Below, piece after piece: positions 1-64,000 of a stretch of 64,000 nucleotides of DNA. Under the pieces are notes generated by a model. That model was not told the DNA's origin. It did not search any database and saw only the letters and a list, made by a program, of their open reading frames with translations. Location of the stretch: NCBI GenBank assembly GCA_026416715.1, contig JAOAEQ010000010.1:1-64000 (forward strand), read 5' to 3'. Positions within the stretch are counted from its first letter, which is position 1. Each line of letters starts with the position of its first letter. Source of the DNA: a bacterium. Lineage in GTDB: Bacteria > UBP4 > UBA4092 > JAOAEQ01. The translations under genes were made by a program, and so were the position numbers.

Positions 1-1
1 G

Positions 2-1321
2 CTAGAACTCGACCCCGTCCTGATTCAGGTAACCAAACCTTATTTAACCGCAGATGACCGCAGTGCATTATCCGATGCCCGAATAGAAATTATCCATCAG
101 GATGGAAGACGGTATCTGAAACGAACTGCGGAACGATTCGATATTATCATCGTTAATTTAACTGACCCGAAAACGGCGCTGGTTAACCGATATTATACGC
201 AAGAGTTTTTTCAGGAAATTCAAGGGAAATTAACCGACACCGGGATTTTCTGTATTGGGTTGCTTGGTGGCGAAAATTATCTTGGTCCGGAACTGTTAAA
301 CCTTAATCAAACAATATATCACACGCTACGAGTAGCGTTTAATCAGGTTGTTATTATTCCCGGCGACCGTAATCTTTATTTCGCATGCCAAGATGAACGT
401 ATCATTTCTGATAAGCAACCGGAACTTATCGCACGATGGATTGCCCGCAAGCGTAACCTGCCGACTCAATATTTCAATGAATATATGATTGAAGTAGTGG
501 TTCAACCGGAACGGGTCAAGTTTATCCAGGAACAATTGGCGAAACCAGCGGGGATCGTTATCAATCAGGATTATCAGCCTACCGCATATTTCTATACGCT
601 CCAACTCTGGGTGAAACAAAGTAAAGGGATAATCAAATCAATATTTACTATTGTAGCTACGCTAAAGTTGTATCAAATTATTTTGGTTATAAGCATCGGT
701 TTCATTTTGCTGGTTATGGTAATGATGAGAAAACGCCATTGGCAGAATCCGATCGCTATTGTTACGGTAGCTCTTTCAACCGGATGTATTGGAATCAGTT
801 TAGAACTAATCTTTATCTATACATTTCAAGCGCTATATGGATATGTATATCAATGGATAGGATTTATCATAGCGCTTTTTATGCTCGGATTAGCTCTCGG
901 TAGTTTGCTCGGCACGAAACTGACAAACTATCAGCCACGCAAAATGCTGCTTATTGCAGAATTATTTATCCTTTTACTGTGTTTACTTAATCCGATTATT
1001 TTGAATGCTATCAAGAATCAAGAGAGTGCAGTATTTATCCTACCCCTATTAACCCTGATTATTGGCGGTGTGGTCGGAAGCGAATTTCCATTATGTGTCG
1101 CAGCATATCAGTATCACCATGGCAAAACTCAGCGGATAGCGGTTGGAAAAGAAGCTGGCGGATTAATGTATGCGAGTGACTTGATTGGTTCAGCGGTCGG
1201 TGCGATAACCGCAGTGATTGTTTTGATTCCGATATTCGGAATTATTGCTAGCATTTACTTAATGGCAATCCTGAAACTCGGGAGCATAATCGTATTATCT
1301 ATCCCAAATTTTACCAACTGA
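2..1321 (+). CDS. spermidine synthase-like methyltransferase-fold protein fused to membrane helices (5' truncated)
   Basis: The frame is open from the first bases of the window to a TGA at 1319-1321, so the N-terminus lies outside. The first part (starting LELDPV, with IIHQDGRRYL and FDIIIVNLTDP) reads as the second half of a spermidine-synthase/SAM-methyltransferase fold: the acidic loop, then the strand with D after a hydrophobic run. From about base 640 on it becomes six or seven hydrophobic helices, ending in a Gly-rich helix pair (GGLMYASDLIGSAVGA). This matches the widespread fused SpeE-like integral membrane proteins, whose substrate is mostly unknown. True polyamine synthesis is not implied, because active-site residues in the missing N-terminal half cannot be judged. 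An internal ATG at 260 is not the start: the coding frame and the family similarity continue upstream of it. Confidence 0.75.
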   Translation, partial: LELDPVLIQVTKPYLTADDRSALSDARIEIIHQDGRRYLKRTAERFDIIIVNLTDPKTALVNRYYTQEFFQEIQGKLTDTGIFCIGLLGGENYLGPELLNLNQTIYHTLRVAFNQVVIIPGDRNLYFACQDERIISDKQPELIARWIARKRNLPTQYFNEYMIEVVVQPERVKFIQEQLAKPAGIVINQDYQPTAYFYTLQLWVKQSKGIIKSIFTIVATLKLYQIILVISIGFILLVMVMMRKRHWQNPIAIVTVALSTGCIGISLELIFIYTFQALYGYVYQWIGFIIALFMLGLALGSLLGTKLTNYQPRKMLLIAELFILLLCLLNPIILNAIKNQESAVFILPLLTLIIGGVVGSEFPLCVAAYQYHHGKTQRIAVGKEAGGLMYASDLIGSAVGAITAVIVLIPIFGIIASIYLMAILKLGSIIVLSIPNFTN

Positions 1322-1440
1322 TTTCACGGTTTGTTTTTTGATTTTCAGTTACCATCTTGTAACGCTACGTGGTTTCATCAGGTTGACAATTGACCGTATT
1401 TCGCGTTAAGGTATTCAAATAAATATGGAGGTAACGAACT

Positions 1441-3384
1441 ATGCGTAAATGGGTATTGTCCCTTTTTATTAGTATCGTAGCCGTTAGTTCAATTCCATCG
1501 TTTGCGGATATAATCACGTTAACCAGCGGGAAAGAACTGTTCGGTGAAATTATCTCCGAATCAAATGGACTGGTGAAAATAATGACACCGACCGGAACAT
1601 TTGCACTTAATACCGCACAAATCGCAACGATGACCAAAGAAACGATAACTGAAACGCAACTGCGCTTTGGCGATTATTATTTCGAACGGAAAGATTATTA
1701 TAAAGCGGTAACTGCATACCAGAAAGCGATAGCGGCGGATTCAACTAGTTTGATTGCTGCGGCGAAATTAGCGCAAGCGCAACAGTTTCTTAAAGATATC
1801 TGGTTAAAATCGATTGCGGATAGAATCACTGCAATAGATGAATTGGTTAAACAAGGGAATTTCAAAACCGCTTTGGAACAATATGCGGAAATTACTACGT
1901 TCGAACTCGATTCCAGCTGGATTGCGCAGGTGCAAAATAAGATGGCTGATGTGTATGTTCAGATATCAATGACTGAACCCGACCTAAATCTGCGAATAAT
2001 GTATGTCCAACAAGCGCTGGATATTTATCCCGAATCCGCTTCCGGAAACTATATGATGGGCAAATTGCTCCTTCAGCTAGGTAAACTCGACAATGCGGAA
2101 GCATACTTAGAAAAAGCGGTTAAATTCGACCCGCAATCTGCTGAAAAACGGATTACGTTAGGTAACGTATATTTACAACGGGAAAATTATTTCGGTGCAG
2201 CACAGGAATTCGAAGCCGCTAAACAGATTTCTCCAGCGCGATTCTATGAAATTAAAGATGAATTAGCGAAATCGTATTTCAAACTCGGTGAACAGAAATA
2301 TCGTGAACGGGACTATGCGGATGCGGTGAAATGGTTAGCCAAATATACGGCTACAGACCCTGCTGGGGATTGGAAACTGTATTATCGCGCGCAATATCAG
2401 CAACGTGCACAGGAAATTGACCCGAATTCACCGAAAGACCATTATACCGTAGCGTTATTCTGTATCGAAAAATCGTTGTTTGAAGAAGCAATTGCTGAAC
2501 TACAAACCGCATTGAACCTTGACCCGGGCTATGCACTCGCGCGGAGTAAACTGGTTGAAATCTATGACCGGTTTGCAACGCCGATATTTCAACAAGGAGT
2601 AACTTTTTTCAATCAGCGCAATTATGAGAACGCATTAGAGCGGTTTAGTCTGATAACAGCTAAATATCCGTTAAGTACACTCCGCCTCTCCGCTAACCAA
2701 TATATTGCGCAGGCACGAGAAGCGTTAGCGCAACAGATATACGAGCGCGCAAAAACTGATTTTAGTAAAGGGTTGATTGATAAATCGTTCTACGAACGCG
2801 CGTATGACGGGTTTAGTGAAATTGTAGAAAATTATCTGGATTATTCCGGATGGCAGAGCGCGAAACAGATGCGTGACCGAACCTTAACTGAACTCCAGCG
2901 CGCGCAATTATCGCCGGAAGATGTGCGTCAGCAGAAAATAAGAGAATTAGCAACGTATATCGATAGTATGGTCGGACCGGAAAAAGCTACCTGGCAACGA
3001 ATTATCAGTTTAGCGCAGTTTGACGCTACCGATTTTGAACGGAATATCCTCGGACTTGATGAACCAACGAAAAAAATTATCCGGCAGGAAACCGCACGAT
3101 TAGTCTATTTATTTAATAATCAATTAGATATATTATCTGAAAAATTGCAGATTCGACGTGACCGGATTCGCACCGAACGCGACCGGATTAAACGACTTGA
3201 GTTAACCTTATATATTCTCGCATGTCCCGGTGGCGATTATCCGGTCTGGATGGAAATCAAGGATTATTTCAACGGCGGTCGCGCAGAGTTTGATGAAGCG
3301 AAACCGAACTTTTCATCATTTACACAGCAACGGATTCAAGATATCGGAGTAGATGAAATATATCGGGTGCTTAACTTGAAATAA
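1441..3384 (+). CDS. secreted/periplasmic TPR-repeat protein
   Basis: This 647-residue protein starts with a signal peptide (MRKWVLSLFISIVAVSS, then a probable cut near SFA-D, residue 22). A short beta-rich segment follows (ITLTSGKELFGEI, about 25-60), typical of proteins that start with 'I.L.nG..l.G.i'. Tandem tetratricopeptide repeats then run from about 75 to 450 (for example GDYYFERKDYYKAVTAYQKA, GKLLLQLGKLDNAEAYLEKA and EEAIAELQTALNLDPGYA). The C-terminal 190 residues are charged and helical. TPR arrays act as protein-binding scaffolds in the cell envelope; no enzymatic motif is visible. The start is set by a strong ribosome site (GGAGGTAA, 7 bases before ATG). A TTGACA at 1383-1388 could be the -35 box of its own promoter, but the matching -10 is poor. 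The partner is unknown. Confidence 0.8.
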   Translation: MRKWVLSLFISIVAVSSIPSFADIITLTSGKELFGEIISESNGLVKIMTPTGTFALNTAQIATMTKETITETQLRFGDYYFERKDYYKAVTAYQKAIAADSTSLIAAAKLAQAQQFLKDIWLKSIADRITAIDELVKQGNFKTALEQYAEITTFELDSSWIAQVQNKMADVYVQISMTEPDLNLRIMYVQQALDIYPESASGNYMMGKLLLQLGKLDNAEAYLEKAVKFDPQSAEKRITLGNVYLQRENYFGAAQEFEAAKQISPARFYEIKDELAKSYFKLGEQKYRERDYADAVKWLAKYTATDPAGDWKLYYRAQYQQRAQEIDPNSPKDHYTVALFCIEKSLFEEAIAELQTALNLDPGYALARSKLVEIYDRFATPIFQQGVTFFNQRNYENALERFSLITAKYPLSTLRLSANQYIAQAREALAQQIYERAKTDFSKGLIDKSFYERAYDGFSEIVENYLDYSGWQSAKQMRDRTLTELQRAQLSPEDVRQQKIRELATYIDSMVGPEKATWQRIISLAQFDATDFERNILGLDEPTKKIIRQETARLVYLFNNQLDILSEKLQIRRDRIRTERDRIKRLELTLYILACPGGDYPVWMEIKDYFNGGRAEFDEAKPNFSSFTQQRIQDIGVDEIYRVLNLK

Positions 3385-3486
3385 TGATTGGTTGTTCGCA
3401 ACGATTCTAAAACCTAATGGTTGCAGCGATTTATTTTTACTCTAGGTAATCGGATTCATTTAATTGCTGTAATCGTCGCGTTAATA

Positions 3487-3909
3487 ATGGATACTACCAA
3501 ATTCGTTAATCTCACCGCATATGCTGAACGAAAAGAAGTTATCGGTAAAGTGATAACCGTTCTTGATGCAATGGCGGAATCTCGCGGGTTATGGCTGATA
3601 TCAACCTATTCCCGTGCGGTACCGAAATACTCAATTCACGAGCTGATTCTAACTGATGAAGCCGAGCCGAAACCTGGAGAAGCGGTTAATCGCATAGCCT
3701 ATCTCTGTTTTTTTGAAGTAGCTGAAGGTGGTGTTATTCCGGTCGGAGATAAACTCTATCTCAATGACCAGTTTATCGGAACGATTAAAGGATTCGATGA
3801 AACGCATCTACCGAATCATCTGAATATTATCGTTTATGCGGAAAAACGGCAAACCGGCAAAGAATTGGGATTTACGCTCGGCGCCCAGTTATCCTTTAAA
3901 CCGAAATAG
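3487..3909 (+). CDS. conserved-looking small protein of unknown function
   Basis: I do not recognise this 140-residue protein. It starts MDTTKFVNLTAYAERKEVIG and looks cytosolic, mixed alpha/beta, with a Gly/Pro-rich middle (EPKPGEAVNRIAYLCFFEV) and an end rich in beta strands. The frame stays open back to a TTG at 3421, which would add a hydrophobic leader. That stretch has no ribosome site and contains 'gctgtaatcg', shared with the intergenic repeats at 6.3 and 12.1 kb, so the ATG at 3487 is preferred. It lies 154 bases before the PLP-enzyme gene on the same strand and may belong to that group. The spacing is wide, so co-transcription is not certain. Confidence 0.6.
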   Translation: MDTTKFVNLTAYAERKEVIGKVITVLDAMAESRGLWLISTYSRAVPKYSIHELILTDEAEPKPGEAVNRIAYLCFFEVAEGGVIPVGDKLYLNDQFIGTIKGFDETHLPNHLNIIVYAEKRQTGKELGFTLGAQLSFKPK

Positions 3910-4063
3910 AAAATATATTTCTCATTTTGATATAGTGTAATACCAAATGGTACCATCTCAATGTCAAATCAATGTCACAATGACTTGATACCGAAACTAT
4001 TTTGGTTGTTGGGTTTTGCCATTTGAAAATTAATAAATAATATTTATTTAGGAGAGAAGAATC

Positions 4064-5527
4064 ATGGCTAGTTATAAATATCGGTTTCAGATGTATAAAG
4101 AGTTACATAAACAAATCCCACAGATTTACGCTGAAGCGAAAAAATTCGCTGATGATATCGGTTTGCCACCGACATTGAAAGGGAAAATTGGGTTAACTGG
4201 TGCGGTATCGAGCTGTCATGGGTTATTAAGTCGTGAAGTGAAAGAAGCGATGGATAAAGCGAGTCGGCAAGTGATTGAAAATAAGTTTCTTGCGGAAGAA
4301 ATTCGCGAACTGGTTAAAGATGTTTACGGTGACGAATATGACGCCGCAGCGATTAATACCTGTGAAGCTGCATTATGGGTTACGTTCGATTGTTTAGCGA
4401 GTCCGCCGATGCAAGGGCGCGGTGATAATTATCAAGCGCGATATATTGCACTCTACGAACGGCATTTGCATCATCAAGGAGCGTATGGAAGACCGTTCCC
4501 ACCACGATATAAAGATATATTCGCTGATCGGGGCGTTACCGCTGGTGAACTTGGGTTCTATGGAAAACGATTAGAAAATCTCTCGACGGTTATCGTTCCG
4601 TTAGTCGGTGCAAAATATCCGGTTCATGGAATTAAAGGATACCCGGTAATATTGTTGAGTCAGGTGAATGCACAAGCGTCGTTAGAGAAAATCGAAGATG
4701 TAGCAGAGTTAAATTCCTGCTATCTCACGGCGATAACTTCGCTCGGTTATGATACGGTCGGATATGGGTACGGTACTAAAGATAAAAATGGAACGCCGGA
4801 ACTGCAAAAAGGATTATCGGTTATCGCGCGGGAGTTTAATGTTCCGTATATCATTGATAACGCGTGGGGTATCCCGTTTATCGGCGCGGATATCCGAAAA
4901 CTCGGTGGCGATGTTATGGTGTATAGTATGGATAAAGCGAGTGGCGCGCCTACCGTCGGTCTGATTATCGGAAAAGAAGATTCGATGGTGCCAATTCGAC
5001 GAGCGCTTGGGATGCATAGCGATCGTTCCGGTGCCGGTTTTGCGTATGGAAAAGCAGCGTATGTTACCAACGATCCGGGAAAAGAAGCGTTAGTCGGGCT
5101 TATTGCGACTTTAAAAATCCTGCGGGATAAACCGAAAATGATAACTGACCCGGTAGATAAACTATTTGAAATTGTTAAACAGGAATTCTCGAATATCCCG
5201 GCGAAATTCCAACCAGATCTGTTAATTAATAAAACGTATAATAGTGCTGCAGTCGAAATTAATTATGAACGGACGTGGAAAGATAACCAGATGGGAATCC
5301 CGATTTTCTCGATTGAAGATATGTATGCCGGAACGAATATTCTCCAGTCCGGATTAGCACAAATGGGGATTATCCCTACCATAGGCTACGATGCGAATAT
5401 TTTCATTTCGTTAGGATTAGGAACTCTCGATGAAGAAGGGAATTTGTTAGAAAATGAAACCCGGATTATTGTTCGCGCGTTAGTCGGATTGATTAATATC
5501 ATCTGCAAATACGCCGGAGTAGTGTAA
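4064..5527 (+). CDS. PLP-dependent enzyme, aminotransferase fold (type I), substrate unknown
   Basis: This 487-residue cytosolic enzyme has the layout of a fold-type I PLP protein. A helical N-terminal region is followed by a conserved small-residue segment (GLTGAVSSCHGLL, about 45-57). The large domain has the cofactor aspartate in IIDNAWG (about 264-270) and the probable Schiff-base lysine K291 in VYSMDKASGAPTVG. The 'S-x-D-K....P-x-V-G' context resembles SepSecS/SelA-type enzymes more than ordinary aminotransferases, but this is a comparison from memory and does not fix the reaction. The start has a good ribosome site (AGGAGAG, 7 bases upstream). RidA follows 49 bases downstream, then a small unknown and a cobalamin-binding protein. 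RidA deaminates the reactive enamine/imine products that some PLP enzymes release, so an elimination or transamination-like step is likely. Confidence 0.75.
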   Translation: MASYKYRFQMYKELHKQIPQIYAEAKKFADDIGLPPTLKGKIGLTGAVSSCHGLLSREVKEAMDKASRQVIENKFLAEEIRELVKDVYGDEYDAAAINTCEAALWVTFDCLASPPMQGRGDNYQARYIALYERHLHHQGAYGRPFPPRYKDIFADRGVTAGELGFYGKRLENLSTVIVPLVGAKYPVHGIKGYPVILLSQVNAQASLEKIEDVAELNSCYLTAITSLGYDTVGYGYGTKDKNGTPELQKGLSVIAREFNVPYIIDNAWGIPFIGADIRKLGGDVMVYSMDKASGAPTVGLIIGKEDSMVPIRRALGMHSDRSGAGFAYGKAAYVTNDPGKEALVGLIATLKILRDKPKMITDPVDKLFEIVKQEFSNIPAKFQPDLLINKTYNSAAVEINYERTWKDNQMGIPIFSIEDMYAGTNILQSGLAQMGIIPTIGYDANIFISLGLGTLDEEGNLLENETRIIVRALVGLINIICKYAGVV

Positions 5528-5576
5528 TATCATTAGTCTCTAGCCCGTAGTTCTAAGAAAAAAAGGAGTTTATTTT

Positions 5577-5960
5577 ATGGCAAGAAATGTTATCAAGACT
5601 AACCATGCACCGGAAGCGATCGGACCGTATTCGCAAGGGATACGAATCGGGCAATTTATTTATACTTCCGGCCAAATACCGATAGACCCGAAAACGAACA
5701 CGATTGTCGGTGGTGGTATCAAAAACCAAACGAAACAGGTGCTTGAAAATATTAAAGCGGTTTTAGCAGCGAGTGGCGGTACTATGCAGGATGTGGTTAA
5801 AACGACGGTATATTTAACGAATATGCTCGATTTTGCTGCAATGAATGAAGTCTATGCGACCTATTTTACTGAACCCTATCCTGCGCGAACTACCGTTCAA
5901 GTCGCTAAACTGCCGAAAGATGTTGCGATTGAAATCGATGTTGTTGCTTATCTCGGGTAA
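5577..5960 (+). CDS. ridA: RidA family enamine/imine deaminase
   Basis: At 127 residues this is the exact size of RidA (YjgF/YER057c/UK114). The family signatures are present: the N-terminal [15 protein letters not shown], the TSGQIPIDP segment, and the C-terminal [13 protein letters not shown], whose arginine (R104) binds the substrate carboxylate in characterised RidA proteins. RidA hydrolyses 2-aminoacrylate and related enamines/imines that PLP enzymes release, protecting other PLP enzymes from damage. It acts as a cytosolic trimer. The ribosome site is AAAGGAG, 8-10 bases before ATG. The position directly after a PLP enzyme suggests it processes that enzyme's product, either as a pathway step or as a safeguard. 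Confidence 0.93.
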
Positions 5961-6056
5961 CCACTAAATAACGGAACAATTTGAGAATTGAAGAAAAAAT
6001 TTAAATAGGAAATTTATATTCTTTCGTTCATCCGTTCTTACGTTATTTTCATTGTT

Positions 6057-6287
6057 ATGAACGTAAAAAATAAAATACTCGATGCAATAGATATCGAAAC
6101 ATTTTTCATCTGCCAGGATGAATTGGAAGCGAAACAGCTGGTTCAAGAGCTATTGAAAGAATTAAATCTGGAACATGGTGATATCGTTTCGCTAGAACAT
6201 AACGGGCTCGGTGCACAGGTGCGGATTCGTGTGTATATCCATCATCCGGGTTTAAAATACGCCTGGCTAGAAAAAGAAAAAGAATAA
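6057..6287 (+). CDS. small acidic protein of unknown function in the PLP/B12 group
   Basis: This predicted 76-residue soluble protein (MNVKNKILDAIDIETFFICQ...) has an alpha-beta pattern: a helix with acidic residues (ELEAKQLVQELLKELN), then strands (DIVSLEHNG, VRIRVYIHHPG). No motif is recognised. The initiation site is weak. It sits between ridA and the cobalamin-binding protein on the same strand, and codon use is like its neighbours, so it is probably a real gene. A small partner subunit for the cobalamin protein is possible by analogy with the small subunits of other B12 aminomutases. That is inference only; no sequence similarity to OraS was seen. Confidence 0.55.
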   Translation: MNVKNKILDAIDIETFFICQDELEAKQLVQELLKELNLEHGDIVSLEHNGLGAQVRIRVYIHHPGLKYAWLEKEKE

Positions 6288-6368
6288 TGATTACACCGAT
6301 TGAGTAATATTGATTACATAGATGTTAATCGCTGTAATCGTTTCTATAATCAGTGTAATCAGATTTTA
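6286..6368. repeat. short intergenic repeat, GATTACAC...GTGTAATC type
   Basis: Between two genes, the run TGATTACACCGATT is followed by TTGATTACATAGAT, CGCTGTAATCG and AATCAGTGTAATCAGAT. The outer arms (TGATTACAC and GTGTAATCA) are exact reverse complements. A diverged copy occupies about 12036-12092, and a fragment (GCTGTAATCG) precedes the gene at 3487. Such degenerate elements are common intergenic filler in several bacterial groups. No coding content or transposase is present. Confidence 0.5.
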
Positions 6369-6373
6369 GAATT

Positions 6374-8191
6374 ATGAAAGTACTCCTCGCTCCACTCGAC
6401 CCTGTCCACGATGTCGGATTGAAACTTATCAAACGTAAACTTGACGATCGTGGACATCGAACGATATTACTACCGCCGGATGTTTTTGCAGAAGAAGTCG
6501 TTGATGCGATTACATTACATCAGCCGGATGCGGTGCTAATCAGTCGAACCGTTGGATATGATGCAACAACATTACTCGGTAACCTAATGAATCTCATTAA
6601 AGCGAAAGGGTTACGTGATAAATCACGGTTTGCTATCGGCGGGATGGCAGTAACCGCAGAAATGGGTACCCAACTGGGGTATGACGCTTGTTTTCCACCA
6701 CGGACACCAATTGAAGAAGTTATTGCGTTCGTTGAACAGGCGAAAGGAGTCTCCGTTGGACTTGAACGGAAACCGAAACAGAAACGAGATTTAACCGCAG
6801 GGTTTAGTTTTACGGTTAAAGATAATGAGGTAGAAGAATTACTTAACAAAATCACTGATGCAATTATTGAATGGACGAAAGGAAAAACGTCTCCGGGAAT
6901 TAAACGTGCGCGAATAACCGAATCGCAATTAGAATCGCTTGGCGGGTCGGTCGAAAAATATACCGCACTTCCGTTCACCCGGGAATATCTAGAATTAAGC
7001 GACCAAACTATCGTTGATTTCTATCGTCAAGGGAAATTACCGGCACATACTCGGCTTATTGAACGGAAAGAAATCGAACAACTCTATACGTTAATCAAGC
7101 AGGCGAATAAAACTATCCATCCGCAAATTCTCCAGTATAAAACGGAAAAACCGGTTGTGTTTATTCAATACGGAACGGGATGTCCTATCATGGATGCGGT
7201 ACATATCAAAGTTTGCGAAGCGTGGGGAGCTGATGGCGTTTTACATTTCGACCCCGCTTGGGGCGCAAGAACGGAAGGACTGCCTGACGGTTATCTCGCA
7301 GACGCAGTTGATGGGACTCCAATAACCTACGCCAATTTAAGTTTGATTAAAGATTCGTTATTACCGTCAACTCTATGGTCAGTTCGAGCGCATCGTGGAT
7401 TGAATACTCCGGAAATAATTGTTCTCGCCGGGTTCCTCGGTGCGGATTTAACCAAAATAAATATTGCGTACGGTTCGTTAGGAGCGGGAACCGACCCCGC
7501 ACGGTTGACCGTTGACGGCGTTGAATCGTTACGACTTGCCGCAAAATATCATATGCCGTTCGACATCCCGACTAATGAAGAGTTATGTGGTGTTCCGGCA
7601 TATAAAGCGTTCGCGGGGATGCTGATTATGGCTGCGCTCGGGTTGAAACTTGGTGCGAAACCGTTATTGAAACCGCTCATCTGTTATTCGCCGGAAATGA
7701 TTATCAGCGGTAAAATGGAACAGAATTATGTTGATTATAACACCGCGAAAATTCTCGCGTTGCGTGAACTCGTTGATATCCCGATTTGGGCTGGTGAACC
7801 TATCGGATTTATGACCCATACCGAAGAGAAAGTACAGTCTGCTAGTGCAACGGCATATCATTTTTCGTTAATGGCAGGGTTAGGAGTTGACGTTGCGACT
7901 ATCGCATCAACAGATGAAGTTTATTCTCGCGGACCGATAACCGGTATCGGGCGGATCGGAACGTTGAACGCCGTTAAAGAATCGTTCCGCTTCTTCGGGG
8001 GAACGAAAATGCTTCCGTCTGACCAGGCACTCCAATGGAAAGATGAACTGAAATCGAATATTAAAGAAACGTTGAAACAGGTTGCTAATGCTCCGTCATT
8101 TGTTGATGCGCTTTACGCCGGTATCCTCGGTAGTAAAGAAGACGGCGCTTATCCCGGTCGGTTTGGAAAAAATACTGTGACCTTGATATAG
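6374..8191 (+). CDS. cobalamin-binding, TIM-barrel-like protein (possible B12 mutase/aminomutase-like enzyme)
   Basis: This 605-residue protein has two parts. Residues 1-125 form a Rossmann-like B12-binding module: the loop LDPVHDVG supplies the candidate cobalt ligand H12 and G15 of the D-x-H-x-x-G motif, although the aspartate position is a proline (P10, with D9 next to it). The usual later features follow (VLISRTVGYDA, then AIGGMAV for the GG loop, and a C-terminal PPRTPIEEVI helix start). Residues 190-580 read as an alpha/beta barrel with glycine-rich loops (IQYGTGCPIMDAVHIKV, GSLGAGTDPARLT, GEPIGFMTHTEEKVQSASAT). The order (B12 domain first) differs from OraE/KamE, and the barrel is not one I can name. 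By context it probably catalyses a radical rearrangement in the same pathway as the upstream PLP enzyme. The substrate is unknown. Confidence 0.7.
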   Translation: MKVLLAPLDPVHDVGLKLIKRKLDDRGHRTILLPPDVFAEEVVDAITLHQPDAVLISRTVGYDATTLLGNLMNLIKAKGLRDKSRFAIGGMAVTAEMGTQLGYDACFPPRTPIEEVIAFVEQAKGVSVGLERKPKQKRDLTAGFSFTVKDNEVEELLNKITDAIIEWTKGKTSPGIKRARITESQLESLGGSVEKYTALPFTREYLELSDQTIVDFYRQGKLPAHTRLIERKEIEQLYTLIKQANKTIHPQILQYKTEKPVVFIQYGTGCPIMDAVHIKVCEAWGADGVLHFDPAWGARTEGLPDGYLADAVDGTPITYANLSLIKDSLLPSTLWSVRAHRGLNTPEIIVLAGFLGADLTKINIAYGSLGAGTDPARLTVDGVESLRLAAKYHMPFDIPTNEELCGVPAYKAFAGMLIMAALGLKLGAKPLLKPLICYSPEMIISGKMEQNYVDYNTAKILALRELVDIPIWAGEPIGFMTHTEEKVQSASATAYHFSLMAGLGVDVATIASTDEVYSRGPITGIGRIGTLNAVKESFRFFGGTKMLPSDQALQWKDELKSNIKETLKQVANAPSFVDALYAGILGSKEDGAYPGRFGKNTVTLI

Positions 8192-8241
8192 ACCTTAAAA
8201 TATTATTTGGAAACCAGAAATCTAAGAACTGCTTAAACTTC

Positions 8242-8286
8242 AATGTTCAATATTCATTTTAAATTAAAAATTGTTAATTGAACATT
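8242..8286. terminator. possible bidirectional terminator between convergent genes
   Basis: AATGTTCAAT at 8242-8251 pairs exactly with ATTGAACATT at 8277-8286, with a 25-base AT-rich loop, followed by TTT on the plus strand. It lies between the convergent ends of the cobalamin protein and the thymidylate-synthase-like gene. The stem is AT-rich and the loop long, so termination efficiency is uncertain. Confidence 0.3.
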
Positions 8287-8301
8287 TTTGCATTGTACGT
8301 T

Positions 8302-9126
8302 TTATTTTGCTTTTCGCTCTTCTTCGAGTCGTTTTCTACCATCTTCGAAAAACGGTTCCGCGAATTCAGAATCCCAGGTTCGCTCTTCAAACGTCCGATT
8401 GGTAACGGTGTTCAGGAACCGGTCGAAATCGGCAAAATAACTGCCGTAAATATGGAAACTATCCGCAATATCAACATACCGACCGACTTTAACCTCTTGA
8501 TTGATCCTATCGCTGATTTGGCTCGCGATTCGTTTCTGCAAATCTGTTAATGCGAAAATGTTCATAAACGCAGCTTTATATCCATCTCGGGAACGCCAAT
8601 GCGTATTCATATTTAGAACCGGGATACCAGATTCATTGGGTAATAACCGACACCAGACACGCTGTAAACATGGCGGATCTTCAGTTGGCGGGTCGGTTAA
8701 TACGTTCCAGGTTATCGCTTGCGCTCGACGGGAATATCCCGCTTCTGATAGTTTTTTAACGATATACTCAATCTGATTAATTACTTTCCCACCGATTTTA
8801 TAATTGAATAACCGTTCGTGGTAAGTATACGTCCATTTCCCTTCTTCCGGTTTAATCCAATGGTCATGCACTCCTTCAACTACTTCCTGCCGATATATTT
8901 CTAAATCTTCTAATCCCGCAGGAAACGACCGATGGATTCGTGGTTCTTTAAACGGGTCGAGACAAACCATAACCATGGTACAATCGCGACTTGGCGGGTC
9001 GTCCGGCTTATCATATTCAGTTTTAATCGCAACGCCTTGCTCCCAACAAGCTAGTACCGCTTTCTCCCATGTTTCTGGTAACGTCTCTCCTTGAACCATT
9101 AAAACAGGTATATTCCCATTTTGCAT
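8302..9126 (-). CDS. thymidylate synthase-like protein (divergent family member)
   Basis: This 274-residue protein carries spaced remnants of the thymidylate synthase/dCMP hydroxymethylase signature. The probable nucleophile is C153 in EDPPCLQRVW, matching the PPCH/PPCL loop of thymidylate synthases. THWRSRDGYKAAFMNIFAL (about 175-193) corresponds to the RSxDxxLGxPFN segment, and DSFHIYG (222-228) to the DxHxY nucleotide-binding motif. The N-terminal third is unlike classical ThyA and closer in style to archaeal-type synthases. The family transfers a one-carbon unit from methylenetetrahydrofolate to C5 of a pyrimidine monophosphate. Whether this protein makes dTMP or acts on another pyrimidine cannot be told. 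It stands alone, divergent from the next gene, with no folate gene nearby. Confidence 0.7.
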   Translation of the reverse strand: MQNGNIPVLMVQGETLPETWEKAVLACWEQGVAIKTEYDKPDDPPSRDCTMVMVCLDPFKEPRIHRSFPAGLEDLEIYRQEVVEGVHDHWIKPEEGKWTYTYHERLFNYKIGGKVINQIEYIVKKLSEAGYSRRAQAITWNVLTDPPTEDPPCLQRVWCRLLPNESGIPVLNMNTHWRSRDGYKAAFMNIFALTDLQKRIASQISDRINQEVKVGRYVDIADSFHIYGSYFADFDRFLNTVTNRTFEERTWDSEFAEPFFEDGRKRLEEERKAK

Positions 9127-9475
9127 GTTGTTGTATTCCTTTCTGATGAATGATAAGTTACTTAAAAATATCTGCTAAAATGTATTTATTAATTTTCCTA
9201 CTCTAGAAGCAAGTTCGCCAATGGAGAATTTGCTCTTCTGCTGATATTATTTAAGTTAAACAAACGCCCTAATGGTGAGTTTACTGCCGAATTATTGTCG
9301 CTGTGTAACGCTTTTGTACTCGCTTGTCCCGTATAGTTCTTTCATTATTATTTTTCAAATAATTAAAAGCATATCATAAAATAAATCAAAAATACTATAT
9401 CAAATTTAACCATAAAGTCACTTAACACAAAGTAATCCTATTCAATTTATCTTAGTATCTTCGTATCGTGGTGGT

Positions 9476-9503
9476 TTGACTTAGGTTTTAATGTAGTTAA
9501 TAT
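9476..9503 (+). promoter_or_regulatory. probable promoter of the aminotransferase gene, in a 462-base intergenic region
   Basis: The divergent gap 9127-9588 is AT-rich and non-coding. A TTGACT at 9476-9481 and a TAATAT at 9498-9503 are separated by 16 bases and face the aminotransferase. An imperfect hairpin (AGCAAGTTC at 9208 pairing with GAATTTGCT at 9226) lies in the leader of the opposite gene. Nothing else is recognised in the gap. Confidence 0.45.
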
Positions 9504-9588
9504 CAGTTAATATTGTTAGTTACTCTAGTTTAAGCTATAATTATCTATTACGTTATCAATATAAAATCCATTTAGGAGGATTTATTCT

Positions 9589-10776
9589 ATGAAATTAGCG
9601 GCACGTACTACCCGGATCGAAGCATCACCGACGCTAGCGATTTCTGCAAAAGCTGCACAGATGAAAAAACAGGGGATTCCAGTCATTGATTTCGGAGTCG
9701 GTGAACCGGATTTCGATACGCCGGAAAATATCAAACAAGCGGGAATTAAAGCGATTCAAGATGGGTTCACCAAATATACTCCTGCTGCAGGGTTGCCAGC
9801 GTTAAAAGAAGCGATTTGTGAAAAACTGAAAAAAGAAAATGGGTTAGAATATACTCCGGCGCAGATTATCGTTTCCTGCGGTGCGAAACATGTTTTATAT
9901 AATATCATGATAGCGCTTCTTGAAGCTGGTGACGATGCATTACTCCCCGCGCCATATTGGGTAACCTTCCCGGAACAGATTAAACTAGCGGATGCGAATG
10001 TTATTGTAATTAATACCGAAGAGAAGAATGATTTTAAGATTACCCCTGACCAGTTGAAACAAGCGATTACTCCGAAAACTAAACTGCTGATTCTAAATAG
10101 TCCATCGAATCCTACCGGCTGCGTATATACTAAAAAAGAATTAGAAGCTATCGCTGACATCTGCGTGAAAAACAATATCGTGGTTGTTTCAGATGAATGC
10201 TATGAAAAAATCGTTTATGACGGTGTTGAACAGGTCAGTATTGCTACGTTAGGAAAAGAAATATACGATTTAACCATCGTAGTTAATGCGGTTTCAAAAA
10301 CATATTCGATGACCGGCTGGCGAATCGGGTTTGCTGCCGGGCCGACCGATGTTATTAAAGCGATGAGTGAAATTCAGAGTCATGCGACCAGTAACCCGAC
10401 AACCTTTGCGCAGATTGGCGCTATTGAAGCGTATAAAGGACCACAAGATAGCGTAAAAATGATGGTTGCAGAATTCGATAAACGACGGAAACTGTTGGTG
10501 GATGGATTAAATTCGATTCCAGGCGTTTCCTGTCGGGTGCCAAAAGGCGCATTTTATGCGTTTCCGAATGTTAGCGGATTGTATGGTAAAACATTTAACG
10601 GGAAAAAAATAACCAATTCGCTGGAATTATCCGCATATCTGCTTGATGTCGCGCAAATAGCAGTCGTGCCTGGGTCAGCGTTCGGTGCAGATAATTATTT
10701 ACGGTTTTCGTATGCTACTGCAACGAAAAATGTTATTGAAGGTGTAGAACGAATGAAAAAAGCGGTCGCATTCTAA
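9589..10776 (+). CDS. aspC: PLP-dependent aminotransferase, aspartate aminotransferase family
   Basis: At 395 residues this is a full-length class I aminotransferase of the thermophile/Bacillus-type (I-gamma) aspartate aminotransferase group. Visible family marks are VIDFGVGEPDFDTPENI near the N-terminus, the Asn loop LNSPSNPTGCVY, the cofactor aspartate in VVSDECYE, the Schiff-base lysine in AVSKTYSMTGWRIGF, and the substrate-carboxylate arginine in NYLRFSYA. These enzymes exchange the amino group between aspartate (sometimes other amino or keto acids such as prephenate) and 2-oxoglutarate. The start has a strong AGGAGG about 9 bases upstream. It is transcribed alone, with a promoter upstream and a terminator after it. 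Confidence 0.92.
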   Translation: MKLAARTTRIEASPTLAISAKAAQMKKQGIPVIDFGVGEPDFDTPENIKQAGIKAIQDGFTKYTPAAGLPALKEAICEKLKKENGLEYTPAQIIVSCGAKHVLYNIMIALLEAGDDALLPAPYWVTFPEQIKLADANVIVINTEEKNDFKITPDQLKQAITPKTKLLILNSPSNPTGCVYTKKELEAIADICVKNNIVVVSDECYEKIVYDGVEQVSIATLGKEIYDLTIVVNAVSKTYSMTGWRIGFAAGPTDVIKAMSEIQSHATSNPTTFAQIGAIEAYKGPQDSVKMMVAEFDKRRKLLVDGLNSIPGVSCRVPKGAFYAFPNVSGLYGKTFNGKKITNSLELSAYLLDVAQIAVVPGSAFGADNYLRFSYATATKNVIEGVERMKKAVAF

Positions 10777-10895
10777 AAGAGTTTGCGTTAAATGGGATAC
10801 CGCAGCGGCATTTCCAAATGCTCCCGCAGCGCAGGTTAGAACGTTATCATAATTATATAAGTTTCGGGTAATTTGCGGAATAATTTAAGTTTCGT

Positions 10896-10929
10896 AAGCG
10901 CAGAGGAACCAGTTTTCTGCGCTTTTTTA
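10896..10929 (+). terminator. rho-independent terminator after the aminotransferase
   Basis: AAGCGCAGA pairs exactly with TCTGCGCTT around a 10-12 base loop, followed at once by TTTTTAT. It lies 120 bases after the aminotransferase stop. The rest of the 388-base gap up to 11165 (about 10930-11164) shows nothing recognisable. Confidence 0.85.
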
Positions 10930-11164
10930 TAAATTATAAATAGAGAAGAGAGTAGATTGGTTTTTGTCGAGCAATTTGCTTTCGGTAAACGAAATCAATC
11001 GGTGGTTCGTTTTAGAAAACGATATACCATGTTAACCGTGAGCGAAAGATTCGGCGAAGATTTCAAGCTGGTTTAGCTAAGGATGACATGAGTTATTCAC
11101 GTTAGAACTTGACAGTTTGATTTCGATTGAGTGTAATAAAATAAATCTGCGGAATCGGTGTTTT

Positions 11165-12037
11165 ATGAATTTAAAACAATATTTTCGAGAACGGCGGAAT
11201 CTGGTTAATCACTCGTTACGTCGCTGTTTCCCGAAAAAAGAGAAGTATACCAAAACTTTATGGAACGCAATGCATTATTCGGTGTTTACTGACGGGAAAC
11301 GGTTACGTCCGATACTGGCGATTGCAGCGTATGAAGCGGTAAACAAACAATCTGATGCGAAACACAATGAAGCGTTACTAGCCGCATGCTGTGCATTAGA
11401 GTTTATCCATACCAGTTCACTCATTTTAGATGACCTACCCTGTATGGATAATTCTGATATCCGTAGGGATAAACCGTCAAACCATATCGTTTTCGGAGAA
11501 GGACCGGCGCTGCTAGCAGCGGATGCGTTATTAACCTACGCTTTTGAAATTTTATCCGCAAAAGTTCCGCCGAAATACTGTATTCCGATATCAGCGATAT
11601 TAGCTGAATCTGTCGGTCCGAAAGGAATGATTGGCGGGCAGGTGATTGATATCAAATATCGCGGACGTCCTGCGAGTTATAAAACGTTAAAATATATTCA
11701 TACCCATAAAACCGGAGCGCTATTTGTAGCCGCAGCAACTATCGGAGCGACATTAGCGAATGCAAATGCGAAACAAATCAAATCGTTAGTTGATTACTCT
11801 TCTCATATCGGGTTAGCATATCAGATAACCGATGATATTTTAGATGTTATCCAAGCACCGCATCATCCACGGATTGTTCATCCGGAAGTTAATTTCGCGT
11901 CTACGTTAGGGGTTGATAAAGCGAAAAAAACGGTGGCTACATTGGTTAATCAAGCGTTGGAGAGTATACAACAGTTAAACCATCACGCAGACCCATTACG
12001 CGAAATCGCTAAGTATATTGGAAAAAGAACTCAATAA
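11165..12037 (+). CDS. ispA: polyprenyl diphosphate synthase (farnesyl/geranylgeranyl type)
   Basis: The protein has about 290 residues with the trans-isoprenyl diphosphate synthase fold. The first aspartate-rich motif is DDLPCMDNSD (starting at D88), the DDx4D form usual in bacterial FPP synthases. The second is DDILDV near 223. GKRLRP near the N-terminus and IGGQVIDIK in the middle are also diagnostic. It condenses isopentenyl diphosphate with allylic diphosphates to C15 or C20 products for quinones, undecaprenyl phosphate and other lipids. The ATG at 11165 gives the family's normal N-terminus (MNLKQYFRERRN). An in-frame ATG at 11117 would add 16 residues of no similarity. A radical SAM gene follows 62 bases later on the same strand. 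Product chain length cannot be read with confidence. Confidence 0.88.
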   Translation: MNLKQYFRERRNLVNHSLRRCFPKKEKYTKTLWNAMHYSVFTDGKRLRPILAIAAYEAVNKQSDAKHNEALLAACCALEFIHTSSLILDDLPCMDNSDIRRDKPSNHIVFGEGPALLAADALLTYAFEILSAKVPPKYCIPISAILAESVGPKGMIGGQVIDIKYRGRPASYKTLKYIHTHKTGALFVAAATIGATLANANAKQIKSLVDYSSHIGLAYQITDDILDVIQAPHHPRIVHPEVNFASTLGVDKAKKTVATLVNQALESIQQLNHHADPLREIAKYIGKRTQ

Positions 12038-12092
12038 TAATTACACGGATTCACCGTCGCTATAATCTTGTTTGAAAGGCGCTGTAATCATT
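12036..12092. repeat. second copy of the GATTACAC-type intergenic repeat
   Basis: The sequence AATTACACGGATTCACCG is followed by GGCGCTGTAATCA, resembling the element at 6286-6368 with the middle shortened. It fills the gap between the prenyl synthase and the radical SAM gene. Confidence 0.4.
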
Positions 12093-12099
12093 TTCAATT

Positions 12100-13326
12100 A
12101 TGTTATTTGAGAACGGTAAACTTAATCCTGGATATCTAAAACTCGATTTATATTGTCGAGGAATTAAAATAGATGCAAGTTGTGAACTGGAAAAAGATGC
12201 CCGAACTGTGCTCCGAACCCGAGCAGGGTTGGGTAGCGGGCTCGAAGCTATCTTGCCGGATAACCTTTATACCAACATTCCGTTAGAAGAACATTTTGTT
12301 GCTCATACCCCTTACGTACTCAAGAAAGAAAATGGACAATATGCGATATATCGCGATGGACAATTTGTATGTCAAATTCGTCTGCCGAAACGACCGAAAT
12401 TTTATGATATGAAAACGAGTAGCGGAAAAATCATGTCATCAATTGGGGTGATGCAAGGAACGTATCTCGGAATATATCCAACAGAAACCTGCGGGTATTG
12501 GAAAGAAGATATAAACTGCAAATTCTGTTCAGTCGGACTAAATCTCGGAGTACAGGATTCAGCAGAGAAATCAGTACAGGATGTTCTAGAAACTGTTCTT
12601 GCCGCACATGAAGAAGAGAAAATCACGTTCGTTCACTTTAATACCGGAACCTATCAGGTCGGGTTATGCCCGAAAATCGAACTGGATGAATTAGAACCTT
12701 ATATCACCCCGGTTAAGAAAAAAACCGGATTATTGGTTGGAGTGCAAACTCCGCCTGCACCGGATTTAACCCGATATAATAAACTTCGGGATATGGGGGT
12801 TGACCACGTTTCGTTCTGTTTCGAATTATGGAACGATACAATCTTGAACGAACTCTGCCCAGGGAAAGCTACGGTTATCGGAAAAAAGCGGTATCTTGAC
12901 GCCATTGAATATTGCGCGAAAATATTCAAACCAGGTGCGGTTTCCGGAGAGATTATCGCTGGATTAGAACCGGTTGAAGATACGCTCGCTGCAATTGAAT
13001 GGATAACCGACCATGGCGCATTTCCGACCATTTGTATTTTTCGACCTTGTGTCGGGACAAAACTGCAAGATTGGAATCCACCGGATACCGATGCTATGGT
13101 TCCAGTATTTCGGAGAATGTATGAAGCATGTATTGAAAAGAATGTGCCGATTGGAATTGCGCCGAATGTTCATGTGAGTTTGGTGCTGTTACCGGTTGAA
13201 GGTAGATATTTTGTCACCCAGAAAACCTTCAGCTTCCGCACGAAAGAAATGATGATGAATTCACTTAAATATCTCTTCCGCGGATATTTCTATACCCGCC
13301 TGTGGTTGCATAAAGTAACGCATTAA
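12100..13326 (+). CDS. radical SAM protein with unusual CX8CX2C cluster motif
   Basis: This 408-residue protein shows a radical SAM domain in its middle. Three cysteines (C131, C140, C143) in CGYWKEDINCKFC should hold the 4Fe-4S cluster, with wider spacing than the standard CX3CX2C. Downstream are alternating strands and helices of the barrel (VHFNTGTYQ, GLLVGVQTPPAPDL, VDHVSFCFEL, SGEIIAGLEPVEDT). The first 120 residues are a separate domain. Radical SAM enzymes make a deoxyadenosyl radical to start difficult reactions; here the substrate is unknown. The gene follows the prenyl diphosphate synthase by 62 bases on the same strand, and the gap holds a degenerate intergenic repeat. A lipid-related job is possible but unproven. 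Confidence 0.75.
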   Translation: MLFENGKLNPGYLKLDLYCRGIKIDASCELEKDARTVLRTRAGLGSGLEAILPDNLYTNIPLEEHFVAHTPYVLKKENGQYAIYRDGQFVCQIRLPKRPKFYDMKTSSGKIMSSIGVMQGTYLGIYPTETCGYWKEDINCKFCSVGLNLGVQDSAEKSVQDVLETVLAAHEEEKITFVHFNTGTYQVGLCPKIELDELEPYITPVKKKTGLLVGVQTPPAPDLTRYNKLRDMGVDHVSFCFELWNDTILNELCPGKATVIGKKRYLDAIEYCAKIFKPGAVSGEIIAGLEPVEDTLAAIEWITDHGAFPTICIFRPCVGTKLQDWNPPDTDAMVPVFRRMYEACIEKNVPIGIAPNVHVSLVLLPVEGRYFVTQKTFSFRTKEMMMNSLKYLFRGYFYTRLWLHKVTH

Positions 13327-13380
13327 TCTATTTTCCTAAAAACACCGCATGTTATCTTTCTTTATTCAGAATTATTTTTT

Positions 13381-13783
13381 TTAATAGTGTAGACCATGAA
13401 CCACATGTAGCGAAGAAGCAAATTTATTTAACCATAGCAAAATATAAGCGGAATTATACTGTGGATTCTTTAGAATGATCGATTTAATATCTTCAATATC
13501 TCGCGGTCTTCCAGCAATAATTTTATGGATAATAACATCTTCAAGCGTTGCAAATTTAACGTTTACTTTACCAATTTTAATCGATCGCGCTCGCTGTATT
13601 GCTTGATGCTCATACGGAGAAAAAGAAAAAATAAAATCAATATCAATTTCCTAATGTAATATCAATATCCTTCGTCAACCGAGGTTCGCCATAAATTAAC
13701 ACCGCTTGTCCCCCGATGACCATATATGGCATATTATGTCGATTTAATTCAGTGACTATTCTTTGAATGAGTTTGTCGAACAC
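13381..13783 (-). pseudogene. decayed MNT/AbiEii-type nucleotidyltransferase
   Basis: Reading the minus strand from a GTG at 13783 (ribosome site AAGGTGG 6 bases upstream) gives VFDKLIQRIVTELNRHNM, MPYMVIGGQAVLIYGEPR and LTKDIDITLGN, then a TGA. This is the start of a nucleotidyltransferase with the GG...DxD motif. Changing frame at about 13650 gives the C-terminal half: IDFIFSFSPYEHQAIQRAR, then FATLEDVIIHKIIAGRPRD-type residues, ending at a TAA at 13381-13383. Intact relatives, as I recall them, have about 40-50 residues between these two parts, so both a deletion and a frame loss occurred. The joint shows two copies of AATATCAAT. The protein would have been the toxin-like or enzyme member of a two-gene module with the small upstream gene. 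Confidence 0.75.
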
Positions 13784-13973
13784 TATTAACCACCTTTGCA
13801 ATTTTAATTTTTATTTCTAGCCCTTCAAGCGGATCCTTAACCGGAAGGATTCCAAGCGATTTTGCTTCTTGATACAATGCATTAACAATCTGAAAATTTC
13901 TCCTAATATCAACTTTTTCTTTGCGAATTTCTGCCCGTCTAAATTGTTCCCACATTTTAGTATTTTTTATCAT
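13749..13973 (-). CDS. small partner protein of the decayed nucleotidyltransferase module
   Basis: The frame encodes 74 residues from the ATG at 13973, or 68 from the ATG at 13955 (MWEQFRRAEI), which fits the usual start of such partners better. The body is helical and charged (FQIVNALYQEAKSLG, then PVKDPLEGLEIKIKIAKVVN). I recall this short-protein-plus-nucleotidyltransferase arrangement from many bacterial genomes, with the small gene first and overlapping the second, as here (35-base overlap). It may serve as the antidote or a binding partner. With its partner destroyed, this intact frame is probably a remnant. Confidence 0.6.
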   Translation of the reverse strand: MIKNTKMWEQFRRAEIRKEKVDIRRNFQIVNALYQEAKSLGILPVKDPLEGLEIKIKIAKVVNSVRQTHSKNSH

Positions 13974-14228
13974 AGTTTTAAAATTATGCTTTTATTGTAA
14001 ACCTTTTTATGTTATTAATCAAGTTGAATTAAATTTTTTAACGCATAACACTGTTCAAATAAATTAACCATTTTCTTTGTATTTTTAACGGAGCGAAAAC
14101 GGAATTGAACGGAACAATTCCGTATTTACTCCATTCACTCCGTATCAAAACTATATACTATAAAAATTTTCTGAATTTATCGGGGTTCATAATAAACTAA
14201 AATTATTGTAAATATTAAATTTAAGCCG

Positions 14229-14257
14229 TTGACAATAAAGCAAATGTATGGTAGAAT
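14229..14257 (+). promoter_or_regulatory. sigma70-type promoter of gyrB-gyrA
   Basis: TTGACA at 14229-14234 and TAGAAT at 14252-14257 are separated by exactly 17 bases. This predicts a start near 14264 and a leader of about 235 bases. The 524-base gap 13974-14497 is very AT-rich. It also holds a hairpin (ACGGAATTG at 14099 pairing with CAATTCCGT at 14115). No DnaA-box cluster was seen. Confidence 0.75.
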
Positions 14258-14491
14258 ATTTATGGTAAAATAATTAATATAAATCTATGATTTTATTAGA
14301 GTTAAATTGTTTACGTTACAAAAAAGTACACAAAATGTAAATCTGTTATTTTTTTATCAGAAATAAGTCAAGTTAATTACCTTAAATAATTGAAAAAAAA
14401 TTATTTTAAAGAAAGTAATGATGATAATTTTATCCCATAAGTTTGTTAGTCAAAATTTCGTTTGATTTGAATGAAAAATAAAAGGGAGTGA

Positions 14492-16987
<2,496 letters not shown>

Positions 16988-17070
16988 ATAACCTATACCA
17001 CGGAGAAACGAACCAATGAAAGAACAGAAAATCGATATTTTCTTTCATTCTTTTCGTTTTTAACTGAACT

Positions 17071-19536
17071 ATGTTTGACCAACGAGAACGAGTTGTTTCA
17101 GTACATATTGAAGATGAAATGAAGAAGTCGTATATCGACTACGCAATGAGTGTTATTGTCGGTCGTGCGTTACCGGAGGTACGCGACGGATTGAAACCGG
17201 TCCATCGTCGGATTATCTATGATATGTATCTGCAGGGGATGATGTCAAATAAACCTTATAAAAAATGTGCCGCTATTGTTGGTGATACGATTAAGTTATT
17301 TCATCCCCATGGGGAAATGGCAATCTACGATGCGTTAGTTCGATTCGCGCAAGATTTCGCCTGCCGGTACCCGTTAATTGATGGTCAAGGGAACTTTGGT
17401 TCAATTGACGGCGACCCACCAGCTGCATATCGGTATACCGAAGCACGATTATCTGCTATTGCGGAAGAGATGCTTGTAGATATTGATAAAGATACGGTTA
17501 ATTTTGTTCCGAATTTTGATGAATCTACGACCGAACCTACCGTGTTACCATGCCGGATTCCGAATCTCCTCATCAATGGGTCATCTGGAATAGCCGTCGG
17601 TATGGCAACCAACATTCCACCACATAACCTCAATGAAGTTGTTGACGCTTTAATTCTTCTGATTGATAAACCAGAAGCGAGCTTAGAAGAAATTATGCAG
17701 GTTCTTCCTGGTCCTGATTTTCCGACCGGCGCACAGATTCTCGGTCGAGAAGGTATTATCGAAGCATACCGCACGGGCAAAGGAAAAATTGTTATCCGCG
17801 CGCAAGCGATGATTGAAACGTTAAAGGGCGGGAAAACCCAGATTGTTGTAAATGAAATCCCCTATCAAGTGAATAAAGCGAATTTGATTGAATCCATTGC
17901 GAGTTTAGTCCGAGAAAAAAAGATTGAAGGGATTTCCGATTTGCGCGATGAATCGGATCGAGAAGGAATGCGCATTGTTATTGAGTTAAAAAAAGATGCG
18001 ATTCCGCAAGTGGTGCTGAATCAGTTATACAAACATACCCAGTTACAGGATTCTTTTGGTATTATCAATCTCGCTCTGGTTGATGGCAGTCCACGATATT
18101 TATCGCTGCCCAAAATGCTCTTATTATTTATTGAGCATCGGAAAGAAGTGGTTACGCGAAGAACGAAATTCGAGTTGCGTAAAGCGCAAGATCGAGCGCA
18201 TATCTTAGAAGGACTAAAAATTGCGCTTGACCATCTAGATGCGGTAATTAACCTTATCCGAGCATCGAAAACGCCGGAGGAAGCTCGCGATGGGCTTATG
18301 ACAAAATTCGGATTAACGGAAACGCAAGCGTTAGCGATATTAGCGATGCGGTTACAACAACTAACTGGGCTTGAACGGCAGAAAATTGACGATGAATATC
18401 GTGAGTTGATCAAAACGATTGAATATTTAAATTCAATATTGCGGAACCCGAAAATGGTCTTAGATATTATTAAAAAAGAATTGCGTGAAGTTAAAGAGAA
18501 ACATGGAGATAAACGGCGAACCCAAATTGTGGATGCAGAAGGTGATTTTGAAATGGAAGATTTAATTGCTGAAGAGAATATGGTCGTAACCATTACGCAC
18601 GGGGGATATATTAAACGGATATCACCGTCAACCTACCATACGCAACGGCGTGGTGGAGTCGGAGTAACGGGAATGGAAACAAAAGAAGAAGATTTCGTTG
18701 AGCAGCTTTTCATAGCGTCAACGCATGACTACATTCTCTTCTTTACGGATAAAGGTAAAGTGCATTGGTTGAAAGTATACGAAATCCCGCAAGGTGGTCG
18801 AGCTGCAAAAGGGAAAGCGATCGTGAACTTGCTTGAAATTTCACCGGAAGAAAAAATCACTGCGGGCATCCCGGTTCGAGAGTTCGATTCAGAACATTAT
18901 ATCGTTATGGTAACTGAACAAGGAATCATTAAAAAAACCGAGCTTGCGGCATTCAGTAATCCGAGAAAAGGCGGGATTATCGCGGTATCACTCGAACCCG
19001 GCGATAAATTGGTAGAAGCGAAATTAACTAATGGACATCAGCAGATTCTCATTGGAACCAAACAAGGTAAGGCGATTCGCTTTCCAGAAACAGATGTTCG
19101 TCCCATGGGCAGAACCGCACAAGGGGTTCGCGGAATCCGATTAGAAAAAGATGATATTGTTATCGGTATGGAAATTGTCCAAGAAGGCGGAACCTTATTA
19201 ACCGTTTGTGAAAATGGGTATGGTAAACGAACTGAAATTAGTGAATATCGCATTCAGAGTCGTGGCGGCAAAGGAGTGATAAATATTAAAACTGATGAAC
19301 GTAATGGAATGGTGGTTGGAATCAAAGAAGTTATTGATTCGGATAAAATGATGCTTATCACCAGCAAAGGTATGGTTATCCAATGTCCGATATCTGAAAT
19401 TCGGTCAATTTCGCGAAATACAAAAGGGGTTCGATTAATCCGATTGGAAGAAGGGGATAAAGTCGCTGCCGTAGCTCGACTCGGAGAAAAAGAAAATGAA
19501 AACGGAGAACCCGAACCTGCTGCAGCGAAACTATAA
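17071..19536 (+). CDS. gyrA: DNA gyrase subunit A
   Basis: The 821-residue breakage-reunion subunit has the catalytic Y122 with R121 in AAYRYTEARLS, at exactly E. coli numbering. The winged-helix region starts MFDQRERVVSVHIEDEMKKS. The C-terminal DNA-wrapping domain has the GyrA box YHTQRRGGVGVTG and a second related blade motif (IQSRGGKGV), which marks it as GyrA rather than ParC. In the quinolone-contact helix, residues 82-83 are Glu-Met (HPHGEMAIYD) where E. coli has Asp-Ser; Asp87 is kept. It is transcribed with gyrB and ends before a strong terminator. The acidic C-terminal tail is short. Confidence 0.97.
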   Translation: MFDQRERVVSVHIEDEMKKSYIDYAMSVIVGRALPEVRDGLKPVHRRIIYDMYLQGMMSNKPYKKCAAIVGDTIKLFHPHGEMAIYDALVRFAQDFACRYPLIDGQGNFGSIDGDPPAAYRYTEARLSAIAEEMLVDIDKDTVNFVPNFDESTTEPTVLPCRIPNLLINGSSGIAVGMATNIPPHNLNEVVDALILLIDKPEASLEEIMQVLPGPDFPTGAQILGREGIIEAYRTGKGKIVIRAQAMIETLKGGKTQIVVNEIPYQVNKANLIESIASLVREKKIEGISDLRDESDREGMRIVIELKKDAIPQVVLNQLYKHTQLQDSFGIINLALVDGSPRYLSLPKMLLLFIEHRKEVVTRRTKFELRKAQDRAHILEGLKIALDHLDAVINLIRASKTPEEARDGLMTKFGLTETQALAILAMRLQQLTGLERQKIDDEYRELIKTIEYLNSILRNPKMVLDIIKKELREVKEKHGDKRRTQIVDAEGDFEMEDLIAEENMVVTITHGGYIKRISPSTYHTQRRGGVGVTGMETKEEDFVEQLFIASTHDYILFFTDKGKVHWLKVYEIPQGGRAAKGKAIVNLLEISPEEKITAGIPVREFDSEHYIVMVTEQGIIKKTELAAFSNPRKGGIIAVSLEPGDKLVEAKLTNGHQQILIGTKQGKAIRFPETDVRPMGRTAQGVRGIRLEKDDIVIGMEIVQEGGTLLTVCENGYGKRTEISEYRIQSRGGKGVINIKTDERNGMVVGIKEVIDSDKMMLITSKGMVIQCPISEIRSISRNTKGVRLIRLEEGDKVAAVARLGEKENENGEPEPAAAKL

Positions 19537-19564
19537 CCTTATCATCATTGAAGTTTCCAAATGT

Positions 19565-19602
19565 AAGCGAATTGAGAATGCAATTCTTAATTCGCTTTTT
19601 TT
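19565..19602 (+). terminator. rho-independent terminator of gyrB-gyrA
   Basis: A 15-base arm starting AAGCGAATT pairs with its complement (one G-T wobble) around a 3-base loop, followed by seven T residues. It starts 29 bases after the gyrA stop. Confidence 0.9.
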
Positions 19603-19775
19603 ATTGGTGGTATTCGTTCTAACATGGTCATCGTTTTGAATTTTGAATCGTGACCAAAACTTTTTTAATGCAAAAACTCTGCTGTTATAGTAAACTAATT
19701 TAGGGGATTTAACAGCAAATATAATTTAAATATAGATTAACATGACCATTCAATAGCAAATATTATGGGGAATAT

Positions 19776-20924
19776 ATGCCAAAACAGACCCTAGTAAAAG
19801 ATAAACGGAAAGAAACGATTTCCATTTTAGAAACATTATTACAATGCAGTAACGTCTTAAATTCAACCTTACATGAAGAAGAAATCTTTGCCATGGTTAT
19901 GGATATGTCGAAGTCATTATTGAATGCGGAAGCGAGTTCGTTATTTGTCATTTCACCTACCGGAACAGAACTCTATGCAAAAACCGCTCGTGGGAAAAAA
20001 GGCGAATTAATCCAGGGAGTAACCCTTAAATTGGGACAGGGCATCGCGGGTTGGGTAGCGAAAACCGGGAAACCACTATTAGTTCCAAATGTAGCAAAAT
20101 CGAAATATTTTAATCCTTCGTTTGATAGTAAAAGTGGGTTTGAAACAAAGTCAATCATTTGTGTTCCATTGAAACGGAAAGATAAATGTATCGGTTGTTT
20201 AGAGGTGATCAATAAAAAGGATGGAAAGGAATTTACGTTACAAGACCAAGCGATTTTATCAGCGCTCGCTGACCAGATAGCTATCGCATTACAGAATGCT
20301 CATCTGTATGAGGAATTGAAGCAATCATATCTTGCAACGGTACAAACGCTTATTGGGGCAATCGAAGCGAAAGACCGATATACGAAAGGGCATTCCCAAC
20401 GGGTTTCCGAGTATGCGGTAGAAACTGCAAAACAGCTCAATCTTCCGGAAATGACTATTGAAGCGATTCGGATAGCTGCGTTGCTCCATGATATAGGGAA
20501 AATCGGGATTAGCGATAGTGTGCTCTGGAAACCAGATACCTTAACTGATGGAGAACGAGCGATGATTGAACAGCATCCGAGTATTGGCGCAAAAATATTA
20601 AGTGGTGCGGCTTTTCTTGCCGATAAAATTGATATGATTCGGTATCATCAGGAACGATATGATGGTCGAGGATATCCGGAAAAAATAAAAAAGGATAAAA
20701 TTCCGCTCGGGGCTCGAATTATTGCTATTTGTGATACGTTCGATGCATTAACTTCAACGCGACCGTATCGGCGAAGTAAATCTGGTGATGAAGCGATGCA
20801 AATTATTTTAAAAGAAAGCGGTACCCAGTTCGACCCAAAAGTTGCACAGGCATTTGAAAAAGCGTATCTGTCGACTATTCGAAATCGGGTAAAGGAAAAA
20901 GAGGAATTATTAGCCCCTGTTTAA
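19776..20924 (+). CDS. GAF domain plus HD-GYP domain signalling protein
   Basis: The protein has 382 residues and no membrane segment. An N-terminal GAF sensor domain (about 20-175) contains AKTARGKKGELIQGV, GIAGWVAKTGKPLLVPNV and SIICVPLKRKDKCIGCLEVINK. A C-terminal HD-GYP domain (about 190-370) keeps the full motif set: KDRYTKGHSQRVSEYA, LLHDIGKIGI, HPSIGAKIL, RYHQERYDGRGYP and ICDTFDALTSTRPYR. HD-GYP proteins hydrolyse cyclic di-GMP or related cyclic dinucleotides with a di- or tri-metal centre. The GAF domain probably gates this by a small ligand. No GGDEF or receiver domain is present. The glycogen genes that follow lie 84 bases downstream on the same strand, but a regulatory link is only suggested by position. 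Confidence 0.9.
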   Translation: MPKQTLVKDKRKETISILETLLQCSNVLNSTLHEEEIFAMVMDMSKSLLNAEASSLFVISPTGTELYAKTARGKKGELIQGVTLKLGQGIAGWVAKTGKPLLVPNVAKSKYFNPSFDSKSGFETKSIICVPLKRKDKCIGCLEVINKKDGKEFTLQDQAILSALADQIAIALQNAHLYEELKQSYLATVQTLIGAIEAKDRYTKGHSQRVSEYAVETAKQLNLPEMTIEAIRIAALLHDIGKIGISDSVLWKPDTLTDGERAMIEQHPSIGAKILSGAAFLADKIDMIRYHQERYDGRGYPEKIKKDKIPLGARIIAICDTFDALTSTRPYRRSKSGDEAMQIILKESGTQFDPKVAQAFEKAYLSTIRNRVKEKEELLAPV

Positions 20925-21008
20925 TGTTTGCTTAGATATCCATTGATAGGCATTAATTATAGGAATCTACGTTCTTAGCGGAGTATCTACAAACTCTTTA
21001 GGTACAGT

Positions 21009-22268
21009 ATGCAAACTACATTAGCGATGATATTAGCCGGAGGGAAAAGTTCTCCGCAAGATATTCTTTCCCGAAAACGAGCGAAATCAGCGATTCCATT
21101 CGGTGGGAAATACCGAATCATTGATTTTGTACTTAGCAATTGTGTTAATTCGGGTATATATGACATTGGGATTCTTGCGCAATATGCGCCGAAGTCGCTT
21201 GCGGAACATATTAAAGCAGGAAAACCGTGGGATTTAGACCGTCAGGTTGGCGGAGTTAGAATTCTGCAACCGTATCTTGGTCGAACTGAAGAAACTGGTT
21301 GGTATCGTGGAACCGCTGATGCGTTGTATCAGAATCTCGATTTCATTACTCAAAAGAATCCAAATTTTATCCTTGTTCTTTCTGGTGACCATATATATAA
21401 AATGGACTACCGGAAAATGCTCGAATTCCATCAGCAGAAAAATGCGCCGGTCACCATTGCTATTACGGAAGTATCGGAGTCTGATGCGAAACGATTAGGT
21501 ATTGTTCAAGTTGATAGTCGCGACCGGGTCGTTCATTTCGAAGAGAAACCGCAATATACGAAATCCAACCTCGCTTCAATGGGAATATATTTATTTAACA
21601 CCGACATGCTGTTAGAAAAATTGAATGATATTGGAAAGAATGAACGGTATGATATTGTTTTCCATATTCTTATAGAACTAATTCAACAACGGCTCGTGTA
21701 TGCATATCGGTTTTCAGGATATTGGAAAGATATCGGGGCAAACGCAGATTACTGGCAGGCAAACATGGATTTACTTGACGCATCAGACCGAACGGTTTTA
21801 TATAATCCTAGCTGGATTATTCATACTACTTCAGAACGAAAACCGCCGGTGCGATTTCATTCCAACGCTACCGTGCTCAACAGCCTTGTCGCCAATGGTT
21901 GCGTGATTGATGGATATGTAGAACATTCGATTCTTTTTCCTGGGGTACATGTTGCACGTCATGCTCGCGTAACCAACTCGGTGGTCATGCATCGAACCAT
22001 GATAAACGAGAATGCGACTATTGATTATGCGATTTTAGATAAAGATATCTGGATTGGTGCCGATAGTGTTATCGGCGGAAACGATATCCAACCGCAACCT
22101 TATGACCGGCAACAATTAGAACAATATATTACGGTGATTGGGAAAGGTGTCCAAATCCCATCACGAATGCACATTGGTCGAGGATGTCTACTTGACCCTG
22201 ATATTCCGAGTGATTTTTTCACAAATTTAGTTATTCCGAACCATTCATATATCAAGTATCAAAAATAA
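21009..22268 (+). CDS. GlgC-like ADP-glucose pyrophosphorylase paralogue with altered catalytic signature
   Basis: The 419-residue protein has the nucleotidyltransferase domain and C-terminal left-handed beta-helix of bacterial GlgC. Most family segments are intact ([61 protein letters not shown]). However, the pyrophosphorylase loop reads ILAGGKSSPQDILSRKRAKS, where GlgC normally has GG-x-G-x-R-L. The second glycine, the arginine and the leucine are all missing. That arginine acts on the triphosphate, so activity is probably low or absent. A regulatory or scaffold role with the adjacent intact GlgC is likely, similar in logic to GlgD in Firmicutes. Confidence 0.85.
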   Translation: MQTTLAMILAGGKSSPQDILSRKRAKSAIPFGGKYRIIDFVLSNCVNSGIYDIGILAQYAPKSLAEHIKAGKPWDLDRQVGGVRILQPYLGRTEETGWYRGTADALYQNLDFITQKNPNFILVLSGDHIYKMDYRKMLEFHQQKNAPVTIAITEVSESDAKRLGIVQVDSRDRVVHFEEKPQYTKSNLASMGIYLFNTDMLLEKLNDIGKNERYDIVFHILIELIQQRLVYAYRFSGYWKDIGANADYWQANMDLLDASDRTVLYNPSWIIHTTSERKPPVRFHSNATVLNSLVANGCVIDGYVEHSILFPGVHVARHARVTNSVVMHRTMINENATIDYAILDKDIWIGADSVIGGNDIQPQPYDRQQLEQYITVIGKGVQIPSRMHIGRGCLLDPDIPSDFFTNLVIPNHSYIKYQK

Positions 22269-22353
22269 CGATATTGCTGATTACATACTATTATGCAGTT
22301 AGAGCGGTAAGAAGGCTATTTCTTTCACCTCTAACGACAAATAAATTAATGTT

Positions 22354-23595
22354 ATGCGCCAGATAGTAGCTATGATTTTAGCCGGTGGTCAAGGAAACCG
22401 GCTATCCATTCTATCTGAAGAACGAGCAAAACCTGCAGTTCCGTTTGGCGGAAAATATCGACTGATTGACTTTACGTTAAGTAATTGTGTTAATTCCGGA
22501 ATTGTTGATATCGGTCTATTAACTCAATATCGACCGAGGTCACTCTATGAACATATTGAAATCGGTCGACCGTGGGACTTAGACCGTATGGATGGTGGGA
22601 TAACCATTTTACAACCGTACCTTGGGCAGAAACATGCTGAGTGGTACTCCGGTACTGCAGATGCAGTATATCAAAATTTATCTTTTTTAGAAGGGAAAAA
22701 ATGCCAATGGGTTTTTGTCCTTTCCGGTGACCATATTTATAAAATGGATTACACGAAAATGCTCGATTTTCATCGGGAACATTCTGCAGAATTAACCATT
22801 GCGGTTATCCCCGTTCCTATGCAAGAAGCATCACGGTTCGGTATAATGCAACTCGATGCACAAAAACGGATTATTGATTTTGAAGAGAAACCTGCGAATC
22901 CGAAAAGTAACCTCGCATCGATGGGAGTATATTTGTTTCAAAAAGAATTATTAATCGATGCGGTAACTAACGATGCTCAAGATGAATCTAGCGATCATGA
23001 TTTCGGAAAAAATATTATCCATAAATTAATTCATCACCATCGAGTATTTGGTTTTGAATTTCAAGGGTATTGGCGTGATGTCGGAACCGTTGCTTCGTAT
23101 TATGAGGCAAACATGGATTTGTTAACCACACCGCCATTACTTGACCTTGATGATCCAGATTGGGTCATCCATACTAAAAGTGAAGAACGACCGCCCGTTA
23201 AACTCAATAGCACAGCAACAGTCAGACGAAGTCTCGTTGCAAATGGATGTGTGATTAGCGGGTATGTCGAAAACTCGATATTATTCTCCGGTGTAATTAT
23301 CGAACCGGATGTGGTGGTTAAAGATTCGATTATTATGACTGATACTAAAATCAAACCACATACTATCATTGACCGTTGCATAATCGATAAACTCGTCGAA
23401 ATTGGAGAAAATAGCTATATCGGGTATGGTGAAATTGCAAATACTCCAAATTCGGGAATAACCATTGTTGGTAAAGCAGCGCAGATTCCGGCTTCGACCC
23501 GTATAGGACGCGGATGCATAATCGACGCAAAGGTTCAGGAAGCGGATTTTCCTAACCGCAATATTGAATCAGGTACCGTGATTCATCATAGGTAG
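22354..23595 (+). CDS. glgC: glucose-1-phosphate adenylyltransferase
   Basis: This 413-residue enzyme makes ADP-glucose from glucose-1-phosphate and ATP, the committed step of bacterial glycogen synthesis. All signature segments are intact: [57 protein letters not shown] (catalytic Asp), FEEKP and YWRDVGTV. The last 120 residues are the beta-helix region with hexapeptide-like turns, which carries oligomerisation and allosteric sites. It lies 85 bases after its degenerate paralogue, so the two are probably co-expressed and may form a mixed tetramer. No glgA or glgB is in the window. Confidence 0.95.
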
Positions 23596-23749
23596 ACCTC
23601 CAAAAACTAATTGTCAAGCGCAAAAATATCTCATAACCATTAAGCTACTTTAACGCAATCTTACTGTTGCAATCTAATATGGTAACAATTCGAATTCGGG
23701 CTTCAACTTCGATATCAGTAACCTATAAATTTGATATTGGTATTCAAAA

Positions 23750-24766
23750 ATGGCGATTATTGAAGTAAACCAACTCTATAAAACATTTCGAGTACATAAA
23801 AAAGAACCGGGGTTATGGAATTCGTTAAAAAGTTTGGTTTCGCGAAACTATCAAACTATTGAAGCGGTTAAACAGATTAGTTTTCAGATTGAAGAAGGTG
23901 AATTGGTCGGTTTTATTGGACCGAACGGCGCTGGAAAAACGACTACCCTCAAAATGCTCTCCGGACTCCTATATCCAACAGGAGGCACCGCTCGCGTTCT
24001 TGGATATATTCCGTGGGAGCGACATAATTCGTATCGCCGTCAGTTCTCCCTGGTTATGGGGAATAAAAACCAATTATGGTGGGATCTACCGGCAATAGAA
24101 TCGTTTTTGGTTAATAAAGAAATCTATGGAATCACGAACAACGAATATCATTCGTTATTAGACGAACTGGTAACGATGCTTGAGGTTAAAGAGAAATTGA
24201 AGGTTCCGGTTCGCGAACTGTCTTTAGGAGAACGAATGAAACTAGAATTAATCGCTGCATTACTCCATTCGCCAAAAGTCTTATTTCTAGATGAACCGAC
24301 TATAGGATTAGATGTTATTTCACAAAAGAAGGTTCGCGATTTTGTCCGTGATTATAATCGAAGGAAAAAAACGACGATTATCCTTACCAGTCACTATATA
24401 GGAGATATCCAGGAACTTTGCCACCGAGTGATTATCATTGACCACGGTCGGATTATTTTCGATGGTGCATTAGAAACAATTGTTAATCAAGTTGCGGATT
24501 ATAAATTGGTAACGATTGATTTCGCTTATAGGATAACGAAAGAAGAACTTGAACCGTTCGGTGAAATTGTACAAATCCATGATTCTCGCGCGATTATGAA
24601 AATCAAACGAACTGATACTACACGAGTTTCCGCACAGTTACTCAGCCAATTTGAAATTAATGATATTGATATCGAAGAAGAACCGATCGAAGATATCATC
24701 CGTTCGGTTCTATCTGGAGATAAAACAATAAGAGATCCGACGGATTCCATTCCAGCGTCACCATAG
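23750..24766 (+). CDS. ABC-2 type exporter, ATP-binding subunit
   Basis: The 338-residue ATPase has Walker A GPNGAGKTTTLK, Q-loop region SLVMGNKNQLWWDL, signature LSLGERMKLELIAALL, Walker B VLFLDEPTIGLD and switch histidine TSHY. The leading 30 residues before the core and the 100-residue C-terminal extension match the COG4586-type ATPases that pair with two DUF990-like permeases, which follow here. Substrates of this family are poorly known; viologen/drug export has been reported for related systems. It would sit on the inner face of the cytoplasmic membrane. The three genes form one transcription unit. Confidence 0.92.
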   Translation: MAIIEVNQLYKTFRVHKKEPGLWNSLKSLVSRNYQTIEAVKQISFQIEEGELVGFIGPNGAGKTTTLKMLSGLLYPTGGTARVLGYIPWERHNSYRRQFSLVMGNKNQLWWDLPAIESFLVNKEIYGITNNEYHSLLDELVTMLEVKEKLKVPVRELSLGERMKLELIAALLHSPKVLFLDEPTIGLDVISQKKVRDFVRDYNRRKKTTIILTSHYIGDIQELCHRVIIIDHGRIIFDGALETIVNQVADYKLVTIDFAYRITKEELEPFGEIVQIHDSRAIMKIKRTDTTRVSAQLLSQFEINDIDIEEEPIEDIIRSVLSGDKTIRDPTDSIPASP

Positions 24767-24841
24767 AATACGTTAAGTCTAAAACGTAAAAAATAATTAT
24801 TCGTTTTAACTATGTTCACTCCGACTAAACTTTTTTATCCA

Positions 24842-25648
24842 ATGAAAAAATATATTAAAGTAATTGAAGTCGGAATGCAAAATAGTTTTGTTTACCGATA
24901 TAACTTTTTTATTCAAACAATATTCCAATTCGTTCCTTTGATAACCACAATTTTGCTTTGGTCAGCAGCATACGAAGGGAAAAATGCTACGGCTACCATT
25001 GCGGATTATACCTTGAAGAATATGATTGGATATTATATTATGGCGATGATTGCCGGAAATGTGGTTGGAAACTGGTGGCAAGATTTCCAGATTAGTGAGG
25101 AAATCAGAAATGGGCAATTGAATAAATATTTGATTCGCCCAGTGAGTTATTTAGGATATCGGTTAAGTATGGTTATATCAAATAAAATGGTGTACATAGC
25201 CGTGATTACCATCCCGCTTGTGGTCGGATTATTTTTCTTCCGTCGTTATTTTCCTTTGCCAGTAAACTTGGTGATACTAGGGTTATTTATCGGTTCACTT
25301 CTGCTAACCTTATTAATGAATTTTTTGCTTTCATTTTGTATCGGATTAATCTCTTTCTGGATGCTAGAAGTTTCGACATTATTTTTTATTTTTTATGGTT
25401 TACAATATTTATTATCCGGCGGGTTATTCCCATTGGATCTATTACCTAAACCAATTTATACCATCACTACCTATCTCCCATTTTATTATCAAACATTTTT
25501 TCCCGTTTCGATGTACATGGGCAAATTCACTATGCCCGAAATTATTCGCGCGATTTCGATTCAGATTGTTTGGGTAATTGCGATGTATCTTTTAGCAAAA
25601 TCTCTTTGGCATCTTGGCTTGAAACGATATTCCGCAGCCGGAGGATAG
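24842..25648 (+). CDS. ABC-2 type exporter, permease 1
   Basis: This membrane protein of about 268 residues has six hydrophobic segments, starting MKKYIKVIEVGMQNSFVYR, and an amphipathic loop EEIRNGQLNKYLIRPVSYLG. That loop is typical of COG4587-type permeases ('G.l...L.rPi.y'). The ATG at 24842 gives the usual family start; the in-frame ATG at 24812 would add 10 residues, and neither has a clear ribosome site. It forms the transmembrane path with the next gene product, driven by the ATPase encoded 75 bases upstream. Confidence 0.88.
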   Translation: MKKYIKVIEVGMQNSFVYRYNFFIQTIFQFVPLITTILLWSAAYEGKNATATIADYTLKNMIGYYIMAMIAGNVVGNWWQDFQISEEIRNGQLNKYLIRPVSYLGYRLSMVISNKMVYIAVITIPLVVGLFFFRRYFPLPVNLVILGLFIGSLLLTLLMNFLLSFCIGLISFWMLEVSTLFFIFYGLQYLLSGGLFPLDLLPKPIYTITTYLPFYYQTFFPVSMYMGKFTMPEIIRAISIQIVWVIAMYLLAKSLWHLGLKRYSAAGG

Positions 25649-25725
25649 GGTTTGCTTCGGGGAAATTCATACGATTGGGTTTAAACAATTTATTTGATTG
25701 TTGAATTTTAGATTTTATAACTACC

Positions 25726-26511
25726 ATGAAATATTTCAAATTATATTTAAGTTTCTTTCGGAATTGTTTAATTCGTGAGATGATGTTCCGCGGGAATTTC
25801 GTTATTCGGATACTAACGGAAATTGTCTGGTTAGGATTATATATTGTGTTTGTAGAAGTATTATTTTCGCATGTTGAAGTTCTTGCAGGATGGACAAAAT
25901 TTGAAATGTTACTTCTTTTCGGAACAAGTCATATCATTAGTCAAGCGTTTGAAGGACTGTTCTTTGTCAATTGTATCGAATTGCCGGAAAGCATCCGAAC
26001 TGGTAACCTCGATTTTGCTCTAATTAAACCAATTAACGCTCAATTCCTCATTTCAACTCGGTTTATTGATTTAGGTGCAATCACAAATATTTTCATCGGA
26101 TTTATTGTCGTCGGATATTCTTTGCTTAACTTACCCTATACCTTCAGCCTATCTAACATGCTGCTCTATCTCTTATTAATTATCAACGGAATGATGATTT
26201 ATTATGCAATAATGTTTATTCTAATGACCATTAGCTTCTGGACGATTCGCGGGGAAGGCATGATTTCGGTATACTATCAATCAACGAATTTCGCACGGCA
26301 ACCAGCTGAAATATATCGTGGGCTCCTAAAACTTATTCTAACGTTTGTATTCCCCATGCTAGTTATCGTTAATTTTCCTGTTAAAGCAATTCTGAACGCA
26401 TTATCCGGCTGGTTGGTTCTCTATGGTTTAATTGCGGGATTAATTCTTCTGTACGCCAGCCACCGATTCTGGAGTTTCGCGGTTAAAGACTATCGAAGCG
26501 CCAGTAGCTAA
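25726..26511 (+). CDS. ABC-2 type exporter, permease 2
   Basis: This 261-residue, six-helix membrane protein has the paired motif LPESIRTGNLDFALIKPINAQ after the second helix, the hallmark of COG3694-type permeases that go with COG4586/4587 partners. It also has FARQPAEIYRGLLK in the periplasmic-to-membrane transition. It completes the three-gene exporter and lies 77 bases after permease 1. The substrate is unknown; no biosynthetic gene is adjacent. Confidence 0.88.
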   Translation: MKYFKLYLSFFRNCLIREMMFRGNFVIRILTEIVWLGLYIVFVEVLFSHVEVLAGWTKFEMLLLFGTSHIISQAFEGLFFVNCIELPESIRTGNLDFALIKPINAQFLISTRFIDLGAITNIFIGFIVVGYSLLNLPYTFSLSNMLLYLLLIINGMMIYYAIMFILMTISFWTIRGEGMISVYYQSTNFARQPAEIYRGLLKLILTFVFPMLVIVNFPVKAILNALSGWLVLYGLIAGLILLYASHRFWSFAVKDYRSASS

Positions 26512-26609
26512 CTAAGGGCTAAACCTGCCTTAAAAGTAAACCGCAACCAAATACCTAGTTCATACATACGTAGTGTAACAAAATCATCTTGCGCTTTGCG
26601 ATTAAGAAT

Positions 26610-27002
26610 TTATTTATTCGCTGCGAATAGTGCTTTAACCGAATCCCGCATTAAAACGATAATCGTTAACACGCCGAGGATGGTTCCGAACGGCGTAAAG
26701 ATACATTCAATTCCAGCGATTACCATACAGAACATCCACGATTTGCGTTGTTTAAGTTTCCTTGCGTTAATGAACATTAGAATAGCGAGCGTCCATCCGG
26801 CTAAAATTAACGATAAACCAAAAAATAAGAAAAACCAGCCTAAAAATGTTAGTGGTACATCTCTAGTTTCAAATTCCCCCAGTAAAAAGACTAGTCCTAC
26901 TCCAACATAAATGAGAAATATACAAGAAAATAATATCACTAACCCACCGACAATATAATGGAATACAGATAAAATATTCAGATGCTGTTCATCTTGGGTC
27001 AT
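26610..27002 (-). CDS. small four-helix membrane protein, unknown
   Basis: The 130-residue protein has a polar start (MTQDEQHLNILSVFHYIVGG) and four hydrophobic segments (about 13-42, 49-76, 88-105 and 107-118) with basic residues between segments 2 and 3 (NARKLKQRKS). This resembles small membrane proteins seen in planctomycete- and acidobacterium-like genomes, with no known function. An AGAGGG ribosome site 7 bases before ATG supports the start. A frame on the opposite strand overlaps it but has poor composition and no initiation site. The gene is convergent to the exporter and divergent from mazG. Confidence 0.75.
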   Translation of the reverse strand: MTQDEQHLNILSVFHYIVGGLVILFSCIFLIYVGVGLVFLLGEFETRDVPLTFLGWFFLFFGLSLILAGWTLAILMFINARKLKQRKSWMFCMVIAGIECIFTPFGTILGVLTIIVLMRDSVKALFAANK

Positions 27003-27204
27003 AACGTAACCCTCTGGTATTAGCTATGAAACGATATGAACTCATTATAGATAGTAACGATACTCTCGGTCAAATTGTTCGCCTTGATTCTATCCATGTG
27101 GTGTTGAACTTTTCTATTATTTTTCTCCGCTTGACAGAGGTAGCATTGTAGTTTAAGTTAGATTGTCAAAATTACTTTCTGTGTTTTCTATTACAAACGT
27201 TTTT

Positions 27205-28029
27205 ATGCCGAAATCTGATTTCGATAAACTCGTTGAATTGATGGATAAACTGCGTGAACCTGGCGGATGTCCTTGGGATCGCGAACAGACCGCAGCTTCT
27301 TTAAAACCATATATTATTGAAGAAGCGTATGAGGTGGTTGAAGCGATTGATAACCCTGACCAGAATATACTGAAAGAAGAACTAGGCGATTTATTATTTC
27401 AAACCTTATTCTTAGCGCGAATCGCAAAAGAAAAAAAGCTGTTCGATATTTACGATGTTCTTCGGTATGCCTATCAGAAGATGGTGAACCGGCATCCGCA
27501 TGTTTTCGGTAAGAAAACTTTAAAAACAGCGGAAGCGGTTCTCCAGAACTGGGAACGAATTAAACGGAAAGAAAAAGGGAACTCGCAACAGTCTATTTTT
27601 GAAGGGCTACCTAAAAATCTGCCGGCGCTGATTAAAGCGCATCGGGTACAAGACCGGGTTTCTCGAGTCGGATTCGATTGGGAACATATCGAACCAGCAT
27701 TAGCAAAAGTTGAAGAAGAACTAGCTGAGTTTAAAGCATCGATCTCTCATAACCAACTCGACCGAGCACAGGAAGAACTGGGCGACCTATTTTTCGCTCT
27801 AGTTAACGTTGCTCGGTTCATGAAAGCTGACCCGGAACAAACCTTGCATCGAACGGTGGATAAATTTATCCACCGGTTTGCATATATCGAAAAGAAAGTT
27901 GCCCGTTCAGGGAAAAAATTCGATGAATTTACTTTAGAACAACTCGATAAATTTTGGGAAGAAGCAAAAAAGACCGAGTTGAAGAACGGAAAAAGGAAGT
28001 CTACGTCGCTACGAAGAAAAAGAAACTAA
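27205..28029 (+). CDS. mazG: nucleoside triphosphate pyrophosphohydrolase MazG
   Basis: The protein has about 274 residues with two MazG folds. The first holds the metal-binding set LREPGGCPWDREQT, EEAYEVVEAID and KEELGDLLFQ. The second repeats it as KVEEELAEFK and EELGDLFFALVN. MazG hydrolyses (d)NTPs to NMP and pyrophosphate and cleans up non-canonical nucleotides. The start at 27205 (MPKSDFDKLVELMDKL) gives the family's usual N-terminus; a TTG at 27163 is in frame but adds residues without similarity. It is a single gene with no obvious partner. Confidence 0.93.
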   Translation: MPKSDFDKLVELMDKLREPGGCPWDREQTAASLKPYIIEEAYEVVEAIDNPDQNILKEELGDLLFQTLFLARIAKEKKLFDIYDVLRYAYQKMVNRHPHVFGKKTLKTAEAVLQNWERIKRKEKGNSQQSIFEGLPKNLPALIKAHRVQDRVSRVGFDWEHIEPALAKVEEELAEFKASISHNQLDRAQEELGDLFFALVNVARFMKADPEQTLHRTVDKFIHRFAYIEKKVARSGKKFDEFTLEQLDKFWEEAKKTELKNGKRKSTSLRRKRN

Positions 28030-28056
28030 AAATATTCAATGTACCATGAGCAATGA

Positions 28057-28110
28057 GCAATTAAGTTCATAAACAGTATAATCTGAGCAATCTGCGGATA
28101 ATACTAATTG
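28057..28110. repeat. low-complexity intergenic repeat-like segment
   Basis: The gap before the epimerase gene contains ATGAGCAATGAGCAAT (a tandem duplicate) and AATCTGAGCAATCTGCGGAT, another tandem-like pair. These resemble short filler repeats in the gaps of related-looking genomes. Confidence 0.35.
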
Positions 28111-28126
28111 AAAGGGGTTTTATAAT

Positions 28127-29176
28127 ATGAAAGTCCATTATCAGATACGCGAGATGCATCCAGTAGTCCCGTTTCGGATATCGCGAGAAACGAAAACGGT
28201 TGTTCGCAATTTATTTCTGGAATTAGATGAAGGGATTGGTGAAGCATCACCCTGCCCTTATTTCGGGGATACGCTCGATACTCGGTTCGGTGAAATGGCA
28301 GATGTTATCAGCCAGCTTGGCGATGAGCCGTTTGAGATTGAGGAAATCATGCGCCGGGTATCGCGAATAACAAGTAGCCGGGTTCTCCGTGCAGCAGTGG
28401 ATATTGCGCTTCACGATTTAATCGGCAAAAAACTCGGAAAACCGTTATATCTTCTCTTCGGCTTGAATCGAAAACGGGCACCGCAAAGCACGTTCACTAT
28501 CGGTATTGATAAAACTGAAACGATGGTTGAACAAGCGGTTAAAGCTGCAAAACAGTTCCCGCTATTAAAAATCAAACTTGGCGGACCGGATGATTTAAAT
28601 GTGATGCGGAAAATGCGGGAAGCGTTACCGAAACATACATTCCGTGTGGATGCAAATGGCGGATGGCATGATGCGAAAGAAGCATTAAAGTATATTGACG
28701 CATTAGCGGAACTGAATATCGAATTTGTTGAACAGCCGTTACCACCGACCGCAGCCGAAGATTTGAAGAAAGTATTTCAGAAATCAAAATTGCCAATTAT
28801 CCTTGACGAAAGTGTCCGCGAAAGTAGCGATGTCCCGAAAGTTATCGGACAATGTCATGGAATTAATATTAAACTGATGAAGTGCGGCGGGATTCGGGAA
28901 GCACTACGAACCATTCATACCGCCCGCGCACATGGATTGCAAGTTATGCTCGGATGTATGCTCGAAAGTTCAGTTGCAGTAACTGCAGCTGCGCATATTT
29001 CGCCGTTAGTCGATTATGCAGATTTAGATGGTGCGATACTGCTCGCTGATGACCCATATATCGGAATGAAACTTGAACATGGTTGGATTCGGTTGCCGGA
29101 CGCACCAGGACTCGGTGTCCATCTGCGAAGTAACCAAAATCATATGGGGGTAAAATCAGATGTTAAAGTTATATAA
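28127..29176 (+). CDS. enolase-superfamily dipeptide epimerase (L-Ala-D/L-Glu epimerase type)
   Basis: This 349-residue member of the muconate-lactonising subgroup has the catalytic lysine in LLKIKLGG (near 147-149) and metal ligands in RVDANGGW (near 175), EFVEQPLPP (near 201) and LDESV (near 226). The second lysine is in IKLMKCGGIREAL (near 250). The ending DLDGAILLADDPY carries the D-x-D pattern that binds the alpha-ammonium group of dipeptides in L-Ala-D/L-Glu epimerases. It probably recycles murein peptide by epimerising L-Ala-D-Glu; other dipeptide specificities are possible. The start has GGGG about 10 bases upstream. The 3' end overlaps the alkaline phosphatase gene by 17 bases. Confidence 0.85.
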   Translation: MKVHYQIREMHPVVPFRISRETKTVVRNLFLELDEGIGEASPCPYFGDTLDTRFGEMADVISQLGDEPFEIEEIMRRVSRITSSRVLRAAVDIALHDLIGKKLGKPLYLLFGLNRKRAPQSTFTIGIDKTETMVEQAVKAAKQFPLLKIKLGGPDDLNVMRKMREALPKHTFRVDANGGWHDAKEALKYIDALAELNIEFVEQPLPPTAAEDLKKVFQKSKLPIILDESVRESSDVPKVIGQCHGINIKLMKCGGIREALRTIHTARAHGLQVMLGCMLESSVAVTAAAHISPLVDYADLDGAILLADDPYIGMKLEHGWIRLPDAPGLGVHLRSNQNHMGVKSDVKVI

Positions 29177-30329
29177 ATTTCCTATCGGCTTTACCTGGTT
29201 TATTGGATATCTTAAATATCGGAAAATCTTCGTCTCATTATTAATCGGGATAATTATCGTTAGCGTAACCTATTCTTCTAGTTTTTCGGTAAAAACAGAA
29301 CCTATTGCGCAAGCGAAAAACATCATTCTTCTAATTGGCGATGGTATGGGTATCGGCCAAATTACCCTAGCGCGAGTCGCGCTTGTCGGTGCTGACGGTA
29401 AGTTAAATTTGGATAGATTTCCCTACGTCGGTCTGGTAAAAACCCATGCGGCAGACGATATCGTTACCGATTCCGCAGCTTCTGGAACCGCATTAGCTAC
29501 CGGGCAAAAAACCGATAATGGTAAAGTCAGCGTTAGCTCTGATGGACAACCAATAAAAACGGTGCTTGAACTCGCGGAAGAACAGGGGAAAGCGACCGGA
29601 TTAGTTACTACGGTTCAAATCGTTCATGCTACCCCAGCAGTTTTTGCCGCACATCAATCTAGTCGAGCGAGTTTATCTGAAATTGCAGTTCAGATGCTAG
29701 ATAAAAACATTGAAGTTCTGTTCGGTGGTGGCATGAATTATTTTATTCCTGAAACCGAATTAGGTGGTAAACGAAGTGATACCGTGAATTTGCTGCAAGA
29801 TGCGGAAAAAAAAGGATATAGTCTTATCAGTACTAAGTTGCAGTTATCAACCGCAACTAGCGGTCGTATTCTAGGTTTATTTGCTGGAGAAGCATTTATT
29901 GGAGCTGAACAAGAGCCATCGTTGGCTAATATGGTTGAACGTGCGATTTTTATATTATCCCGTTTTCCAAAAGGTTTTTTCTTAATGGCTGAAGGCGGAC
30001 AAATTGATTGGAAAGCGCACGGAAATGACCAAGATGGACTAATTAAGGAAATGCAGGATTTCGATACCGCAGTGGGAAAAGCGCTCGAATTTGCTAAGTC
30101 TCGGAAAGATACATTAGTCATCGTTACCGCTGACCATGACACCGGTGGATTATCGGTGTTATCGGATAAAGATAAAGGATTGAAAAGCAGTTGGGCAACT
30201 AAGAGTCATACAGGAAACATGGTTGCTGTGTTCGCTTACGGACCAGCGGCAGAACGGTTTACTGGCGTACTCGATAATACTGATATTGGAAAAAATATCC
30301 GTGAAATAATTAAAGAGAGAACAAATTGA
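29160..30329 (+). CDS. phoA: alkaline phosphatase, membrane-anchored or exported
   Basis: The 389-residue protein has an N-terminal hydrophobic segment (IFVSLLIGIIIVSVTYSS, about 22-40) acting as signal or anchor, then the PhoA fold. Metal/active-site segments are LLIGDGMGIGQ, the nucleophile S105 in VTDSAASGTA, GGQIDWKAHGND, VIVTADHDTGG and SHTGNMVAVFAYG. It hydrolyses phosphate monoesters outside the cytoplasm, with two Zn and one Mg in the family. The protein is shorter than E. coli PhoA (471), lacking some surface insertions. Translation is probably coupled to the upstream epimerase gene (17-base overlap; ribosome site GGGGG inside that gene). No pho-box was recognised. Confidence 0.92.
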   Translation: MLKLYKFPIGFTWFIGYLKYRKIFVSLLIGIIIVSVTYSSSFSVKTEPIAQAKNIILLIGDGMGIGQITLARVALVGADGKLNLDRFPYVGLVKTHAADDIVTDSAASGTALATGQKTDNGKVSVSSDGQPIKTVLELAEEQGKATGLVTTVQIVHATPAVFAAHQSSRASLSEIAVQMLDKNIEVLFGGGMNYFIPETELGGKRSDTVNLLQDAEKKGYSLISTKLQLSTATSGRILGLFAGEAFIGAEQEPSLANMVERAIFILSRFPKGFFLMAEGGQIDWKAHGNDQDGLIKEMQDFDTAVGKALEFAKSRKDTLVIVTADHDTGGLSVLSDKDKGLKSSWATKSHTGNMVAVFAYGPAAERFTGVLDNTDIGKNIREIIKERTN

Positions 30330-30413
30330 ACGAATTACTGCGAAGGAATCGAATGAAATTGGGGGCATTCGCTCACATTCGAATAATGCAAAATTATAAG
30401 GAGGAATTATTTT

Positions 30414-30743
30414 ATGGCAGGAGCAACAGTAGAAATTACTGATACGAATTTCGATTCTGAAGTAATTCAATCATCCATTCCGGTACTCGTTGATTTCTGG
30501 GCAGAATGGTGTGGTCCGTGCAGAATGATTGCACCAACCTTAGAGAAATTAGCTACAGAATATGCTGGAAAAATCAAAATCGGCAAATTAAACGTTGATA
30601 ATAATCCAAATATTCCTAGCAAATTCGGGATTCATTCTATTCCAACATTAATCGCATTTAAAAATGGTAAGCAGGTAGATATGATAGTTGGTGCTGCTCC
30701 AGAAAAAGAAATCAGAAAAAAACTTGATGCGTTGTTGGTATAA
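30414..30743 (+). CDS. trxA: thioredoxin
   Basis: This 109-residue canonical thioredoxin has the active site WCGPC (C33 and C36) in FWAEWCGPCRM, the buried aspartate in VDFWAEW, the cis-proline in HSIPTLIAFKNG, and the C-terminal GAAPEKEIRKKL. It reduces protein disulfides in the cytosol using thioredoxin reductase. AGGAGG lies about 8 bases before ATG. It stands alone, 84 bases after the phosphatase, on the same strand. Confidence 0.97.
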   Translation: MAGATVEITDTNFDSEVIQSSIPVLVDFWAEWCGPCRMIAPTLEKLATEYAGKIKIGKLNVDNNPNIPSKFGIHSIPTLIAFKNGKQVDMIVGAAPEKEIRKKLDALLV

Positions 30744-30830
30744 GATAAAGATTCAAATGGATGGAAGCAAAGTTAAACGGATTCTCCATTTATAAACACT
30801 TACACATTTATTTGTCAGCATGGTTGTCTT

Positions 30831-31820
30831 ATGGTTGAAGCTCGCGAATATATCTCGCTTGATCATAACAGGGTTCAATGTCAGCTTTGTCCGCATCACT
30901 GCATGATAGCACCGAACAAAAGCGGAATTTGCGGAATCCGGAAAAATATTGATGGGAAACTTTATGCGCTGATGTATGCCCGAGCTTCTTCAGTCTCACT
31001 CGACCCGATTGAAAAGAAACCGTTATACCATTTCTATCCTGGTTCCCAGATTTTGTCTATGGGAACCTATGGCTGTAACTTCCGTTGTCCATGGTGCCAA
31101 AACTGGACTATTTCCCAAGAACACGATGGACCAACCCATACAGTTCCACCCGAAACTGCCGTAACACTGGGTAGCCGGCAAGGGTCAATCGGTATCTCAT
31201 ATACCTATAACGAACCATTAATTTGGTTTGAATATGTCTATGACACGGCAAAGTTAGCCAAAGAAAAGGGGCTGGTTAATGTTGTGGTTACCAACGGATA
31301 TATTAATGCAGAACCACTGCAACAGCTTTTACCTTACATCGATGCGATGAACATAGATTTAAAATCATTTTCAGCAGAGTTCTATAAAAAATACTGCGGT
31401 GGAACATTAGACGCTGTTCTTCAGACAATAGAACTAGCAATCAAAGCCAACGTACACGTGGAATTAACCACCTTACTTATCCCAACGTTGAATGATAATG
31501 AGCAAGAGCTAATTGCTATGGTTGATTGGATAGCGAAATTAAACGATACTATCCCGCTCCATTTTTCACGGTATTTTCCGCAATATCAATGTGAGGTATC
31601 ACCCACACCTATAGCTACCCTGAAAAAAGCGCGACAAATCGCACTCCAGAAATTGAAATATGTTTTTCTAGGGAATGTTCATGACCCAGAATCGGATAGT
31701 ACGTTCTGCCCAGCTTGCCATAATCTCTTAATTAAACGAGAAGGATATTGGACGAGTATCATAGGGATTAAGGACAAAAGATGTAGCAGATGCAGTCGGC
31801 AGGTAGATATTGTTTTATAA
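30831..31820 (+). CDS. amrS: AmmeMemoRadiSam-system radical SAM enzyme (PflA-like)
   Basis: The 329-residue protein has a Cys-rich N-terminal metal-binding region (VQCQLCPHHCMIAPNKSGIC). The radical SAM motif CX3CX2C is C82, C86 and C89 (GCNFRCPWCQN). The family phrase SVSLDPIEKKPLYHFYPG and ISYTYNEPLIWFEY are also present, and a C-terminal CPACHN...CSRC pair may bind a further metal. This set is diagnostic of the AmrS family, which in other genomes is often beside AMMECR1 and Memo-domain genes. Neither partner is visible here. Its reaction is not firmly established. The convergent neighbour on the minus strand starts 84 bases beyond its end. Confidence 0.9.
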   Translation: MVEAREYISLDHNRVQCQLCPHHCMIAPNKSGICGIRKNIDGKLYALMYARASSVSLDPIEKKPLYHFYPGSQILSMGTYGCNFRCPWCQNWTISQEHDGPTHTVPPETAVTLGSRQGSIGISYTYNEPLIWFEYVYDTAKLAKEKGLVNVVVTNGYINAEPLQQLLPYIDAMNIDLKSFSAEFYKKYCGGTLDAVLQTIELAIKANVHVELTTLLIPTLNDNEQELIAMVDWIAKLNDTIPLHFSRYFPQYQCEVSPTPIATLKKARQIALQKLKYVFLGNVHDPESDSTFCPACHNLLIKREGYWTSIIGIKDKRCSRCSRQVDIVL

Positions 31821-31904
31821 ACTCAATATGTAATGTAAAATGAGCATTGCATAATTTTCAATGTTTCTAAATTTGACATTTGAGTTTTAACATGTGATAT
31901 TGCT

Positions 31905-32750
31905 TCATCGGAACCGGTACCACTGGTCTGGATATCGTTCGATATATTTTCCTAATGCGGTTAAATATGCTTTCGTATTCGCGACAATATCTGCCTCCGG
32001 ATTATCAGTTTTCTGCGATTCTATTGGTGGGTCAAGGTGGATTTCTAGTTTATCATTCGGTTGCCGGATCATAACTGCAGGAATAACTACCGCATCGGTT
32101 CTGCGTGCAAGCATAGCTGGTCCTTTAGGAACACGAACTTTTTCTCCGAACCATTCAAGTTCTATTCCGCCGGGACCGAACTCTAAATCGCCGATTAATC
32201 CTACTAACCGTTTTGCTTCCAACGCTCTATAACATTCACGGACACCAGTGAGATTTGGAGAAAACACCTTTATACCGGCTAATTTTCGCCGGTATAAAAA
32301 TAATTTATTCACGCGTTTGTCTGGATGGTCTAGCGCAATTACCGTCATTCGATACCCGAGTTTTGCAACGACAATCGCGCCTAATTCCCAATTCCCAAAA
32401 TGACCGCTTAGGAAAATGATACGTTTCCCTTCAGCAATGGCATTATCCAAATATTCTTTGCCATAAATCGGAATATGTAAACGAATATATTCTTGCGTTA
32501 ATTTCGGTACTCGGAAGAAATCAACAAGATATTTAAAAAAATTAACTATGGTATTCCTCGTTAAGGTATTAATATTTAGGTTCTGTTTTGTTGCTTGTAG
32601 CAGGAACTGCTGATGTTGCCGGATAATGCGGCGTAATCTGAAATTAAATAAATAGCAGAGATATGCGAGAAGCGTTGCTATTTGATAACAGAGTTTCAAT
32701 GGAAGTCGCAAGGTGATAAAGATAGCTATACTATACCAAAAATAAAGCAT
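31905..32750 (-). CDS. lipid A biosynthesis-type lauroyl/acyltransferase (LpxL/HtrB family)
   Basis: The 281-residue protein has an N-terminal hydrophobic anchor (IAIFITLRLPLKLCYQIATL) and the LpxL/LpxM-family catalytic H-x4-E as GHFGNWELG (about 115-123). Downstream are LEWFGEKVRVPKGPAMLARR, which includes the conserved GP...A.LA turn, and DAVVIPAVMIR. The family adds secondary acyl chains to Kdo2-lipid A at the inner membrane. This implies an outer membrane with lipid A-like lipids, although some members acylate other glycolipids. It is separated by 44 bases from the secreted FG-GAP protein gene upstream and may be co-transcribed with it. Confidence 0.88.
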   Translation of the reverse strand: MLYFWYSIAIFITLRLPLKLCYQIATLLAYLCYLFNFRLRRIIRQHQQFLLQATKQNLNINTLTRNTIVNFFKYLVDFFRVPKLTQEYIRLHIPIYGKEYLDNAIAEGKRIIFLSGHFGNWELGAIVVAKLGYRMTVIALDHPDKRVNKLFLYRRKLAGIKVFSPNLTGVRECYRALEAKRLVGLIGDLEFGPGGIELEWFGEKVRVPKGPAMLARRTDAVVIPAVMIRQPNDKLEIHLDPPIESQKTDNPEADIVANTKAYLTALGKYIERYPDQWYRFR

Positions 32751-32794
32751 AGATTTTTCGAGGCATCTTTGCAGTTATAGGTTTGTTCAGAATT

Positions 32795-34564
32795 TTAGGA
32801 ATTGTTAAGTTGGAAAATGAATATCGTTGACTTGATTGTGCCAGATTCAAAATTATCGACAGCGATAATTAGTTCAGTGGTTCCATCACCGTTAATATCG
32901 CCTGTTGCCAAGTGGGTAATACTCCCAGAAATCGGATACGTTAATTTTAGTTGTGGAATTCCATTATTCCAGGTATACATATATACAGTGTCATTTTCTC
33001 CATAAACTGATGAAGATGAACAAACAATTTGAACGTTCGCGACGGTATCTCGGCTGCGAAAAACGGATAAACTGTTGCCGTGCGTTGTAGCACTTGTCCA
33101 AATCAGGTTAAACGTATCGGTATATGCTTGGAGTTGATAGTCTTCATTAATTAAAAACCATAGCGGCGATTCACTATCAGGAGAATAAACGCCAGCAATG
33201 GTATAAAAGTTTACTGGAACTGAATAAGTTTGAGTATTAACCGTACCGTCAACATCAATATTCATTACATATATTGTTTCACCGCTATACATATTCGATA
33301 ACGGAGATAAATCCGCTGTAACTACAACCGTTTTCCCATCCGGAGAACGTAAGGTTCGAAGCGCTAAATGGTCAAGGCGAGTTAACAGCTTAAGCCGATT
33401 ACTATTCCATTCATAGACTTCACTTTTAGTCATTCCGGAATGATGAATACTTACTGCCTGCCATAACTCAATAATTGTTGCCTGCCGAATCCAATCTCGC
33501 ACTCGCGCAGTAGGTAGATTCACTCCAAACGGTAGGGTATATTTCTCCTGCAGAGTTTCGTTATTCCATTTAAACAACCTCATTTTATCTGCGGTAAATA
33601 ACACTACCTCTGCCTGATTATCTTTATCAATATCCCCGGCAGTAAGTCCGAAAATCTGTTCATTGAACGGAATCCGGTCGAACAATTGCAATAAACTCGG
33701 TTCTGACGAAGTATTTTCTACAACTACCGGCAGCGGTTCTATTCTCTGAGCGGTAGTATCATCTGTGACCAACGGTTCTGGTTTCGGCGGGACTAATCGC
33801 TGAACTGCAGGAAATAATAATTGATATAACGGAATATTTTTATCAAGTGTTAACATAACCGGTGGATGAATAATTCCGCCATACCGATATATCTGATAAA
33901 CGATTCGGCTGCTTGCTGCTTCATGTTCCCAATGCCCGACTAAAATCGTTGCATAGTCGGTTTCACGGAATATCTGCTGCGCAACGACGGTATCAAGAGT
34001 AAGCGACGCTAACGTAGCGGTATCCGTTGCAGTTGAATAAAGTTGATTAATTCGTTTCTGCCATAACCCGCTTAATTCAACTGATGCCGTAGCAGTATAT
34101 CTACCGGAAGCGGTCAACTGCCCTGCTAGCATTTCGCTAATCAACTGGATTCTACCCTCCTCGCCAAGACTAATCACCGCAACTTTTTCCGGTCCGCTGA
34201 CGACTCGGTCACCTTTCCGAATTGGATACGGTTTGAACATACGACTAATTCTCCCTGCTGGGAACTGCCGAGATAGTCGGGTTATTTCCAATTCTGCGGT
34301 TGGGGTCAGCGGACTTGCGGTATCCGCAGCGGAATAGATATAGAATCGCGAACGAAGAGTTATTTTCGATGGGTCGAGAAAAAAGAGATAAATCGTATCT
34401 TTACGAACCTCATAAACGCTACCGACAGCTGTGCCTAGTTCTTGCTGAATTCGCGTTTCCAGTTCAGTCACCAATCCCGGAAGGTCAAAGTCCTGCGCGC
34501 CAGCAAGTTGACCGAGAGCAATAATGAAAAACAGTTTCACGAAAAAACGAAAGAACGAAAGCAT
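32795..34564 (-). CDS. secreted protein with FG-GAP/VCBS-like repeats, unknown
   Basis: This 589-residue protein starts with a signal peptide (FFRFFVKLFFIIALGQLAGAQ, cut probably at AGA-Q, near residue 23). Residues 25-270 form an unrecognised domain with a coil-like start (LVTELETRIQQELG) and a Pro-rich linker near 265-290. The C-terminal half holds at least two FG-GAP-type calcium-binding signatures, GDIDKDNQAEVVLF (near 310) and GDINGDGTTELIIA (near 560). A beta-propeller of about seven blades is therefore likely. Such propellers bind ligands or other envelope proteins. The N-terminal domain resembles proteins that handle assembly in the envelope, but no firm name applies. Confidence 0.75.
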   Translation of the reverse strand: MLSFFRFFVKLFFIIALGQLAGAQDFDLPGLVTELETRIQQELGTAVGSVYEVRKDTIYLFFLDPSKITLRSRFYIYSAADTASPLTPTAELEITRLSRQFPAGRISRMFKPYPIRKGDRVVSGPEKVAVISLGEEGRIQLISEMLAGQLTASGRYTATASVELSGLWQKRINQLYSTATDTATLASLTLDTVVAQQIFRETDYATILVGHWEHEAASSRIVYQIYRYGGIIHPPVMLTLDKNIPLYQLLFPAVQRLVPPKPEPLVTDDTTAQRIEPLPVVVENTSSEPSLLQLFDRIPFNEQIFGLTAGDIDKDNQAEVVLFTADKMRLFKWNNETLQEKYTLPFGVNLPTARVRDWIRQATIIELWQAVSIHHSGMTKSEVYEWNSNRLKLLTRLDHLALRTLRSPDGKTVVVTADLSPLSNMYSGETIYVMNIDVDGTVNTQTYSVPVNFYTIAGVYSPDSESPLWFLINEDYQLQAYTDTFNLIWTSATTHGNSLSVFRSRDTVANVQIVCSSSSVYGENDTVYMYTWNNGIPQLKLTYPISGSITHLATGDINGDGTTELIIAVDNFESGTIKSTIFIFQLNNS

Positions 34565-34617
34565 CTGGAATGTTAAATTAAAAATTTACAATGCTAATTT
34601 TGCGTTCTGAAATGAGT

Positions 34618-35511
34618 TTAATAAATCACTTTATTCAGTGGATATTCAATTATCCCCTGGGCACCGGCGCGTTTAAGTTGCGGGATAAGACTCCGCGCAA
34701 TCCGTTCTTCGATAATCGTTTCGACATCAACCCAATCAGGGTCGGTTAACGGTGCAATAGTCGGCTTCTTCAGTGCTGGGAGAATAGCAAGAACGTTCTC
34801 TAGATTCTTCTTGTTAACATTCATTTTTAGTCCAACCATTTCTTCTGCAACCAACGCTCCTTGCAAGAGCATCGCCAGATTCTCGATTTTATTCCGTTTC
34901 CATTGGTTCTGCCAGGAATCGAAGTTAGCGATTAATCGTGTCGTTGATTCTAGGACAGTTTCAACGATCCGGAGATTATTCGCCGCTAACGATGACCCGG
35001 TTTCAGTTAGTTCAACAATCGCATCAACTAACCGTGGCGGTTTAACTTCAGTTGCACCCCAAGAGAACTCGACTTCCGCTTTAACTCCTGATTTCGCCAG
35101 ATATTTCTTGGTTATATTCACCACTTCGGTTGCAATACGTTTTCCTTCCAAATCTTTAACCGATTTTATCGGTGAATCGACCGGAACCGCTAAAACCCAT
35201 CGAACTGGACGCAATCCACCTTTCGCGTAGACCAATTCACAGACTTCTTTAACCTTCGCATTCGATTCTACTATCCAATCTTTCCCGGTTAATCCGACAT
35301 CAAGTACCCCTTCTTCAACATATCGCGCCATTTCCTGCGCACGTATCAGGATAGCTTCCATTTCCGGGTCGTCTATATTCGGGAAATAGGATCGCGCAGT
35401 TTTCGTTATTTTATACCCTGCGTTCCGAAACATCGTGAACGTTGATTCTTCTAAACTCCCTTTCGGCAACCCCAGCCGTAATACATTATCTTTTTTCTCT
35501 AATCGTTTCAT
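34618..35511 (-). CDS. hisG: ATP phosphoribosyltransferase, long form
   Basis: The 297-residue enzyme catalyses the first step of histidine synthesis (ATP + PRPP to phosphoribosyl-ATP). Family segments are [14 protein letters not shown] at the start, [27 protein letters not shown] and the PRPP-binding-like [17 protein letters not shown]. The last 75 residues are the regulatory ACT-like domain of long HisG, which binds histidine as feedback inhibitor and removes the need for HisZ. The ribosome site is AGGAG, 9 bases before ATG. No other his gene is in the window. Confidence 0.95.
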
Positions 35512-35671
35512 AGATTTTTCTCCTAACCAACAGATTGATACGTTAAGGTTTTCTAATTTGAATTTGGTACTTTGAATTTAATGCAACTATTGTAGCAGAC
35601 AATCGAACCCTTTACCAGACTGGGAAGTAAGCCTGGGGAAGGAAACCTCCTGTAAAAATGTTACCTAATGG

Positions 35672-36217
35672 TTATAATCTAAACCCCAAGCCCGGATAAG
35701 TCCCAGTACTCTTACCGAGTTCAAACCATTTTTTAACGTAGAGATTCTGTCCGGTTAACGGTGGGAATTTTTTTGCTTTCTGATTCCATATTGCCTTAAT
35801 CTCATCCGATTCATTCTTCCACTGGTGCATAACCTGGTTAAATAATGCTCGATGCTCCTGCTGTTTTGCAGTTTGCGGATTCGGCGGAATAACCCATCTC
35901 CGAGTATATGGTTTATGTTTTTTCGTCCCCGGAACATACACAATGGTTCCGGCATCTTTCTCCGAAAATTTCCCACTGGCGGATAAAGCGCCTAATGGAA
36001 ACTGTATGAGTTCGATGTTTCCATCAACCGCAAATTTCTCTGCCATAATTTCGACAAACGCAGAGTGTAATGCCGTCTTAACCTGTTTCGTTTTCGCAGA
36101 ATCAAGTTCTATCTTTCGAATTCGTTGATTAAATCGGTCTTCAACCATCTGCTGAAACTTCTTCAGCGGGATGCGTAACCCGACGTAAGGTAAATCGGTG
36201 CTTCTCGTCCGTTTCAT
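35672..36217 (-). CDS. unknown protein with a C-terminal 'NPQT...W...GQNLY' domain
   Basis: The 181-residue protein is set by an AGGAGAG site (36221-36227) just before the ATG at 36217; the frame is open further up to 36295, but that part lies in the leader hairpin. The N-terminal half has basic helices. The C-terminal half (about 115-175) reads IPPNPQTAKQQEHRALFNQV, then MHQWKNESDEIKAIWNQKA, then LTGQNLYVKKWF. I recall this pattern (NP.T..Q...R..F...W..L....K..W...A....G.NLY) from small proteins in prophages and in many environmental genomes. It looks helical and basic, so nucleic-acid binding is possible but unproven. Transcription starts from a predicted promoter at 36317-36325 with a hairpin in the leader. 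Confidence 0.65.
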   Translation of the reverse strand: MKRTRSTDLPYVGLRIPLKKFQQMVEDRFNQRIRKIELDSAKTKQVKTALHSAFVEIMAEKFAVDGNIELIQFPLGALSASGKFSEKDAGTIVYVPGTKKHKPYTRRWVIPPNPQTAKQQEHRALFNQVMHQWKNESDEIKAIWNQKAKKFPPLTGQNLYVKKWFELGKSTGTYPGLGFRL

Positions 36218-36245
36218 AATCTCTCCTGGTGTCGAATATAATACG

Positions 36246-36286
36246 GAGAGGAACAAGAGCGGGTTAAAGCCGCTCTTGTTCCTCTC
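36246..36286 (-). other. perfect 17-base-pair hairpin in the leader of the unknown gene at 35672-36217
   Basis: GAGAGGAACAAGAGCGG at 36246-36262 is the exact reverse complement of 36270-36286, with the 7-base loop GTTAAAG. It lies about 20 bases before the ribosome site and between the predicted promoter and the start. Neither side is followed by a T tract, so it is not a standard terminator. Confidence 0.8.
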
Positions 36287-36316
36287 TGGTATCAATTCTT
36301 CAATAAAAGCATATAA

Positions 36317-36325
36317 ATTATACCA
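36317..36325 (-). promoter_or_regulatory. extended -10 promoter for the unknown gene
   Basis: On the minus strand, TGG-TATAAT reads as an extended -10 element (TATAAT at 36322-36317). No good -35 box is visible. It predicts a leader of about 90 bases containing the hairpin. Confidence 0.5.
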
Positions 36326-36369
36326 AGGTAGGATTCAAATATGATAGCAGTCAGCATTGAAATAGTTTA

Positions 36370-36378
36370 TGCTATAAT
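36370..36378 (+). promoter_or_regulatory. extended -10 promoter for yqeC
   Basis: TGC-TATAAT on the plus strand gives an extended -10 element, with TATAAT at 36373-36378, about 52 bases before the yqeC start. The two divergent promoters lie about 50 bases apart. Confidence 0.5.
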
Positions 36379-36430
36379 GGAGAAAGTAACCAGATACTAT
36401 TGAGAATCATCGGTTGGTATGTAAGCGGAT

Positions 36431-37288
36431 ATGAAACTAAACCTATTAAGTACTCTCGGATTAACAAAACCCGCTGTGGTAAGCATTATCGGAACCGGGG
36501 GTAAAACTACTCTGATGTATCGCTTAGCAAAAGAATTGGTTACACGCAAACATACGGTGATAACAACGACTACCACTAAAATATATCCCCCAGAACCAGA
36601 ACAATCGCCTTGTTTAATCGAGGTATCGAAAATCACCGCTGATAAAATCCGGTTTATAAACGGGCTGATTAATAAAGAACGGCATATAACCCTTACTGCT
36701 GGCAGAAATCAGGAAGATAAACTTGTCGGATTCAAACCTTCGGTAATAGATAAACTCGTTAATCAGTTACAGCCGGATTATCTGCTGATTGAAGCAGATG
36801 GTGCCAGAGGAAAATCGCTTAAAGCGTATCGCTTGGAAAATCCGCAATCCGTAATCCAAAACTCGAAACCAAAATCTGCAATTTTAAATCTGAAATCTCA
36901 CATTGAACCCGTTATTCCTCGATCGACTACATTGTGTATTCTGGTAATTGGGTGGGATGTTTTGGGAAAGCCGTTGAATGAACGGTATGTCCATCGAGCG
37001 AAACTCCTCGCTAACCTAATTCATGCTCAATTGAATTCGAACATCTCAATTGCGCACATCATTGATGCATTATGTCTACCCGGCGGGTATATCTCTCGAG
37101 TTCCAACAAAATGCACATTAACCGTTTTTATCAATAAAGTGGAGGTAGAAAGGAATTCCAAGAACCTAGTTGATTTCTGCGCTGAACTCAATAATCAATC
37201 GCCTAGAAGAATTAATCAGATTGTTATAGGTTCATTATTAGATGAACATCATAAATTTATCGTCGTTCAATCAAAAACTAACCGCTAA
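36431..37288 (+). CDS. yqeC: selenium-dependent hydroxylase accessory protein YqeC
   Basis: The 285-residue protein has the P-loop SIIGTGGKTTLMYRL (near 17-31), the TTTTTKIYPP segment and LLIEADGARGKSLKAY, all typical of YqeC. The family co-occurs with selenium-dependent molybdenum hydroxylases (xanthine dehydrogenase-like) and is thought to help install the labile selenium cofactor. Residues about 137-157 (NPQSVIQNSKPKSAILNLKS) are not expected in the family. They correspond to a DNA segment (36839-36899) made of AATCCGCAATCC-like repeats, apparently inserted in frame. If the insertion sits in a surface loop the protein may still work. No hydroxylase, selD or other selenium gene is in the window. 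Confidence 0.85.
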   Translation: MKLNLLSTLGLTKPAVVSIIGTGGKTTLMYRLAKELVTRKHTVITTTTTKIYPPEPEQSPCLIEVSKITADKIRFINGLINKERHITLTAGRNQEDKLVGFKPSVIDKLVNQLQPDYLLIEADGARGKSLKAYRLENPQSVIQNSKPKSAILNLKSHIEPVIPRSTTLCILVIGWDVLGKPLNERYVHRAKLLANLIHAQLNSNISIAHIIDALCLPGGYISRVPTKCTLTVFINKVEVERNSKNLVDFCAELNNQSPRRINQIVIGSLLDEHHKFIVVQSKTNR

Positions 37289-37360
37289 GCCAAAAAGAAA
37301 TCATATTCATTAGCGAACGTTGCGATTAACTAATCGCGCTTTGCGGGTAACTATTATCGT

Positions 37361-38536
37361 ATGCTCCAATTAGTGCTCAAAAAAAACGAAGAGAAGCGCA
37401 TTCGAGCGGGTCATCCATGGATATTTAGTAATGAACTTACTAAAATCGAAAAATGCGTTCCCGGTGAACTGGTTGATGTTTATGATTACCGGCATCAGTT
37501 TATCGGACGGGGATACTATAATCCCCATTCGTTGATAGCTGTCCGACTATTAACCCGAGTCCAAACAGAAGAAATTAACGCCGTTTTCTTCAAGAAGAAA
37601 CTACTTGCTGCAATTGAATATCGGCAACAGATTTATCCGCATGAAAACTCATATCGAGTTGTTTATAGCGAAGCGGATGGGATTCCTGGCTTGATTATTG
37701 ATAAGTATGAACATTGTCTCGTTATGCAAATCCTAACCGCTGGGATGGAAGTATGGCAGCAAACGATTATTGATCTTCTCATTGAACTATATCAACCTAA
37801 TTGCATCTATCTCCGAAACGATTCGCCATTTCGGACGCTAGAAGGACTGTCTCTTGAAAGTAAACTGATTTATGGAACGGTACCTGACCCGCTGATAATA
37901 CAACAAGATGGATTGAAGTTTAAGGTCGATATTGCGCATGGGCAGAAAACTGGGTTCTTTTTTGACCATCGAGATAATCGAAAATCAATAACTTCCTTTA
38001 TTGCAGGAAAAACTGTTCTCGATGCATTTTGTGGAACCGGTGTATGGTCTATTTATGCGGCGAAATTCGGCGCGCGATCTGTGCTTGGAATTGATAGTTC
38101 CGAATCTGCACTTGCAATAGCGCAAGAAAATGCAGCATTAAATGAAGTAACGAAACTCTGTCAATTTCAGATTGGAGAAACATTTGAAACTCTAAAGAGG
38201 TTAGAAAATGAAAAGCGACAGTTTGATTGTGTTATACTTGATCCGCCGGCTTTTGCGAAAAGTCGAACCCATATCCCAACTGCAATTAAAGGATATCGCG
38301 AACTTAACCAGCGCGCGATACGATTACTTCCTACCGGCGGATATCTCGTAACCGCATCCTGTTCGCATCATATCAGCCGTGAACGATTCTTCGAAATGCT
38401 TAAATCGGCTGCGGAGAAAGAAAAAGTGTTTCTTCGTTTAATCCGGTTCGGACAACAGGCGCTTGACCATCCGATTCTGCTTACCATTCCGGAAACCGAA
38501 TATCTCAAATGTGTTACCGTTCAAATCATTCGGTGA
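37361..38536 (+). CDS. rlmI: class I rRNA (cytosine-C5)-methyltransferase, RlmI-like
   Basis: The 391-residue protein has an N-terminal PUA domain (LKKNEEKRIRAGHPWIFSNE, then GRGYYNPHSLIAVRLL) and a linker domain with RVVYSEADGIPGLIID. The SAM-binding methyltransferase fold follows (VLDAFCGTGVWSIYAAKFGA). Catalytic motifs are DCVILDPPAFAKS and TASCSHHI, the latter holding the cysteine of the RlmI/RlmKL type. RlmI in E. coli methylates C1962 of 23S rRNA. Orthology is likely, but the exact target base is inferred. It is a single gene, convergent with the rsfS-yqeK-dcw strand. The gap 38537-38658 shows no clear terminator. Confidence 0.9.
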   Translation: MLQLVLKKNEEKRIRAGHPWIFSNELTKIEKCVPGELVDVYDYRHQFIGRGYYNPHSLIAVRLLTRVQTEEINAVFFKKKLLAAIEYRQQIYPHENSYRVVYSEADGIPGLIIDKYEHCLVMQILTAGMEVWQQTIIDLLIELYQPNCIYLRNDSPFRTLEGLSLESKLIYGTVPDPLIIQQDGLKFKVDIAHGQKTGFFFDHRDNRKSITSFIAGKTVLDAFCGTGVWSIYAAKFGARSVLGIDSSESALAIAQENAALNEVTKLCQFQIGETFETLKRLENEKRQFDCVILDPPAFAKSRTHIPTAIKGYRELNQRAIRLLPTGGYLVTASCSHHISRERFFEMLKSAAEKEKVFLRLIRFGQQALDHPILLTIPETEYLKCVTVQIIR

Positions 38537-38658
38537 ACCAACTCTGGTTACGGTATCTTGACGAGTCGTTGCTCGGCATACGCAATGCGGCGTTCGGTAT
38601 AAACTTACAACAATACTTTTTCTGAAACCGAAATCCTGTTACGGTACCTATTCTCCTT

Positions 38659-39036
38659 TTAGTTCAACCGCCATTCCGGATTAGTTAAATCAGGAAGTTT
38701 GCCATATACGACCGGAGCATCACCCCAGAGTCGTTCAAGTTCATAATATTCCCGCGTTTCTGGTTCAAGAATATGAACGACAACCGAACCATAATCTAAA
38801 ATAACCCAATGACCGTATTCATATCCTTCCCGATGAAGATATTTAACCTGATAATCTTTTTTCAGTGTCTCTGCTATATATTCCGCTAGCGCGCGAACGT
38901 GGGTATCGGAATCCCCACTACACAGAACGAAAAAATCAGTGAAATCAGTCAGTTGCCGTAAATCAAGTACCGCAATGCCGAACCCTTTTTTATCCGCAGC
39001 GAGTTTTGCAACGCGGATCGATAGATGTCGTGCCAA
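38659..39036 (-). CDS. rsfS: ribosomal silencing factor RsfS
   Basis: About 125 residues carry the Iojap/RsfS fold: VAKLAADKKGFGIAVLDLRQ, DFTDFFVLCSGDSDTHVRAL, and the ending YEYGHWVILDYGSVVVHIL. RsfS binds L14 on the large ribosomal subunit and blocks subunit joining when nutrients are poor. The start is not certain. The frame opens at a TTG/ATG pair (39060/39057), but a strong GGGAGGTGA lies just inside that part, so the TTG at 39036 is chosen. It follows yqeK on the same strand, a common pairing in bacteria. Confidence 0.9.
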   Translation of the reverse strand: MARHLSIRVAKLAADKKGFGIAVLDLRQLTDFTDFFVLCSGDSDTHVRALAEYIAETLKKDYQVKYLHREGYEYGHWVILDYGSVVVHILEPETREYYELERLWGDAPVVYGKLPDLTNPEWRLN

Positions 39037-39084
39037 TATTGGTGACTCACCTCCCATCAAAACCGATACAATCGGATACGAACT

Positions 39085-39678
39085 TTATCCGTTTGTATCC
39101 GCTGTTCTATCTGTTTGAACCATATGTTTTAAGTATTCAACTGCCTCTATTCCCCGCGAATGTATCCGCTGGCGTTGTTTTTTTAAAAAATCTAATTTCG
39201 CTTCTAAAACGGCTAAGGTTAATTCGGTTAAACTATGGCTCATACTTCGTTTTATAGTATCTGGTATCTCGAACGCACGATATGGCTCAATATAATCGGC
39301 AATAAAAATGACTTTCTCCAATTCACTCATCTGAGCTCTTCCGGTAGAATGATAGCGAATCGCCGCTAATATGTCCGGGGCATGAATGTTAAATTCGGTT
39401 TGCGCTATCAGTGCAGAAATAGGTGCGTGCCAGAGTTCTGGAATCAGCTGTTCTTCAGCATCAATTACATCAGGATAGGTTTGCAGAATTGCTTTTTGTT
39501 TAGTGATAGGAAAACAACGGGCGCAATCATGTAAGAGCCCAGCAATTTGGGCTTGATGACCATCTACTGCAAACTGTTTCGCTAAACGTAATGCTGTTGT
39601 TTTCACACCGAGTGAATGGAGATATTTTGGCTGGTCAAGATATGTTGCTAGTTTATGTTCTATCTCTATAACGTCTAT
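39085..39678 (-). CDS. yqeK: HD-domain hydrolase YqeK (probable diadenosine tetraphosphatase), apparent ATA start
   Basis: Family segments are YLHSLGVKTTALRLAKQF, GLLHDCARCFP (the HD metal pair), ELWHAPISALIAQTEF, AIRYHSTGRAQMS and VIFIADYIEPYRAF. YqeK proteins hydrolyse Ap4A symmetrically with an iron-type centre. The first histidine of the metal set is in YLHSLGV. That residue lies before the first usual start codon (a GTG at 39606), so the gene must begin earlier. Between the upstream in-frame TAG (39684-39682) and that GTG there is no ATG, GTG or TTG. The ATA at 39678 lies 6 bases after an AGGAG, giving a 197-residue protein of normal length. ATA initiation or a sequence error are both possible. 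Confidence 0.88.
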   Translation of the reverse strand: MDVIEIEHKLATYLDQPKYLHSLGVKTTALRLAKQFAVDGHQAQIAGLLHDCARCFPITKQKAILQTYPDVIDAEEQLIPELWHAPISALIAQTEFNIHAPDILAAIRYHSTGRAQMSELEKVIFIADYIEPYRAFEIPDTIKRSMSHSLTELTLAVLEAKLDFLKKQRQRIHSRGIEAVEYLKHMVQTDRTADTNG

Positions 39679-39783
39679 TGGCTACTCCTATACCATCAAA
39701 ACATTAAAACCAATTTCTTGTATTTCATTATATATTACAATTTTAATGTAAATCAATACAGTTAATTCCAGAGTATAGGAATG

Positions 39784-39815
39784 GGGATAATGTTATATTA
39801 AAATAACATTATCCC
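39784..39815. other. 13-base-pair hairpin between ftsZ and yqeK
   Basis: GGGATAATGTTAT at 39784-39796 pairs exactly with ATAACATTATCCC at 39803-39815 around a 6-base loop. No T tract follows on the minus strand, so it may be an intercistronic mRNA processing or stability element at the end of the dcw operon rather than a classical terminator. Confidence 0.55.
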
Positions 39816-39841
39816 TATCCCGTATCCTCTACGCCGGAAAA

Positions 39842-41149
39842 TTAGACGGCAGGGCGCGAAGCTTGCCGTCGTCGCAAATATGCAGGAATTTCGTAATCTG
39901 TTGGGGAAAATGCCGGCGTCTGCGGTATACCGATTTCCGAGTCATGTACTCCGGACTTCTCCGATTCAGGCGGTGCAAATAACGGCGTATCGGTATAAGG
40001 AGAACTTTCGAGCTCAGCTGGTTTATCGGAATCATTTTTTGATGTCGTCACCGTGGGCTCTAGAATCGGCACCGGAGTAAACGGTTCTACTATTGATTCA
40101 GATGATTCAGATACTTTTTCTTCAATCTGTTCCAGCGGTATCGATTTCGCTTTCGTCTCAGAAAAATCCTGGTGTATTTCACTCAATGCATCTTTCCCTT
40201 CAAACCCAGTTGCAATCATAGTGACTTTTATTGCGTCACCGAACTGCTCATCAATCACTGCGCCAAATATGATATTCGCTTGCGGATTTGCTAAAGTCGC
40301 TACAGTACCTGCAGCTTGATATATTTCACCTATCGTCAATGAAGGACCACCGGTAATATTAAGTAAAATATTTTTCGCACCAGCGATTTTCGATTTCTCT
40401 AACAATCCAGATTCACTTGCGGATTTAACTGCTAACGTCGCCCGGTTCTCCCCCGTTGCTGTCCCAATACCAATAACCGCTCCACCTTGATTCCCCATAA
40501 CTGATTTAATACTCGCAAAATCGACGTTGATTATCCCAGGAACATAAATCAAATCTGAAATACTGCTTACCGCCTGATAAAGCATATTATTTGCGGTAGC
40601 AAATGTTTCTGCTAATGTAGCTGTTTCACCAACTAGTGAAATCAAGTAGTCATTCGGAATAATCATCAGCGCATCGATTGTATCTTTCAACTCGGTTATT
40701 CCTTGTTCCGCAATTTTAACCCGGTTTATTTCAAACTTGAACGGTTTGGTTACTACTCCAACGGTTAGAATGCCGAGTTCTTTTGCCAGTTTCGCAATTA
40801 CCGGCAATGCTCCGGTACCGGTTCCGCCACCTAACCCTGCAGCGAGAAAAACGATATTCGCACCAAGTAATGCATCTCGAATTAGGTCGAGTGATTCTTC
40901 AGCAGCTTTTTTCCCGAGTTCGGGATCGCCACCCGCACCTAATCCACGGGTAACCGTTTCTCCGAGCTGGACTTTATATGCAGTTTTCGATTTCAGCAGA
41001 CTTTGTACATCAGTATTCATAACCATTAACTCGACTCCGCTTAATCCAAAGTCGAGCATCCCGTCAACTGCATTGCATCCAGCACCACCGATACCAATCA
41101 CTTTAATCTTACCATTACTTTGTGCTTCATTAGAAAACTCTAATATCAT
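39842..41149 (-). CDS. ftsZ: cell division protein FtsZ
   Basis: The 435-residue tubulin homologue forms the Z ring at mid-cell by GTP-dependent polymerisation. It shows IKVIGIGGAGCNAVDGM, the GTP-binding tubulin signature AAGLGGGTGTGALPV, the T7 catalytic loop region NVDFASIKSVM, and the N-terminal half of the ring-forming core. After a variable, acidic and Pro-rich linker (about 325-415), the C-terminal core peptide EIPAYLRRRQ binds FtsA and other anchors. AAAGGAGG lies 6 bases before ATG. It closes the dcw cluster after ftsA (57-base gap). The gap holds a short CCTGAACAAAGTCGAAGG motif, a common intergenic palindrome-like element. Confidence 0.97.
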   Translation of the reverse strand: MILEFSNEAQSNGKIKVIGIGGAGCNAVDGMLDFGLSGVELMVMNTDVQSLLKSKTAYKVQLGETVTRGLGAGGDPELGKKAAEESLDLIRDALLGANIVFLAAGLGGGTGTGALPVIAKLAKELGILTVGVVTKPFKFEINRVKIAEQGITELKDTIDALMIIPNDYLISLVGETATLAETFATANNMLYQAVSSISDLIYVPGIINVDFASIKSVMGNQGGAVIGIGTATGENRATLAVKSASESGLLEKSKIAGAKNILLNITGGPSLTIGEIYQAAGTVATLANPQANIIFGAVIDEQFGDAIKVTMIATGFEGKDALSEIHQDFSETKAKSIPLEQIEEKVSESSESIVEPFTPVPILEPTVTTSKNDSDKPAELESSPYTDTPLFAPPESEKSGVHDSEIGIPQTPAFSPTDYEIPAYLRRRQASRPAV

Positions 41150-41206
41150 GATATCCTCCTTTTACCCTGAACAAAGTCGAAGGTAATAAATTTTTATGTT
41201 CGCTGT

Positions 41207-42424
41207 TTAAAAATTATTTAACCAACCAGAGATTTTATCCCACCACTTCCACCGTCGTAGCGGTTTCTGCAATCGTAATTCATAACCAAATAGCAATAGG
41301 CCAACTCCGGTTGAATATATCGGACTACTTACCGGTTCAGTTAATCCCCGGATACCAAAGGGAGCACCGATTCGTATCGGGAGCTGGAACACTTCTTTCG
41401 CCAACTCTTTTACCCCGGGCATTAAGGTCACCCCACCGGTCAACACCACACCCGCTGGTCGACGATATCGATGCGGAACATGGTCTAACTGCTCTTTAAT
41501 CAAAGTATAAATCTCTTCCATCCGGGGTTGAATAATTTCCGCAAGTTTTTTTCGTTCAACCATTTGCGGTTCTCGGCCAACCACATCGTTAATTTCAAAT
41601 TGTTCTTCATCTCCTACCAAAGCAACATACGCACAGCCATATTTCCGTTTAATATTTTCGGCATCGAATCGAGTTACCCGTAATCCTTCTGCGATATCCT
41701 TGGTAATATAATTGCCACCGAGTGGAATAATCTGGGTATGCCGAATCCCATTCTTCCCAAAAATCACTACATCGGTCGTGCCACCACCAATATCCGCCAT
41801 AATTACACCTAAATCCCGTTCATCATCATTCAGTATTGCACGGCTTGAGGCTAACGGTTGTAATACGATATCTTCTACCTCAACTCCTGCTTGATTAACT
41901 GATTTCGCAATATTATTCGCTGAAGTTAAAGCTCCTGTGACCACGTGGATTTCAACATCTAGTCTTGTCCCTGCAAAACCGATGGGATTCTTAATTCCAC
42001 TCTGTTCGTCTACAATATATTCTTGAACTAAAGTATGAATTATTTCACGACCAGCAGGAGTAACCATTGCCATTGCTTTTTCGCGAGCGCGCGCGACATC
42101 TTCTTCCGTTATTCCACGTAAGGGAGCAACCACCTCAATTCCAGCTCGCGCATTCTGACATTGAATATGATTTCCGCTAATGCCGACAATTGCTTTTTTT
42201 ACTTCAACATTCGCTATATCTTGTGCTTTCTGCACAGACCGTTGAATTGACCGGGTTGTACTCTCTAAATCTACTATCATTCCACGTTCGAGTCCTTCCG
42301 AGGGAACCGTCCCTATCCCGATAATACTCATCTCTCCATCTTCGTGTATTTCAGCAATCAATGTTCTGACTTGCGTAGTCCCGATGTCTAGCCCTACAAT
42401 AAGATTTTGTTTTGTTTTAGCCAT
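41207..42424 (-). CDS. ftsA: cell division protein FtsA
   Basis: The protein of about 405 residues is an actin-family ATPase that tethers FtsZ to the membrane and recruits later division proteins. The actin-type phosphate loops are GLDIGTTQVRTLIAEI and VIMADIGGGTTDVVIF; the adenosine motif is GVVLTGGVTLMPGV. The 1C domain lies near 85-170. The C-terminal membrane-targeting helix is present as a basic amphipathic end (LRRWKWWDKISGWLNNF). The ATG at 42424, with AAAGGA 9 bases upstream, is preferred to an in-frame ATG at 42457. It lies between ftsQ and ftsZ, as in classic clusters. Confidence 0.95.
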   Translation of the reverse strand: MAKTKQNLIVGLDIGTTQVRTLIAEIHEDGEMSIIGIGTVPSEGLERGMIVDLESTTRSIQRSVQKAQDIANVEVKKAIVGISGNHIQCQNARAGIEVVAPLRGITEEDVARAREKAMAMVTPAGREIIHTLVQEYIVDEQSGIKNPIGFAGTRLDVEIHVVTGALTSANNIAKSVNQAGVEVEDIVLQPLASSRAILNDDERDLGVIMADIGGGTTDVVIFGKNGIRHTQIIPLGGNYITKDIAEGLRVTRFDAENIKRKYGCAYVALVGDEEQFEINDVVGREPQMVERKKLAEIIQPRMEEIYTLIKEQLDHVPHRYRRPAGVVLTGGVTLMPGVKELAKEVFQLPIRIGAPFGIRGLTEPVSSPIYSTGVGLLLFGYELRLQKPLRRWKWWDKISGWLNNF

Positions 42425-42477
42425 ACTTAATGTTCCTTTAACGTTTACACGTTTCAAGTTCTAGCTATTGTTGGTAC

Positions 42478-43356
42478 TTATGTTTGTACCTTATTGGATT
42501 CCGTTCCTTTATCTCGCTTTTTATTCACAATTTTGGGCTTCGTTACAATGCCTTGTTTATCAAATCGTAAATCTATATATTCTTCTTCCAGCTGCTGCTG
42601 TTTTATTATCTGCCAGATGTGTAACAATTTGTTTAATCGTTCTTCAAAATTTTCTTTCCCAAGACGAATTTCTGTCCCTTCATGCAGCGTATACAACAAA
42701 AGGTTATCCGGTGCAGTAATATTGAATTCTGATATTTCCTTCAGAAACCATGGCGCATTTTCTTTTAAATAGGTGATAACCGTTAGAACATTCCGCATTC
42801 CGTCTGAATTGATACGGGTTGGATGTTCAACGAGTACATTCTCTGGGACTGTAACTATCGGTAATTCTTGTAACGATTCCGGATATATTCCTGGTAGCAG
42901 ATATCCTTCAGCATCAACACCATACATTTCTTTTCCGCATACTACTGCGATAGGACTACGTTCAACTACATCTATTCGTATCGTAGCTGGAAACCGTTTT
43001 TGTATCCGAACTTCTTTTACCCAGGGATGAACCATAACTCGCTTAATAATATTCCGTGTTGGTAAAGTGACTAGATTCTTTTGCAACTGTACATCGGCTA
43101 AATTAAGTATTTCGGTTCTATTAATCTGTTTTGTTGTACTAATTTCGACTTTACGCAGCGAAAAATAATTAGACCAGAATACAAACATAGTTAATTGAAT
43201 CCCTACAAGAATTACGATCAACATCAACAATCCAGTTAATACACCATGCAATACCTTTTTCCAAATATAGTGTGGTGGAATGTCTTTCTGAACTTTACGT
43301 TTCTTCTTTTTAAGATGTTCATTATTGATTTTTATATGGGTATAGATGGATTTCAT
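42478..43356 (-). CDS. ftsQ: cell division protein FtsQ
   Basis: The 292-residue bitopic membrane protein has a basic cytoplasmic start (LKKKKRKVQKD), one hydrophobic helix (about 37-60, VLTGLLMLIVILVGIQLTMF), then the POTRA domain (YFSLRKVEISTTKQINRTEI). The FtsQ beta domain follows (IQKRFPATIRIDVVERSPIA, then YGVDAEGYLLP). FtsQ bridges FtsA/FtsZ and the FtsL/FtsB/FtsI complex in the periplasm. The acidic/basic C-terminal tail (KKRDKGTESNK) is short. The position between murCB and ftsA supports the assignment. Confidence 0.92.
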   Translation of the reverse strand: MKSIYTHIKINNEHLKKKKRKVQKDIPPHYIWKKVLHGVLTGLLMLIVILVGIQLTMFVFWSNYFSLRKVEISTTKQINRTEILNLADVQLQKNLVTLPTRNIIKRVMVHPWVKEVRIQKRFPATIRIDVVERSPIAVVCGKEMYGVDAEGYLLPGIYPESLQELPIVTVPENVLVEHPTRINSDGMRNVLTVITYLKENAPWFLKEISEFNITAPDNLLLYTLHEGTEIRLGKENFEERLNKLLHIWQIIKQQQLEEEYIDLRFDKQGIVTKPKIVNKKRDKGTESNKVQT

Positions 43357-43441
43357 ATGATTGTATTTCCATAAACTTCATAACCTTACGGCGTCAGATT
43401 ACTTCATTATCATCTGTGGCAATTTGGATGAAATTATACAC

Positions 43442-45739
43442 TCAGCTCGCGCCGACTATCTTAACTTCTAGCTCTAAATCAATATTAAATTCTCTTTTCA
43501 CCTTTTGCTGAACAAGGTTAATCAGTTCTAGGCAATCCTGTGCTGTCGCATTACCAACATTAACGATATAATTTGCATGTTTCTCTGAAATCATCGCTCC
43601 ACCTATTCTGGTTCCTTTCAATCCAGCACGGTCAATCCATCGTCCTGCTCCTTCACCTTTCGGATTCCGAAAAAAACAACCTGCGCTCGGATATTCTAAC
43701 GGTTGTGTTGCCGCTCGCCGGTCGGTATATTGCTGCATTTTGGCTAATATTTCCTGCTTATTACCCGGCAGCAATTTCAATAAACATTCTACAATAATTA
43801 CTTTATCAAGATTGGTTTTATGTTCATCAAATGTTACTTCTTCTTTTGTTAAAACTTTAATATTTCCTTCAAAATCTACAATCGTTATCGTAGCAATACA
43901 TTCACTAATCGAATGGTTAAAAGCTCCAGCATTCATATATATCGCTCCACCAACGGTTCCAGGGATGCCAACAAGCGCTTCCAATCCGGTTAATTCCGCA
44001 GCCGCAGAAAATTTTACTAAATCCGGTAACATAACTGCGGCACCGCAACGGATTAACAGCGTATCCACTTGCTCAATGTGTTTAAATCCTTCACCGAGTT
44101 TAATCGTTATCCCAGGGATACCGTTATCTCGCACCAATATATTCGACCCAGCGCCAAGGATAAATGGCGTAATTCCTTTATGTTTCGCATAGTGGAGAAT
44201 TTGAGTCAAGGATTCGATGTTTTCCGGGATAACTAATAGTTCTGCTTTTCCTCCGATTTTAAGCGTCGTATAATCTTTCATTATCGCTTGCGAAATGACT
44301 TTTCCCTGTATCGGCGGAAAAGGGTCATCGACACTCAGCCTAGTTTGCATTTTTTGTTTCAAGCGAGCCACCAAATCATCTGCCAATCGCCAAATATCTC
44401 CCGCACCTAAATAAATTACAATGTCACCAGGTTGAACGGTTTTAATAAGATAATCATTAATCTCGTCACGGTTAGGAATATAAGTGATACGTTCAAATCC
44501 ATTGATTTTAGCAGCGTCAATAATTGTCTGACTTGATATACCCGGAAGTGGCGTTTCTCCAGCAGCATAAATTTCTGTAATAATCAATTCATCGGCAGCT
44601 GTAAAACTTTGTCCAAACTGCTCTGCTAGAAATTTGGTACGAGTATATCGATGCGGCTGAAACACAGCTATAACCCGTTTTGCATCACCGGTTCTACACG
44701 CGGCAATCGCTGCTGCAACCTTACTTGGGTTATGCGCATAATCATCGACAACGGTTATACCATTCACTACACCCTTAATTTCAAACCGTCTCCCTACCCC
44801 GTTGAATCCTTCCAATCCCGGAAGAATTTGCGCAATATCGAGTTCTAAAACGATACCAACCGCAATCGCAGCTAATGCATTCTGTACATTATGTTTACCT
44901 GGCATTCGAATAGCTACTTCCGCTTTCTTTTCATTCTTATAAATTAAATCAAATCTACTCCCGAATTGGACGTATCGAATATTTTCTGCACGAACATCAG
45001 CTTCCCGATGTAAACCAAAAGTCACCACCGGCCGAATTGACTTTTCGACTAATGTTCGTGCGGTCGGATCATCATAGCCAATCAAAACAAAACCATCCGG
45101 TGGTACTAAATGCATGAATTGAATAAATGCGGTAACGATATTTTCAAATTTTCCATCGTAATGCTCTAGATGGTCTGCTTCAATATTATTAACAACCGCA
45201 ATTTTGGGGGTTAGCCGCAAGAACGATTTATCACTTTCATCGGTCTCCGCAACCAGCCATGTCCCTCGTCCGAGCATTGCAGAACTGCCAATTTCTTGAA
45301 CCTTCCCACCGATAATTGCTGTTGGTTGTAATCCCGCATGGAGCAACATTGAGAATATCATCGAACTAGTAGTAGTTTTACCATGGGTTCCTGCGACAGC
45401 GATAACCTGTCGCGTTTTCATTAAATCAGCTAATAAATCTGCCCGATGCCAAATTGGAATATTCCGTTTTTTTGCTTCGACTAATTCTGGATTTTCTGGA
45501 TCTATTGCGCTCGAATAAACGACTAAATTTGCCCCGTTAATATTTTCGGGTGCATGACCGAAATACACTTTTGCCCCTAACTGTTGCAACCGCTGTGTCG
45601 CTTCAGAAACAGATTTATCAGAACCGGACACTTCGTACCCTAACTGGAGATATACCTGAGCTAGTCCATTCATACCTGTTCCACCGATTCCGATAAAATG
45701 AATATGTTTTACTGCCGAGGATATCTGTTGTTGCTGCAT
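43442..45739 (-). CDS. murC-murB: fused UDP-MurNAc-L-alanine ligase (MurC) and UDP-MurNAc dehydrogenase (MurB)
   Basis: The 765-residue fusion has residues 1-455 as MurC: HIHFIGIGGTGMNGLA, the P-loop VAGTHGKTTTSSMIFSM, VNNIEADHLEHYDG and VVDDYAHNPSKVAAAI. After a short linker, residues 472-765 are MurB: LKIGGKAELLVIPE, LGAGSNILVRD, LEALVGIPGTVGGAIYMNAGA, and the active-site segment YPSAGCFFRNP. The usual catalytic serine proton donor is replaced by Cys688. The enzyme would reduce UDP-GlcNAc-enolpyruvate and then add L-Ala, two consecutive steps of precursor synthesis, on one chain. No separate murB exists in the cluster. Fusions of these genes occur in a few phyla. murG precedes it by 24 bases. 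Confidence 0.95.
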   Translation of the reverse strand: MQQQQISSAVKHIHFIGIGGTGMNGLAQVYLQLGYEVSGSDKSVSEATQRLQQLGAKVYFGHAPENINGANLVVYSSAIDPENPELVEAKKRNIPIWHRADLLADLMKTRQVIAVAGTHGKTTTSSMIFSMLLHAGLQPTAIIGGKVQEIGSSAMLGRGTWLVAETDESDKSFLRLTPKIAVVNNIEADHLEHYDGKFENIVTAFIQFMHLVPPDGFVLIGYDDPTARTLVEKSIRPVVTFGLHREADVRAENIRYVQFGSRFDLIYKNEKKAEVAIRMPGKHNVQNALAAIAVGIVLELDIAQILPGLEGFNGVGRRFEIKGVVNGITVVDDYAHNPSKVAAAIAACRTGDAKRVIAVFQPHRYTRTKFLAEQFGQSFTAADELIITEIYAAGETPLPGISSQTIIDAAKINGFERITYIPNRDEINDYLIKTVQPGDIVIYLGAGDIWRLADDLVARLKQKMQTRLSVDDPFPPIQGKVISQAIMKDYTTLKIGGKAELLVIPENIESLTQILHYAKHKGITPFILGAGSNILVRDNGIPGITIKLGEGFKHIEQVDTLLIRCGAAVMLPDLVKFSAAAELTGLEALVGIPGTVGGAIYMNAGAFNHSISECIATITIVDFEGNIKVLTKEEVTFDEHKTNLDKVIIVECLLKLLPGNKQEILAKMQQYTDRRAATQPLEYPSAGCFFRNPKGEGAGRWIDRAGLKGTRIGGAMISEKHANYIVNVGNATAQDCLELINLVQQKVKREFNIDLELEVKIVGAS

Positions 45740-45763
45740 ATTATTTTACAAATATTCATTCAC

Positions 45764-46915
45764 TTAATCTGCTGTAGCGGATATAAACTTATTGTTCGCT
45801 AATTGCTGGATAAGTTTACAAAGGTCGAACGTTGCATTCGGTTTACCTAATTGCCGACTTTTTTCAGCCATTATTGACAACTTTTGTTTGTTTTGCATCA
45901 ATGCGGCAATTAATTCGACCAAGTTTGATGTAGTTAATTCACGCTCTAGAACCACTTTCGCTGCACCGTGTTGTTCAAGCATTCGTGCATTTTTTTCCTG
46001 ATGATTCGCCGTCGCATAGGGATATGGAATTAAAATTGCAGGCACCCCACAAACCGTAATTTCTGCAATAGAAATTGCTCCAGCTCGACAAATTACTAAA
46101 TCTGCTGCGGTATATGCATTCATCATTTCATGAATATACGGAAGAATAATCACCTTTATTTTTGAGGTTTTCACTTGCTCAACTATGTTAGGATAATTTT
46201 TTTGGCCGGTCTGCAAAATAATCTGCAATTTTATATTACGCTCTTCCAATATTGGTAACGCAGAAACTATCGCCCGGTTGATCGTTAATGAACCTTGACT
46301 GCCACCAAACACTAACAGAGTAAACACATCTGGTTCAAGTCCGAATAATTGTCTCGCTTCTGCTTTGGATACCGTTTGTTTCGGTAATCTCACCGGCGTT
46401 CCGGTAACGGTTACTTTCCCTATCGGAAAATATGCGCTCGTCTCAGGAAAACTAACTGCAATTGCGGTTGCTCGTTTCCCAAGGAATTTATTCGCTAATC
46501 CTGGAATCAAATTCTGTTCTAAAATCAACGTAGGGATTTTCTTCCGTTGCGCAGCATACACGGTGCTCACGGAAACATATCCACCGGTTCCGAAAACCAC
46601 ATCCGGTCTAAATTGCGAAATAACTTGCGTCGCTTGTTTGTAACCGTAATAGTTTTTAAATAATGCACGAACGTTAGTTACCGATATTTTTCTGGATAAC
46701 CCCTGCGCTTCGATACCAAAGAACGTTATTGGCAATCCAGAATTAGTTACTATCTGTTCTTCTAATCCATTTTTTTTACCAACATACCCGAATTGCGCAT
46801 TTGGTTGTATTTGCAATAATCCCTGGATAACCGCTATTCCCGGATAGATATGACCGCCGGTTCCTCCGCCAGAAATCAATAGCTTCATCCCGTTAGATAC
46901 AGTATTTTGCGCCAT
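45764..46915 (-). CDS. murG: UDP-GlcNAc:undecaprenyl-PP-MurNAc-pentapeptide transferase MurG
   Basis: The 383-residue peripheral membrane GT28 enzyme adds GlcNAc to lipid I to make lipid II. It shows LLISGGGTGGHIYPGIAV (G loop 1), FGTGGYVSVSTVYAAQ, LLVFGGSQGSLTINRAI (G loop 3), LVICRAGAISIAEITVCGVP and ILIPYPYATANHQEKNAR. The ATG at 46915 starts 6 bases after the ftsW stop. The ATG at 46888 would start directly at the usual MKLLISGG, and neither has a clear ribosome site, so the N-terminus is uncertain by nine residues. Confidence 0.96.
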   Translation of the reverse strand: MAQNTVSNGMKLLISGGGTGGHIYPGIAVIQGLLQIQPNAQFGYVGKKNGLEEQIVTNSGLPITFFGIEAQGLSRKISVTNVRALFKNYYGYKQATQVISQFRPDVVFGTGGYVSVSTVYAAQRKKIPTLILEQNLIPGLANKFLGKRATAIAVSFPETSAYFPIGKVTVTGTPVRLPKQTVSKAEARQLFGLEPDVFTLLVFGGSQGSLTINRAIVSALPILEERNIKLQIILQTGQKNYPNIVEQVKTSKIKVIILPYIHEMMNAYTAADLVICRAGAISIAEITVCGVPAILIPYPYATANHQEKNARMLEQHGAAKVVLERELTTSNLVELIAALMQNKQKLSIMAEKSRQLGKPNATFDLCKLIQQLANNKFISATAD

Positions 46916-46921
46916 AGATAA

Positions 46922-48034
46922 TCAACGGATGTCTTTAACTCGTTCAGTGGTATATTTCGCAACATTAAGCAAAATTCCTATACCGAGTAACATAAATAAT
47001 AACGATGACCCACCGTAACTGATAAGCGGTAATGGCATTCCTTTAGCTGGTAATAAGCCCGAAACAACACTAGTATTAATTATTACTTGCATAGCAATAA
47101 GCGAAATTACTCCTGCAACCAAGAGCGTTCCAAATAAGTCTTTAGAGCGAATTGCTACGACAGCTCCGAGTATGATTAACAATAGGAAAGTGGAGAGAAC
47201 CGCTATAGTTCCAATAAATCCTAATTGTTCGCCAATAATCGAGAAAATAAAATCTGTATGACCATCGGGGAGATATCCAAATGCCTGAAGACTTTCGCCT
47301 AATCCTCGACCGGTTAAACCGCCGGAACCTAGCGCAATAAATGATTGGTTGACTTGATATCCCGCACCCATTGGGTCACTGCTCGGGTTTAAGAAAACTA
47401 ATATTCTTTTCCAGCGATACGGATGTTTAATCAGCTCATAAATCAATACGGGAATTGCTAGCGCAATCAATAAATATAATTTTCGCATTCCTGAAATAAA
47501 ACAGAGTGCCGATGCTATCGCAACCATCACCACCGCAGTTCCTAAATCCGGCTCCAGCAACACTAATATTGCTAATAATCCCATAACTACCGTGACAGGA
47601 AATAATCCGGTAGAAATCTTTTTTAATTGGTCACCTTCCTGCTTTCTCGTCAAGACATCTGCCATATAGATAATCAAAGCTAACTTCGCAAATTCTGATG
47701 GTTGAAAGCTAATTGGACCGAAGTAAATCCAGCGAATTGCACCATTAACCCGTTTCCCTATTATGAGCACAACAAAGAGTAACAATAATGCAACAAGTAA
47801 AACAAACCGACTTACTTTTCGTAATTGTTGATAGTCCAAGCGCATCATAAGCAACATAGCAAAGATACTGATTATTGCCCAGATTAATTGACGCATAAAG
47901 AAATAATATGGATTGTGATATTTCTTTTCACCTAAATAAAAACTTGAATTTAATACCATTACTAGACCAAAACACACGAGAATAATCGTTACAATAAATA
48001 TTGTCGCTTGTATTTTCGTCTTAAACTCTAACAT
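46922..48034 (-). CDS. ftsW: peptidoglycan glycosyltransferase FtsW (SEDS family)
   Basis: The 370-residue integral membrane protein has ten hydrophobic segments. SEDS signatures are FQPSEFAKLALIIYMADVL, LLEPDLGTAVVMVAI and LPDGHTDFIFSIIGEQLGFIG, then the PLPLISYGGSSLLFMLLGIGI ending. It polymerises lipid II into septal glycan together with FtsI. The start has AGGAGG, 9 bases before ATG. It is between murD and murG, the standard place. No RodA paralogue is in the window. Confidence 0.96.
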   Translation of the reverse strand: MLEFKTKIQATIFIVTIILVCFGLVMVLNSSFYLGEKKYHNPYYFFMRQLIWAIISIFAMLLMMRLDYQQLRKVSRFVLLVALLLLFVVLIIGKRVNGAIRWIYFGPISFQPSEFAKLALIIYMADVLTRKQEGDQLKKISTGLFPVTVVMGLLAILVLLEPDLGTAVVMVAIASALCFISGMRKLYLLIALAIPVLIYELIKHPYRWKRILVFLNPSSDPMGAGYQVNQSFIALGSGGLTGRGLGESLQAFGYLPDGHTDFIFSIIGEQLGFIGTIAVLSTFLLLIILGAVVAIRSKDLFGTLLVAGVISLIAMQVIINTSVVSGLLPAKGMPLPLISYGGSSLLFMLLGIGILLNVAKYTTERVKDIR

Positions 48035-48109
48035 ATCATTTTTCCTCCTATTTTTTTAATTGTTCTGCTAATGTATCCGTTCGAAAATAACGTTTATTCT
48101 TGGCAATTG

Positions 48110-49474
48110 CTATAGTTCCATTACTATTTGTTTGAATATGCGTCCACGTTCTTCAAAATCGGTAAACATATCATAGCTTGCGCACGCCGGAGATAATAAC
48201 ACTGTATCTCCATTCACAGCTTTTTCATACGCAAGTTTGACCGCTTCTTGCATCGAATCAGCTTCAAGTATTGGACAGCTACTCTCTAACGCAGTTCGCA
48301 TTTTCTGCCGCGCTTGACCAATCAGAATCAACTGTTTAACTTTTTTTTGCAATAACGGACGTAACGGAGTATAATCGCTTCCCTTGTCTTTCCCACCAGC
48401 AATGAGAATGATTGGTCCTGAAAGGCTTTTAAGTGCGGTTATCACCGCAACCACTGTTGTTGCTTTAGAATCATTGTAATATTTGACGCCGTTTAATTCG
48501 CGAACAAACTCCAACCGGTGTTCTACTCCTTTAAATGCTTTTAGCGGCTCGACCAGTTTGGAAGGAGCAATACCACAACATACCGCAATAGCGACTGCAG
48601 CGAGTGCATTTTCAACATTATGTTCGCCAGGAATATTTAATTCTTTCAGCGGGATAACCGCTTCGTCCCAATTGCCAAACTTGACCCAAACATTATGCTG
48701 GTTAACAAAAACTCCTTCCTTCAAGTTTGTTAATCGGGAAAAAAAGATTTTTTTCGCTTTAACTGCAGATACATACTTCTGCGTTTCAATATCATCCGCA
48801 TTCAATACTGCAAAATCGTTTCCGGATTGATATTCAAATATTCTGATTTTTGCTCGGGCATAACTTTCAAAATCCGGATATCGGTCAAGATGATTCGGCG
48901 TTAAATTTAACAGGGCACCGATATAGGGTTTAAATGTCGTTATCGTTTCCAATTGGAAACTGCTGATTTCGGAAACGATTAAACCTTCCTTCGGAACTTG
49001 TTCAGCTACATTGCATAATGCAAATCCGATATTGCCAGCAACTTCGACTGGAGCTGACCATGCTGATTTCAACAATTCACCGGTTAACGTTGTCGTCGTG
49101 GTTTTTCCGTTCGACCCGGTAATAGCTATCCAGTTCGCTTGCGAAAATTGATATGCTAACTCGATTTCGCTAAGCACCGGAATGTTTCGGTTTTTCGCTT
49201 CTTGCACCGCTGGAATATCCGTTGGAATACCAGGACTTAATATAACCAGTTCTGCGGATTTAATGTCTTCGACCTGATTGGCTGACGTTGAGATTTCAAT
49301 TTCCGGACTCACTAATTGCTGAATGAATTTTTCTAAACTCTCACGGGGTTTAATATCGCTGATTTTAACTTTTGCCCCGTGTTTAGCCAATAAATTTGCT
49401 GCAGCAACTCCGCTTCTTGCCATTCCTAAAACTGTAATGTTCTTGTTCGTAACCGATAAACCTAACCTTTGCAT
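48110..49474 (-). CDS. murD: UDP-MurNAc-L-Ala-D-glutamate ligase MurD
   Basis: The 454-residue Mur ligase adds D-glutamate to UDP-MurNAc-L-Ala in the cytosol with ATP. The N-terminal Rossmann-like domain (ITVLGMARSGVAAANLLAKHG) is followed by the ATP loop AITGSNGKTTTTTLTGELL, central LLNLTPNHLDRY, GEHNVENALAAVA, and the C-terminal catalytic FKGVEHRLEFV with YYNDSKATT and ILIAGGKDKGSDY. It precedes ftsW by 75 bases. It follows a 129-base gap after mraY, the longest gap inside this half of the cluster, which carries a hairpin. Confidence 0.96.
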   Translation of the reverse strand: MQRLGLSVTNKNITVLGMARSGVAAANLLAKHGAKVKISDIKPRESLEKFIQQLVSPEIEISTSANQVEDIKSAELVILSPGIPTDIPAVQEAKNRNIPVLSEIELAYQFSQANWIAITGSNGKTTTTTLTGELLKSAWSAPVEVAGNIGFALCNVAEQVPKEGLIVSEISSFQLETITTFKPYIGALLNLTPNHLDRYPDFESYARAKIRIFEYQSGNDFAVLNADDIETQKYVSAVKAKKIFFSRLTNLKEGVFVNQHNVWVKFGNWDEAVIPLKELNIPGEHNVENALAAVAIAVCCGIAPSKLVEPLKAFKGVEHRLEFVRELNGVKYYNDSKATTVVAVITALKSLSGPIILIAGGKDKGSDYTPLRPLLQKKVKQLILIGQARQKMRTALESSCPILEADSMQEAVKLAYEKAVNGDTVLLSPACASYDMFTDFEERGRIFKQIVMEL

Positions 49475-49536
49475 TATTTCTTATGAAAAATCAGTCTTCT
49501 CCGTGATTATTTCTTCTCGATTTTTGAATGGAGCGG

Positions 49537-49565
49537 AGTGGGTATTGCTCTGAGCAATTCCCACT
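49537..49565. other. intercistronic hairpin between mraY and murD
   Basis: AGTGGGTATTGCTC at 49537-49550 pairs with GAGCAATTCCCACT at 49552-49565 with one mismatch and almost no loop. No T tract follows on either strand. It may influence mRNA processing; a terminator function is unlikely. Confidence 0.5.
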
Positions 49566-49603
49566 ATTCACCTGTTCGAAATAAGGTAAAATCCTACCTA
49601 TTT

Positions 49604-50719
49604 TTACCGTAATTTTAGCGTGCTTAACCCAATCATCGCTAAGATTGCCGCAACAATCCAAAATCGAACAATGATTGTCGATTCATGAACACCGGCTCGT
49701 TCAAAATGATGATGTAATGGTGACATTAAAAATACCCGTTTGCCGCGCAGTTTATACGAAGCAACCTGAATGATTACCGAAAGAGCTTCAATCACAAAAA
49801 CTCCACCAATGATAACCAGAGTCAATTCCTGTTTAATCAGAATGGCGATGATCCCGAGTGCTCCTCCTAATGCTAATGAACCGGTATCACCCATAAACAC
49901 TTTAGCGGGATGTGCATTAAACCATAAAAATCCTAATCCGGCACCGACGAGCGCTGCTACGAAAACAGTTAGCTCACTTGCTTCTTTAACATACGCAATT
50001 TGTAAATATGCGCTATAATCTGCTCGACCAACAATATATGTCATCACGACATACGCCAACGCGCTAATCGTTACACAACCGATAGCTAATCCATCAAGTC
50101 CATCGGTCAAATTCACGGCGTTCGAAGCTCCAACTATGACTAACACCACAAAAGGAATATACCACCAGCCTAGCGTCGGATGGAAGTTTTTGAGGAACGG
50201 AAAATAAAGTTGGGTGGCTTTATCTGGAATAATAGGATAATAATAAAGATACAGGCCAACGGCGATGCCTAAGCATATCTGCCAGAATAATTTATTCGCA
50301 GCGGTTAATCCTAGCGACCGACGCATAACCAATTTGATATAATCATCTAGAAATCCAACCGCACCAAACCAACAGGTTACAATCAACATCAAAATGACTA
50401 GTCGATTCGTCAAATCGCCTAATAGTATCACTGGTACTAAAATCGAAATTAGGATTAATATCCCGCCCATGGTTGGCGTTCCGGCTTTGCCTTTATGCAT
50501 CTCGCTAAGATCAGGTCCTTTTTCTTGGTCAATTTTGCGGATATATTGACCGATTTTCATCTGCCGCAATCGTGCTATAACTTTTGGTCCGAGAAGTAAA
50601 CTGATTAATAACGCTAAAAATGCGGCTGTCGCTGACCGGAACGTAATATACCGGAAAACATTAATTCCAGGAATATCATAAAGCTTATTGAGATAATGGA
50701 TGAGAAAAAGATAGAGCAT
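49604..50719 (-). CDS. mraY: phospho-MurNAc-pentapeptide transferase MraY
   Basis: The 371-residue polytopic membrane enzyme attaches phospho-MurNAc-pentapeptide to undecaprenyl phosphate, making lipid I. It shows KAGTPTMGGILILIS, VGFLDDYIKLV (catalytic DD), NAVNLTDGLDGLAIG, FNAHPAKVFMGDTGSLALGG and the C-terminal MSPLHHHFERAG. About ten membrane helices are visible. The start is 7 bases after the murF stop, which suggests coupled translation. Confidence 0.97.
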   Translation of the reverse strand: MLYLFLIHYLNKLYDIPGINVFRYITFRSATAAFLALLISLLLGPKVIARLRQMKIGQYIRKIDQEKGPDLSEMHKGKAGTPTMGGILILISILVPVILLGDLTNRLVILMLIVTCWFGAVGFLDDYIKLVMRRSLGLTAANKLFWQICLGIAVGLYLYYYPIIPDKATQLYFPFLKNFHPTLGWWYIPFVVLVIVGASNAVNLTDGLDGLAIGCVTISALAYVVMTYIVGRADYSAYLQIAYVKEASELTVFVAALVGAGLGFLWFNAHPAKVFMGDTGSLALGGALGIIAILIKQELTLVIIGGVFVIEALSVIIQVASYKLRGKRVFLMSPLHHHFERAGVHESTIIVRFWIVAAILAMIGLSTLKLR

Positions 50720-50726
50720 AATTGTG

Positions 50727-52139
50727 TCAATTTATACACAATTGGCTATACAGTTTTTGCAAATCGAATACAATCTCTTCGAATTTAAGTTTCCGTGAAG
50801 CTTTGACCAAAACTAAGTCGCCAGAATGAATTAATCCGCTTAATACCTCAACTGCTTGCTGATTGGAATCTAATTCAAATATCCGTTCCGGAGCCATACC
50901 TGCTTGTTTTGCGCCATCCGCTATCTGGCGGGCTAATTCGCCGACCGTAATTAAATAGTCCAAGTTCAGGTTTGCAACCTTTATGCCGACTTGCTGATGC
51001 GCTGAAACTTCAATCTGACCTAGTTCTCGCATCGTTCCTAGCACCGCTATTTTTCGACCGGTTACCTTCAAATTAGCAATGGTTTCCAAAGCGGAATGCA
51101 TTGACTTCGGATTCGCATTATACGCATCGTTGATGATGATTATCCCATTAAGTTCAATCAATTCCATTCGCATTTTCGCCGGTTTAATGGTAGCTAATCC
51201 GGCAGCAATTAATTCAATATCTGGCATTAAACTCCACACTGCTGCCGTGGATGCTAGTGCGTTATATACATTGTGTTGGCCAAGAATGGGCATGCATACC
51301 TGGTGGTATCCTTGGGGACTAAGTAACTGAAATTCTATCCGCATTTTTTCCTGGTTGAACCTTATTTCTGTCGCTCGAAAATCTGCTCGATTTTGAATCC
51401 CAAAGGTTAAAATTTTCGCTTTGGTCAATTCTTTAAACCGCGCTACCCGTTCGTCATCAATGTTCAGCACAGCGGTGTGATTTTCGTTCAACGAGGTGAC
51501 TAATTCCGACTTCGCCATAGCAATTTCATCAACTGATTTAAAAAATTCTAAATGCGCTTCCGCTACATTAGTTACAACTCCAATAGACGGCTGGCTGATT
51601 TCGGCTAACCGCTTAATTTCTCCAAGGGCACTCATTCCAAGTTCAATTACTGCAACTCGATGCTTCGTTCCCAACTGAAATAAAGTGAGCGGTAATCCGA
51701 TTTCATTATTTAAATTCCCTTCGTTTTTCAGGACACTAAATCGCTGATTTAATATCTGCGCAACCATTTCTTTAACCGTAGTTTTTCCGTTACTACCGGT
51801 TATCGCAATCACTGGAATGTCAAATTGCGCTCGATAATGTTTCGCTAAATCGCCTAAGGCTCGTTTCGTATCTTTAACTTGAATCACGAAATGATTTTGC
51901 CATTGGATATGTGGTAATGGATTTCCTTCGGCAATTAGAATTCCGGCAGCACCTTTTCGAATCGCTTCTTCGAGAAAATTGTGTCCGTCGAAATGCTCGC
52001 CTTTAATGGGTACAAATAAATCACCGATGGTAAGGGTTCGCGTATCCGTGCTAATGTTCGTTACCGGTAATCCCCATGTGTCATGGATGAGTTTCCCTTG
52101 TGTCCATTGTACAATTTGCGTTACGGTAATTGATTCCAA
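50727..52139 (-). CDS. murF: UDP-MurNAc-tripeptide-D-Ala-D-Ala ligase MurF
   Basis: The 470-residue Mur ligase adds D-Ala-D-Ala to complete the pentapeptide. It shows DTRTLTIGDLFVPIKGEHFD, the ATP loop AITGSNGKTTVKEMVAQIL, NEIGLPLTLFQL, VVTNVAEAHLEFF, GQHNVYNALASTA, and IINDAYNANPKSMHSAL in the C-terminal domain. Translation starts at a TTG (52139-52137), with the ribosome site GAGG inside the last codons of murE. The two genes are only 4 bases apart and likely coupled. No ddl gene, which would supply D-Ala-D-Ala, is in the cluster. Confidence 0.96.
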   Translation of the reverse strand: MESITVTQIVQWTQGKLIHDTWGLPVTNISTDTRTLTIGDLFVPIKGEHFDGHNFLEEAIRKGAAGILIAEGNPLPHIQWQNHFVIQVKDTKRALGDLAKHYRAQFDIPVIAITGSNGKTTVKEMVAQILNQRFSVLKNEGNLNNEIGLPLTLFQLGTKHRVAVIELGMSALGEIKRLAEISQPSIGVVTNVAEAHLEFFKSVDEIAMAKSELVTSLNENHTAVLNIDDERVARFKELTKAKILTFGIQNRADFRATEIRFNQEKMRIEFQLLSPQGYHQVCMPILGQHNVYNALASTAAVWSLMPDIELIAAGLATIKPAKMRMELIELNGIIIINDAYNANPKSMHSALETIANLKVTGRKIAVLGTMRELGQIEVSAHQQVGIKVANLNLDYLITVGELARQIADGAKQAGMAPERIFELDSNQQAVEVLSGLIHSGDLVLVKASRKLKFEEIVFDLQKLYSQLCIN

Positions 52140-52143
52140 AGGT

Positions 52144-53640
52144 CTACCTCAATATTTTTTGGGTTAATATTTCTCTAGCTACTTCAGCATCATCAAAATG
52201 AATCGTTCGATCGGCAAATATTTGGTAGGTTTCGTGTCCTTTTCCAGCAATAACCACAATATCTCCTTTTTTTGCTAATTCAATTGCGGTTGCAATTGCC
52301 GTTTTTCGATCCAGAACCACTTGATATTTATCGGCTCCATTACTAACCCGTTTAATCCCGATTTCGATATCTAATGCGATTCGGGCTGGGTCTTCAGACC
52401 GGGGATTATCTGAAGTTATGATAACTAGATCAGCTAACTTTGCTGCTATTTCTCCCATCTTAGGTCGTTTACCTCGGTCTCGGTCTCCACCACAGCCGAA
52501 AACGACAATTAGTTTCTGTTTAGTTAACTGTCGAGCCGAACGGAGTAAATTGAACAATGCATCTTCCGTATGAGCATAATCGACAATTACCATAAAATCT
52601 TGACCAGCATCAACCAACTGAAATCGACCTGGAACGATGGAGACTGATTCTAATCCCGATTTAATCTGCTCTAATGAAATATTGGCTTTCAATACTGCAG
52701 CTGCTGCCGCAAGTGCATTATAAACGTTAAACATACCGGCAAGCTGTAACTGGATTTCGGTTTTCCCGAGCGGAGTTATTAAATCGAACACTAATCCTGT
52801 TTGACGTGGTACGATATTTGCAGCTCGAACTTCCGCATCATTCGCTACACCATATTTCACTACCGGAACGGCACTAGCGGCAATAACCTCAGCTGCGTAT
52901 TGGTCATCAATATTAACTACTGCAAATTTAGGATATTTTTTATCATATCCCTGTCCGAGTTTAACGAATAGAATACATTTTGCTTTAAGATATTCTTCTA
53001 ACGTATTATGAAAATCGAGATGGTCTCGGGTTAGGTTGGTAAATATTCCGACATCGAAATCTATTCCATCGACCCGTCCTTGCGATAACGCATGCGATGA
53101 AACTTCCATAACTAGATAATCACAGCCGATTTCAACCATTTGCGCCATGATTTGATTTAGCTCTAGCGCTGACGGTGTCGTATTTTTCGCAGGTATAATG
53201 TTCCCACCAAACCGATATGCAATCGTTCCAATGACACCAGGACGATATCCGGCACTTCGTAAAATTGATTCAATTAAATAGGTGGTCGTCGTTTTCCCAT
53301 TGGTGCCAGTTATTCCAATAACCGGCATTTTCTGGCTCGGGTAACCATAGAATTTTGCTGCTAAGCTAGCTTCTGCAGAACGAGTGTTTGGCACTTTAAT
53401 AAGCGCAATCTGCTCCGGAATTCCAGCGAGTTCTTTATTAATTACAAGCGCAACCGCTCCGTTTTCAATAGCTTGTGCTGCATATCGATGTCCATCGGTT
53501 TTATATCCTTCAATACAAATAAACAACGAACCGGGGGTAACTTCCTTCGAGCTATGCGCAAGCCCGAGAATTTCAAGTTCAGGATTACCTTGAATAAACT
53601 CTTTTTGTGGCAAAACTGAAATTAATTCACCTAATCGCAT
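52144..53640 (-). CDS. murE: UDP-MurNAc-L-Ala-D-Glu ligase MurE (third amino acid adding)
   Basis: The 498-residue Mur ligase adds the third residue (diaminopimelate or lysine) to the stem peptide. It shows VTPGSLFICIEGYKTDGHRY, the ATP loop GITGTNGKTTTTYLIESIL, the carbamoylated-lysine region GIFTNLTRDHLDFHNTLEEY, and MFNVYNALAAAAA. The residue-selecting loop reads SDNPRSEDPARI: the DNPR form is typical of meso-diaminopimelate-adding enzymes. A DAP-type, Gram-negative-like peptidoglycan is therefore likely. It lies 9 bases before the ftsI stop on the operon strand. Confidence 0.96.
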   Translation of the reverse strand: MRLGELISVLPQKEFIQGNPELEILGLAHSSKEVTPGSLFICIEGYKTDGHRYAAQAIENGAVALVINKELAGIPEQIALIKVPNTRSAEASLAAKFYGYPSQKMPVIGITGTNGKTTTTYLIESILRSAGYRPGVIGTIAYRFGGNIIPAKNTTPSALELNQIMAQMVEIGCDYLVMEVSSHALSQGRVDGIDFDVGIFTNLTRDHLDFHNTLEEYLKAKCILFVKLGQGYDKKYPKFAVVNIDDQYAAEVIAASAVPVVKYGVANDAEVRAANIVPRQTGLVFDLITPLGKTEIQLQLAGMFNVYNALAAAAAVLKANISLEQIKSGLESVSIVPGRFQLVDAGQDFMVIVDYAHTEDALFNLLRSARQLTKQKLIVVFGCGGDRDRGKRPKMGEIAAKLADLVIITSDNPRSEDPARIALDIEIGIKRVSNGADKYQVVLDRKTAIATAIELAKKGDIVVIAGKGHETYQIFADRTIHFDDAEVAREILTQKILR

Positions 53641-53649
53641 AATCAGATA

Positions 53650-55875
53650 TTATCGCTCCTGCAAATTTGAAAAATAAATTACACAATTCGTACCAGGTTT
53701 GAGCGCTTCACCAGCAGGGGGATTTTGAAATACTGCAATCCCACTACCGACATACCGAACTGGTATTTTGTATTGTGCGAAGAGATAGGCAACCTTCCGT
53801 TTAGTCATTCCTTTAACATCAGGCATCAATACTAACGATGACGTTGGCACGGAATTAGGTATCTTTCCATCTAAATTTACCAACTGAATATTTCCATCTA
53901 TAATACGTTGCCCTTCTGGGCTATCTGATGGATATGGAACATCGGAAACTATCGGTTTATCAACATTGTTTTTATCGTTTCCTATGGATTCTGGAAGTTT
54001 TTGCGCTATCGTTAGATCACTATTACCCTTCGTACTATCAGTATCAATTACCGGTAACGGTAAATTTACCCCTAACTGGGTTAATACTTCACATGCGATT
54101 TTTTTAAATGCTGGAGCGGCTACTGTTCCGCCATAATACCCATTACAACTCGGTTCATTAATAATTACACTAATGACTATTCGGGGAGATTCTGCGGGCA
54201 CGAATCCAATAAACGACGAATTATATTTACCACTTTTATATCCGCGACCATCATCTGATACTACCTGAGCGGTTCCGGTCTTACCAGCAACTCGATATCC
54301 GTCAAGTTTCGCTAATGTACCGGTTCCTCGTTCAACTACCCCCTCCATTATTCGAGCGAGTGTCTTTGCAGTTAATTCACTTATCACTCGCCGCACCGGT
54401 TCAGGTTTTGATTCTTTAATTTTATTTCCTTTAGCATCGTAGATTCCTTTCACAATTCTCGGTTTCATAAGCATTCCGCCGTTTGCTATCGCAGCTAATG
54501 CACAGGTTATCTGAATGGGACTCATCGAAATACTTTGTCCAAATGCGATCCGTGACATGGTTAACGGTGTCCATTGGTTCAATGCAGGAACTACACCATA
54601 GGTTTCTCCGGGTAATTCGATGCCGGTTCGATTCCCAAAACCAAAATTTATTAGATATTGGCGAAATGTTGCGGGAGGTATTCGCTGCGCTACTTGATGT
54701 ATTCCAATATTACTACTCACTTCTATTATCTCCGGAAATGTTAACCATGCATACGGATGGGTATCGCGTAATACTCGATTGCAAAATACTATTTTTCCAT
54801 TATATCCATAAAATTTATCAGTTAGGCTAACTACGTTTTCTTCTAAAGCTGCAGCAGCTGTGAATATTTTAGCTATTGAACCAGGCTCGATTACATCTTC
54901 AACGGCACGATTTCGTGAAATGTTTTTCCAAAGTTCTGGCTTTTTTGCGTATTCGCAAAACCGATTTAAATCATATTTTGGTTCATTCGCTAATGCTAAT
55001 ATCTCGCCCGTATTTGGTTCCATAACAATTACACTCCCGCCAGCAGCTTTATGCTTCTTGATAGTCTCTGCTAAAACTCGTTCCGCAACATATTGAATCG
55101 TCTCATCAATGGTTAGATATAACTGTTCCCCTTGAACGCTTAGTAGTGAGGAATCATCTACCGGCGTAATCGGTTTCCCTAAGGCATCAACTACGGTTTG
55201 TATTACTGCAAATGATCCGCAAATATTTTTTTGTTGTTTTTGTTCTATCCCTGTTAATCCGCGATTTGCATGTCGGACTTTATAGCGTTCATCACTATAT
55301 CCTATCCCAACTGAACCAATGATATGACAGGCTAGTTCTTTTTTGGGATAGTATCGTTTTGAGACGGGTTCAAATCCTATTTCATTACGAATCCGATATT
55401 TAGCGATGATGTTTTGTAGTTGCTGATATTGAGCAAGGTCTATTTCACGGGCAATAATTCTTCGCTGGGAAGTGGTATCTGTTGTAAATAATTTAAGCAA
55501 TTCGGGTTCGGGTTGATGGAGTATACTCGCTAACTCTTTTGCTAATTTTACATCAATATTCTTTTTTAATTTATCTGAACCTTTTTTAACCTGAGCAATT
55601 GCTTCCGGACTACAAATCACATCATAAGATTCAATACTAATCGCTAATTCTTTTCCATTACGGTCGTAAATTGCACCACGTTTTGCTGGCAACTGCGATT
55701 TAACAATATGCTGGTTATCAGCGAGTACGCGATACTTTTTATATTGTATACATTGGAGATGATAAAGTCTTAGACCTATTGAAGCAAAAATGATGATAAA
55801 TCCAAGTAGAATGAATAGAATTCGGATTTGATGTGCTCGTGATGTTACATGAACTGATGGTTTCGTTCGCCGCAT
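53650..55875 (-). CDS. ftsI: penicillin-binding protein FtsI/PBP3-type transpeptidase with PASTA domain
   Basis: The 741-residue class B PBP starts with a membrane anchor (IRILFILLGFIIIFASIGL, about 17-35) and a pedestal domain with RGAIYDRNGKELAIS. The transpeptidase motifs are S333-x-x-K336 in EPGSIAKIFT, S-S-N in EVSSNIGIH, and K-T-G in VAGKTGTAQVV. A C-terminal PASTA domain (about 676-741, LMPDVKGMTKRKVAYLFAQ) makes it resemble SpoVD/Spn Pbp2x-style enzymes more than E. coli FtsI. It cross-links septal peptidoglycan with FtsW. It is encoded between ftsL and murE. Confidence 0.95.
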   Translation of the reverse strand: MRRTKPSVHVTSRAHQIRILFILLGFIIIFASIGLRLYHLQCIQYKKYRVLADNQHIVKSQLPAKRGAIYDRNGKELAISIESYDVICSPEAIAQVKKGSDKLKKNIDVKLAKELASILHQPEPELLKLFTTDTTSQRRIIAREIDLAQYQQLQNIIAKYRIRNEIGFEPVSKRYYPKKELACHIIGSVGIGYSDERYKVRHANRGLTGIEQKQQKNICGSFAVIQTVVDALGKPITPVDDSSLLSVQGEQLYLTIDETIQYVAERVLAETIKKHKAAGGSVIVMEPNTGEILALANEPKYDLNRFCEYAKKPELWKNISRNRAVEDVIEPGSIAKIFTAAAALEENVVSLTDKFYGYNGKIVFCNRVLRDTHPYAWLTFPEIIEVSSNIGIHQVAQRIPPATFRQYLINFGFGNRTGIELPGETYGVVPALNQWTPLTMSRIAFGQSISMSPIQITCALAAIANGGMLMKPRIVKGIYDAKGNKIKESKPEPVRRVISELTAKTLARIMEGVVERGTGTLAKLDGYRVAGKTGTAQVVSDDGRGYKSGKYNSSFIGFVPAESPRIVISVIINEPSCNGYYGGTVAAPAFKKIACEVLTQLGVNLPLPVIDTDSTKGNSDLTIAQKLPESIGNDKNNVDKPIVSDVPYPSDSPEGQRIIDGNIQLVNLDGKIPNSVPTSSLVLMPDVKGMTKRKVAYLFAQYKIPVRYVGSGIAVFQNPPAGEALKPGTNCVIYFSNLQER

Positions 55876-55962
55876 ATATCCTGAAAAGATAATGTTTCTC
55901 TTTTGTTGATGGAAAACAAATTGACTGATACGTTTATGTACACCGGCTTTCCCCTAAACAAT

Positions 55963-56445
55963 CTATGGTTTTGCTTCCGCCCTCTGGTAGTAAATAGCAA
56001 ATTTGGCTAAAATTGCTCCCAGACGATTTCTTTTTTTCTGAACCTCTTGTTCTCCACTATTAGACAATTCTTTCACTGACTGATTACTTGCAGCATAGAG
56101 CACATTATACATTTTTTCTGTTTTCTGTGCGCTTGGCGGAAACATCCCCATAGCATTGGCTAATAGTTCAATTCGTTGCGGATGTTTTAATGTTTCAATT
56201 TCTTGGGTTAAGTATAGTGCTTGATTTTTTAAACTAAGATTTACTTTTTTTATTTCAGCAATTTGACTTTTTGTTATGTCTATTTGGATCCGGAGAAATT
56301 GATGAATTAAAACCGTGATCAGAAAAACAATCACTATGAATAAACATCTTTTTATTAACCGAGAAAACACTGTCGATTGACGTTGAACGCACCGACTTCG
56401 ACTGATGGTATAGTAGTCATTATGGCGAGCTATGGAATAATTCAT
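55963..56445 (-). CDS. ftsL: cell division protein FtsL-like
   Basis: The small bitopic protein has about 160 residues: a polar cytoplasmic start, one hydrophobic segment (CLFIVIVFLITVLIHQFL, near 35-52), a coiled-coil-like heptad region (KSQIAEIKKVNLSLKNQAL, then LTQEIETL), and the FtsL-like turn RIELLANAMGMFPPS. FtsL forms the FtsQLB complex that activates FtsWI. The ATG at 56445 is chosen because the GGAGGTG ribosome site overlaps the alternative GTG at 56454. The position between rsmH and ftsI is diagnostic. The long basic tail after the turn is a variation. Confidence 0.85.
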   Translation of the reverse strand: MNYSIARHNDYYTISRSRCVQRQSTVFSRLIKRCLFIVIVFLITVLIHQFLRIQIDITKSQIAEIKKVNLSLKNQALYLTQEIETLKHPQRIELLANAMGMFPPSAQKTEKMYNVLYAASNQSVKELSNSGEQEVQKKRNRLGAILAKFAIYYQRAEAKP

Positions 56446-56556
56446 TAGATTCACCTCCTTTTGTATTTATTTGCGCGTATCGAAAGTTTTACCTAAAGCA
56501 TACATTAATATAAAATCAGGAAAAAAATAACCCATCATTTCTTTTCAACAGTATAG

Positions 56557-57516
56557 TTAAGCGATTCGTTCAACCGCACGTAATCTTGCGCTGCGTGCTC
56601 GCGGATTAAACGCGAGTTCTTGCGCACTTGCTCGGACAGGTTTTTTAGTTAACACTCTAACCCGATTCACGCGCGGGCAAGAACATCCTTCCAGCCCTTG
56701 CCCGCCACAAACACACTCCCCCTTCAACAATTTAAACTGAATCTTTACTCTTCGGTCTTCTAACGAATGAAACGAAATAAATACTGCTCTTCCATGGAGT
56801 GATAAACAATCTATAAACTGCGCTAATGCTGCTTCCAGATTCGCTAACTCTTGATTTACATAGATTCTGATAGCTTGAAAGGTTCTCGTTGCCGGATGGA
56901 TTTTATTCCGCCGATACCTCGAGCTACGCGAAACCGCAGCACTAATAATTTTAGATAGTTGGTCAGTAGTTCGTATCGGTTTAATAGAACGACTCTGTAC
57001 AATAGCTCGAGCAATTCGTCCCGCATATCGCTCTTCGCCATATTCTTGGATTATTTTTTCTAGGGCAGATTCTGTTACGCTATTCAACCAATCTGCAGCT
57101 GTCATTCGGTTAGAGGTATCAAACCGCATATCTAACGGTCCCGATTGTTGAAAACTAAATCCACGCTTAGGATCATTGAGTTGTAAACTTGACATACCCA
57201 AATCAAATAACATTCCATCCACGTGCGAAAATCCTTGCTGGCTTAAAATTTGAGTTAAATTCCGAAAATTGCCGTGCACGAAAATTACTTTCGAAGATAC
57301 TGCTTGTAATCTTTTTTTTGCAATTTCCAGTGCAGTGGGATCGCAATCAATCCCAATGATGGTTCCCCCACTTCCAATTCGTTTACTTATTTCAAGCGCA
57401 TGCCCGCCAAGTCCAAGTGTTGCATCCAGATAAACCCCATTCGGTTTCGGGTCCAAATACTTCAATACTTCATCAACCAAAACCGGAAAATGAATTTGCG
57501 GCTTATCATGTATCAT
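56557..57516 (-). CDS. rsmH: 16S rRNA (cytosine1402-N4)-methyltransferase RsmH
   Basis: The 319-residue SAM-dependent enzyme has HFPVLVDEVLKYLDPKPNG, the SAM loop YLDATLGLGGHALEIS, FDLGMSSLQLNDPKRGFSF, PLDMRFD, RTFQAIRIYVNQEL, and VFISFHSLEDRRVK. A C-terminal Cys cluster (ECVCGGQGLEGCSC) is visible and may bind a metal; similar sequences occur in some family members. The start overlaps the mraZ stop as ATGA (4 bases), so translation is coupled. RsmH tunes P-site decoding. Confidence 0.96.
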   Translation of the reverse strand: MIHDKPQIHFPVLVDEVLKYLDPKPNGVYLDATLGLGGHALEISKRIGSGGTIIGIDCDPTALEIAKKRLQAVSSKVIFVHGNFRNLTQILSQQGFSHVDGMLFDLGMSSLQLNDPKRGFSFQQSGPLDMRFDTSNRMTAADWLNSVTESALEKIIQEYGEERYAGRIARAIVQSRSIKPIRTTDQLSKIISAAVSRSSRYRRNKIHPATRTFQAIRIYVNQELANLEAALAQFIDCLSLHGRAVFISFHSLEDRRVKIQFKLLKGECVCGGQGLEGCSCPRVNRVRVLTKKPVRASAQELAFNPRARSARLRAVERIA

Positions 57517-58025
57517 GCATTTAGTAAGTTATCCGCCGTATCTTCAAATAACGGTTGATTACTAACAGACTGTTGTTCAAATAATGCGGACATTTTTTCT
57601 GCGATGACATCAGTATTAGTATTAATTCGTTCAAGGAAATGCTGCCAATTCGATGCACTCCATAATTGCAAGCGAAACGATTCACCAACGAGAACAATTT
57701 CTTGTTCTATGCCTGCATACTGTATTAAGTGTTTAGGAAGCACTATCCTGCCTTGTTTATCTAATTCAGTTTCTGTTATACTTCCAACATATAATGAACG
57801 TAACTCCATGACGTCTTTTTTAAATTGCGGTAAAATTGATAAACGCTGGATAATAATTTCATATATTGTTGCTGGATATAACCAAAGACAATGTTCAAAT
57901 CCGCGTGATATTACAATTTTTCCTTGCGATGTTTCACGAAAGATATCAGCAAATTCACGCGGCATACTTATACGGAAATTACTATCAATCCGATGATATT
58001 TTTCACCTCGAAATTTTGTTAACAT
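57513..58025 (-). CDS. mraZ: transcriptional regulator MraZ
   Basis: The 170-residue protein is built of two SpoVT/AbrB-like domains: FRGEKYHRIDSNFRISMPRE near the start, and YVGSITETELDKQGRIVLPK in the second half. The ending is long and acidic. MraZ forms rings and binds direct repeats upstream of its own gene to control the dcw operon. Here three TGGAA repeats with 10-base spacing sit 17 bases before the start, which fits autoregulation. It is the first gene of the cluster. Confidence 0.95.
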   Translation of the reverse strand: MLTKFRGEKYHRIDSNFRISMPREFADIFRETSQGKIVISRGFEHCLWLYPATIYEIIIQRLSILPQFKKDVMELRSLYVGSITETELDKQGRIVLPKHLIQYAGIEQEIVLVGESFRLQLWSASNWQHFLERINTNTDVIAEKMSALFEQQSVSNQPLFEDTADNLLNA

Positions 58026-58041
58026 ATCTGTAAAATTCTTA

Positions 58042-58066
58042 TTCCATTTTTTTCCATTTATTTCCA
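58042..58066 (-). promoter_or_regulatory. probable MraZ operator: three TGGAA direct repeats
   Basis: On the minus strand TGGAA occurs at 58066-58062, 58056-58052 and 58046-58042, always 10 bases apart with 5-base A/T spacers. Characterised MraZ boxes are three or four TGGGN-type repeats with 5-base spacers between promoter and mraZ. The position, number and period match here. Confidence 0.7.
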
Positions 58067-58076
58067 GCGCAATAAG

Positions 58077-58104
58077 TGTATACCTATTTAATCTATTTTG
58101 TCAA
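58077..58104 (-). promoter_or_regulatory. promoter of the mraZ-ftsZ cluster
   Basis: On the minus strand TTGACA (58104-58099) and TATACA (58082-58077) are separated by 16 bases, just upstream of the TGGAA repeats. A bound repressor would cover the predicted start region. The gap 58026-58399 otherwise holds only the metG promoter and AT-rich sequence. Confidence 0.7.
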
Positions 58105-58315
58105 GTAAAAAAAACTAAATTATCATTTTTTTGTTAACAATTGATTTTATTATTGTTATGTATGTAACTGTTATACCGATGGTTTTAATTGGAAAAAATT
58201 GTTTTTTTACAGGTTATTAGCGAATTTATAAAATGATGAATTTAATTTCATTGGGTGTAAACTTAAATCCAATTAACTAGATTAAAAATTTCAAATCTAT
58301 AGTTGGCGCTTTTTC

Positions 58316-58345
58316 TTGACAGCAAATCCCTTATTTCTTTAAAAT
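58316..58345 (+). promoter_or_regulatory. promoter of metG
   Basis: TTGACA at 58316-58321 and TAAAAT at 58340-58345 are 18 bases apart, about 55 bases before the metG start. No T-box-like structure was recognised. Confidence 0.55.
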
Positions 58346-58399
58346 GATTATCACTTTAAACTATTTCAAAAAACAAAAATAATAGAAAAACACACGATA

Positions 58400-59941
58400 A
58401 TGAATAGAAAAACTTTTTATGTAACAACACCGATTTATTATATTAATGATGTTCCGCATCTAGGACATGCTTATACTACTATTGCGTCAGATGTTGTGGC
58501 GCGGCATAAACGTCTGCAAGGTTATGAGGTATACTTCTTAACTGGGGTAGATGAACATGGTCAAAAAGTTCAGGATGCAGCGGACGCAAAAGGAATAGAC
58601 CCGCAATCGTTCGTTAACCAAACTGTAGTGCGATTTACTGACTTATGGAAACGATTAAATATTTCCTATACTGATTTTATTCGAACTACGGAACCCCGAC
58701 ATCGACGATGTGTCCAGAAATTTTTTAACGATTTATTAGCTAAAGGTCATATATATAAAGGTATGTATGAAGGGTGGTACTGTATTCCCTGCGAAACGTT
58801 CTTTCCTGAAAGCCAGTTAAAACCGGGAAACATTTGTCCTGATTGCGGCCGAACCACACAACGCTTGCGAGAAGAAAGCTATTTTTTTGCATTATCCAAA
58901 TGGCAAAACCACTGGTTACAATACATTGATTCTCATCCGGACTGTTTGGTTCCAGAAAGCCGAAGAAACGAAATAGTTAATTTCGTAAAAACTGAATTGC
59001 GTGATTTATCAATTAGTCGGACAACGCTCAAATGGGGAATTCCGGTTCCAAACGATCCAGGTCACGTTTTTTATGTTTGGTTTGATGCATTAATCAATTA
59101 TATTTCTGCAATCGGTTATGAAAATAACGAAACGAAATTTAAAAAATATTGGCCTGCAGATGTGCATTTTATCGGAAAAGAAATATTGCGTTTTCATTCG
59201 ATAATCTGGTTTAGCATGTTGTTTGCCGCAGGACTCGAACCCCCGAAGAAAGTTTTTGCCCATGGTTGGTGGACAGTTGATGGTGAAAAAATGAGTAAAT
59301 CGAAAGGAAATGTCGTGGATCCCCATGTAATGATTGATCGTTATGGAGTGGATGCATTCAGGTACTTCTTGTTGCGAGAAGTACCATTTGGTGCGGACGG
59401 TGATTTTTCAGAGACATCGCTGCGATTACGGTTCGATAGCGATTTAGCAAATGATCTTGGTAATCTCCTATATCGAAGTTTGGTAATGTTTGAAAAATAT
59501 TTTAATGGGAAAATTCCGACTCCAGGAATAAAACATGAACTTGATACCCAGATTGGTATCCTTCGCAACAAAACAATTCAATCCGCAATCACTCACTACG
59601 ATAACTTTGCGTTCAGTCATGCTTTATCAGACATTTGGGAATTAATTCGACGGACTAATAAGTATATTGATGAAACAGCACCATGGTCTTATTTTAAAGA
59701 TAGGAATATTGACCGCGTTGCGACCATTCTTTATGAAATTGCGGAAACAATACGGATTATTGCGTTATTATTATATCCGGTTATGCCGACAACCGCACAA
59801 CAAATATGGTCTGAACTGGGACTCGAAGTAAAAATCGAAAACGAAACGTATGTAACCCTCACTTCAGAAAATATAATGAAACCAGGATTACAAACTCGAC
59901 GTGGTAATCCATTATTTCCCCGGTTACAGTCAAAAGGGTAA
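58400..59941 (+). CDS. metG: methionyl-tRNA synthetase
   Basis: The 513-residue class I synthetase charges tRNA-Met. Start: FYVTTPIYYINDVPHLGHAY (HIGH motif as HLGH). The insertion domain contains a four-Cys zinc knuckle (CIPCETFF...ICPDCGR). The KMSKS loop is GEKMSKSKGNVVDP, followed by DAFRYFLLREVPFG and the helical anticodon domain. It ends without the C-terminal dimerising/tRNA-binding (EMAP-like) domain found in E. coli MetG; this short form is common. AT-rich leader, weak ribosome site. Confidence 0.97.
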   Translation: MNRKTFYVTTPIYYINDVPHLGHAYTTIASDVVARHKRLQGYEVYFLTGVDEHGQKVQDAADAKGIDPQSFVNQTVVRFTDLWKRLNISYTDFIRTTEPRHRRCVQKFFNDLLAKGHIYKGMYEGWYCIPCETFFPESQLKPGNICPDCGRTTQRLREESYFFALSKWQNHWLQYIDSHPDCLVPESRRNEIVNFVKTELRDLSISRTTLKWGIPVPNDPGHVFYVWFDALINYISAIGYENNETKFKKYWPADVHFIGKEILRFHSIIWFSMLFAAGLEPPKKVFAHGWWTVDGEKMSKSKGNVVDPHVMIDRYGVDAFRYFLLREVPFGADGDFSETSLRLRFDSDLANDLGNLLYRSLVMFEKYFNGKIPTPGIKHELDTQIGILRNKTIQSAITHYDNFAFSHALSDIWELIRRTNKYIDETAPWSYFKDRNIDRVATILYEIAETIRIIALLLYPVMPTTAQQIWSELGLEVKIENETYVTLTSENIMKPGLQTRRGNPLFPRLQSKG

Positions 59942-59945
59942 TCCT

Positions 59946-61133
59946 ATGGAAACTATTGAACGACTCAAACAGCAAGTTATTGCCGAAATAGATAAAAATG
60001 CACAAGAATTAATTGCATTAAGCATCCAACTCCATGATAATCCGGAGTTATCATTTCAGGAATTCAACGCTGTAGAATGGTTGACTACATATTTATTTAA
60101 AAATGGATTCCAAATTGAAAAAGGCATTGCAGAGTTACCAACCGCATTTCGTGCAACTTATAAAGGCACTGAAGACCAGCCAATTATTGGGTTACTAGCA
60201 GAATATGATGCGCTACCGAAAATCGGGCATGGTTGCGGGCATAATATTATGGGTGTGGCTGGACCAGGCGCGGCAGTTGCGGTGAAAAATGTTGTACCAG
60301 ATTTGCCTGGTATCATTCAGGTTATTGGAACCCCTGCAGAAGAAAATGGTGGCGGAAAAATTCTTTTAGCAAAGAAAGGAATTTTTGACCCGTTATCCGT
60401 AGCTATGATGGTTCATCCCGGAACAAGAACTGAGGTGGATTATAAAAATATTGCATGTCAATCATTGAAAGTCGAATTTTTCGGTAAATCATCACATGCA
60501 TCTGCTGCTCCGGAAAAAGGGATTAATGCGTTAGATGCCATCATTCTTTCATACAATATGATCAATGCTTTACGTCAGCATATTCGACAAGATTCGCGAA
60601 TTCACGGGATTATAACCCATGGGGGAGAAGCTGCAAATATTGTTCCTGCATATGCGTCGGCATCATTTACAGTTCGTTCACCTGATGATAACTATTTAGA
60701 TGAATTGTTAGAAAAAGTTTTGAATTGCTTTCGTGCAGCTAGCTTGGCGACAGGCGCAAAATTCGAATATCAATTATCGGCAACTCGGTATGCGAGTATG
60801 CGAACGAATAAAACATTAGCATTGGCTTTTGAAAAAAATTATCGGAAACTTGGAGTCGAAGTTCAGGAACGAAATCCTGATGCAGGAATGGGCAGTAGCG
60901 ATATGGGCAATGTTAGTCAAATTGTACCGGCAATACATCCCTCAATAGCTATCGCTCCAGAAACCGTGCAAGAACATTCAATAGATTTTGCTAACGCAGC
61001 AATTTCACAAGCCGGACATCAAGGACTGCTAAATGCAGCTAAAGCACTGGCTATGACGACAATAGACTTACTTTTTGATCCTTACCTTCTAATCAATGTG
61101 AGAAATGAATTCCAAGAAACAGTTTTACACTAA
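59946..61133 (+). CDS. M20-family amidohydrolase/peptidase (AbgB/carboxypeptidase-like)
   Basis: The protein of about 395 residues is a two-domain zinc amidohydrolase: catalytic segments SIQLHDNPELSFQEFNAVEW, LLAEYDALPKIGHGCGHNI and IGTPAEENGGGKILL, and the lid/dimerisation domain VEFFGKSSHASAAPEKGINA with THGGEAANIVPAYASASF. Later DAGMGSSDMGNVSQIVPA and the active-site histidine-like QEHSIDF follow. The phrase set is that of the M20D group (aminobenzoyl-glutamate or N-acyl-amino-acid hydrolases). Substrate is undetermined; it acts in the cytosol. The ATG at 59946 lies 4 bases after the metG stop, so co-transcription is likely. An earlier in-frame start at 59901 lies within metG and is not preferred. 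Confidence 0.88.
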   Translation: METIERLKQQVIAEIDKNAQELIALSIQLHDNPELSFQEFNAVEWLTTYLFKNGFQIEKGIAELPTAFRATYKGTEDQPIIGLLAEYDALPKIGHGCGHNIMGVAGPGAAVAVKNVVPDLPGIIQVIGTPAEENGGGKILLAKKGIFDPLSVAMMVHPGTRTEVDYKNIACQSLKVEFFGKSSHASAAPEKGINALDAIILSYNMINALRQHIRQDSRIHGIITHGGEAANIVPAYASASFTVRSPDDNYLDELLEKVLNCFRAASLATGAKFEYQLSATRYASMRTNKTLALAFEKNYRKLGVEVQERNPDAGMGSSDMGNVSQIVPAIHPSIAIAPETVQEHSIDFANAAISQAGHQGLLNAAKALAMTTIDLLFDPYLLINVRNEFQETVLH

Positions 61134-61138
61134 TAATA

Positions 61139-61789
61139 CTAAGGTCCGTGTCGAGTTACAAATCCTTTACTAATAATTCCATTGGTCGGGTCATATTCAT
61201 ATTCTGGTAAACCGATTTCTCGTTCTACAAAAAATGGTATACCAGCTTCTTTAACCCGAGTCCGTTGAGGACCATAACTTGCCAGCCGCCATTTAGCATG
61301 CTCATACACTTTGGTCCAAGAATTTGCAAACGGGTCTAGATAGGGTATAATTTGTTCTCGCGTATAATAAATATAGGTGTTATACTGGTCTGTTCGGCTA
61401 TACCCACTCGGTCCTGCTGTCCACGAATCGCTTCCCGGATTCAGCATATCTTTTGGTATCGAAGAGATATAGGCAATCGGGGTACTTAAGCTTACCAATC
61501 GCGGTAAATAATATGGATTGAAATCAGGTGTTCCCCATCCTGGCGGACCACTGCCCCCAATGTTTGCCCAGTAACATAATGGATATGCAGTATTATCTAC
61601 GTAATAGGACTCTAACGCAGTAGCTAAGGTCTGCATTTCTTTATTAACGCGCGCCACTTTCGTTCGTGTCTGTGCTGCAAGAAAATTGACTATTGCAATA
61701 GCTGCAAGAATTGCAATTATTGCGACAACAATCAGTAATTCGATTAATGTAAATCCATAGCTGGCTTTTCTTACGGTCATTTGGGTCAT
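61139..61789 (-). CDS. type II secretion/pilin-like pseudopilin
   Basis: The 216-residue protein has a prepilin leader cut at G12/F13 (YG-FTLIELLIVVAIIAILAA), the E5 residue, and the long N-terminal helix (VNFLAAQTRTKVARVNKEM). The globular domain is rich in Tyr and Trp (YYVDNTAYPLCYW) and ends in YDPTNGIISKG...RHGP, a tail I associate with large pseudopilin families of uncultured planctomycete-like and candidate-phylum bacteria. It probably belongs to the surface-facing pseudopilin set of a secretion machine encoded elsewhere. It is convergent with the amidohydrolase and lies after the PTS genes. Confidence 0.85.
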   Translation of the reverse strand: MTQMTVRKASYGFTLIELLIVVAIIAILAAIAIVNFLAAQTRTKVARVNKEMQTLATALESYYVDNTAYPLCYWANIGGSGPPGWGTPDFNPYYLPRLVSLSTPIAYISSIPKDMLNPGSDSWTAGPSGYSRTDQYNTYIYYTREQIIPYLDPFANSWTKVYEHAKWRLASYGPQRTRVKEAGIPFFVEREIGLPEYEYDPTNGIISKGFVTRHGP

Positions 61790-61841
61790 ATATTTTTTCC
61801 TTTTACCACGTTCTCTTTTGTATAATATGTTTAATTTTCTT

Positions 61842-62336
61842 TTAAGTTATGTTCACGGCTTGTTTGCATGCTTGTATGATATCTGTTTTTTCATCAGTTG
61901 GTACAGCCCGTCCTTCAATTTCAATCCCTTTGGCGACTAACTCATTAAATATTGCACAATCTTCATCGTTAACTGAAACAGATTTTGTAATTTGCCGTTT
62001 GCCAGGCTCAAATCGCATTCCGCCAACATTAATACTCTTTACAGCCACACCTCTATTGACTAATTCAAGAACATCTTTAGGACGGGATAGTAATAATATG
62101 ATATTATCTTTTGCGAAAATATTTTGTTTAATTTTTTCTGCTGCTTCTGCAACAGGAAGAATCGTTACTTTTAATTCCCGGGGAACTACCATCTCGTATA
62201 ACGCTTTTTGCATTGCATCTTTTGCTACGACATCATCCGCTACAATGATATGGTTTGCATTTAGATACCGGACCCAGCCTACTACCACTTGACCGTGAAT
62301 TAGTCGATCATCAATTCGAATTAATTTAAGTCCCAT
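61842..62336 (-). CDS. PTS mannose/fructose/sorbose-family EIIB
   Basis: This protein of about 164 residues starts MGLKLIRIDDRLIHGQVVVG, where H14 is the phosphorylated histidine of mannose-family EIIB. It also has NHIIVADDVVAKDA, LLLSRPKDVLELV and INVGGMRFEPGKRQI. EIIB passes phosphate from EIIA to sugar bound by EIIC/EIID in the membrane. No EIIC or EIID is next to it. An earlier in-frame start at 62399 would overlap the EIIA gene and adds an unlikely leader; the ATG at 62336 is preferred, 26 bases after EIIA. Confidence 0.92.
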   Translation of the reverse strand: MGLKLIRIDDRLIHGQVVVGWVRYLNANHIIVADDVVAKDAMQKALYEMVVPRELKVTILPVAEAAEKIKQNIFAKDNIILLLSRPKDVLELVNRGVAVKSINVGGMRFEPGKRQITKSVSVNDEDCAIFNELVAKGIEIEGRAVPTDEKTDIIQACKQAVNIT

Positions 62337-62362
62337 AATAAAACAGAATGAAATATTTTGAT

Positions 62363-62788
62363 TTATGACTGTTTTTGTTCTTTCAATTTGATACGACAAA
62401 GTTCTGTCGCATTAACCACACCTTCTTTTCCCTTTTCTACAACGCGTTTCGCCAATTCTGATAACGAATATTTATCGCAATTATATATTGCTTCTAATAG
62501 CATCGAAAGATTAACACCACAAATTACTTCGATAGGGATATTTTTTCCATACATCCCCAAACAAATATTCGCGGTGCTGCCTCCGAAGATATCTACGAGA
62601 ACCAGCACGCCATCTCCACGCTCAGCGCTGCGAATTGTTTTTTCAACCTTTTCACAAAGTTGTTGTCTAGATTCATTTGCAGAAAAGGTTATAATAGATA
62701 CCGCATTACATTCTCCGGCTATTCCGCGACAAACTTGCATCATTTCAGTTGCTAAATTACCGTGAGTAATTAAAACGATACCAACCAT
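62363..62788 (-). CDS. PTS mannose-family EIIA
   Basis: The 141-residue protein starts MVGIVLITHGNLATEMMQV, where H9 is the phosphorylated histidine. VLVLVDIFGGSTANICLGM is the other family segment, ending with the helix YSLSELAKRVVEKG. It is the first gene of a two-gene unit with EIIB. Since the sugar-transporting subunits are missing here, the pair may carry out regulation or work with a membrane component encoded elsewhere. Confidence 0.92.
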   Translation of the reverse strand: MVGIVLITHGNLATEMMQVCRGIAGECNAVSIITFSANESRQQLCEKVEKTIRSAERGDGVLVLVDIFGGSTANICLGMYGKNIPIEVICGVNLSMLLEAIYNCDKYSLSELAKRVVEKGKEGVVNATELCRIKLKEQKQS

Positions 62789-62987
62789 AATTCGATATTA
62801 TAGGATATTATAAAAAGAGAAATTAAACAATACTTTTCCCCCAGGAAGGCTAATTTTATTTTTTCGCAATGATTTTGAAGTAATTAACTGTTGATGAAAG
62901 TTTACAAAATCAACAAGACTATGCTATATTATGTACAATGTTATGTTATGTTCCTTCGGTTTTTTGCCATAAACTTCATAAAAAGAC

Positions 62988-63122
62988 TTGACAGAACCTA
63001 GCCTATTGGTATATAAGTATATATGTAAACATTATCAATAATTTAACATATTTATTATTTTTCATTTTTTAAATAAAAATTCGCATTTTTTACTTGACAA
63101 ACTTCTCAAGTAGAGATAAACT
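62988..63122 (+). promoter_or_regulatory. two tandem promoters for the secreted-protein gene
   Basis: The 391-base gap 62789-63179 holds TTGACA at 62988-62993 with ATATAA at 63011-63016 (17-base spacer), and a second TTGACA at 63094-63099 with TAAACT at 63117-63122 (17-base spacer). Both face the secreted protein. The first 190 bases of the gap, next to the PTS genes, show nothing specific. Confidence 0.65.
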
Positions 63123-63179
63123 TATTTTTGTAAACATAATTTTGTTACTTTATTTTTTGAAAGGAAAGGAGGGAAGAAT

Positions 63180-64000
63180 ATGAAGAAAAGTTTATCGCTG
63201 TTAGCGATAATCGCCTTAATGGCTACCTATGCGATAGCACAGGCCCCGGTTTATATAGGTGTTCCGGATGTAAAACTCTACGCCGGAAAAAGTCTTTCAT
63301 CTGCATTTGACTTGGAAGTATATAATACCAAGGACGCCGCTACCACTTGGAGCGTAGTAACCGGGACTGATGTTGCTTCAATAAGTGGCAGTAGTCCGAA
63401 CTATTATGGTCTTGTGGAAGCTTCATCCACTTGGCGTGCTGTTGCATTTAAAGGCGTCAACGAAGGTGGCGAAGGGATAGCCAATCAAGTAGTGAAATAT
63501 TCTACTTACTTGGTGAAAAAACTCGGGAGAGTAGCGCTTGGTAGTCCAAGTGATTCAGCGACCGTAGATTTATCTGCTATGGTTAATGCTGCAGGAACAC
63601 CGAGTTATCCTGGCAATGCGGTTTGGCCAGAATCATTTGCGGATGCGAACGCAGTAGTTGCTGAATCTGGAATCACCGCGAGTATTGATACTGGAACAAA
63701 ACTGCTCACCGTTAGTAACTCTGCTGCTCTATCAGGAAAGAAACTTGTTCGGATTGAAGCTGGTCCCTCTGCAACTATAAATCCTGCGGATTATGATAAG
63801 GGTATTCTTCAAGTATATCCGAATCTCGTGGTTAATGGAAAGTTCAATTCAGGATTATCTGATTGGACTACTCAAGTCTACGGTGACGGTACTGGTATTG
63901 GTACAGTGACGGTTGAAGCCAACTACTTAGGCAAGACCAATGTATTTAAAGTTGCCCAGACACCCGGACAAAAAGCGAAAACCACCCAGGTAATTTCGGT
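63180..64000 (+). CDS. large secreted protein with a carbohydrate-binding-like domain (3' truncated)
   Basis: The frame is open to the end of the window; 273 residues are visible. It starts with a signal peptide (MKKSLSLLAIIALMATYAIA, cut near AIA-QA, residue 20-22). Residues 25-215 are beta-rich and Ser/Thr/Ala/Gly-rich with no recognised domain (VPDVKLYAGKSLSSAFDLEV and similar). From about 218, LVVNGKFNSGLSDWTTQ begins a segment typical of CBM4/9-like carbohydrate-binding modules ('NG.F..gl..W'). The ribosome site AAAGGAGGG, 7 bases before ATG, is the strongest in the window, and two promoters precede it. High expression as a surface or structural protein is therefore likely. The full length is unknown. 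Confidence 0.8.
   Translation, partial: MKKSLSLLAIIALMATYAIAQAPVYIGVPDVKLYAGKSLSSAFDLEVYNTKDAATTWSVVTGTDVASISGSSPNYYGLVEASSTWRAVAFKGVNEGGEGIANQVVKYSTYLVKKLGRVALGSPSDSATVDLSAMVNAAGTPSYPGNAVWPESFADANAVVAESGITASIDTGTKLLTVSNSAALSGKKLVRIEAGPSATINPADYDKGILQVYPNLVVNGKFNSGLSDWTTQVYGDGTGIGTVTVEANYLGKTNVFKVAQTPGQKAKTTQVIS

Follow-up and report, generated by a model that had tools for sequence, protein, structure and literature searches.

A predicted permuted and split relative of B12-dependent aminomutases, encoded with a PLP enzyme and RidA in a gene cluster shared by at least four bacterial phyla

To our knowledge, few types of B12-dependent radical mutases have been characterised. Those most closely related to the locus described here are lysine 5,6-aminomutase (KamD/KamE, with KamB) and D-ornithine 4,5-aminomutase (OraS/OraE). 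In the former, the B12-binding Rossmann domain is carried by the second subunit, while in the latter the barrel and the Rossmann domain are on a single large protein, OraE, with the barrel first. The PLP contacts of lysine 5,6-aminomutase include Arg184, Ser189, Ser238, Tyr263, Arg268, and Asn299 (PMC3958899).

The B12 mutase of the cluster appears, by homology, to be a distant relation of these lysine- and ornithine-rearranging enzymes. With lysine 5,6-aminomutase it shares the TIM barrel, the KamE-type Rossmann domain, the KamE N-terminal domain, and the stacking residue Tyr263, and in most relatives its gene has KamB as a neighbour. It differs in that the Rossmann domain is fused before the barrel, the N-terminal domain forms a 76-aa protein of its own, and the PLP lysine and most PLP contacts are missing; a separate PLP enzyme and RidA are encoded in the operon. 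With OraE it shares the combination of barrel and Rossmann domain in one large protein, and an internal domain of OraE is equivalent to the 76-aa protein; however, the domain order is reversed and the PLP lysine of OraE (Lys629) is lacking.

Gene layout and predicted architecture

The initial annotation had placed a same-strand gene group in the window (the whole 64,000-nucleotide stretch of DNA that was analysed), and five open reading frames were found exactly at the positions it gave (Table 1). Pfam and NCBIfam agree on the DUF6917, RidA, and N-terminal B12-binding domain calls.

Table 1. Genes of the cluster in the window
Product	Length (aa)	Position	Strand	Basis of assignment
DUF6917 protein	140	3487..3909	+	PF21891, E 2.4e-45
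Fold-type I PLP enzyme	487	4064..5527	+	Foldseek, invariant D265/K291
RidA imine/enamine deaminase, canonical subfamily	127	5577..5960	+	TIGR00004
Subunit, putative KamE N-terminal domain counterpart	76	6057..6287	+	hhalign
B12 protein	605	6374..8191	+	PF02310, Foldseek 1xrs_A, hhalign vs KamD

The B12 protein consists of a B12-binding Rossmann domain (residues ~1–122; PF02310, E 6.8e-11), which is of the KamE/OraE type in profile comparisons against the PDB, and a KamD-like TIM barrel (~150–600). A Foldseek comparison with lysine 5,6-aminomutase 1xrs_A gave E 2.5e-17 and TM 0.54/0.62; the hhalign match to KamD, weak at the sequence level, had E 1.2e-5 and a probability of 81%, with unrelated controls at 0.008 or above. 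The 76-aa protein matched the KamE N-terminal domain at 1.9e-6 (unrelated controls, at least 0.089) and the equivalent OraE domain at 1.2e-3. The NCBIfam equivalog cut-offs were missed (Lys_5_6_beta, 41 of 280 bits; OraE, 25.5 of 800 bits). In 49 B12 protein sequences, the His of the DxHxxG base-off motif is present in 49 and the Gly in 41, and the Asp is located at H−3 rather than H−2 (D9-P-V-H12).

Because the 76-aa protein has its match in the KamE N-terminal domain, and the B12-binding domain of its partner is N-terminal, the two proteins together are best read, by homology, as a permuted and split KamD/KamE relative. The proposal that the B12 protein groups structurally with PLP/B12 aminomutases under another domain order is thus borne out: the fold is that of KamD, and the Rossmann domain comes first. 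The 76-residue gene, which had been listed as a separate unknown, has to be regarded differently, since its product has a counterpart in the N-terminal domain of KamE, the beta subunit of lysine 5,6-aminomutase, and probably belongs to the B12 enzyme. An identity of this protein with OraS was ruled out: it is the N-terminal region of KamD that resembles OraS, and the 76-aa protein matches KamE, not KamD.

The 487-aa PLP protein showed only weak similarity to SelA, DgaE, and cysteine desulfurases in Pfam and NCBIfam searches. Its AF2 model (pTM 0.87) was closest in Foldseek to Cap15 (8t7j, 2.8e-13), with matches to SelA and SepCysS as well. D265 and K291, the putative pyridine-nitrogen Asp and Schiff-base Lys, are invariant in 22 of 22 sequences. 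The enzyme belongs to an unnamed fold-type I family distantly similar to SelA, Cap15, and SepCysS. Though it shares distant fold-type I similarity with DgaE (D-glucosaminate-6-phosphate ammonia-lyase), SelA, and Cap15, it scores far under the family cut-offs (27 bits against 385), is ~100 residues longer, and has invariant motifs of its own, TCEA and HHxxYGRP.

RidA of the window is a canonical member of the Rid family (TIGR00004, 183.5 bits; cut-off, 106.25), for which clustering with a B12 mutase was not found in any description. In relatives, the same slot is filled by a divergent RidA (~25% identical) that falls in PF14588/PF01042. Occupation of the slot by two different RidA subfamilies, depending on lineage, argues that RidA activity is selected for and agrees with the earlier view that RidA belongs to the set. 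At two loci (L082 and L088), RidA remains with the 76-aa, B12, and KamB genes, and the PLP and DUF6917 genes are absent. In another relative (L058), DUF6917 and RidA are fused in a 302-aa open reading frame.

Conservation of the cluster

The cluster was found in 39 of 398 sampled genomes (~10%) of the phylum of Heliobacterium, in 10 of 103 sampled genomes of a third phylum, and in one genome of a fourth; it is shared by at least four bacterial phyla. When gene content was compared at 41 loci, the 76-residue gene was kept in 40, the PLP enzyme gene in 39, and the DUF6917 gene in 38, and a KamB-type mutase reactivase gene adjoined the B12 gene in 37. Since dozens of genomes of other phyla keep the same genes together, the grouping goes beyond chance. 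Identity matrices of the core genes (B12, PLP, 76-aa, KamB, and FAD) agree with each other at r of 0.64–0.91, which is partly due to shared species descent. Chance neighbours and a genome-specific group were ruled out by the recurrence in other phyla.

The initial annotation had named conserved co-location with ridA and the 76-residue gene in several phyla as a check and had suspected a system without a named pathway. Both expectations agree with the recurrence described above, and no paper on DUF6917 was found among open-licence papers, nor one on this gene set among those listed.

Beyond the genes of Table 1, the wider system includes the KamB reactivase, a permease, a regulator, and an FAD oxidoreductase, joined in one phylum by DapF. 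KamB of Heliobacterium scored 197 bits with NF052386 (E 3.9e-58), just under the 210-bit cut-off. A search of the window's own genome revealed no KamB, and matches to the FAD oxidoreductase there were only short and weak. The FAD paralogues of H. chlorum (L089 and L090) gave no pointer to the substrate, and housekeeping neighbours at Bacillota loci were judged uninformative.

The PLP site and the substrate

According to profile alignment, the B12 protein keeps one of the seven PLP-holding residues of lysine 5,6-aminomutase; Tyr263 corresponds to Y366 and is kept in 49 of 49 sequences. The PLP Schiff-base lysine (Lys144-beta/Lys629), located 11 residues past the His, is absent, with L23 at the corresponding position (Leu in 45 and Phe in 4 of the 49). 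Ser238 and Arg268 are replaced by R341 and A/G371, respectively, the 184–189 phosphate loop is deleted, and Asn299, in a region aligned with low confidence, does not appear to be kept. R299, R338, H340, R341, and R377 of the barrel are invariant, as are K361, K411, and K459. The initial suggestion that the two cofactors reside on separate proteins would fit these losses, as far as the known PLP contacts go.

The same losses speak against a true PLP- and B12-dependent aminomutase. In such an enzyme, the barrel would bind PLP through different residues, one candidate being K361, which precedes the stacking tyrosine by five positions, and would move the amino group of a diamino acid; the separate PLP enzyme would act downstream, as the thiolase does in ornithine fermentation. 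The fold and the nearest relatives are those of PLP/B12 aminomutases, Y366 and the three lysines are invariant, and KamB is a reactivase named for lysine 5,6-aminomutase, but we still consider such an enzyme unlikely. The missing PLP contacts and the invariant Arg/His cluster would also suit a carbon-skeleton mutase or ammonia-lyase that has the KamD fold and is PLP-independent. Such an enzyme would resemble ethanolamine ammonia-lyase or glutamate mutase in its mode of action and use glutamate or another acidic amino acid. Genes of one operon (G589) point in this direction: they encode an Asp/Glu racemase-like protein, a symporter of the dicarboxylate/glutamate type, and a fused TRAP permease; a TRAP permease also adjoins another cluster (L069). 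However, the barrel subunit of glutamate mutase was outside the 50 best Foldseek matches, where lysine and ornithine aminomutases came first, and the nearby reactivase is of the KamB family, which makes this reading improbable as well.

Clues to the substrate come from the neighbours. In seven of eight third-phylum loci, DapF is encoded between the permease and the 76-aa/B12 genes, and in the eighth (G835) elsewhere in the same operon. This DapF, the sole one of these genomes, scored 231–257 bits with TIGR00652 (cut-off, 114.65) and keeps the CGNG and ACGTG motifs with the two catalytic Cys. The G589 operon also contains diaminopimelate dehydrogenase (289.6 bits; cut-off, 180.6), with homologues in G842 and G843, and at one Bacillota locus (L073) a DapF gene adjoins the cluster. 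Since the operon includes DapF throughout one bacterial family, and the dehydrogenase in three of its genomes, diaminopimelate, a close analogue, or a similar acidic amino acid is put forward tentatively as the best-supported substrate, a proposal we still regard as somewhat doubtful. The link comes from one genome family and one Bacillota locus. As the sole copy, DapF may simply serve lysine or cell-wall biosynthesis; both enzymes would then owe their place in the operon to co-regulation of biosynthesis, and the pathway would degrade some other amino acid, whether branched-chain, basic, or non-protein. DapF is missing from the surroundings of most Bacillota loci, and other neighbours vary, with a leucine-dehydrogenase-like gene, read by eye, downstream at L072. 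On the other hand, the operon includes DapF in every one of the eight genomes, which represent several genera and otherwise change in gene content, and the presence of both enzymes with transporters and FAD oxidoreductases in a catabolic-looking operon is unusual for biosynthesis. We consider a substrate other than diaminopimelate nearly an even proposition. At the gathering scores of Rfam, neither the window nor 14 related loci gave a lysine or cobalamin riboswitch; the matches were limited to a T-box (L063) and tRNAs (L051). No paper on diaminopimelate catabolism was found among open-licence papers under the phrases tried.

Proposed pathway and its meaning

We read the mutase as a variant of the B12 aminomutases that would act in a pathway for which no description was found. 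We propose that an adenosylcobalamin-dependent radical mutase (or eliminase) is built from the 76-aa protein and the B12 protein. It would belong to the lysine 5,6-aminomutase superfamily, have the domain order [KamE N-terminal domain] + [B12 Rossmann]-[TIM barrel], and be reactivated by KamB in most relatives. From the invariant Arg and His of the barrel and the missing usual PLP contacts, its substrate would be an amino acid carrying multiple charged groups. The fold-type I PLP enzyme, together with DUF6917, would catalyse a second step, and RidA would hydrolyse imine or enamine intermediates coming from the mutase, the PLP enzyme, or the FAD oxidoreductase. This explanation as a whole seems to us reasonably probable. 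Its boldest form, which we regard as speculative and rather unlikely, is a so far undescribed anaerobic pathway for cell-wall diaminopimelate. The B12 mutase of that pathway, a third one with the KamD fold, would have ceased to carry PLP; PLP chemistry would have moved to a separate enzyme dedicated to it, and imine hydrolysis by RidA would be obligatory.

A further branch of mutases, conserved in several phyla and equipped with a reactivase of its own, would, through its permuted and split build and the apparent loss of its PLP site, show how PLP/B12 aminomutases evolved. It would at the same time give assignments to several gene families that are otherwise without names. The Heliobacterium operon makes the question directly testable. 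In sludge and sediments, dead bacterial cell walls hold a large store of nitrogen; if diaminopimelate is the substrate, the cluster would provide a route for anaerobes to use them.

Gene content and conservation of the cluster

The gene group comprises five plus-strand genes and ends after the B12 gene, because the next gene is divergent. Pfam and NCBIfam identified three of the five products: DUF6917, RidA, and a protein with a B12-binding domain at its N-terminus. The 487-aa PLP enzyme bears only a distant likeness to cysteine desulfurases, SelA, and DgaE, and no family matched the 76-aa protein. The product of the downstream gene is a divergent thymidylate-synthase-like protein whose best model was the methanogen-type TIGR03283 (113 bits, cut-off 174.55), an odd likeness in a bacterial genome. 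The 647-aa TPR protein encoded immediately upstream of DUF6917 may be linked to the cluster within this phylum, since a similar-looking protein occupies the same place in the sister genome.

Coordinates of the cluster and of genes discussed with it
Feature	Sequence	Position	Strand
TPR protein	window	1441-3384	+
Five-gene group	window	3487-8191	+
Thymidylate-synthase-like protein	window	8302-9126	-
Similar-looking TPR protein	L070 (sister genome)	4600-6570	
Cysteine-rich FAD oxidoreductase	L003	4899-6185	+
FAD oxidoreductase	L089 (H. chlorum)	8932-10251	-
FAD oxidoreductase	L090 (H. chlorum)	8852-10150	-

When a single genome of each species was scanned, the cluster appeared in Heliobacterium chlorum, H. 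mobile, and one Bacillota MAG, and it was also present in the one other genome of the window's phylum that was covered (the sister genome). It occurred in 39/398 genomes of Heliobacterium's phylum, in 10 of the 103 genomes of a third phylum (all from one family), and in one genome of a fourth. Only 4/383 genomes in a broad draw contained it; the cluster is thus rare but scattered. In the surroundings of 41 loci, the 76-aa gene was found 40 times, the PLP enzyme 39, DUF6917 38, the KamB ATPase 37, an FAD oxidoreductase 31, an FCD-type regulator 30, RidA 26, and a permease 17 times. Pairwise identities of the B12 protein correlated with those of each other core protein (r 0.76-0.91, 0/500 permutations as high), a correlation that partly reflects shared species history. 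The initial annotation had proposed that the set, RidA included, would be supported as a system if its co-location recurred in several phyla; it recurs in at least four, with two RidA subfamilies in the operon. No description of this gene set was found in open-licence papers.

RidA is canonical in the window and the sister genome, while 24 other loci carry a divergent form (PF14588, ~25% identical to the canonical one). RidA's entry into this operon on two separate occasions argues for a need for imine/enamine hydrolysis. DUF6917 and RidA are fused in a single ORF in L058. Three genomes contain two copies of the B12 protein: G362 (L065, L082), G138 (L073, L081), and G097 (L069, L077). At the second G362 copy, L082, and at L088, RidA lies beside the 76-aa, B12, and KamB genes, and the locus has no PLP or DUF6917 gene, which ties RidA to the B12 step. 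In the PLP enzyme, D265 and K291 are invariant (22/22 sequences); its model (pTM 0.87) resembles Cap15, SelA, and SepCysS in structure searches. A DgaE-like ammonia elimination, yielding an enamine for RidA, would be a plausible reaction.

Architecture of the B12 and 76-aa proteins

In a profile search against solved structures, the Rossmann domain of the B12 protein matched the lysine 5,6-aminomutase beta subunit (8.5e-19) and also ornithine aminomutase. Foldseek with its AlphaFold2 model (mean pLDDT 86, pTM 0.77) returned lysine 5,6-aminomutase alpha first (2.5e-17), followed by ornithine aminomutase and acyl-CoA mutases. With comparison sequences drawn from genomes, hhalign aligned residues 155-591 to KamD (alpha subunit) 17-488 at 1.2e-5, ten unrelated families giving at least 0.008. 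The 76-aa family aligned to the N-terminal domain of KamE (beta subunit) at 1.9e-6 and to the equivalent stretch of OraE, the D-ornithine 4,5-aminomutase large subunit, at 1.2e-3 (unrelated controls, at least 0.089). These alignments and structure matches indicate that the two proteins are the same three parts as KamD/KamE, permuted in order and split differently. The departure from the known aminomutase domain order noted in the initial annotation is supported; its "76-residue unknown" is probably a part of the B12 enzyme.

Residues that contact PLP in lysine 5,6-aminomutase are listed in PMC3958899, and the KamD sequences used have S189, S238, Y263, and D298 at the listed positions. Alignment with KamD and 49 family members showed that only Tyr263 (Y366) is kept in the B12 protein: Lys144-beta is replaced by L23, Ser238 by R341, and Arg268 by A/G371, and a deletion removes the phosphate loop (alignment quality is good near Y366, fair near R341, and poor near Asn299). 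Despite these losses, the protein could possibly bind PLP through other residues, for which K361, invariant in the family, is a candidate. Since the known PLP site is not found, we claim that the protein works like a B12 radical mutase, and not that it belongs to the aminomutase families.

Partner enzymes, putative substrate, and proposed working

In Heliobacterium, the product of the gene following the B12 gene scored 197 bits against KamB, the lysine 5,6-aminomutase reactivase, just under the cut-off of 210. KamB was not found in a search of the window's genome that included no positive control, so the enzyme there may do without it. H. chlorum encodes two further FAD oxidoreductases that share 59-70% identity with the one in the cluster; that in L089 adjoins an FCD regulator belonging to the family found at the cluster. 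By eye, a cysteine-rich stretch of this oxidoreductase family, CGKYGNGCAMCIYRC, looks like an iron-sulfur site.

All eight third-phylum loci read contain diaminopimelate epimerase (DapF) in the operon, flanked by the permease gene and the 76-aa/B12 genes in seven and after the PLP gene in G835; it carries the expected motifs. DapF also lies beside the cluster in one Bacillota locus. The G589 operon also encodes diaminopimelate dehydrogenase (289.6 bits against a cut-off of 180.6), which has homologues in G842 and G843, together with a fused TRAP permease, a protein resembling FAD amino-acid oxidases, and a gene called Asp/Glu racemase-like from its sequence alone. No riboswitch was found in the window or 14 related loci at Rfam gathering scores. 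This gene content points to diaminopimelate or an analogue as the putative substrate. It may fairly be objected that the operon DapF, being the only one in those third-phylum genomes, serves biosynthesis rather than substrate handling; given the plausibility of that role, we hold diaminopimelate itself to be a tentative candidate, somewhat improbable.

From the observed anatomy, we infer the following order and chemistry. An amino acid would first be epimerised and then undergo a B12 radical rearrangement or elimination by the 76-aa and B12 proteins, kept active by KamB. RidA would hydrolyse the resulting imine/enamine, the PLP enzyme and DUF6917 would act afterwards, and the FAD oxidoreductase, where present, would take electrons.

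Follow-up and report, generated by a model that had tools for sequence, protein, structure and literature searches.

Tandem GlgC paralogues, one with an eroded catalytic loop, as a putative division-of-labour AGPase beyond the Firmicutes

Bacterial AGPase has been described as a homotetramer in Gram-negative bacteria and as a GlgC/GlgD heterotetramer in Firmicutes, with both GlgC and GlgD homologues forming tetramers (PMC10461462, PMC9093745), and GlgD is reported to be inactive but to modulate GlgC (PMC9093745). The plant AGPase large subunit is a duplicated copy that has lost catalysis and modulates the active subunit (PMC3585822). Activator-site roles have been assigned to Arg40, Arg52 and Arg386 of the E. 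coli enzyme (PMC6773804) and to Lys404 of the potato enzyme (PMC6218581), and Arg40 is missing from the GlgC proteins of Bacillus and Ruminococcus (PMC6773804).

In the 64,000-nucleotide stretch of contig JAOAEQ010000010.1 analysed here (the window), two GlgC-like genes that are 50% identical over their length lie in tandem, and we propose that the upstream one (copy 1) encodes a putative non-catalytic regulatory subunit (Table 1). Its loop region reads AGG-KSSPQ-DILSRKRAKSAIPFGGKYRIIDF, and alignment to the E. coli AGPase gives the replacements G30S, R32P, L33Q and P43S, while the downstream gene (copy 2) has an intact GQGNRL; both open reading frames and the initial annotation of a destroyed loop next to a canonical copy are thus confirmed. 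Each of the 47 canonical sequences compared (42 GlgC that share this broad type, plus 5 outgroup GlgC) has the loop Gly and Arg as well as an unbroken K42-P43, and because of this invariance the changes in copy 1 are not chance variation.

Table 1. Coordinates of the two genes and of the positions discussed in the text (window numbering)
Feature	Position	Strand	Basis
Copy 1, GlgC-like D-I paralogue with eroded loop, 419 aa	21009..22268	+	ORF; below NCBIfam GlgC cut-offs; trees
Eroded loop of copy 1, G-G-K-S-S-P-Q replacing G-G-x-G-x-R-L (E. coli 27-33)	21039..21059	+	Reading; alignment to E. coli AGPase; column counts
Retained activator phosphate-pocket residue R24 of copy 1 (Arg40 in E. coli)	21078..21080	+	Column counts; PMC6773804
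K26-S27 of copy 1 where E. coli has K42-P43, the Pro being lost	21084..21089	+	All 47 canonical copies have K-P, none of the 41 D-group and GlgD copies does
Retained activator phosphate-pocket residue R36 of copy 1 (Arg52 in E. coli)	21114..21116	+	Column counts; PMC6773804
Retained D127 of copy 1 (D142 in E. coli)	21387..21389	+	Alignment, column counts
Retained glucose-1-phosphate residue K180 of copy 1 (K195 in E. coli)	21546..21548	+	Alignment, column counts
I216-V217 of copy 1 replacing F240-G241	21654..21659	+	Seen in most of D-I and in many GlgD copies
Retained D241 of copy 1 (D276 in E. coli)	21729..21731	+	Column counts
Activator-site residue K345 of copy 1, retained as Lys (Arg386 in E. 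coli, Lys404 in potato)	22041..22043	+	Alignment; PMC6773804, PMC6218581
Gap between copy 1 and copy 2, 85 bp, modest hairpin	22269..22353	+	Reading, folding z
Copy 2, canonical GlgC of 413 aa and putative catalytic subunit	22354..23595	+	Above NF003670 (526.6 of 470) and TIGR02091 (462.1 of 424.9) cut-offs
Intact loop of copy 2, G-G-Q-G-N-R-L (AGG-QGNRL...)	22384..22404	+	Direct reading, column counts

Of the alignment columns with 95% or higher conservation in GlgC, copy 1 retains 84%. It also keeps the counterparts of D142, E194, K195, S212, Y216, D239, W274 and D276, residues that E. coli mutagenesis places in the glucose-1-phosphate site. Its AlphaFold2 model (mean pLDDT 79) finds its best match in E. 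coli AGPase, with a TM-score of about 0.78. The earlier claim that the sugar-binding and fold segments are kept agrees with these eight residues and the AGPase-like model, but F240 is replaced by Ile and G241 by Val. Its profile scores, 450.9 of 470 for NF003670 and 389 of 424.9 for TIGR02091, are both under the curated cut-off.

Copy 1 therefore resembles canonical GlgC in fold, length, sugar and metal residues, activator pocket and its identity to copy 2, but differs in having neither G-x-G-x-R-L nor K-P and in failing both cut-offs that copy 2 passes. With GlgD (TIGR02092) it shares being a GlgC paralogue that has lost the loop and K-P, has kept Arg40 and Arg52 and is paired with a canonical GlgC; unlike GlgD, which has largely lost D142, K195, D276 and W274, copy 1 retains these residues, and it is longer (about 419 against about 370 amino acids). 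The gene order also differs, since the damaged copy comes first in the window and GlgC comes first in most of the Bacillota loci seen. The TIGR02092 score was discarded as evidence of GlgD identity, because the cut-off of 236.6 bits is passed not only by copy 1 (281) but also by the canonical copy 2 (266.6). The plant large subunit is alike in principle but stems from a separate duplication in the cyanobacterial/plant lineage; in the potato large subunit both motifs are altered too, but more mildly.

The pair is preceded by gyrB, gyrA and a GAF/HD-domain gene and followed by an ABC-2 transporter set. In the single other genome of the phylum that was compared (G001, same class, different family), the order gyrB-gyrA-copy 1-copy 2-ABC is the same, and one base separates the two GlgC genes. 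Copy 1 of G001 is a full-length open reading frame with Pro at R32 (loop GGRSHPL) and is 54% identical to copy 1 of the window, versus 60% for the copy 2 orthologues. As the same R32 change recurs in this intact frame, copy 1 is neither a sequencing error nor a decaying gene and, judging from the two sequences, is a maintained gene. The GAF and HD_5 (HD-GYP-like) gene lies at 19776-20924 (+), between gyrA and copy 1, and no such open reading frame is listed there in G001. Within the gap between the two copies, promoter and terminator scans stayed at chance level with no clear candidate, and an Rfam search for regulatory RNA gave no match; the hairpin GTTAGAG...CTCTAAC at 22298-22335 (+) is weak (z about -1.8) and has no T run after it. 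Elsewhere in the genome there are one GT5 glycogen synthase (GlgA, C4:24546-25277) and one GH57-type branching enzyme (BE_C domain, C4:75087-75413), and a search of the genome for a TIGR01515-type GH13 branching enzyme gave no match.

Relatives were sought in 251 genomes across Bacteria, together with a scan of named genomes and three phyla. Many genomes carry a second, loop-damaged (dead) GlgC-like copy, and a canonical GlgC was also present in each genome whose dead copy was read. In trees built with IQ-TREE under a site-heterogeneous model with the loop columns removed (96, then 88 sequences), GlgD formed a separate clade without copy 1 both times (100/100), and the damaged copies other than GlgD fell into three groups, D-I, D-II and D-III. 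D-I comprises sequences from the window's phylum and the phyla of G142, G106 and G122, plus G173, G135 and G195, and spans at least four phyla when these are counted by the grouping of the genome set. Including copy 1, it is a clade of 12 rows at 100/99 when GlgD and the longest branches are left out, and its support is 92/62 with all rows. D-II consists of Chloroflexota and one Armatimonadetes MAG (100/98 to 100/99) and adjoins Chloroflexota GlgC; D-III consists of a KSB1 MAG and its relatives (93/80 and 95/82) and is sister to its own GlgC, jointly at 100/97. When GlgD and the longest branches are left out, the support is 100/99 for D-II and 99/89 for D-III. Better sampling of D-I joins it to GlgD at 95/92, in trees whose deep branches are weak. 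The F240-G241 change is common to D-I and GlgD and mostly missing from D-II and D-III, and copy 1 shows the D-I traits, with [LI] followed by a small aliphatic residue in place of F240-G241, K-P broken and Arg40 kept. From its placement and residues, copy 1 is a member of D-I, an ancient multi-phylum paralogue group that may be the sister of GlgD. In some D-I genomes the dead copy and the canonical GlgC are not adjacent. Two very divergent GlgD-like copies of 322 amino acids (L017, 530-1498, +; L177, 5723-6691, -) adjoin a canonical GlgC and have a common branch longer than 2 within GlgD. Two D-III copies (L046, 3030-4271, +; L169, 5562-6761, -) have the loops GGKTGQY and GGRIGQY, respectively, and lie away from the canonical GlgC.

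Hypotheses on the origin of the pair were judged by the AU test, which is somewhat liberal for groups suggested by the tree. A local duplication, in which the four copies of the window's phylum form a clade, was rejected (p=0.014), at the borderline with a smaller D-I sample (p=0.0499). One origin of all damaged copies and GlgD was rejected (p=1.2e-5 and 3.7e-6), as was the union of D-I, GlgD and D-II (p=0.005), and copy 1 was not recovered inside GlgD in the trees. A sister relationship of the window-phylum copy 1 to GlgD alone was not rejected (p=0.35), nor was the grouping of GlgD with Bacillota GlgC that a Bacillota-only duplication would give (p=0.17); because of the latter, a shared origin of D-I and GlgD is no more than likely. 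The tests, together with D-I, D-II and D-III forming clades without GlgD, support a separate rise of the dead copies of D-II and D-III, an origin of these two groups independent of GlgD and, in all, at least three origins of dead copies in bacteria. The initial annotation had suggested that a catalytic/regulatory pair arose from a GlgC duplication and looked to phylogeny for independence from GlgD. A GlgC-derived pair of one catalytic and one non-catalytic member remains the best reading, but a recent or local duplication does not (p=0.014), and copy 1 does fall outside the GlgD clade, although a separate origin from GlgD is neither shown nor excluded.

The erosion differs between and within the groups. 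D-I lesions lie at the loop, with the sugar and metal sites mostly kept, and range from intact loops (GGKGSRL in G252; GGKGDRL in G142, G253 and G275) through partial ones (GGKEDRL, GGKGNHL, GGKADRL, GGRAERL, GGKSERM, GGKGEGL, GGRGEQL and GGSGEEL) to those destroyed in the window (GGKSSPQ) and in G001. This range looks like repeated loop erosion after one old duplication. D-II and D-III resemble copy 1 in being loop-damaged, in keeping Arg40 and in having a canonical GlgC in the same genome, but differ in their separate origins and in their lesions, which are K42 to E/D and Y114 to Q in D-II and G30 to V/T/F, with D276 to Y in 9/9, in D-III. The K-P dipeptide is broken in 41/41 copies of the D groups and GlgD.

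Arg40 is kept in the same 41/41 copies and in all canonical copies except those of the Bacillota type. Every one of the 61 Bacillota pairs (L062-L129) combines a GlgC without Arg40 (V, L, I, M, T or N instead) with a GlgD that has both Arg40 and Arg52; we found no statement that GlgD keeps Arg40 in the open-access literature searched. The Lys404-type position follows the same trend in 39/61 Bacillota pairs. In the window, Arg40 is present in copy 1 and in copy 2, so a hand-over of the effector site would be incomplete, and the site need not sit on copy 1. The residue pattern is most simply explained if the damaged subunit has been kept in order to bind effectors, and a structural reason could also account for the conservation of Arg40.

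We consider it probable (roughly 0.7), from sequence and by analogy with described enzymes, that copy 1 does not catalyse and instead binds effectors as one of the two subunit types of a heteromeric AGPase formed with copy 2. This reading is based on several lines of evidence: (i) the loop and K-P are lost and the sugar, metal and activator residues are kept; (ii) G001 has the same pair, in the same order, with the same R32P change; (iii) copy 1 belongs to a well-supported D-I clade (100/99) that joins GlgD (95/92), and a canonical GlgC is always co-present; and (iv) GlgD is reported to be inactive yet to modulate GlgC, and GlgA and a GH57 branching enzyme are encoded in the genome. Having lost the loop Arg and Gly, copy 1 would be unable to make ADP-glucose; it would form a mixed tetramer with copy 2, as in the GlgC/GlgD enzyme of Firmicutes and in plant AGPase, and would supply effector binding and allosteric control that tune the output of ADP-glucose, which would feed the single GT5 glycogen synthase and the GH57 branching enzyme of the genome. 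The regulatory role is suggested by the biochemistry of GlgD and the plant large subunit and by the presence of Arg40 in every dead copy examined, and the 61 Bacillota pairs, with Arg40 on GlgD and not on GlgC, also speak for the subunit reading. Against it, the two genes lie apart in some D-I genomes, and an intact G-x-G-x-R-L persists in the D-I members of G252 and of the phylum of G142, which may be active.

Those intact loops also bear on an unlikely, though not negligible, alternative, namely that copy 1 still catalyses through a remodelled nucleotide loop, using another NTP or another sugar-1-phosphate or reacting slowly. The retention of the glucose-1-phosphate and metal residues would fit such an activity, as would the finding that plant large subunits are catalytic in some species (PMC3585822), but an Arg that is invariant in the 47 canonical copies is Pro both here and in G001, G30 and K-P are lost as well, and the many different loop replacements within D-I look like relaxed constraint and not like a new specific site. 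Less probable still is a role of copy 1 outside any AGPase, in which the protein by itself would sense or bind glucose-1-phosphate or ADP-glucose; a sugar site kept without the loop would suit this role, but a canonical GlgC is always co-present and often adjacent, and GlgC/GlgD homologues are tetrameric (PMC9093745, PMC10461462).

As to how the pair arose, the tandem arrangement and the weak deep branches of the trees would be compatible with a GlgC duplication within the window's phylum, independent of all other dead copies. We give this little credence, since the AU test rejects a joint clade of the copies of both genomes (at the borderline with the smaller sample) and copy 1 groups with the D-I copies of other phyla. 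That copy 1 is a decaying gene heading for loss is scarcely credible: it has diverged from its G001 orthologue more than copy 2 has, but it is a full-length frame with the same synteny in both genomes, conserved across two families of the class and retaining most of the strongly conserved GlgC columns.

Whether loop-dead regulatory AGPase subunits have evolved at least three times in bacteria, and far outside the Firmicutes too, each time losing the loop and K-P and keeping Arg40/Arg52, with the Arg40 of Bacillota pairs residing on GlgD, we regard as evenly balanced; the novelty of GlgD-like subunits outside the Firmicutes is judged here against the open-access literature. If true, division-of-labour AGPases would be a common bacterial architecture and not an exception of Firmicutes and plants, and dead partners with at least three origins would be natural replicates of the division of labour between subunits, making its rules testable: which parts always go, and whether the effector pocket always stays. 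The reciprocity of Arg40 in 61/61 Bacillota pairs leads to a prediction of where the activator site lies in GlgC/GlgD enzymes, and pairs of this kind are probably misannotated when both genes are named as GlgC enzymes. Elsewhere in the window, a 765-amino-acid open reading frame at 43442-45739 (-) encodes a MurC-MurB fusion, with MurC-type Mur ligase domains ahead of MurB domains.
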